A stretch of 23,954 bases of DNA from Aquificota bacterium (GTDB lineage: Bacteria > Aquificota > Aquificia > Aquificales > Hydrogenothermaceae), in contig JAADDZ010000005.1 of assembly GCA_013153635.1 (NCBI GenBank), forward strand, positions 1 through 23,954. The letters run 5' to 3'. Both the position numbers and the translations under genes were made by a program. The stretch's first letter is position 1; the number at the start of each line of letters is the position of its first letter. Below, in pieces: positions 1 to 23,954 of the stretch. The notes beneath the pieces were generated by a model. The model did no database searches and was not told where the DNA came from. It worked only from the letters and a program-made list of their open reading frames with translations.

Positions 1-263
1 TTTTGGTCTACATTTTTTTGGATTTGCTCTATTTTTTTAATAATCTCCTTTATCTGCACATGTAAATCCTTTAAAAACCTATCCCTAATGTGTAGCTCAA
101 AGGAGCTTTGGAACTGCTGGTTTATAGTTTGTATTTCTTTCTTTTCTAAAACTCTCTTTTCCTCTTCTAAAAGTTGTAACTGTTTTTCTAAAGCGGTTAT
201 CTCTTTTTTTAACTGCTTTATGTCATAGCTCTTCTTTTTAAGATACATCTTTACTATCTTCAT
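1..263 (-). CDS. Partial coiled-coil protein, possibly FliJ (flagellar export chaperone)
   Basis: An open reverse-strand frame starts at an ATG (261-263) and runs off the left edge, giving about 87 residues. A TAA lies three codons upstream of the ATG, so the 5' end is bounded. The sequence is almost entirely charged heptad-like helix (K, E, Q, L and I rich) with no signal peptide or membrane segment. Its middle part (around FELHIRDRFLKDLHVQIKEI) resembles the spacing in FliJ, the small coiled-coil protein that assists the flagellar export ATPase. That resemblance is by eye. Any short coiled-coil protein could look similar, and no flagellar neighbour is visible because the window ends. No strong Shine-Dalgarno precedes this ATG, and the ATG at codon 6 is an alternative start. 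It lies 29 bp downstream of the antiporter gene and is probably co-transcribed with it. Confidence 0.5.
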   Translation of the reverse strand, partial: MKIVKMYLKKKSYDIKQLKKEITALEKQLQLLEEEKRVLEKKEIQTINQQFQSSFELHIRDRFLKDLHVQIKEIIKKIEQIQKNVDQ

Positions 264-292
264 ACTCTTTTATCGGCTGAAAATCTCCAAAA

Positions 293-1582
293 TTAAACAG
301 AGTGTTCTTCCTCCATCTCTTTTAAGAAAATCTCTTCATTGATTTTTAGATAAATCAGTAATAAACCTGTATAAACAAAGGTGGATAGGAGAACGATTCC
401 TACAACGATAGCTTCAAACATCTCTTTGTACTCAAAATGTTCAGGAAGAGCATGTACCATAATTATAGATAACCCCCCCTTTGTACCTGCTAAAGAAAGT
501 ACTATACCCCATCTAAAAGGCTTCTTAAATAGTTTTATTCCTATGTTTATCACCACGAATCTTATCACAGTGGTCAAAGCAAAAGCGATGAGAATCTCTT
601 TCCAGTAAGTAAGTAACCTTTCAAAATCTACTAATTTTGCCATTAAGATAAATAAAAATGCGTTAGCAAAGTGTCCTACAATCAAAGAAAGCTCTATATT
701 CTCCTCTAATCTCTCTTTTGTAGTAGCGAGTTTGTCTTTTATTCTAAATACGAGTTTTTCATGTAGTGCTAGCTCTTTTAGGTCTTCTTTTACTTCTTTT
801 TCCTTTCTCTCAAAATCTTTGTCTATAAAGTATTTAAAAGTCACCACCCCAGAGATAATAGATAAGATTCCTGCTACATGGAAATGTTCTGCAATGAGGA
901 AAGAAAGTAAAGATACAGAGTACATAATGATAAACTCGTCGATAGGGTCTTCTAATAGTTTCATAAGTAAGTATCCTAAAAAACCAACAACTAGTCCTAT
1001 AACTGTGGATAGAAACAGGACTTTTATAAGTATGAAATCTATAGATAAAAATGATAGATTCTCTCCAGAGAGCAGGGGAAGCCCTACAAAGTAGAAAAAT
1101 ATCAAAGCTGTAGCATCGTTGAATAGACTCTCACTTTCGGCATAAAATTTTAGATTGTGAGGAAGTTTAAAATTTTTGAAAATACTAGTAACGGTAATCG
1201 CGTCAGTAGCCATAACTATAGAAAACAGAGCAACTAACATTCCTAAACTAAATCTATACTCTGGCAGTAAATAAGGGGTGATAAAGGAAGCAATAAAGAT
1301 AGAGACCCCTACCGCGAAAAATGCAAAGTACAGTATAGCAAGCCAGTTCTTTTTCAAGTCTTCGAATCTAAGAGTCATAATATCAGGTAGGAGAATTATT
1401 GGAAGGAGAAGTAAGAGAGTTTCGTCAAAAATCTCTGTAGGAATGTTTAAGATATGGGGGAACATATGGTCTATAATGTAAGAGATAGCAATAAGAGATA
1501 GAGTAACAGGGATTTTAAATAGCTTTTCAAAAACTCTAGCTAACAAAAGAATAAACAAAATGGCTATTAGTGTAGTTATCAC
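293..1582 (-). CDS. CPA1-family Na+(K+)/H+ antiporter (NhaP-like)
   Basis: A 429-residue inner-membrane protein with about a dozen hydrophobic helices, expected to exchange protons for Na+ or K+ for pH and ion homeostasis. The CPA1 signature ESLFNDATA is at residues 151-159; N155-D156 is the ion-binding ND pair. An ATD motif is at 125-127 and an AGTKGGLS motif at 365-372, where relatives usually have an Arg (GxRG) and this one has Lys. A charged, probably helical cytoplasmic stretch (about 254-298) interrupts the membrane core, which is less usual. There is no C-terminal TrkA/RCK domain. The start is GTG, supported by AAGGAGA about 7 nt upstream and by the N-terminal helix beginning at once. 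The upstream gap is shared with the divergent helicase promoter. The family is secure; the transported cation is not predictable. Confidence 0.88.
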   Translation of the reverse strand: MITTLIAILFILLLARVFEKLFKIPVTLSLIAISYIIDHMFPHILNIPTEIFDETLLLLLPIILLPDIMTLRFEDLKKNWLAILYFAFFAVGVSIFIASFITPYLLPEYRFSLGMLVALFSIVMATDAITVTSIFKNFKLPHNLKFYAESESLFNDATALIFFYFVGLPLLSGENLSFLSIDFILIKVLFLSTVIGLVVGFLGYLLMKLLEDPIDEFIIMYSVSLLSFLIAEHFHVAGILSIISGVVTFKYFIDKDFERKEKEVKEDLKELALHEKLVFRIKDKLATTKERLEENIELSLIVGHFANAFLFILMAKLVDFERLLTYWKEILIAFALTTVIRFVVINIGIKLFKKPFRWGIVLSLAGTKGGLSIIMVHALPEHFEYKEMFEAIVVGIVLLSTFVYTGLLLIYLKINEEIFLKEMEEEHSV

Positions 1583-1594
1583 TGTAGTTTCTCC

Positions 1595-1622
1595 TTGACT
1601 AAATTTATACTTGCATTATAAT
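1595..1622 (+). promoter_or_regulatory. Sigma-70 promoter of the DEAD-box helicase operon
   Basis: TTGACT (1595-1600) and a perfect TATAAT (1617-1622) are separated by 16 bp in the divergent intergenic region. The predicted start near 1629 gives an mRNA leader of about 80 nt before the helicase ATG at 1708. Confidence 0.75.
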
Positions 1623-1640
1623 GTAGGAGCATAAAATAGA

Positions 1641-1676
1641 AAAGAGGTTTTTTCTAGATAGTGTTAGACCTCCTTT
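1641..1676 (+). other. Stem-loop in the leader of the DEAD-box helicase mRNA
   Basis: AAA/TTT (1641-1643 with 1674-1676), GAGG/CCTC (1644-1647 with 1669-1672) and TCTA/TAGA (1653-1656 with 1665-1668) can form one interrupted hairpin with an 8-nt loop and a T5 bulge. It lies about 30 nt upstream of the start codon. No T-run follows it, so it is not an obvious terminator. It could instead influence stability or translation of the mRNA; that role is inference. Confidence 0.4.
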
Positions 1677-1707
1677 CTAAAAGAAAAAAATATTAACGGG
1701 AGATATT

Positions 1708-2832
1708 ATGTCAGAAGATAAAAAGAGATTTAAAGATTTGGGTATATCAAAACAGACCCTTGATTCTTTAGAAAAGATAGGATACATACACCCTACTAAA
1801 ATTCAAGAAAAGGCTATACCAGAGGTTCTATCTGGGAAAGACATTGTAGCACAAGCACAAACAGGAACAGGAAAAACCGCATCATTTGGTATACCTATAG
1901 TAGAAAAAGTAAATCCAAAAGAAAAAAAAGTACAAGCTCTAATACTAGTACCTACTAGAGAGCTAGCTATACAGGTTGCAGATGAGATAAAAAAAATAGG
2001 AAGAAACAAAAAAATCTATATACTTGCGGCTTACGGTGGTAAATCTATAGATAGACAGATTCACTTTCTTAGAAAAGGTAACGATGTTATCGTTGTAGGT
2101 ACTCCCGGCAGGATAAAAGACCTTATAGACAGAGGTGAACTAAAGCTGGATAACCTAAAAATACTTGTTTTAGATGAAGCAGATAGAATGTTAGACATGG
2201 GATTTTTGCCAGATATAGAGTATATAATATCTAAAACCCCAAAAAATAGACAAACTCTTCTATTTTCTGCAACAATGCCAAAAGAGATATTAAAGTTAGC
2301 AGAAAAATTCCTAAAACCAGATTACAAAAAAATATCTGTAGCTCCTAATCAAGTAGTTGTAGATAAAATAAAACAGCAGGCTTACATAGTAAGAGGTAAA
2401 AAGATACAAAAATTAGAAAAACTACTAACAGAAAATCTAGAGAAAAAATCCATAATCTTTACCCAAACAAAAAAAGGGGCAGAAGAACTAGCCCAAAAAT
2501 TAAAGAGAGCTGGTTTTGAAGTAGAAGCGATTCACGGTGATTACTCACAGAAAAAAAGAGAAAATATCATGAGAAAGTTTAGGACAGATAAGATAAAGAT
2601 ACTAGTGGCAACAGATGTAGCTTCTAGAGGATTAGACATAAAAGGGATAGATATTGTATACAATTACGACATTCCTAAAGATTCTGAAAGTTATGTACAT
2701 AGGATAGGGAGAACTGCTAGGGCTGGAAAAAGCGGAAAAGCTATTTCTCTAGTTGAACCTCAAGAAGGAAAATATTTACGCAAAATAGAAAAAGAAACAA
2801 AGACAAAAATATCAGTAAAAAAGGGAGAATAA
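1708..2832 (+). CDS. DEAD-box ATP-dependent RNA helicase (minimal core)
   Basis: A 374-residue superfamily 2 RNA helicase that would unwind or remodel RNA, for example in ribosome assembly, cold adaptation or mRNA decay. All canonical motifs are visible: Q motif with Q33, motif I AQTGTGKT (50-57), Ia PTRELA (82-87), DEAD (156-159), SAT (187-189), ATDVASRGLD (301-310) and motif VI HRIGRTAR (331-338). The protein stops soon after motif VI, so there is no DbpA-type or long basic C-terminal RNA-binding extension. It is a minimal RhlE/eIF4A-like two-RecA-domain enzyme. The ATG is preceded by GGGAGAT at good spacing, with a strong promoter and hairpin leader upstream. The aminotransferase follows 27 bp downstream, probably on the same transcript. 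Confidence 0.95.
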   Translation: MSEDKKRFKDLGISKQTLDSLEKIGYIHPTKIQEKAIPEVLSGKDIVAQAQTGTGKTASFGIPIVEKVNPKEKKVQALILVPTRELAIQVADEIKKIGRNKKIYILAAYGGKSIDRQIHFLRKGNDVIVVGTPGRIKDLIDRGELKLDNLKILVLDEADRMLDMGFLPDIEYIISKTPKNRQTLLFSATMPKEILKLAEKFLKPDYKKISVAPNQVVVDKIKQQAYIVRGKKIQKLEKLLTENLEKKSIIFTQTKKGAEELAQKLKRAGFEVEAIHGDYSQKKRENIMRKFRTDKIKILVATDVASRGLDIKGIDIVYNYDIPKDSESYVHRIGRTARAGKSGKAISLVEPQEGKYLRKIEKETKTKISVKKGE

Positions 2833-2859
2833 ACTGTTTTAATAAATAGGTAAGCGTCT

Positions 2860-4047
2860 ATGAATAGGATTTTAAAGGAACTCAAAGCCTATCCTATGGA
2901 AGAGCTTAACAAAATAAAACAGTCCTTGATAAAAGAAAAGAGAAAGATATATGATTTTGGGACAGGAGACCCTAGAGAACCTACAGACGAAAAAATCAGA
3001 AAAGCTCTCATAGAATCAGTACCGACAGTAAGCCAGTATCCTTCTGTATATGGAATAAAGGAGCTACGGGAAGCGATTTCTAGATGGTTCTATAGGAGAT
3101 TCAATGTAAATCTTGATCCAGACAAGAACATAATCCCTTCTGCTGGTTCTAAAGAAGCTATATTTCATTTTCCACTTGTGTTTATAGACCCTCAAGAGGA
3201 AAAAAATAGAGTTATCTTTGGAACTCCTGCTTATCCTGTTTATGAGAGAGGTACCCTTTTTGCAAATGGTATCCCTACCCCTGTAACCTTAAAAGAAAAA
3301 GATAGATTTTTATTAAGGTTAGACAAGGTAGACAAATCAGTACTAGAAGAAACAAAAATAGTTTGGGTTAACTACCCTCATAATCCTACAGGAGCTTTTG
3401 CACCAAAGAGCTATTACGAGGAGATGTACGGTATATGTAGAGAGTATGACATTATTCTATGCTCTGATGAATGTTATTCAGAGATATACTTTGATAAAAA
3501 GCCTCCATCAGCTTTGGAAGTAGGAGAGGAGAACATAGTAGTTTTTCATTCTTTGTCTAAAAGAAGTGGATTAACTGGGTACAGAACTGGTTTTATAGCA
3601 GGAGACCCAAAAATAATATCTGAATACAAAAAATACAGAGCTTCTTTTGGAGTGGCTAGTCCTGATTTTATACAAAAGGCGGCAGTAGTAGCTTGGTCAG
3701 ATGAAAAACATGTAGAGGAAAGAAGAGAGATTTTCAGAAAAAAAAGAGACATTCTTTTAGAATTTTTAGATAAAGTAGGACTAAAATATCTGTACCCAGA
3801 GGCTACATTTTACATATGGATAAAGACACCAGAAGGTATAGACCCAAAAGATTACATAAAAGCTTTAGTTAAAAATGGGATAATCGTTTCTCTAGGGGAA
3901 AACTTCTGTTCTGGGCTACAGACAAAGAACCAGACATGTAACAGTGAATATTTTAGAGTAGCTTTAGTCCCAACAGTTGACGAGTGCAAAGAAGCTGTAA
4001 AAGTTTGGGAAAGAGTCCATAACCAAATGGTTAAGGTCTTACAATAA
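2860..4047 (+). CDS. Class I/II PLP aminotransferase, DapC-like (succinyl-DAP transaminase type)
   Basis: A 395-residue fold-type I PLP aminotransferase. The PLP lysine is K234 in SLSKRSGLTGYRTGF. Other cofactor-site residues are N175 of NPTG, D203 and Y206 of SDECY, and the substrate-carboxylate Arg R366. The SLSKRS...GYRTGFIAGD block resembles enzymes annotated as N-succinyldiaminopimelate aminotransferase (DapC), in lysine and peptidoglycan biosynthesis. Aspartate or LL-diaminopimelate aminotransferase activity is possible, because this family is hard to subdivide by eye. It follows the helicase at 27 bp. Its last 17 bases overlap the end of the convergent M16 gene. The aminotransferase class is certain; the substrate is moderately supported. 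Confidence 0.88.
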   Translation: MNRILKELKAYPMEELNKIKQSLIKEKRKIYDFGTGDPREPTDEKIRKALIESVPTVSQYPSVYGIKELREAISRWFYRRFNVNLDPDKNIIPSAGSKEAIFHFPLVFIDPQEEKNRVIFGTPAYPVYERGTLFANGIPTPVTLKEKDRFLLRLDKVDKSVLEETKIVWVNYPHNPTGAFAPKSYYEEMYGICREYDIILCSDECYSEIYFDKKPPSALEVGEENIVVFHSLSKRSGLTGYRTGFIAGDPKIISEYKKYRASFGVASPDFIQKAAVVAWSDEKHVEERREIFRKKRDILLEFLDKVGLKYLYPEATFYIWIKTPEGIDPKDYIKALVKNGIIVSLGENFCSGLQTKNQTCNSEYFRVALVPTVDECKEAVKVWERVHNQMVKVLQ

Positions 4048-5317
4048 CGCAAAAGCTACCTTTTGGTATGTAAGTGTTCCATGCATCTATAATATCTTTT
4101 GCTGTTACTTGGTTTATATAATCTACATATTTTTCGTCCATCTCATAGCCAAATCCTATAACTTCAAACCACCCTAAATACCAAGACTGTTTTGCTCTTG
4201 TTTGATGGTCTAAAAGGTAATGTCCGATAAATTTTTCTTTTGCTGTTTTAATCTCTTCTTCAGAAATTCCTTTTTTTATACTATCTACTACTTGATATAT
4301 CCCTTCTAGAGCTTCTTCTGTGTTTTGAGGAGCTGTTCCCATGTATATAAAAAGATTGCCCACGTTTATTTTAGTTGGATAAAAAGAACCTACTGCATAG
4401 GCAAGACCTCTTCTTTCTCTTAGCTCTTGAAATAATCTAGAGGTAAAACCGTTGCCTAATATTCCATTTAGTACTTTGAAAGGAAAGTAATATTTCTCTT
4501 TTGCCTTTGGGGCGTTATAAGCTACAACGATAGTGGATTGAGTTCCTTCTCTTTTTAGAGTTTTGCACCTTTTTCCTTTTATCTCTATCTCTATATCTGG
4601 GTAGCTGTAGTTAACATCTTCTAATTTTGAGAAAGTCTCTTCTACCAGAGGCTTAACGTCTTTGTAATGAATATCCCCAACAAAAGAGATTACGAACCTT
4701 CCTCCTTTTAAAAGCTGTTTCCATCTTTTTCTTATATCTTCTATCTCTATTTTTTCTATATCTTCTATCTCTCCCAAAGTACTGTATTGGTAAGGAGTCC
4801 CTTTGTATATCTCTTTTCTAAGTTCATCTATTGCATATGAAAATCCTTCCTCTTTTTTTGCTTTTATCTGGGCTATTGTATTTATCTTCTCTTGGGTAAG
4901 TTTGTCTTCTGGAAATAGAGGATTAAAAAGTAAATCTTTTATTCTAGCTAATGCTGGCTCAAAATCTTCTACTTTGACTGCAAACTCTATAGTTGAGTAT
5001 TCATCTCCAGCAGACGCAGATATATACCCTCCACTGTCTTCAAATAGTTGATGAAAAGAAGAAAAATCAAAATTTTTTGTTCCTTTTAAAAGTAGTCTAA
5101 AAGTTAAGTTTGTAAGACCCTTTTTTCCTTCTGGGTCTTCTATACTTCCACCTTTTATAAATATAGTTCCTGCTATGATTCCTTTTCCTTGAGTTTGTTT
5201 GAATAAAACTACAGATTTATTAGCAAGTATCTCTTTTATCACGATTTTTCCTCCCTGCTTAGCGTAGCTAGCTGTGAATAAGCCTAATATCAAAAAAAGA
5301 AAAATATATCTACCCAT
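4031..5317 (-). CDS. Periplasmic M16-family protein lacking the zinc motif (non-catalytic subunit type)
   Basis: A 428-residue exported protein with a signal peptide (1-19, cleavage near SYA|K) and a two-lobe M16 (pitrilysin/processing-peptidase) fold. The zinc motif HxxEH should fall at 70-74, within GLTNLTFRLLLKGT. The residues there are N70, F73 and R74 in place of His, Glu and His, so no catalytic zinc site is expected. The second lobe keeps the Arg/Tyr signature in SRLFQELRERRGLAY (R294, Y307), which in two-subunit M16 proteases belongs to the non-catalytic partner that helps bind substrate. The usual neighbouring catalytic subunit is not in this window. The gene follows the tolC-like gene but has its own good promoter in the 65-bp gap. 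The family is secure; loss of catalysis is inferred from the residues. Confidence 0.87.
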   Translation of the reverse strand: MGRYIFLFLILGLFTASYAKQGGKIVIKEILANKSVVLFKQTQGKGIIAGTIFIKGGSIEDPEGKKGLTNLTFRLLLKGTKNFDFSSFHQLFEDSGGYISASAGDEYSTIEFAVKVEDFEPALARIKDLLFNPLFPEDKLTQEKINTIAQIKAKKEEGFSYAIDELRKEIYKGTPYQYSTLGEIEDIEKIEIEDIRKRWKQLLKGGRFVISFVGDIHYKDVKPLVEETFSKLEDVNYSYPDIEIEIKGKRCKTLKREGTQSTIVVAYNAPKAKEKYYFPFKVLNGILGNGFTSRLFQELRERRGLAYAVGSFYPTKINVGNLFIYMGTAPQNTEEALEGIYQVVDSIKKGISEEEIKTAKEKFIGHYLLDHQTRAKQSWYLGWFEVIGFGYEMDEKYVDYINQVTAKDIIDAWNTYIPKGSFCVIVRP

Positions 5318-5346
5318 GGCAACACCAAATTTTAGAAATTAAACAA

Positions 5347-5375
5347 ATTGTACAGGTATTAGCTAATTAGTTCAA
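5347..5375 (-). promoter_or_regulatory. Sigma-70 promoter of the M16 gene
   Basis: On the reverse strand, TTGAAC (5370-5375) and TACAAT (5347-5352) are spaced by exactly 17 bp. They lie in the gap between the tolC-like gene and the M16 start, leaving a leader of about 20-25 nt. The M16 gene can therefore be expressed apart from the export cassette. Confidence 0.65.
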
Positions 5376-5382
5376 TTTTTGC

Positions 5383-6723
5383 TTAAAAGAGGTTTAACTC
5401 TATAAGGAGTTTTTTATATGTTATTAGATATTCTAGTATGTACTTTAGATACTTTTTCTTAGTTTCTAGTGTATATATCTCTCTTTGGTTTATCAAGAAT
5501 AGAGTTCCAGCACCTAACTTAAATTTCTTCTTCTCTATCTCTTCTAACTTTGTAACTAACTCTATCTCTTTTTTACTGTTTTTTATGTTCTCTTTTAGGA
5601 TTTTGGTCGTTTGAAAGATATTGTTTAGGTTAGTTTGAAGTTCTAAAAGAATCTTTTGGAACTTTTTCTCTATAAGGTACAACTGTTTTCGTATCTCTAT
5701 TGATTTTCCGATGTATTTTCTTCTTTCTATAGGATAGGTTGCGTCTAAAGTTAGTTTGTAGCCTTCGTTGTATCTAAAGTCGTGTACTCCGTATATGGAT
5801 ATGATAAACTTTGGGTACTTTAGTAGAGAGTAATACATTTTCTCTTTTTTTAGCCTTTCCCTTTCAAGGTTAAGTGTTATCAAATCAGGTCTATTTTCTA
5901 AGGCTATCTGTTTTGCCTCTTTTATGGATATGTTTATCTGTGGAAGTTCAGGGAAGAAGGGCAACTGAAATCTCTGTGCAAATTCTTTTTTTGAGATATT
6001 TAGGTATTTTAAAAATTCGTTTAAGCTCGTTTCTAAGTCGTTACGGGCTTTTAGGACTCTTTGTTCTCTGTTTATTATCTGTTGCTGTGCTTCTATTTCG
6101 TATATCTTAGGGAGTATTCCTGTTTTTACTCTTTTTTGGATAAAGTTTTGCCTTTGTTTTGCTTTTTGGAGTAGTTCTTCTTCTATAGATAGGATATGTT
6201 TGTAGTATATCGTTTTGTAATAAGAGCTGATAATTTTAAGGTATAGTTCTCTAAGTTTGTTTTGGAATTGATAATCTATCTGTTTTATCTGAATATCTGT
6301 TAAAAATAGGTTAAGACGCCTTTGGTCTATATTATTTCTTAGTTGAAAAAAGGGGATTTTGAACCCTATCTGTAACTCCCCATCTTGAGATGTCTTTATA
6401 TTATTGTATTCTTGGACACCTGTTGCCCTTCTATAGCCAAGTAAAAAATCTATACCACTAAAAGTGGGTTTTTCTAAGAAAAAACTTGCAAAATTTCCAG
6501 TGCTTAGAGGATAATCTTTTCTTTCGTATTTTCCAGATATTTTTGTGTCAAAGAACCCTTCGTAATATTTTCTCTTTCCTTGATATACATATTTTTTCCC
6601 TATTATGGTGTAAATATAAGGATTCTCTTGTGTTAGAAATTCTTTTATTTTTTCTTCTGTAAAAATCTCTTTTCCAAAAACAGTAGAAAATAAAAAGATT
6701 GCAAGGTACAGCCAGATGTGCAT
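5383..6723 (-). CDS. TolC-family outer-membrane channel protein
   Basis: A 446-residue exported protein: signal peptide at about 1-17 (ending VFG), a short N-terminal region, then two long alpha-helical hairpin segments typical of outer-membrane efflux proteins. Each repeat carries characteristic patterns such as KQRQNFIQKRVKTGILPK and KKKFKLGAGTLFLINQRE, where a helix is followed by a Gly and a coil (VKTGIL / KLGAGT). This is the outer-membrane exit duct of tripartite efflux or type I secretion. It starts 3 bp after the hlyD-like stop, with AGGAG overlapping that stop, so the two are translationally linked. It completes a cassette of membrane domain, adaptor and channel. The cargo is unknown. 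Confidence 0.88.
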   Translation of the reverse strand: MHIWLYLAIFLFSTVFGKEIFTEEKIKEFLTQENPYIYTIIGKKYVYQGKRKYYEGFFDTKISGKYERKDYPLSTGNFASFFLEKPTFSGIDFLLGYRRATGVQEYNNIKTSQDGELQIGFKIPFFQLRNNIDQRRLNLFLTDIQIKQIDYQFQNKLRELYLKIISSYYKTIYYKHILSIEEELLQKAKQRQNFIQKRVKTGILPKIYEIEAQQQIINREQRVLKARNDLETSLNEFLKYLNISKKEFAQRFQLPFFPELPQINISIKEAKQIALENRPDLITLNLERERLKKEKMYYSLLKYPKFIISIYGVHDFRYNEGYKLTLDATYPIERRKYIGKSIEIRKQLYLIEKKFQKILLELQTNLNNIFQTTKILKENIKNSKKEIELVTKLEEIEKKKFKLGAGTLFLINQREIYTLETKKKYLKYILEYLITYKKLLIELNLF

Positions 6724-6726
6724 ATC

Positions 6727-7998
6727 CTACTCCTGTTTGTAAGGATTTACCATTTTTGGAGGGAAGGCGTTTACTCTTCTCCATATTTCATACCACATAG
6801 GTACTATCGATAATCTGACCCAACCAGTGGCTTTTGTTCCTATCTTTAGTGTGTCAGATGGAGGCCATGGTTCTTTTGGGTCTTCTACGATGTATGCATA
6901 ATAAAAACCATCTTCGTGAAGTACTGGGTCTATTTTTTCTATGATTCCTCCAAAGGTACCAAATCGAATCACTGGCCAGCCGGGTATCTGTAAAGTAGGC
7001 CAACCATAAAATTGAAGGCGGACAGGGAGTCCTTCTTTTATAAGAGGCATGTCAAAATCTCTAACTTTTAAGAGAACCGCTCTTTTGTCCACTGTTGGAG
7101 AGAATAGAACTATCTTTTCACCCTGTTTTATGTACTGATTTTTGTCGTTTTGTAGTATTCTCACTACATAACCATCTTTTTCTGCATATACGGTAGATGT
7201 TTTGAATTTTGCTAGTTGAGATTTTGCTTTTTGTAGTTCTTTTTGGTATGTATTTATTTTGTTTTTTGTAGAAAAAATAGCTTTTTCTGTGTCTTTTAGT
7301 TTTATGTTCATCTCCCTTTCAAATTTTTTCTTTTCTTGTTTTGTTATTTTTAAATTTTCTTGTTCTATCTTTATATCTATCAGTAGTTTGTTTAGCTCTG
7401 CAGATGCTTTTATAAGCTTGTTTTCAGCTAATTCTAGCTTTCTTTTTGATTCTATCCCTTCTTTGAAGAGTTTTTTTATTCTTTCATAGTTTATTTTTGT
7501 TATTTCAAGATTTTTTTCTAGGGCTACTTTTTTTATGTAAAGGCTCTCTATCTTCTGCTGTATCTGTGTAATTTTTCTGTCGTATATCTGTCTTCCTATC
7601 TGAAGGTTTCTTTGGAGGTTTTCTCTTTTTTCTTGTAAGGTTTTTAACTCTTTTTTACTGTTTTCTAGCTGGAGTTCTGTGTTTTTGATTATTATTTTTA
7701 ATCTCTCTTGAAGTTTTTTATCAAGGTCAATCATAGTAAAGAGTTTTGTTCCTTTTTTTACAAACTGGTCTTCTTGGACATAGAACTCTTTTATAAATCC
7801 AGATATTGGTGAGTAGATGTAGTAATTTCTCTGGGTTGGGTGGTAGGCTATTACCTCTCCTATACCTTTTACTGTCTGTTGCCACGGTAAAAATAGAAAA
7901 ACTATAAGAAGTACCAAAATTACTAAAGTAAAGAGCCAAAATCTTCTGACTATAGGGTGCAGTTTTATCTTTTTTAGGGATTTATAGTTCATCTTCAT
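6727..7998 (-). CDS. HlyD-family membrane fusion (periplasmic adaptor) protein
   Basis: A 423-residue type I secretion or efflux adaptor. It has a short cytoplasmic tail and one transmembrane helix (about 20-38). The first half of a lipoyl/biotinyl-like domain follows (about 60-93, with YSPISGFIKEFYVQEDQFV). A very long coiled-coil hairpin spans about 94-265. The second lipoyl half is at 268-300 (YAEKDGYVVRILQNDKNQYI), followed by a beta-barrel region. The C-terminus (about 330-423) is Pro/Trp-rich. It links the inner-membrane transporter to the TolC-type channel. The first 17 bases overlap the 3' end of the membrane-domain gene, and codon 3 is a second possible Met start. The long hairpin fits type I secretion adaptors better than drug-efflux AcrA types. 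Confidence 0.88.
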   Translation of the reverse strand: MKMNYKSLKKIKLHPIVRRFWLFTLVILVLLIVFLFLPWQQTVKGIGEVIAYHPTQRNYYIYSPISGFIKEFYVQEDQFVKKGTKLFTMIDLDKKLQERLKIIIKNTELQLENSKKELKTLQEKRENLQRNLQIGRQIYDRKITQIQQKIESLYIKKVALEKNLEITKINYERIKKLFKEGIESKRKLELAENKLIKASAELNKLLIDIKIEQENLKITKQEKKKFEREMNIKLKDTEKAIFSTKNKINTYQKELQKAKSQLAKFKTSTVYAEKDGYVVRILQNDKNQYIKQGEKIVLFSPTVDKRAVLLKVRDFDMPLIKEGLPVRLQFYGWPTLQIPGWPVIRFGTFGGIIEKIDPVLHEDGFYYAYIVEDPKEPWPPSDTLKIGTKATGWVRLSIVPMWYEIWRRVNAFPPKMVNPYKQE

Positions 7999-8944
7999 AT
8001 TTCTTTCCTGTTACTGCTTCAGTAAGTTTTCCTACTTTATAAAAGCCTTCTGCAATTTCGTACACGTAATCAATCTGTTTTATAAATCTGTTTATCGCAG
8101 ATATGATGGAAACTACGATAATCTCTGAAGCTACAAACTCTCCAATAGGAAGTTTTCCATTTATCACTAAAAAACCACCTACTATAAGAAATCCACCAAT
8201 AATCACACCTTGCATAAAAAAGCTCAAGGTCTGTTGCTTTACAACTACTTTGAACAGTTTTTGTCTTGCAGTTACATATCTATCTAGTATTGTGTCTAAC
8301 TCTTTTAGAATTTGTGTTTTTTCTTTTTTGGAAAAGGGGACTTGTTGCAAAAAATAAAAGGTATTGTGTTTTTCGTCAGAGCGCTTTATGGCATATTTTA
8401 TACCGTTGTGTCCAAGAAGTAAGAGTATTCCTATATAAAATACAAGTGCTAACAGACCAAGCTCAAACAAGACTACATTGAAAAACAGTAGCAAAAGTAG
8501 GCTTATGATGATACTTATAAATAAAGCGGCTCCTTCTAGGAGGAAAATTGGAAAGAATTTTTGTACAGTTGTAATATCAAAAAAGTAGTTCATAACCTTT
8601 TTTATAGGTTCGTTGGTAAAAGGTTTTTTTATGTTATAAGCGTTCTGGGCTACTTCAAAACTCTTTACCACAAAAACCTGCTGTTGAAATTTTTCTATTA
8701 TGTACTCTTGCAAGATTCTTAAAATAGTGATAAGTACAAATGTTGCGATTACTACGAATCCTAAGACCAAAACAGATATAGAAGCATGAGCTACTATACT
8801 GTTTATGATAAAGGAAGAAGCAAGGGGTATAGATAGGATAAGGATTCCTTCTAGAGCAGAGTAGTATAGAACATAGAACAGTTGTTTTTTTTCTTTAGAT
8901 AGGACATCTTTGATGCCTAGAAAAATCTCCTTTTTTACGCCCAT
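7982..8944 (-). CDS. ABC exporter transmembrane domain without nucleotide-binding domain
   Basis: A 320-residue protein resembling the membrane half of a type I secretion ABC exporter (LapB/HlyB-like). Hydrophobic helices lie at about 24-52, 56-83, two packed around 130-178, and two around 243-287. The last block (LVINGKLPIGEFVASEIIV) matches the exporter pattern before the final helix. The protein ends at residue 320, just where the linker to the ATPase should begin. No Walker A, ABC signature or Walker B is present. The next gene, hlyD-like, overlaps its stop by 17 bp in another frame, so no detached or frameshifted ATPase domain follows. A TATAAT (reverse strand, 8977-8982) may be its -10, with no clear -35. 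No C39 peptidase domain is present. Energy source and cargo are unknown. Confidence 0.8.
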   Translation of the reverse strand: MGVKKEIFLGIKDVLSKEKKQLFYVLYYSALEGILILSIPLASSFIINSIVAHASISVLVLGFVVIATFVLITILRILQEYIIEKFQQQVFVVKSFEVAQNAYNIKKPFTNEPIKKVMNYFFDITTVQKFFPIFLLEGAALFISIIISLLLLLFFNVVLFELGLLALVFYIGILLLLGHNGIKYAIKRSDEKHNTFYFLQQVPFSKKEKTQILKELDTILDRYVTARQKLFKVVVKQQTLSFFMQGVIIGGFLIVGGFLVINGKLPIGEFVASEIIVVSIISAINRFIKQIDYVYEIAEGFYKVGKLTEAVTGKKYEDEL

Positions 8945-8997
8945 ACAAAGACCATTATCCTGTTTTTGTTCTACTCATTATAAACTATAAGTAATAA

Positions 8998-10863
8998 TTA
9001 TTGTTTTTGTTTGACTTCTCTTTGTTTTTGGAGGAAAACCATTATCGCTGTGATAGATGCAGGAGTAACTCCTTCTAATCTTGCGGCGTGAGCTAATGTT
9101 ATTGGTTTTGCTTTTGATAATTTTTGTTGAACTTCTTTTGTTAAACCGGATATTTTAGAATAATCTATGTTTTGTGGTAATTTGATGTTTTCTAGATGTC
9201 TCATTTTTTCGTTCATTTTTTTCTCTCTGTCGAAATATCCGTAATATTTTATGTTTATCTCTACTTCTTCCTTAACATATTCTTTATCGGAGGTTGGTAC
9301 TTTGTAGTTAACTAGGTCGTTTATAGAAATCTGTGGTCTTTGTAATAGGTGAAAAACAGATATTTTTTTAGAGTCTACTTTTACTGTTTCGTTTTTGTAC
9401 TTTTCTATCCAGAATTCTATCTGTGTGTTTATTTCCCTAACAAAAGAGTACTGGTCTTCTGTGAGAAGACCAAGGTTGTACGCCTTTTCGTAAAGTCTAA
9501 GTATTGGATTGTCTTGTCTTAGATACAGTCTGTATTCTGACCGAGATGTAAATAATCTATATGGTTCTATCACTCCTTTTGTTGTTAAGTCGTCAATCAT
9601 AACTCCGATATATGACTCATCTCTTCTAAGATAGAAAGGCTCTTTACCTTTTGCTCTTAGAGCCGCATTTATACCTGCTATTAATCCTTGACCTCCTGCT
9701 TCTTCGTAGCCTGTAGTTCCGTTAAAATTTCCTGCGTGGTACAGACCTTTTATTTTTTTGGTCTCTAGTGTTGGATAAAGCTCGGTAGGGGTTACTATAA
9801 AGTACTCAATAGCATAAGCTGGTTTTAGGAGGTTTACTTTTTCAAGTCCGGGTATAGACCTGTACATCTCCCATTGGATTTCTTCTGGAAGAGAGGTTGA
9901 CAGTCCATTTGGATATATACTTGTGCCGTCTTTGGTCTCTGGTTCTAACCATACTGTATGCCTTGGTTTATTTTCAAACTTTACGATTTTGTCTTCTATT
10001 GATGGACAGTATCTTGGTCCTATCCCTGTTATAGCACCTCCATAGAGAGCTGTTTTGTCTAGATTTTTTCTAATTATCTCATGGGTTTTTTCTGTAGTAT
10101 AAGTGATGTAACAACTTATCTGGTCTTTTTGTCCTTTTTTGAACCAGTAAGAGCCAAAGGGTTCTGTCCAAAAGGAGAATTTTGGGGCTGGGTCGTCTCC
10201 TGCCGCTTCTTCTAGGACTGACCAGTTTATACTGTTTTTATCTAATCTGGCAGGAGTTCCTGTTTTGAATCTTTGGAGAATAAAACCTTCTTTTTTGTAA
10301 AATTCTGGAAGTTTGTTTGACGGTTTTTCTTCTAATCTACCTGCTGGAAATGTTTTATCTCCTATATGAATGACACCTCCTAAAAATGTGCCTGTGGTTA
10401 CTACTATAGACTTGGTTTTTATTCTTAGTCCTTTTTCTGTTAAGACTCCCTCTACTTCTTTTTTGTGTTTACTTAGTATTATGTCTACTACTTCGTCTTC
10501 AATAACTGTTAGGTTTGGTGTGTTTTGTACTTTTTTACTCATGTATTTTCTATACTCTTCTTTGTCTGCTTGCGCTCTAGGAGAACGAACTGCTGGACCT
10601 TTTCTTGTATTTAGCATTTTAAATTGGATTCCTGTATTATCTATCGCTTTTCCCATCTCTCCGCCTAAGGCATCTATCTCTCTGACGACAATACCTTTTG
10701 CTATTCCTCCAATAGCTGGATTACACGGCATAAGTCCTACTTTTTCCTTATCTAAGGTTATAAGAGCTGTTTTTACTCCAAGTTTAGCTGATGCTAAAGA
10801 TGCCTCTATTCCAGCATGTCCACCGCCTATGACTACTACATCAAACTCTGTATCATATATCAT
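8998..10863 (-). CDS. mnmG: MnmG (GidA), tRNA U34 carboxymethylaminomethyl modification enzyme
   Basis: An FAD protein that, with MnmE, modifies uridine 34 of certain tRNAs (cmnm5U/nm5U), helping decode NNA/NNG codons. With the start chosen here it is 621 residues, close to the usual length. It opens MIYDTEFDVVVIGGGHAG with the FAD-binding GGGHAG at 13-18. The family block NTRKGPAVRSPRAQAD is at 85-100, followed by the typical GNFNGTTGYEEAGGQG segment and the C-terminal helical domain ending VTPASITAIMVFL. The frame is open upstream to 10974, but those 37 codons overlap the rhodanese gene and are not MnmG-like. ATG 10881 (six codons earlier) is an alternative start. It is probably co-transcribed with the upstream rhodanese gene. 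Confidence 0.95.
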   Translation of the reverse strand: MIYDTEFDVVVIGGGHAGIEASLASAKLGVKTALITLDKEKVGLMPCNPAIGGIAKGIVVREIDALGGEMGKAIDNTGIQFKMLNTRKGPAVRSPRAQADKEEYRKYMSKKVQNTPNLTVIEDEVVDIILSKHKKEVEGVLTEKGLRIKTKSIVVTTGTFLGGVIHIGDKTFPAGRLEEKPSNKLPEFYKKEGFILQRFKTGTPARLDKNSINWSVLEEAAGDDPAPKFSFWTEPFGSYWFKKGQKDQISCYITYTTEKTHEIIRKNLDKTALYGGAITGIGPRYCPSIEDKIVKFENKPRHTVWLEPETKDGTSIYPNGLSTSLPEEIQWEMYRSIPGLEKVNLLKPAYAIEYFIVTPTELYPTLETKKIKGLYHAGNFNGTTGYEEAGGQGLIAGINAALRAKGKEPFYLRRDESYIGVMIDDLTTKGVIEPYRLFTSRSEYRLYLRQDNPILRLYEKAYNLGLLTEDQYSFVREINTQIEFWIEKYKNETVKVDSKKISVFHLLQRPQISINDLVNYKVPTSDKEYVKEEVEINIKYYGYFDREKKMNEKMRHLENIKLPQNIDYSKISGLTKEVQQKLSKAKPITLAHAARLEGVTPASITAIMVFLQKQREVKQKQ

Positions 10864-10915
10864 CTGTGTTTTGAACCTCATGGTTGTTTTGATTTTGAGA
10901 AAATAATATATATAT

Positions 10916-11836
10916 TTATCTTCTTGGTTCAACGATAGGTAGGTCTTCTCTATTTCCCCATTCGTACCAGCCACCGGTGTAGATTTTTACTTTTTTTGCT
11001 CCTGCAAGCCTAAAACCTAAATATGCAAAAGATGACCTATTGCCGATGGTACAGTATAGGATTATGGTGTCATCTAAATTTATTTTGAGTTTTTTTATCT
11101 GTTTTTTTATCTTTTCTACAGGCTTAAAGGTATGTTTTTTTCCTGAAAACCATTTCCAGTAGAGAAATTTTGCTCCGGGTATGTGTCCAGCTCTTTTTAT
11201 TTCTCTCATTGGTTGTTTTCCAGCATATTCTAGGAAATGTCTAACATCGATGAGTATCGTTCCTTTAGGTCTTTTTCCATAGGTTATCACATAGTTTGCA
11301 TATTGGAGTACTTCTTTGAGAGGAGCTACAGCATCGTAACGGGGGTTTGGTTGAAAAGATGATGCTTTTATCTTTCTTTCTTTTCCTGTTTCTGTAGGCA
11401 GTTTTTTTTCTTTCCAGAGTTTAAAGCCTCCATCTAATATCTTTAGTTTTTCTTCAGGAAAACCCATTGTGTACAATACAAACCATAGATAACTTGCTTT
11501 GTGAGGTACTGTTTTGTAGTAGATTATCACTGTTTTGTCTTTGGATATTCCTTTTTCTGAAAAGATTTTTTTACTTGTATCTGGACACAATGGTAAATAG
11601 TTACATTTTTGCTTTTCACCATTTTTTATGGCTATGTCTTGTAGATACATAACATCTATATTTATAGCTCCTTTGATATGCTCTTTTTCGAAGCTCATTT
11701 TATCTTCTGTATCTATAAAGATGTATTCCTTATTGTTTAGGTAATCAAAAGCTTTCTCGGGAGATATAACGAATGGGTTCGTTTGAGCTAGAGCAAAAAA
11801 AGGTATTAAAAGAAAAAGGATAAATTTTTTTATCAT
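10916..11836 (-). CDS. Periplasmic double-rhodanese sulfurtransferase
   Basis: A 306-residue exported sulfurtransferase with a signal peptide (1-17, ALA|Q) and two rhodanese domains (about 25-150 and 165-303). The C-terminal domain carries the catalytic Cys262 in the loop YCTIGNRSS, set before a conserved LGFRLAGAKKVKIYTGGW stretch. The N-terminal domain has tyrosine and lysine (Y107, K108) where a cysteine would sit and is presumably structural, as in thiosulfate sulfurtransferases. It would move sulfane sulfur between thiosulfate or polysulfide and an acceptor in the periplasm. Extra cysteines C78 and C84 could form a disulfide. GAGGTGAT precedes the ATG. A possible promoter (TTGAAA 11892-11897, GATATT 11869-11874, 17 bp apart) lies upstream. 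Confidence 0.88.
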   Translation of the reverse strand: MIKKFILFLLIPFFALAQTNPFVISPEKAFDYLNNKEYIFIDTEDKMSFEKEHIKGAINIDVMYLQDIAIKNGEKQKCNYLPLCPDTSKKIFSEKGISKDKTVIIYYKTVPHKASYLWFVLYTMGFPEEKLKILDGGFKLWKEKKLPTETGKERKIKASSFQPNPRYDAVAPLKEVLQYANYVITYGKRPKGTILIDVRHFLEYAGKQPMREIKRAGHIPGAKFLYWKWFSGKKHTFKPVEKIKKQIKKLKINLDDTIILYCTIGNRSSFAYLGFRLAGAKKVKIYTGGWYEWGNREDLPIVEPRR

Positions 11837-11868
11837 GGCATCACCTCTTATTTTCAGCCTATATCTAA

Positions 11869-11897
11869 AATATCTAAATTTTGGTTTGGTTTTTCAA
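11869..11897 (-). promoter_or_regulatory. Putative promoter of the rhodanese gene
   Basis: On the reverse strand, TTGAAA (11892-11897) and GATATT (11869-11874, 4/6 match to the -10 consensus) are 17 bp apart. They lie in the divergent gap between the rhodanese and NAD kinase genes. The region is very AT-rich, so chance matches are likely. Confidence 0.4.
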
Positions 11898-11962
11898 GAA
11901 TTGAAAATATACAAATGTTGTAATATGTTAGTATAATCAAAATTTGGATAAAATTTAGGGTT

Positions 11963-12808
11963 ATGGCACAGATTTTACCTTTTTATAAAAAGATAAATAT
12001 CTTTACAAAGATAAGTGATGAAGCTAGAGAGTTTTCCCAAAAGCTAAAAGAATGGCTAAACAGCAAAGGTATAGAAAGTAATATATTTGAAAATCTTGCA
12101 GAGTTAGAAAGAGAAGAGAATATAAAAGGAACAGACCTTTTGTTAGTAGTAGGGGGAGACGGCTCTTTGCTCATAGCTACTCGAAGGGTAGCTAAGTATA
12201 ATGTTCCTGTTCTTGGGATAAATTTGGGAAGGCTTGGTTTCTTAACAGAGCTAAACGCTGAAGAAGCTTTTGAAAAGTTAGAGCTTATTTTATCTAAGCC
12301 TTTATGTATCTCTCGTAGAATGATGTTAAGGGCTACTTTGTACAGAGATAATCATAAGATTTTAGAAGCTGATGTTCTTAATGATGTGGTTGTAAACAAA
12401 GCCATTCTTGCAAGGATAGTCGATGTAGCGGTATATGTAGGAGATAGATATATCACTACTTATAATGGAGATGGAATAATCATATCTACTCCTAATGGCT
12501 CTACCGGTTATGCTCTTTCTGCAGGGGGACCTATAGTGTATCCAATGATGGAAGTATTTCTTGTAGTACCTATCTGTCCTCATACACTAACAGATAGACC
12601 TCTTATCCTCCCTAATTTAGAGCCGATAACTATTGAACTAGTTCATGAAGAGAAAGACGCATGGCTTACTTTAGATGGTCAAGAAGGTACTCAACTAAAA
12701 TATGGAGACAAGATAGTAGTGAAACAGTCTCCTTTTTATGCTTATCTGGTGAGGACTCCAGACAAAAACTACTTTGATATTCTTAGAGAAAAGTTAGGAT
12801 GGAAATAA
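11963..12808 (+). CDS. nadK: NAD kinase
   Basis: A 281-residue cytoplasmic enzyme phosphorylating NAD+ to NADP+. It shows the GGDGS motif (64-68), GINLGRLGFLTE (85-96), NDVVVNK (140-146), the long conserved block DGIIISTPNGSTGYALSAGG (170-189) and DGQ (238-240). Length and order match bacterial NadK. The ATG is preceded only by a close AGGG. A TATAAT at 11932-11937 is a likely -10, without a recognisable -35 at normal spacing. Its 3' end overlaps ispF by 10 bases, so ispF translation is probably coupled to it. Confidence 0.95.
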   Translation: MAQILPFYKKINIFTKISDEAREFSQKLKEWLNSKGIESNIFENLAELEREENIKGTDLLLVVGGDGSLLIATRRVAKYNVPVLGINLGRLGFLTELNAEEAFEKLELILSKPLCISRRMMLRATLYRDNHKILEADVLNDVVVNKAILARIVDVAVYVGDRYITTYNGDGIIISTPNGSTGYALSAGGPIVYPMMEVFLVVPICPHTLTDRPLILPNLEPITIELVHEEKDAWLTLDGQEGTQLKYGDKIVVKQSPFYAYLVRTPDKNYFDILREKLGWK

Positions 12809-13275
12809 GAATAGGTGTAGGTTTTGATATTCATAGATTAGCAGAAGGTAGAGATTTGATAATTGGAGGTACGAAGATAGATTCAGATTTTGGCTTTATC
12901 GCCCATTCTGATGGAGATATTTTTTTCCATGCTTTAACAGATGCCTTACTAGGAGCGGTTGGTTTTGGGGACATAGGTCAGCTTTTTCCTGATACAGATA
13001 AAAGATGGAAAAATGCTCCAAGTAATATCTTTTTAGAAAAAGCAAGAGACATTGTTTATCAGAGAGGATACAAAATATCTAATATTGATGCGGTTATAGT
13101 TTTGGAAAAAGTAAAAATTCTCCCATACAGAGAGCAGATTATAGATAATACTGCTAAAATACTTAATATCTCTAAAGAAAAAATCTTCCTAAAAGGAAAA
13201 CGGTTTGAAGGTATCGATGATATAGGAAAGGGAGAAGGTGGTTTTTGTATCGTAAATACAATACTAATGAGGTAA
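12799..13275 (+). CDS. ispF: IspF, 2-C-methyl-D-erythritol 2,4-cyclodiphosphate synthase
   Basis: A 158-residue trimeric enzyme of the MEP isoprenoid pathway, converting CDP-ME 2-phosphate to MEcPP. Metal ligands D10, H12 (GFDIHRL) and H44 are present, along with HSDGD (36-40) and GDIGQLFPDTD (57-67). Near the C-terminus the usual Lys-x-Thr-Thr-x-Glu segment reads KGKRFEG (132-138). The glutamate (E137) is kept, but the two threonines seen in the E. coli enzyme are replaced by Lys and Arg. The rest (IGKGEG) is normal. The start overlaps the end of nadK by 10 bases and has no independent Shine-Dalgarno. No ispD neighbour is present here. Confidence 0.95.
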   Translation: MEIRIGVGFDIHRLAEGRDLIIGGTKIDSDFGFIAHSDGDIFFHALTDALLGAVGFGDIGQLFPDTDKRWKNAPSNIFLEKARDIVYQRGYKISNIDAVIVLEKVKILPYREQIIDNTAKILNISKEKIFLKGKRFEGIDDIGKGEGGFCIVNTILMR

Positions 13276-13279
13276 TGTA

Positions 13280-13504
13280 ATGGAAAAAATAACATTAAAG
13301 ACAACGATACAGCAGGTCTTAGACAAATATCCATTCGCTTTAGAGTTTTTTGAAAACAAAAATATGTACTGTAAAACATGCAAAGGGAAAAAACATGAGA
13401 CTTTGTATTACTGTGCAGTTTATTACGGCTTAGACCCAGAGCAGTTTATAAAAGAACTAAAAGAATTTGTCACAAAAAAAGACAGATTAAAGAAACTCAA
13501 ATAG
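13280..13504 (+). CDS. Small DUF1858-like cysteine protein
   Basis: A 74-residue protein four bases after ispF, with its GAGG ribosome site inside the ispF end. The pattern (ITLKTTIQQVLDKYP, a hydrophobic helix, then MYCKTCKG...ETLYYCAVYYGLD) resembles the DUF1858 / hybrid-cluster-associated disulfide domain. That domain has a helix-turn-helix-like fold with a conserved Cys pair. Here C31 and C34 form a CxxC, and C45 replaces the usual final small residue region. Such domains are thought to be redox or metal-linked, but the function is not established. The protein ends in a lysine-rich tail. Confidence 0.75.
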   Translation: MEKITLKTTIQQVLDKYPFALEFFENKNMYCKTCKGKKHETLYYCAVYYGLDPEQFIKELKEFVTKKDRLKKLK

Positions 13505-13583
13505 AACTATCAACTAAACTAAAATTTCTTATTTCCGAAAAACTTACTATAACAATATAATATAATGGGTTTTTGCTACAATA

Positions 13584-13991
13584 ATGAAAAAGATTATTTA
13601 TGGGTTTACCCTTATTGAGCTTATTATCGTTTTAGCTATCCTTGCTATTTTAACTGCGGTTGCAGTCCCTACCTACAGCAAGATAAAGATGAGTTCTTAC
13701 AAATCTACAGTCAAAAGTGACGTTAGAAACCTTGTAAGTAGAATGGTGATGTTAGCGATAGAGATAAATAATATACCGTCTTTATCTCCGAATCCTTGTT
13801 CTAATACATGTTCTTTGGTTTTTGGTTCTTATTCAGAATCTTTTAATATTAGCCAAGGTGTAAATCTTGAGATACAAAATACCTTATGTTCTGACGGGAG
13901 CAGTGGTTTTAGAGTGATAGGAACTCATGATAGAGTCCCTTCTTGGACATATCAGTATGATTACTGTACTAACCAGTTTTTAGAAAGTTAG
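13584..13991 (+). CDS. Type IV prepilin / pseudopilin
   Basis: A 135-residue class III signal-peptide protein: short basic leader MKKIIYG, cleavage after G7, then FTLIELIIVLAILAILTAVA (8-27) with the invariant Glu at mature position 5 (E12). It should be cut and N-methylated by a PilD-type peptidase and assembled in a pilus or type II secretion pseudopilus. The globular part holds four cysteines (72, 76, 102, 128), probably two disulfides; C102-C128 could form a D-region loop. No other pilus gene is nearby. A TATAAT occurs twice just upstream (13556-13561 and 13561-13566). The predicted transcript starts only 10-15 nt before the ATG and has no Shine-Dalgarno, so the message may be nearly leaderless. 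It ends 4 bp into the convergent fusion gene. Confidence 0.88.
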   Translation: MKKIIYGFTLIELIIVLAILAILTAVAVPTYSKIKMSSYKSTVKSDVRNLVSRMVMLAIEINNIPSLSPNPCSNTCSLVFGSYSESFNISQGVNLEIQNTLCSDGSSGFRVIGTHDRVPSWTYQYDYCTNQFLES

Positions 13992-16867
13992 ATTTTGGTT
14001 TTTAGAGTTATCTCTTTTTTACCTCTTAATACCTTTATTTTTAACTGTTCTCCTGTTTTTACAAAGAACAGCTCTACCTTTAGGTCGTGGAGGGTTTTTA
14101 TTCTAGAGCCGTTAACTTCTAGTATGATGTCTCCTTTTTTTATTCCTAGTTTTTGGGCTAGGCTGTTTTTGACAATATCTATAACTTTTAATCCTTTTTC
14201 TGTTTCTTTTATATAAACGCCTAGCTTTAGTAATTTTTTCCCTTCTAACTCTTGGGGATACAGAACAAAATCTCCTATCTCTTTGTCTAGCTTTTCATCG
14301 TTGAGTATGATTTTGTAGCTGAACTTATTTCTCCTATAACATCTACTTGGAATCCCAAATCCGTACTTTATGTGTCCATTTCCTACAAGGACTACCATCT
14401 TGTATTTTGGGTTTTTCTTTAGAAAACTGTCTATCGTCTCTGCCATCGTTTCGTCCCATAGGATTTGAGACTGGAAAAAATGCTCAAAATTTTTATCTGT
14501 TTTATGCATACCAAATATCTTTTTTAAGATGTTTCTGTACTTTGTGTTAGAGAAATCCATCTGGGTTGGTATTTTCTCTCTTTCTTCCAAAGTTAAACTT
14601 TCAAGACCTTCTTTTGAAACTTTTTTAAGTATTTCTGTCTCTATATTGAGAGCTATTACAGGAATCTTATGTTTTTTTGCAAAATCTAATATAGGTTTGT
14701 ACAGATTGTAGTCATATCCCCATCTCTTAAAATATTCTGTTTTCTTTAAGAACTCTTTTTCTGTGATTTCTCCGTTTATGTATCTGTCTAAGATTGGTTG
14801 AAATTTCCTTTGGAACATTTCCATTCCTATGGATACTTTTTTGTAACTTTTGTACACACCTTTAATGACATTTAGTTGAACAATGTGATGAGAAAAATTT
14901 GTATGCTGTTCTCCAACATAGATTATTTTTGTATCAGATACATCGTCTATGACTTCTTTTATATCTACTGTGTTTTTAACTGGTACACCTTTTGTTATCT
15001 CTCTAACAGAGTAGTTCTGCCCTCTTTGAGAAGACAGCTGACCTTTTTTGATAGTTTTTCCATTTTTAACATAGATGTAAGAATACATTCCATAATGTTT
15101 CAGTTTGTAAAAACTTTTGTCAATTTCTTCTTTTGAAGAAGAATGTATAAGACAGGATACTTTTTTATAATTAAAAGGATTTTCATAGGTGAAAACTGAT
15201 AAGCCTTCTTTATCAAAGGAAACACTAGCAAAGAACCTTTTTATAAAAGGATTATCTTTGTCCAAGACAATCAAATCTCTTTTTAGGTCTTTTGGTTTTA
15301 CTTCTTGTGGTGAGAGAACTTTTGTTTTTTTGTTTGAAAACATACGAATGAGAGTTTTATATTTTTTTTCATTATGCTTTTCTACAATAATAGTTAATTC
15401 CTTAGAGCCTAAAATATTTGCGATGATAGGTACTTTTTCTTCTTTTTTTAATACTCTAAAGAGGTCATAATTTTTGTCCAAGTTTATATTTAAAGGTTCA
15501 TCTTCTAGATATATGTCTATATTTTTCTTTTCTTCGTATATATCTGTGCTGTGTTTATACTCTTTAAAAACAGTATTAATAAAAAAGTATATTTTTGACC
15601 TTGTCCTATCTTTTTTCTGTTTTAGTTCAAAAGAAAGATGGAACTTACCGTCCTCTACTAAGGTAGATATATTTTCTACTTCAATATCTGGCGTCTTAGT
15701 AGAGTAAACCCATTGGTCAAAGAACCATTTTAGATTTTTTTGGGTTATCTTTTCGTATACCTTTTCTATATCCTTCCAAGAGACCTCTTTGAAAGGGTAT
15801 TTTTTTATTAGTGTTCGTAGACCTCTATAAAAATTCTCTTCACCTATCTGATTTTTTAACATATGGAATATAAACATAACTTTTCCATATCCGATAGCTT
15901 CAGATATGTTATCTGTTTTGTATCTAAATTTGAAAACAGGGTACTCATCTTCTTTACTAACGAAAGCTTCGTATTTTAGAAGAGTATTTTTTCTGTATTT
16001 CCACCCTTGAGATTTTTTTTCATAAAAATAATGGTCTGATAGATAAGTCGTTAAACCTTCTGCCCAGTTTCCTTTATCAAAATCTATATACACATAATTT
16101 CCAAACCATTGATGCAAAAGCTCATGTCTCAAGGATTGTTTTATGATAAAAGGGTACTTTATGAGTTTGTCTCCTATAAGAGTAAAGGTTGGCATTGAAT
16201 AGCCAGTTTGGAAAAAATTTTCCACAACGGCAAACCTTTTATAAGGGTAAGAAGTGATTAAACTCTCGTACTCCCTTATGTAGCTTTCTAAAGCTTTTAG
16301 ATAGGTTGGTGCAAAAGATGCATCTTTTTTCAGAAAGAAAGTTTCTAAAGAAATATCTTTGTACTTTGTACTTTGTACAACAAAATCTGTAGAGGCAATC
16401 AAATGAACCTTATCCACAGGATACGGAAATATAAAATTAAATGTAGTTTGGTTTTCTTTTTTTTGTTTTTTTATCTGTTCTGCTTCAGATACAGCTACAA
16501 ATCCAGAAGGTAGAGAAGCTGAAAAATTATAAATCGCATATCTATTAGGAATTGGATACCAACCTTCCATAAGGTATATAAACTTATCCCCAATAAAATT
16601 TGGACTGTCCTTTTTAGGAGTGTAACTGTACTCTAATACAAAAGGTTTTCCCCTTCGTAATAGAACATTTATATAGTCTCTATCTTTTCTATGTTTTAGA
16701 TTTAGATGTTTAGTGTAAAAAGTAACAAATTGATTTCTATCAGATATGACTTTTATCTTTCCTTTTAATACGCCCTTTTCTATTTGGACAAAAAGATTAT
16801 ATTTTATCTGTGCAAAAACTTCAGAAAATATTAATATAAAAAAAAGTGATAAAATTAACTTTCCCAC
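13988..16867 (-). CDS. Exported M1-like metallopeptidase + ChaN/TIKI-like domain + PDZ fusion
   Basis: A 959-residue protein with a signal peptide (1-19). Residues about 20-395 form an M1 (gluzincin) peptidase-like unit. It has HELLH (248-252), third ligand E270 in NWAEGLTTY, and a candidate catalytic Tyr Y327. The spacing is HExxH-x17-E, one shorter than the M1 norm. The aminopeptidase GAMEN motif is replaced by GYSMP (222-226), so aminopeptidase activity is doubtful. Residues about 396-630 are an unassigned linker. Residues about 631-870 resemble the ChaN/DUF399/TIKI superfamily: GEQH (652-655), GMEM (681-684) and GNGH (829-832), i.e. two GxxH motifs plus a Glu, the TIKI metal-site pattern. 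Residues 879-959 are a PDZ domain (LGIKKGDIILEVNG). The start is GTG, with AGGAG 6 nt upstream and TATAAT at 16880-16885 (reverse). It is divergent from smpB. Periplasmic protein quality control, or heme/metal handling, are both plausible. Confidence 0.85.
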   Translation of the reverse strand: MGKLILSLFFILIFSEVFAQIKYNLFVQIEKGVLKGKIKVISDRNQFVTFYTKHLNLKHRKDRDYINVLLRRGKPFVLEYSYTPKKDSPNFIGDKFIYLMEGWYPIPNRYAIYNFSASLPSGFVAVSEAEQIKKQKKENQTTFNFIFPYPVDKVHLIASTDFVVQSTKYKDISLETFFLKKDASFAPTYLKALESYIREYESLITSYPYKRFAVVENFFQTGYSMPTFTLIGDKLIKYPFIIKQSLRHELLHQWFGNYVYIDFDKGNWAEGLTTYLSDHYFYEKKSQGWKYRKNTLLKYEAFVSKEDEYPVFKFRYKTDNISEAIGYGKVMFIFHMLKNQIGEENFYRGLRTLIKKYPFKEVSWKDIEKVYEKITQKNLKWFFDQWVYSTKTPDIEVENISTLVEDGKFHLSFELKQKKDRTRSKIYFFINTVFKEYKHSTDIYEEKKNIDIYLEDEPLNINLDKNYDLFRVLKKEEKVPIIANILGSKELTIIVEKHNEKKYKTLIRMFSNKKTKVLSPQEVKPKDLKRDLIVLDKDNPFIKRFFASVSFDKEGLSVFTYENPFNYKKVSCLIHSSSKEEIDKSFYKLKHYGMYSYIYVKNGKTIKKGQLSSQRGQNYSVREITKGVPVKNTVDIKEVIDDVSDTKIIYVGEQHTNFSHHIVQLNVIKGVYKSYKKVSIGMEMFQRKFQPILDRYINGEITEKEFLKKTEYFKRWGYDYNLYKPILDFAKKHKIPVIALNIETEILKKVSKEGLESLTLEEREKIPTQMDFSNTKYRNILKKIFGMHKTDKNFEHFFQSQILWDETMAETIDSFLKKNPKYKMVVLVGNGHIKYGFGIPSRCYRRNKFSYKIILNDEKLDKEIGDFVLYPQELEGKKLLKLGVYIKETEKGLKVIDIVKNSLAQKLGIKKGDIILEVNGSRIKTLHDLKVELFFVKTGEQLKIKVLRGKKEITLKTKI

Positions 16868-16879
16868 AAGATACTCCTA

Positions 16880-16885
16880 ATTATA
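16880..16885 (-). promoter_or_regulatory. -10 element of the M1-TIKI-PDZ gene
   Basis: A perfect TATAAT on the reverse strand lies 13 bp upstream of the GTG start. The matching -35 position (16903-16908) falls inside the 21-bp palindrome and is not consensus. Confidence 0.45.
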
Positions 16886-16894
16886 TTAAATTTA

Positions 16895-16915
16895 TTGTTT
16901 AATATTATTAAACAA
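16895..16915. promoter_or_regulatory. Perfect inverted repeat, candidate operator between smpB and the M1-TIKI-PDZ gene
   Basis: The arms TTGTTTAAT and ATTAAACAA are exact reverse complements, 9 bp each, around a 3-bp centre. They lie in the 62-bp divergent gap. The palindrome covers the predicted -35 position of the leftward gene and a TATTAT (-10-like, 16903-16908) of smpB. A dimeric repressor bound here would affect both genes. The AT-richness of the gap lowers confidence. Confidence 0.45.
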
Positions 16916-16929
16916 AAAGGTGAAAGTAA

Positions 16930-17388
16930 ATGGGAATAAAAATTATTGCCACGAATAAACCTGCTTACCATAACTATCAGATAATAGAGACGTACGAAGC
17001 AGGTTTATCATTAAAAGGGACTGAAGTAAAATCCCTAAGAGAAGGAGGTTGTAACCTAAAAGATTCTTATGTGAGGATAGATAATGCAGAAGCATACCTA
17101 TATAACTGCTATATCCCTCCATATAAACCAGCTGGAAAAATTCAGCACGACCCATATAGGAAAAGAAAACTACTCCTACACAAAAAAGAGATATTAAAAC
17201 TAATGGGAAAAGTACAAGAAAAGGGGCTGACAATAATCCCTACAAAAGCCTACTTTAAAAATGGAAAAGCAAAGTTAGAAATAGCGTTAGCAAGAGGAAA
17301 AGCTAAATATGAAAAAAGACAAGCGATAAAAGAAAGAGAGCTAAAAAAAGAGCTTTCAAAAAAATTCAAAGGTAAAATAAAATTATAA
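16930..17388 (+). CDS. smpB: SmpB, tmRNA-binding protein
   Basis: A 152-residue cytoplasmic partner of tmRNA in trans-translation, the rescue of stalled ribosomes. It has the family layout: an N-terminal barrel with ETYEAGLSLKGTEVKSLREG, then NLKDSYVRI and the HDPYRKRKLLLHKKEI segment. The C-terminal tail (KYEKRQAIKERELKKELSKK) is highly basic and enters the decoding centre. AGGTGA precedes the ATG at good spacing. It is divergent from the large peptidase fusion and shares its 62-bp promoter gap. No tmRNA gene (ssrA) was seen in the window. Confidence 0.95.
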   Translation: MGIKIIATNKPAYHNYQIIETYEAGLSLKGTEVKSLREGGCNLKDSYVRIDNAEAYLYNCYIPPYKPAGKIQHDPYRKRKLLLHKKEILKLMGKVQEKGLTIIPTKAYFKNGKAKLEIALARGKAKYEKRQAIKERELKKELSKKFKGKIKL

Positions 17389-17483
17389 AACTGCGAAAAA
17401 GATTAGTAAATCTGACACAGATTATAAACAAAAAATACAAAATTAGATAAATTTTTTATAAATTCTTTAAAGGGGAAGTAAAA

Positions 17484-17729
17484 ATGAACATAAAAGAGAT
17501 AAAAGAACTAGCAAAAAAATTTACTCCAGAGCAGTTAGAAAACTGCATACTCCAAACGATAAACAAAGGAGAAAATGAATGCGAAATATCAGGAGACATT
17601 ATGGAAGTAGTTAACACCTTAGCAAAAGCTCAAACAGTAAGAGAACTCATGGAGCAAGGAATGAGTGAGATGGAAGCGATAAGAGAATTAGCAAAAAGAA
17701 TAAGGAAAGTACAGGGAGTAGAAAAATGA
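17484..17729 (+). CDS. Conserved-looking small helical protein of unknown function
   Basis: An 81-residue soluble protein that I cannot assign to a named family. It opens MNIKEIKELAKKFTPEQLENC and contains two cysteines (about 26 and 33). A long amphipathic helical stretch follows, ending in a repeated-looking pattern REL-MEQGMSEMEAIRELAKRIR, as in small regulatory or scaffold proteins. There is no signal peptide, membrane segment or DNA-binding motif. The ATG has a strong AGGGGAAG ribosome site. It is translationally coupled to the TPR gene by an ATGA overlap (17726-17729), so the two products probably act together or are needed in proportion. A 95-bp gap separates it from smpB. Confidence 0.8.
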   Translation: MNIKEIKELAKKFTPEQLENCILQTINKGENECEISGDIMEVVNTLAKAQTVRELMEQGMSEMEAIRELAKRIRKVQGVEK

Positions 17730-18700
17730 GCATCATCTTTGACAATCTAAAAAAAGTAAAAAAGAAACAACCCTCTACAAGTGTATACCCTATAATCAGT
17801 GTAAAAAAGAAAAAGAACATGGGTTTGTTCGTGATTATAGCTATTGGCACAATACTTATTGTGGGTATAGCAGGGTTTTTTGTCTTTCTGCCTATAGAAA
17901 AAAATCAAAAAATCATCTCAAACCCAACTGCGACAAAACCTGTCCAAAAACCAGTTCCAAAAACAAAAAAAGAAGAAAACCCAATTAGCTACAGTAGAAC
18001 GACCCTCCCTTCTTCAGAAATAGAGCCACAAGATTACTCCCAGCAAAAATCAGCTGAAAAAAGCACCTCAAAAAATCAGCTAACCGCAGGAGGGAACTCT
18101 GTAAAACCCACAAAAGAAAGTAAAAAAGTATCCCTAGACATAGAAAGAGAATTTAAAAGCTACCTTATAAAAGGAGACGAAGCTTACCTACAAGGAGATA
18201 TAAACAAAGCTATTCTTATGTATGAAAAAGCTCTAAAAATAAAAGAAGACATACCCACGTACATGACACTCCTTTCTATATATGCTTCAGCAGGAAACAT
18301 AAAAAAGATAGAGCAGATACTAAAATATCCAGACCTATACCCATGGTTAGATGAAGACATTGTAGCGATAACTATCAAAACTCTTGCAGAAAGTAACTAT
18401 AAAGGAAACATAAAAAGTTTAGAAAAAATCGCCCTAGAATACGACAAAACCGGAAGAGTTCATGAAGCTCTTGGGTATTTTTACGAAAGAAGAAAACAGA
18501 TGGCTTTAGCACTACACCACTACAAGGAAGCCTACAAAAAAAATCCCCAAGACCCAGAGATAGCTTTTAAATTTGCTCTAATACTCCAAAAGACTGGAGA
18601 CAAAACAGGAGCTAAAAACATATACCAGAAAATACTAACTATGGACATAGAACCTAGCCTTGAAAAGAAAATAAAAGCGATACTAAAAAAGATGGGTTGA
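17726..18700 (+). CDS. Membrane-anchored TPR protein
   Basis: A 324-residue single-pass protein. It has a short basic cytoplasmic tail (1-31, rich in Lys), a transmembrane helix (about 33-55), and a Pro/Lys/Ser/Gln-rich flexible linker (about 58-135). The C-terminal half consists of TPR-like helix pairs: YLIKGDEAYLQGDINKAILMYEKAL at 146-170, and further repeats around 242-305 such as EALGYFYERRKQMALALHHYKEAY. The architecture (cytoplasmic tail, one helix, TPR array outside) resembles pilus, secretion or cell-envelope scaffold proteins; the partner is unknown. It overlaps the 81-residue gene by 4 bp and ends 3 bp before pcrA, so the three probably form one transcript. The TPR assignment is by pattern only. 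Confidence 0.8.
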   Translation: MSIIFDNLKKVKKKQPSTSVYPIISVKKKKNMGLFVIIAIGTILIVGIAGFFVFLPIEKNQKIISNPTATKPVQKPVPKTKKEENPISYSRTTLPSSEIEPQDYSQQKSAEKSTSKNQLTAGGNSVKPTKESKKVSLDIEREFKSYLIKGDEAYLQGDINKAILMYEKALKIKEDIPTYMTLLSIYASAGNIKKIEQILKYPDLYPWLDEDIVAITIKTLAESNYKGNIKSLEKIALEYDKTGRVHEALGYFYERRKQMALALHHYKEAYKKNPQDPEIAFKFALILQKTGDKTGAKNIYQKILTMDIEPSLEKKIKAILKKMG

Positions 18701-18703
18701 GTA

Positions 18704-20779
18704 ATGTCAGTTTTAGAAAACTTAAACGAAAAACAGAAAGAAGCAGTTTTACACACACAGACACCCCTTCTGGTACTAGCAGGAGCCGGTTCAGGTAAAA
18801 CAAGAGTAATAACTCACAAAATTACTTATCTAATAAATGAAAAACATATCCCCCTAGATAAGATACTAGCGATAACGTTTACAAACAAAGCCGCCCAAGA
18901 GATGAAACAGAGAATAAAAAAGACCCTATCTCTAGAAAAAGAACCCCAATGGATTTCAACTTTTCATAGCCTTTGTGTGAAAATATTACGCCAAGAAGCC
19001 CAAAACATAGGATTAGATAAAAACTTTGTGATATACGATGAAGAAGACAGCAAAAAAACCCTCAAAGATATACTAAAAGAGTTGAACCTTGACTTAGAAA
19101 CTTACAAACCAGAAAAGACCAAAAGTATAATCTCCTCTATAAAACAAGACATGGACGAATCTATACTTGAGTTCTACGAATTTACCATGCCTCACATAAG
19201 ACAAATATACCAAAAATACCAAGATACCCTAAAACAGAATAACGCAGTAGATTTTGATGATTTACTTTTGCTTACAGTAGAGCTTTTTCTAAAAAACAGA
19301 GAAATACTACACAAATGGCAGTCAAAATTTGATTATATATTAGTAGACGAATACCAAGACACAAACAAAATCCAGCACAAACTACTAAAACTCCTCACAG
19401 GAGATAGAACCTGTATCACAGTAGTAGGAGACCCTCAACAATGCATATACACATGGAGAGGAGCAAACCCAAATAACATACTAGAGTTTGAAAAAGACTT
19501 TCCTAACACAAAGATAATAAAGTTAGAGAAAAACTACCGTTCCACAACCCAGATACTACAGACAGCAAACAAAATAATATCGAACTCAAAAGGAAAATGG
19601 AAAGAAAAAGTCCTAAAACTTTGGACAGAAAACAAAGAAGGAGAAAAAGTAAAGTTAGCAGTTTTATCCACAGACAAAAAAGAAAGTGAGTTTATAGCAA
19701 GAAAAATAAAAGATTATAAATCCCAAGGATACCTTTATTCAGATATGACAGTCCTAATAAGAATGTCTTTCTTAACAAGGAATATAGAAGAAGCTCTTTT
19801 AAGAGCAGACATTCCTTATCAGATAATAGGTGGTGTAAAATTCTATGAAAGAGCAGAGATAAAGGACATATTAGCCTATCTAAAAATTTCTCTTAACCCA
19901 AAAGATACCCAAGCATTTAAAAGAATAATAAACCTACCCCCTAGAGGTATAGGTCAAAAAACGATAGATAAGATAAAGCAGTATTACAAAACAGACTGGA
20001 TTCAAGCTGTTTATGACGCCTACGATGAATTTTCTAATAAAGTAAAATTAGGACTCCAGTCCTTCCTTGAACTAGTTCAATACGTACAAAAGTATGCAAA
20101 CCAGCAACCAGCACAAACAGCCAAATACATATACGATGCGATAGATTACGAAAATTATCTCCAAAACAAATATACAAACGATTGGGAAGACAGAGTAGCC
20201 AACATAAAAGAGTTATTCAATGCTCTACAAGAAGTAGAAAAATCTGGAAAAACATTAACCCAATTTTTAGAGGAAAGCTCCCTATCCCAAGCTCAAGACA
20301 ACCTAGAAAACACAAACACTGTCAAAATTATGACAATCCATGCCTCAAAAGGATTAGAATTTCCGATAGTATTTATAGCTGGATTAGAAGAAGGGATATT
20401 TCCAAGTGGTAGAGCTTTCGAAGATATTGAACAGATGGAAGAAGAGAGAAGACTATTCTATGTAGCGGTAACAAGAGCAAAAGAAAAAGTATATCTTACC
20501 TACGCAAAACAAAGGTCATCTTTTGGAAACAGATTCCAAGAAACAAAACAGTCAAGATTCATAAAAGAGATAAAAGAAGAGCTAGAAATACTTGGTAAAA
20601 AAAGACCTCCGAAAACACAAAAGAAAGTTATATCAGACGAACTAAGAATAGGACAGTTAGTAAGTCATGAGCTTTTCGGAAAAGGAGTAATAAAATCTAT
20701 CAACGATAATAGAGTTACTGTAATATTTGAAAAAGAAGGAGAAAAAACCCTAAAAAAAGGGTTTCTCAAAGGGTTATGA
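18704..20779 (+). CDS. pcrA: UvrD/PcrA-type superfamily 1A DNA helicase
   Basis: A 691-residue 3'-5' DNA helicase for repair and replication-fork maintenance. Motifs visible: Q-motif region LNEKQKEAV (7-15), Walker A AGAGSGKT (26-33), Ia AITFTNKAAQEM (56-67), motif II DEYQDT (215-220), motif III VGDPQQCIYTWRGA (241-254), IV NYRS (277-280), then V MTIHASKGLEF and VI VAVTRAKEK. The C-terminus ends with the PcrA/UvrD Tudor-like RNA-polymerase-interacting segment (LRIGQLVSHELFGKGVI to KGFLKGL). The length and that tail favour PcrA/UvrD over Rep. It begins 3 bp after the TPR gene. Its last 6 bases overlap the convergent sigma-factor gene. Confidence 0.94.
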   Translation: MSVLENLNEKQKEAVLHTQTPLLVLAGAGSGKTRVITHKITYLINEKHIPLDKILAITFTNKAAQEMKQRIKKTLSLEKEPQWISTFHSLCVKILRQEAQNIGLDKNFVIYDEEDSKKTLKDILKELNLDLETYKPEKTKSIISSIKQDMDESILEFYEFTMPHIRQIYQKYQDTLKQNNAVDFDDLLLLTVELFLKNREILHKWQSKFDYILVDEYQDTNKIQHKLLKLLTGDRTCITVVGDPQQCIYTWRGANPNNILEFEKDFPNTKIIKLEKNYRSTTQILQTANKIISNSKGKWKEKVLKLWTENKEGEKVKLAVLSTDKKESEFIARKIKDYKSQGYLYSDMTVLIRMSFLTRNIEEALLRADIPYQIIGGVKFYERAEIKDILAYLKISLNPKDTQAFKRIINLPPRGIGQKTIDKIKQYYKTDWIQAVYDAYDEFSNKVKLGLQSFLELVQYVQKYANQQPAQTAKYIYDAIDYENYLQNKYTNDWEDRVANIKELFNALQEVEKSGKTLTQFLEESSLSQAQDNLENTNTVKIMTIHASKGLEFPIVFIAGLEEGIFPSGRAFEDIEQMEEERRLFYVAVTRAKEKVYLTYAKQRSSFGNRFQETKQSRFIKEIKEELEILGKKRPPKTQKKVISDELRIGQLVSHELFGKGVIKSINDNRVTVIFEKEGEKTLKKGFLKGL
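20742..20764 (-). terminator. Possible intrinsic terminator of the sigma-factor gene, inside the pcrA 3' end
   Basis: On the reverse strand, AAACCC and GGGTTT form a 6-bp stem (20745-20750 with 20759-20764) around an 8-nt T-rich loop, and more T residues follow (20742-20744). It lies 10 bp beyond the sigma-factor stop codon. The stem is short and the T-run brief, so termination would be modest. On the + strand no T-run follows. Confidence 0.35.
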
Positions 20780-21619
20780 TAAAAAATCTTTAAGATGTCT
20801 TTTCATAGCAAGAACTCTTAGCTTTTTCAAAGCCCTTTGTTCTATCTGCCTAACTCTTTCTCTAGATATACCTAACAGTTCACCTACTTCAGTTAGAGTT
20901 TTAGGCTCTTCTCCGCCTAAACCAAATCTATGTTTGATGATAGCTTTTTCCCTCTCATCAAGAGCGTTAAGCAAAGAACCTAATTCCTTCTTTAAAGACT
21001 CTTCAACTATTTCTTTCTCAACATCTTCAGTACCTTTTTTAGATAGAACATCTAACAGTGTTAAGTCTTCTCCTTCTTGACCAAGAGGCATATCAAGAGA
21101 ATAAGGCATTCTTACCACCTGAAGAGCGTTCTTAACTTTTTTTACACTAGCACCTACCTGTTTTGCTATCTCTTCAAGGGTAGGTTCTCTGTCTAGCTCT
21201 TCTTTTAGTTTTTCATAAGTGTCTTTCACTTTGCTTATAAATAAAGATTCCTTCACAGGAATCCTTACTGCTCCAGTTTGCTGGAAAATAGTTTGCATGA
21301 TAGCCTGTCTTATCCACCAAACAGCATAGGATATAAACTTTACCTCTTTGTCAGGGTCAAACCTTTTTGCCGCTTCTATTAGTCCAAGATTACCAGCGGC
21401 TATAAGGTCTGTCAAAGGAACACCCCAACCCATAAAGTTTTTTGCTACATTTACAACGAATCTAAGGTTTCCTTCCACCAATTTTTTTAAAGCTTCTTTA
21501 TCTCCTTTTTTTGCTTTAATTGCCAGCTCTTTTTCCTCTTCTGGGGATAAAAGAGGGTGTTTTGCCATCTGTTGTATATATAGATTTAATGTAGTTTGGT
21601 CTTTTTCAGGATTTGCCAT
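20774..21619 (-). CDS. Group 2 sigma-70 family sigma factor
   Basis: A 281-residue RNA polymerase sigma subunit lacking region 1.1 and the non-conserved region. It has region 1.2-like YIQQMAKHPLLSPEEE (14-29), region 2 with DLIAAGNLGLIEAAKRFDP (71-89) and the -10-recognising YAVWWIRQAI (98-107), region 3 around 138-200, and region 4.2 with RERVRQIEQRALKKL (253-267). It is closer to RpoD/SigA group 2 than to RpoH or FliA, and is probably an accessory sigma rather than the essential one. GAGGTGA is a strong ribosome site at the chosen ATG. Upstream there is an FNR-type box and a -10-like TATTAT, suggesting control by a CRP/FNR-family regulator. It converges with pcrA, overlapping it by 6 bp, and lies downstream of aspS. 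Confidence 0.9.
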   Translation of the reverse strand: MANPEKDQTTLNLYIQQMAKHPLLSPEEEKELAIKAKKGDKEALKKLVEGNLRFVVNVAKNFMGWGVPLTDLIAAGNLGLIEAAKRFDPDKEVKFISYAVWWIRQAIMQTIFQQTGAVRIPVKESLFISKVKDTYEKLKEELDREPTLEEIAKQVGASVKKVKNALQVVRMPYSLDMPLGQEGEDLTLLDVLSKKGTEDVEKEIVEESLKKELGSLLNALDEREKAIIKHRFGLGGEEPKTLTEVGELLGISRERVRQIEQRALKKLRVLAMKRHLKDFLS

Positions 21620-21651
21620 AGCCTCACCTCATTATTAAAATTGGCAGTTAA

Positions 21652-21657
21652 ATAATA
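21652..21657 (-). promoter_or_regulatory. -10 element of the sigma-factor gene
   Basis: TATTAT on the reverse strand (5/6 match), with a predicted start near 21645 and a leader of about 26 nt holding GAGGTGA. No good -35 is present at normal spacing, which fits an activator-dependent (class II) promoter. Confidence 0.4.
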
Positions 21658-21678
21658 ACCATTACTAATAAAAAGTCT

Positions 21679-21692
21679 ATGATTTAAATCAA
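21679..21692 (-). promoter_or_regulatory. FNR/CRP-family box upstream of the sigma-factor gene
   Basis: The reverse strand reads TTGAT-TTAA-ATCAT, matching the FNR consensus TTGAT-N4-ATCAA in nine of ten fixed positions. Its core is a perfect 12-bp palindrome (21680-21691). The centre is about 40.5 bp upstream of the start predicted from TATTAT (21652-21657), almost exactly the class II activator position (-41.5). A second 12-bp palindrome, TAATTTAAATTA, is centred 23 bp further upstream. Confidence 0.5.
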
Positions 21693-21746
21693 GATTAACC
21701 CATAATTTAAATTAATTCCAGTTTTTTTAAAATGCAAATTTTGCTA

Positions 21747-23561
21747 CTAGGAAGGTTCTTCCTCTAATTCTACTGTTATTCCTAGCTCCTTTAACTGTTC
21801 TTCAGTAACATAATCAGGAGCGTTACTTAAAGGACAGTTACCTTTTTGAGTTTTAGGAAAAGCGATAACTTCGCGTATACTGTCAGCTCCTACCATAATG
21901 GCTATCAATCTATCTAAACCAAACGCAAGACCTCCATGGGGAGGGGCTCCATATCTTAAAGCGTTTATCAAGAAGCCAAATTTTTCTTCTGCTTCTTCAT
22001 CAGAGATACCCAAAAGCTCAAAAACTTTCTTTTGAATATCTGGTCTGTGAATACGAATAGAACCACCGCCTATCTCTTCCCCATTTAAAACAAGGTCATA
22101 AGCTCGGGACTTTATAGAAGAAGCAAGGGCTTTATCTTCCAAAGCAGAGTCCAGTTTGGAAATATCCTCCTCCTTTGGACTGGTAAATGGGTGATGAAGA
22201 GCTACAAACCTTTCTTCTTCTTCGTCCCACTCTACCAATGGAAAATCTACTATCCATAGAAAATCCCATCTATCCTCTGGGATTATTTTTAGCTTATCTG
22301 CGATATGTTTTCTTAAAAACCCTAAAACCCTGTGAGTAGTTTCGTAACTATCTGCTATAAAAACCAGCAAATCTCCTTCTTCTGCTTTCATCTTTTCTTT
22401 TAGTTTTTGCTGTTGTTCTTGTGTAAAAAATTTAGTTATTGGAGAACTCATTTTACCTTCGGAAATTTTTATCCAAGCCATTCCCTTCGCACCAAACTTC
22501 TTAGCGTAATCTGTAAGCTCGTCTATCTCTTTTCTAGAGAATTTGGCACCTTTTTTTATGTTTAACCCTTTGACTATTCCACCTTTTTTTATTGTGTCAT
22601 TGAATACTTTAAACTCCACATCACTAGCCAAATCTGATATATCGACTAATTCCATCTCGTATCTTAGGTCTGGCTTGTCTGTACCATATTTTTCTATAGC
22701 TTCCTTATAAGTTATCCTTTTAAATGGAAGTTTTAGGTCTATTCCTAGAACTTTTTTGAAAATAAAATGAACCAGCCCTTCAGAAATAGATATAACATCT
22801 TCTTCATTAGCAAAAGAGATTTCAAAGTCTATCTGGGTAAACTCTGGCTGTCTGTCAGCTCTTAAGTCCTCATCTCTAAAACATTTAACAATCTGAAAAT
22901 ATCTTTCTATTCCTCCTACCATTAAAATCTGTTTGAATAACTGGGGAGACTGGGGAAGTGCATAAAACTTACCTTTTTCTAGTCTTGATGGAACTAAAAA
23001 ATCTCTAGCCCCTTCAGGAGTTGATTTTGTAAGCATTGGTGTTTCTACTTCTAAAAAACCGTGTCCTGCTAGATATTCTCTAGTAGCTTGATATACCTCG
23101 TGCCTTACTAAAAGGTTTTTAAACATAGGTTTTCTTCTAATATCCAAATATCTATATTTGAGCCTTACTTCTTCACTTGCATTTATACTATCCTCAATAG
23201 GAAGTGGAAGAACATCACAGGTGTTCAATATTAAAAGTTTATCAGCTACTACCTCTATATTGCCTGTAGGAATTTTGGGATTTTCTGTCCCTACAGGTCT
23301 TCTTTGTACTCTCCCTTGGACACCAATCACATATTCAGACCTTACTTTTTTTGCCTTTTCATAACTTTCTTCAGGGCTTTTCGATGGGTCTACTACAACT
23401 TGTACAACCCCTTCTCTATCCCTAAGATTTATAAATATGACCCCGCCGTGGTCTCTAACACTATCAGCCCAGCCTAAAAGCCTAACTTCATCACCTATAT
23501 TATTCTCTGTAAGCTCTCCAGCGAAATAGTCCCTTTTGAAATCTCCAAGATTATCAAGCAT
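21747..23561 (-). CDS. aspS: Aspartyl-tRNA synthetase (predicted non-discriminating)
   Basis: A 604-residue bacterial-type class IIb synthetase. It has the N-terminal OB-fold anticodon-binding domain (about 1-110), the catalytic domain with motif 2 (FRDEDLRADRQPEFTQID), the bacterial GAD insertion (about 320-420), and motif 3 (GLAFGLDRLIAI). Two residues that separate aspartate-only from aspartate/asparagine-relaxed enzymes have the relaxed form. H38 in RDHGG corresponds to H31 of the Pseudomonas aeruginosa enzyme, and G91 in RRPVG to its G82. It probably also charges tRNA-Asn for conversion by GatCAB. AGGAGG sits 7 nt before the ATG. A TATAAT is at 23606-23611 (reverse), without a recognisable -35. 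The next gene on this strand is the sigma factor, 127 bp away. Confidence 0.95.
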   Translation of the reverse strand: MLDNLGDFKRDYFAGELTENNIGDEVRLLGWADSVRDHGGVIFINLRDREGVVQVVVDPSKSPEESYEKAKKVRSEYVIGVQGRVQRRPVGTENPKIPTGNIEVVADKLLILNTCDVLPLPIEDSINASEEVRLKYRYLDIRRKPMFKNLLVRHEVYQATREYLAGHGFLEVETPMLTKSTPEGARDFLVPSRLEKGKFYALPQSPQLFKQILMVGGIERYFQIVKCFRDEDLRADRQPEFTQIDFEISFANEEDVISISEGLVHFIFKKVLGIDLKLPFKRITYKEAIEKYGTDKPDLRYEMELVDISDLASDVEFKVFNDTIKKGGIVKGLNIKKGAKFSRKEIDELTDYAKKFGAKGMAWIKISEGKMSSPITKFFTQEQQQKLKEKMKAEEGDLLVFIADSYETTHRVLGFLRKHIADKLKIIPEDRWDFLWIVDFPLVEWDEEEERFVALHHPFTSPKEEDISKLDSALEDKALASSIKSRAYDLVLNGEEIGGGSIRIHRPDIQKKVFELLGISDEEAEEKFGFLINALRYGAPPHGGLAFGLDRLIAIMVGADSIREVIAFPKTQKGNCPLSNAPDYVTEEQLKELGITVELEEEPS

Positions 23562-23786
23562 TAATTAGCCTCCTAAAAGGTATATATTAAAATAAACGTT
23601 ATAAAATTATAAATTAAAATTTTTACTACAGTTATACTAAAGGTACTATCATCACAAAATAAATCTTCGAGTAGATATGTAAAAATCAAAACAAGTCATC
23701 AAAACAAAATCAATTAAGAGTTTAACCAAATCATAAAACCTTCTTATTGATACAAAATTGAGACTAAGCTTGGAAGTTGGGACAAT

Positions 23787-23814
23787 GCTAGACCCGTTTA
23801 TTATCAACGGTTAG
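23787..23814. repeat. Stem-loop containing AGACCCGTTTA
   Basis: CCGTT and AACGG pair around a 7-nt loop. The stem extends past a small internal loop to GCTA/TAGC. The left arm contains AGACCCGTTTA (23790-23800), which recurs in the same orientation at 23925-23935. Confidence 0.5.
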
Positions 23815-23870
23815 CCAATTTTGACCTTCGATTTGTATAAGGACATAGAGGGGTTTTTGGTGCTTTTTGA

Positions 23871-23930
23871 GGGTCTGTGTATAGCTAAGTTATTGATATT
23901 TATAGATTCAGTTAAAAACTTGACAGACCC
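23871..23930. repeat. Inverted repeat GGGTCTGT / ACAGACCC
   Basis: GGGTCTGT (23871-23878) and ACAGACCC (23923-23930) are exact reverse complements bounding a 60-bp segment. This looks like the termini of a tiny mobile-element remnant, but no target-site duplication is visible. Confidence 0.4.
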
Positions 23931-23948
23931 GTTTAATGGTGGTATTTT
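23920..23948 (+). promoter_or_regulatory. Possible rightward promoter at the window edge
   Basis: A perfect TTGACA (23920-23925) is followed after 17 bp by TATTTT (23943-23948, 4/6). It would drive a gene beyond the window. The second AGACCCGTTTA copy lies between the two elements. Confidence 0.35.
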
Positions 23949-23954
23949 GATAGT

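Follow-up and report, generated by a model that had tools for sequence, protein, structure and literature searches.

Proteins of the ChaN/TIKI fold include haem binders and enzymes. The Campylobacter jejuni ChaN protein (2g5g, PF04187) is an iron-regulated haem-binding lipoprotein. RRSP is a 2His/2Glu TIKI peptidase in which E3900, H3902, E3930 and H4030 are each required for peptide cleavage, and this cleavage is metal-independent (PMC6254334). ChaN also occurs with PDZ domains: a 2019 survey of PDZ proteins (PMC6411480) counted 37 PDZ-ChaN "Haem-binding uptake" proteins (e.g. DVU_3254), one of them in Aquificae. The family is classed there as nonprotease and uncharacterised, and the legend of the architecture figure names no M1 domain. 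No description of an M1-ChaN-PDZ fusion, or of the link from ChaN to M1, was found in the open-access literature.

Such a fusion is encoded on a 23,954-nucleotide stretch of DNA from a heat-loving Aquificota bacterium (Hydrogenothermaceae), the whole of which is referred to as the window. The gene is a single minus-strand ORF of 959 aa, which starts with GTG at 16867 and stops at 13990-13988; from N- to C-terminus it encodes a predicted signal peptide, an M1-type gluzincin, a middle region, the ChaN/TIKI domain and the PDZ domain. Conservation was scored over 82 distinct fused sequences, with the M1 region covered in 81 and one row lacking that region. The features are as follows.

13988..16867, minus strand: whole gene, 959 aa, GTG start, Shine-Dalgarno-like AGGAG at 16878-16874
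16811..16867, minus strand: predicted signal peptide, residues 1-19, read by eye, at the low-pLDDT start of the model
16331..16810, minus strand: M1 domain I (beta saddle), residues 20-179, from the model; M1 fold match from residue 18
15686..16330, minus strand: M1 thermolysin-like catalytic domain, residues 180-394 (PF01433 at 246-386; Z 29 to 1z1w)
16181..16204, minus strand: GYSMPTFT at the place of GAMEN, residues 222-229; G222 and P226 in 81/81
16112..16126, minus strand: HELLH, residues 248-252, with predicted zinc ligands H248 and H252 and base E249; 81/81
16058..16060, minus strand: E270, predicted third zinc ligand (HExxH-x17-E); 81/81
15887..15889, minus strand: Y327, at the alignment position of the M1 transition-state tyrosine; 81/81
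15437..15685, minus strand: M1 domain III beta sandwich, residues 395-477 (Z 7.7 to PfA-M1 domain III)
15029..15436, minus strand: flavodoxin-like domain, residues 478-613 (Z 10.4 over 131 residues, 9fmt_F)
14252..14977, minus strand: ChaN/TIKI domain, residues 631-872 (Pfam 2e-69; 2g5g profile 3e-13; fold Z 23.4)
14903..14914, minus strand: GEQH, residues 652-655 (E653, H655); 82/82
14819..14821, minus strand: E683 in GMEM, at a spacing of 30 from E653, as between E3900 and E3930 of RRSP; 82/82
14450..14458, minus strand: WDE, residues 804-806; E806 marks fused and M1-paired ChaN
14372..14383, minus strand: GNGH, residues 829-832 (H832); 82/82
13991..14230, minus strand: PDZ domain, HtrA-type, residues 880-959 (PF13180, 3e-14)

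The plus-strand frame across 13988-16867 was full of stops. A type IV pilin-like gene at 13584-13991 (plus strand) is convergent with the fusion gene and overlaps its stop by 4 bases. By eye, the N-terminal hydrophobic stretch ends in SEVFA followed by Q, and cleavage appears to fall after VFA, with residues 1-19 as the predicted signal peptide. Pfam matches above the curated cut-offs were obtained to Peptidase_M1 (PF01433, residues 246-386, 2e-15), Cofac_haem_bdg/ChaN (PF04187, residues 640-842, 2e-69; 234 bits against a cut-off of 27.7) and PDZ_2 (PF13180, residues 882-959, 3e-14), the last in agreement with the C-terminal PDZ domain proposed in a preliminary description of this DNA. The motif positions listed there (H248-E-L-L-H252 with E270, GEQH at 652-655, E683 in GMEM and GNGH at 829-832) were all found in place. 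No curated NCBIfam model covering the whole 959-aa protein scored above its cut-off.

The 82 distinct sequences carry M1, ChaN and PDZ in one frame of ~1000 aa and come from Aquificota, Nitrospirota, Thermodesulfobacteriota, Schekmanbacteria, some Gammaproteobacteria (e.g. Thiomargarita) and others. Within Aquificota the M1 part was found in 24 of 136 genomes, all in Hydrogenothermaceae, the window's own family; in many other Aquificota, ChaN is a free-standing protein of 235-300 aa. When one genome per species was scanned, at least 589 stretches with similarity to the M1 part came up, and most of the best 80 loci among them were M1-link-ChaN-PDZ in one frame. The spread is patchy, with 2/60 genomes of one desulfobacterial class and 7/61 Nitrospirota (by frame length and score). 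In a tree of the M1 part, the fused forms all fell on one side of a branch with support 100/99. Separation was less clean in the ChaN tree, where gammaproteobacterial ChaN-PDZ and free-standing Aquificota ChaN fell among the fused forms, partly with weak support.

Because the arrangement recurs in 82 distinct one-frame sequences with invariant catalytic residues, the fusion is not attributable to chance, and the joining of two genes by sequencing error, raised as a concern in the preliminary description, gives way to a genuine fusion. A sequencing or assembly error of that kind was rejected on the shared frame; nothing was found in its favour, and its probability is taken to be practically nil. 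Two records deserve separate mention. One relative in the family (G111:C6:13721-14615; L132, L135) has several stops in the M1 part and an open ChaN frame of 267 aa, from either decay or poor assembly. The fusion is also present in a record labelled "uncultured archaeon" (L085), which clusters with a Nitrospirota sequence in the trees; the archaeal label is probably due to a binning mix-up.

An AlphaFold model of the whole protein was built from 18 sequences (mean pLDDT 90.8, pTM 0.84), and a second, of residues 395-872, from 35 sequences (pLDDT 92.6). M1 aminopeptidases aligned with residues 18-609 of the model (Z 29 to 1z1w over 452 residues), in line with the M1 fold first proposed from the motifs. 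The middle region consists of domain III and a flavodoxin-like domain that sits where M1 enzymes have domain IV, so the protein lacks the helical domain IV found in M1 aminopeptidases. In the model, residues 478-613 resemble a flavodoxin-like domain found in BcsB (BcsB residues 528-723), a subunit of cellulose synthase; this is a match of fold alone, on which membership of the BcsB family is not claimed. The TIKI/ChaN fold proposed for residues 631-870 was recovered as well, with 2g5g the nearest structure by far (Z 23.4, 225 of 255 residues; next-best match Z 15.4), followed by HopBA1, Ere-type esterases and RRSP. In a profile search of the PDB with the ChaN domain 2g5g was the only match (3e-13), and a PDB sequence search with this domain alone gave none.

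In the M1 site, H248, E249, H252, E270 and Y327 were invariant in 81/81 sequences. The x17 spacing between HExxH and E, against the usual x18 of M1 enzymes, was present in 54 of 55 sampled relatives; all 55 sampled M1 domains had GxxxP at the GAMEN place, and none had the GxMEN exopeptidase motif. In the HMM alignment to factor F3 the AMEN letters fall in a gap. The divergent, GAMEN-less M1 branch suggested earlier from a single sequence therefore holds for the sampled group. Since GxMEN was found in 0/55, the protein may be called an "M1-fold gluzincin" but not an "M1 aminopeptidase". This divergence, in GAMEN and in spacing, would also suit a holdase or scaffold, that is, a periplasmic chaperone with one or both active sites dead, but the putative zinc ligands, general base and tyrosine are invariant across several phyla, unlike those of a dead enzyme, and such a function is considered very improbable.

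In the ChaN/TIKI site, E653, H655, H661, E683 and H832 were invariant in 82/82. E653, H655, E683 and H832 make up the 2His/2Glu set, being counterparts by motif of RRSP E3900, H3902, E3930 and H4030, and are expected to cluster in one site by analogy with homologous structures, where the motifs do so. 2g5g, the only solved ChaN structure found, is a haem complex, and by profile alignment it retains the same 2His/2Glu residues, so these residues alone do not separate an enzyme from a haem binder; at the positions of the invariant H661 and E806 of the fusion, it aligns K and R. E806 was found in 37/37 fused sequences and 9/9 gammaproteobacterial ChaN-PDZ, and in 0/15 free-standing Aquificota ChaN and 0/4 other ChaN. 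Since E806 occurs in fused and paired ChaN only, the pattern suggests that this ChaN is adapted to its M1 partner, be it fused or separate.

These residues bear on a haem-turnover role, in which the M1 part would cut haem proteins (c-type cytochromes or damaged haemoproteins, for example) and the ChaN part, as a binding site and not an enzyme, would bind the freed haem and hand it on. Such a role would fit the distance by which ChaN leads the fold matches, the two cofacial haems bound by C. jejuni ChaN (title of 2g5g) and the B. fragilis ChaN-like lipoprotein that falls together with haem-uptake proteins (PMC10102347), but E806 together with R845 sets the fused and paired ChaN clade apart from the other ChaN sampled. 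The ChaN part might instead be a non-proteolytic, esterase- or amidase-like hydrolase whose substrate is a modified peptide or a component of the envelope; the M1 part would then trim the peptide. In the erythromycin esterase branch the same 2His/2Glu arrangement performs ester hydrolysis, and EreC and BcR135 matched the ChaN domain in fold (Z 13.8-14.8); ChaN, however, is a closer relative than the esterases.

The two units also occur as separate genes. Of 8 gammaproteobacterial loci fetched, 5 (L206, L207, L209, L210, L211) have an M1-link gene (~680-750 aa) in head-to-head orientation with a ChaN-PDZ gene. Together with E806 in fused and paired ChaN only, this split pair provides independent evidence that the M1 and ChaN units work together, and gives new support to the earlier idea of one machine. 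The slot after the link may be filled by an M28 peptidase instead of ChaN, as in M1-link-M28-PDZ proteins of ~1120 aa (L098, L100, L104, L107, L109, L110), which are predicted to hold two zinc peptidases in one exported chain. A ChaN-PDZ gene lies downstream of the M1-M28-PDZ gene in L107, and a separate ChaN gene was present in 6/6 checked genomes with M1-M28-PDZ, so M28 is no simple replacement for ChaN. In Nitrospirota the M1-link unit also occurs alone, with no adjoining ChaN.

Clustering of the ORFs flanking the fusion and the split pair gave no recurrent operon partner naming a substrate; the clusters were mostly antisense frames of the fusion gene and local synteny (by eye, divergent smpB in Aquificota and thiamine-type genes in Nitrospira). 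No haem gene was prominent among these recurrent neighbours, and haem turnover, although a serious candidate, is judged unlikely; nor did the neighbourhoods give any pointer to a substrate of an esterase- or amidase-like enzyme, which is regarded as distinctly unlikely. There was no PADLOC match to a defence system, and no viral carriage was found. Elsewhere in the window, a gene at 7982-8944 (minus strand) encodes a 320-aa ABC-exporter-like protein whose match to type I secretion/NHLP exporters is confined to their membrane part, with no ATP-binding domain seen; it is followed by HlyD-like and TolC-like genes (6727-7998 and 5383-6723, both minus strand). A single M16-like peptidase gene at 4031-5317 (minus strand) was nearest to YfmF models, below their cut-off.

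From the domains, their folds and conservation, the fusion in several phyla and the genetic pairing, the preferred reading is an exported periplasmic two-enzyme protein in which an M1 endopeptidase is combined with a second, ChaN hydrolase and a PDZ domain presents substrates; this reading is held to stand about an even chance of being correct. After its predicted export to the periplasm, the M1-type site, putatively zinc-bearing, would hydrolyse peptide bonds, and because it has neither the GAMEN glutamate that anchors a free N-terminus nor a closing helical domain IV, it would probably be an endopeptidase that cuts extended or unfolded chains. A second hydrolase, with a 2His/2Glu site, would be provided by the ChaN/TIKI unit and act on the same client, by a second cut or by removal of an attached group or cofactor. 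The HtrA-type PDZ domain at the C-terminus would bind client C-termini; alternatively, its role could be regulatory. So assembled, the fusion would appear to be a previously undescribed two-headed machine for protein processing in the periplasm, with the residues of both active sites intact. It is possible, and is put forward only tentatively, that it represents an unrecognised class of periplasmic two-headed protease in which an M1 endopeptidase without GAMEN shares one PDZ-recruited client with a 2His/2Glu peptidase of the ChaN/TIKI type; if that were true, ChaN, known only as a haem binder, would become an enzyme family. A ChaN that comes with an intact M1-type peptidase, by fusion or by pairing, offers a direct handle on its role beyond haem binding. 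The M1 partner and the invariant clade residues E806 and R845 predict that ChaN acts as an enzyme, or handles a cofactor, within a proteolytic pathway, and a PDZ family filed as "nonprotease" would shift to the protease side.

Among known systems, the M1 aminopeptidases (Tricorn factor F3 1z1w, PepN, ERAP1, LTA4H) have in common with the fusion the domain I-II-III fold, HExxH...E and the catalytic tyrosine. Unlike them, the fusion has no GAMEN, x17 in place of x18 and no helical domain IV, and its M1 part is joined to flavodoxin-like, ChaN and PDZ parts. C. jejuni ChaN has the same fold and the same GExH, E and H residues, but is a free-standing lipoprotein, whereas in the fusion ChaN lies within a longer chain and has H661 and E806 as invariant residues. 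RRSP and the erythromycin esterases, of the TIKI superfamily, match this ChaN in fold at Z 12-15, and RRSP shares its 2His/2Glu set, the two Glu again 30 residues apart; RRSP, however, is a toxin effector domain with other partner domains, while the fusion is a predicted exported protein of free-living bacteria. In PMC6411480, M61 gluzincins with PDZ and M28 with PDZ ("APN", "ZEP") likewise combine a zinc peptidase with PDZ, but have no ChaN; M28-PDZ, a separate family there, recurs here as the alternative tail of the M1-link unit. The PDZ-ChaN family, as that survey presents it, has ChaN with an HtrA-like PDZ, as in the fusion, and very probably includes members of the M1-ChaN-PDZ fusion. Going by that account and the open-access literature, ChaN-PDZ was already known as a family, and its link to M1 appears to be new.
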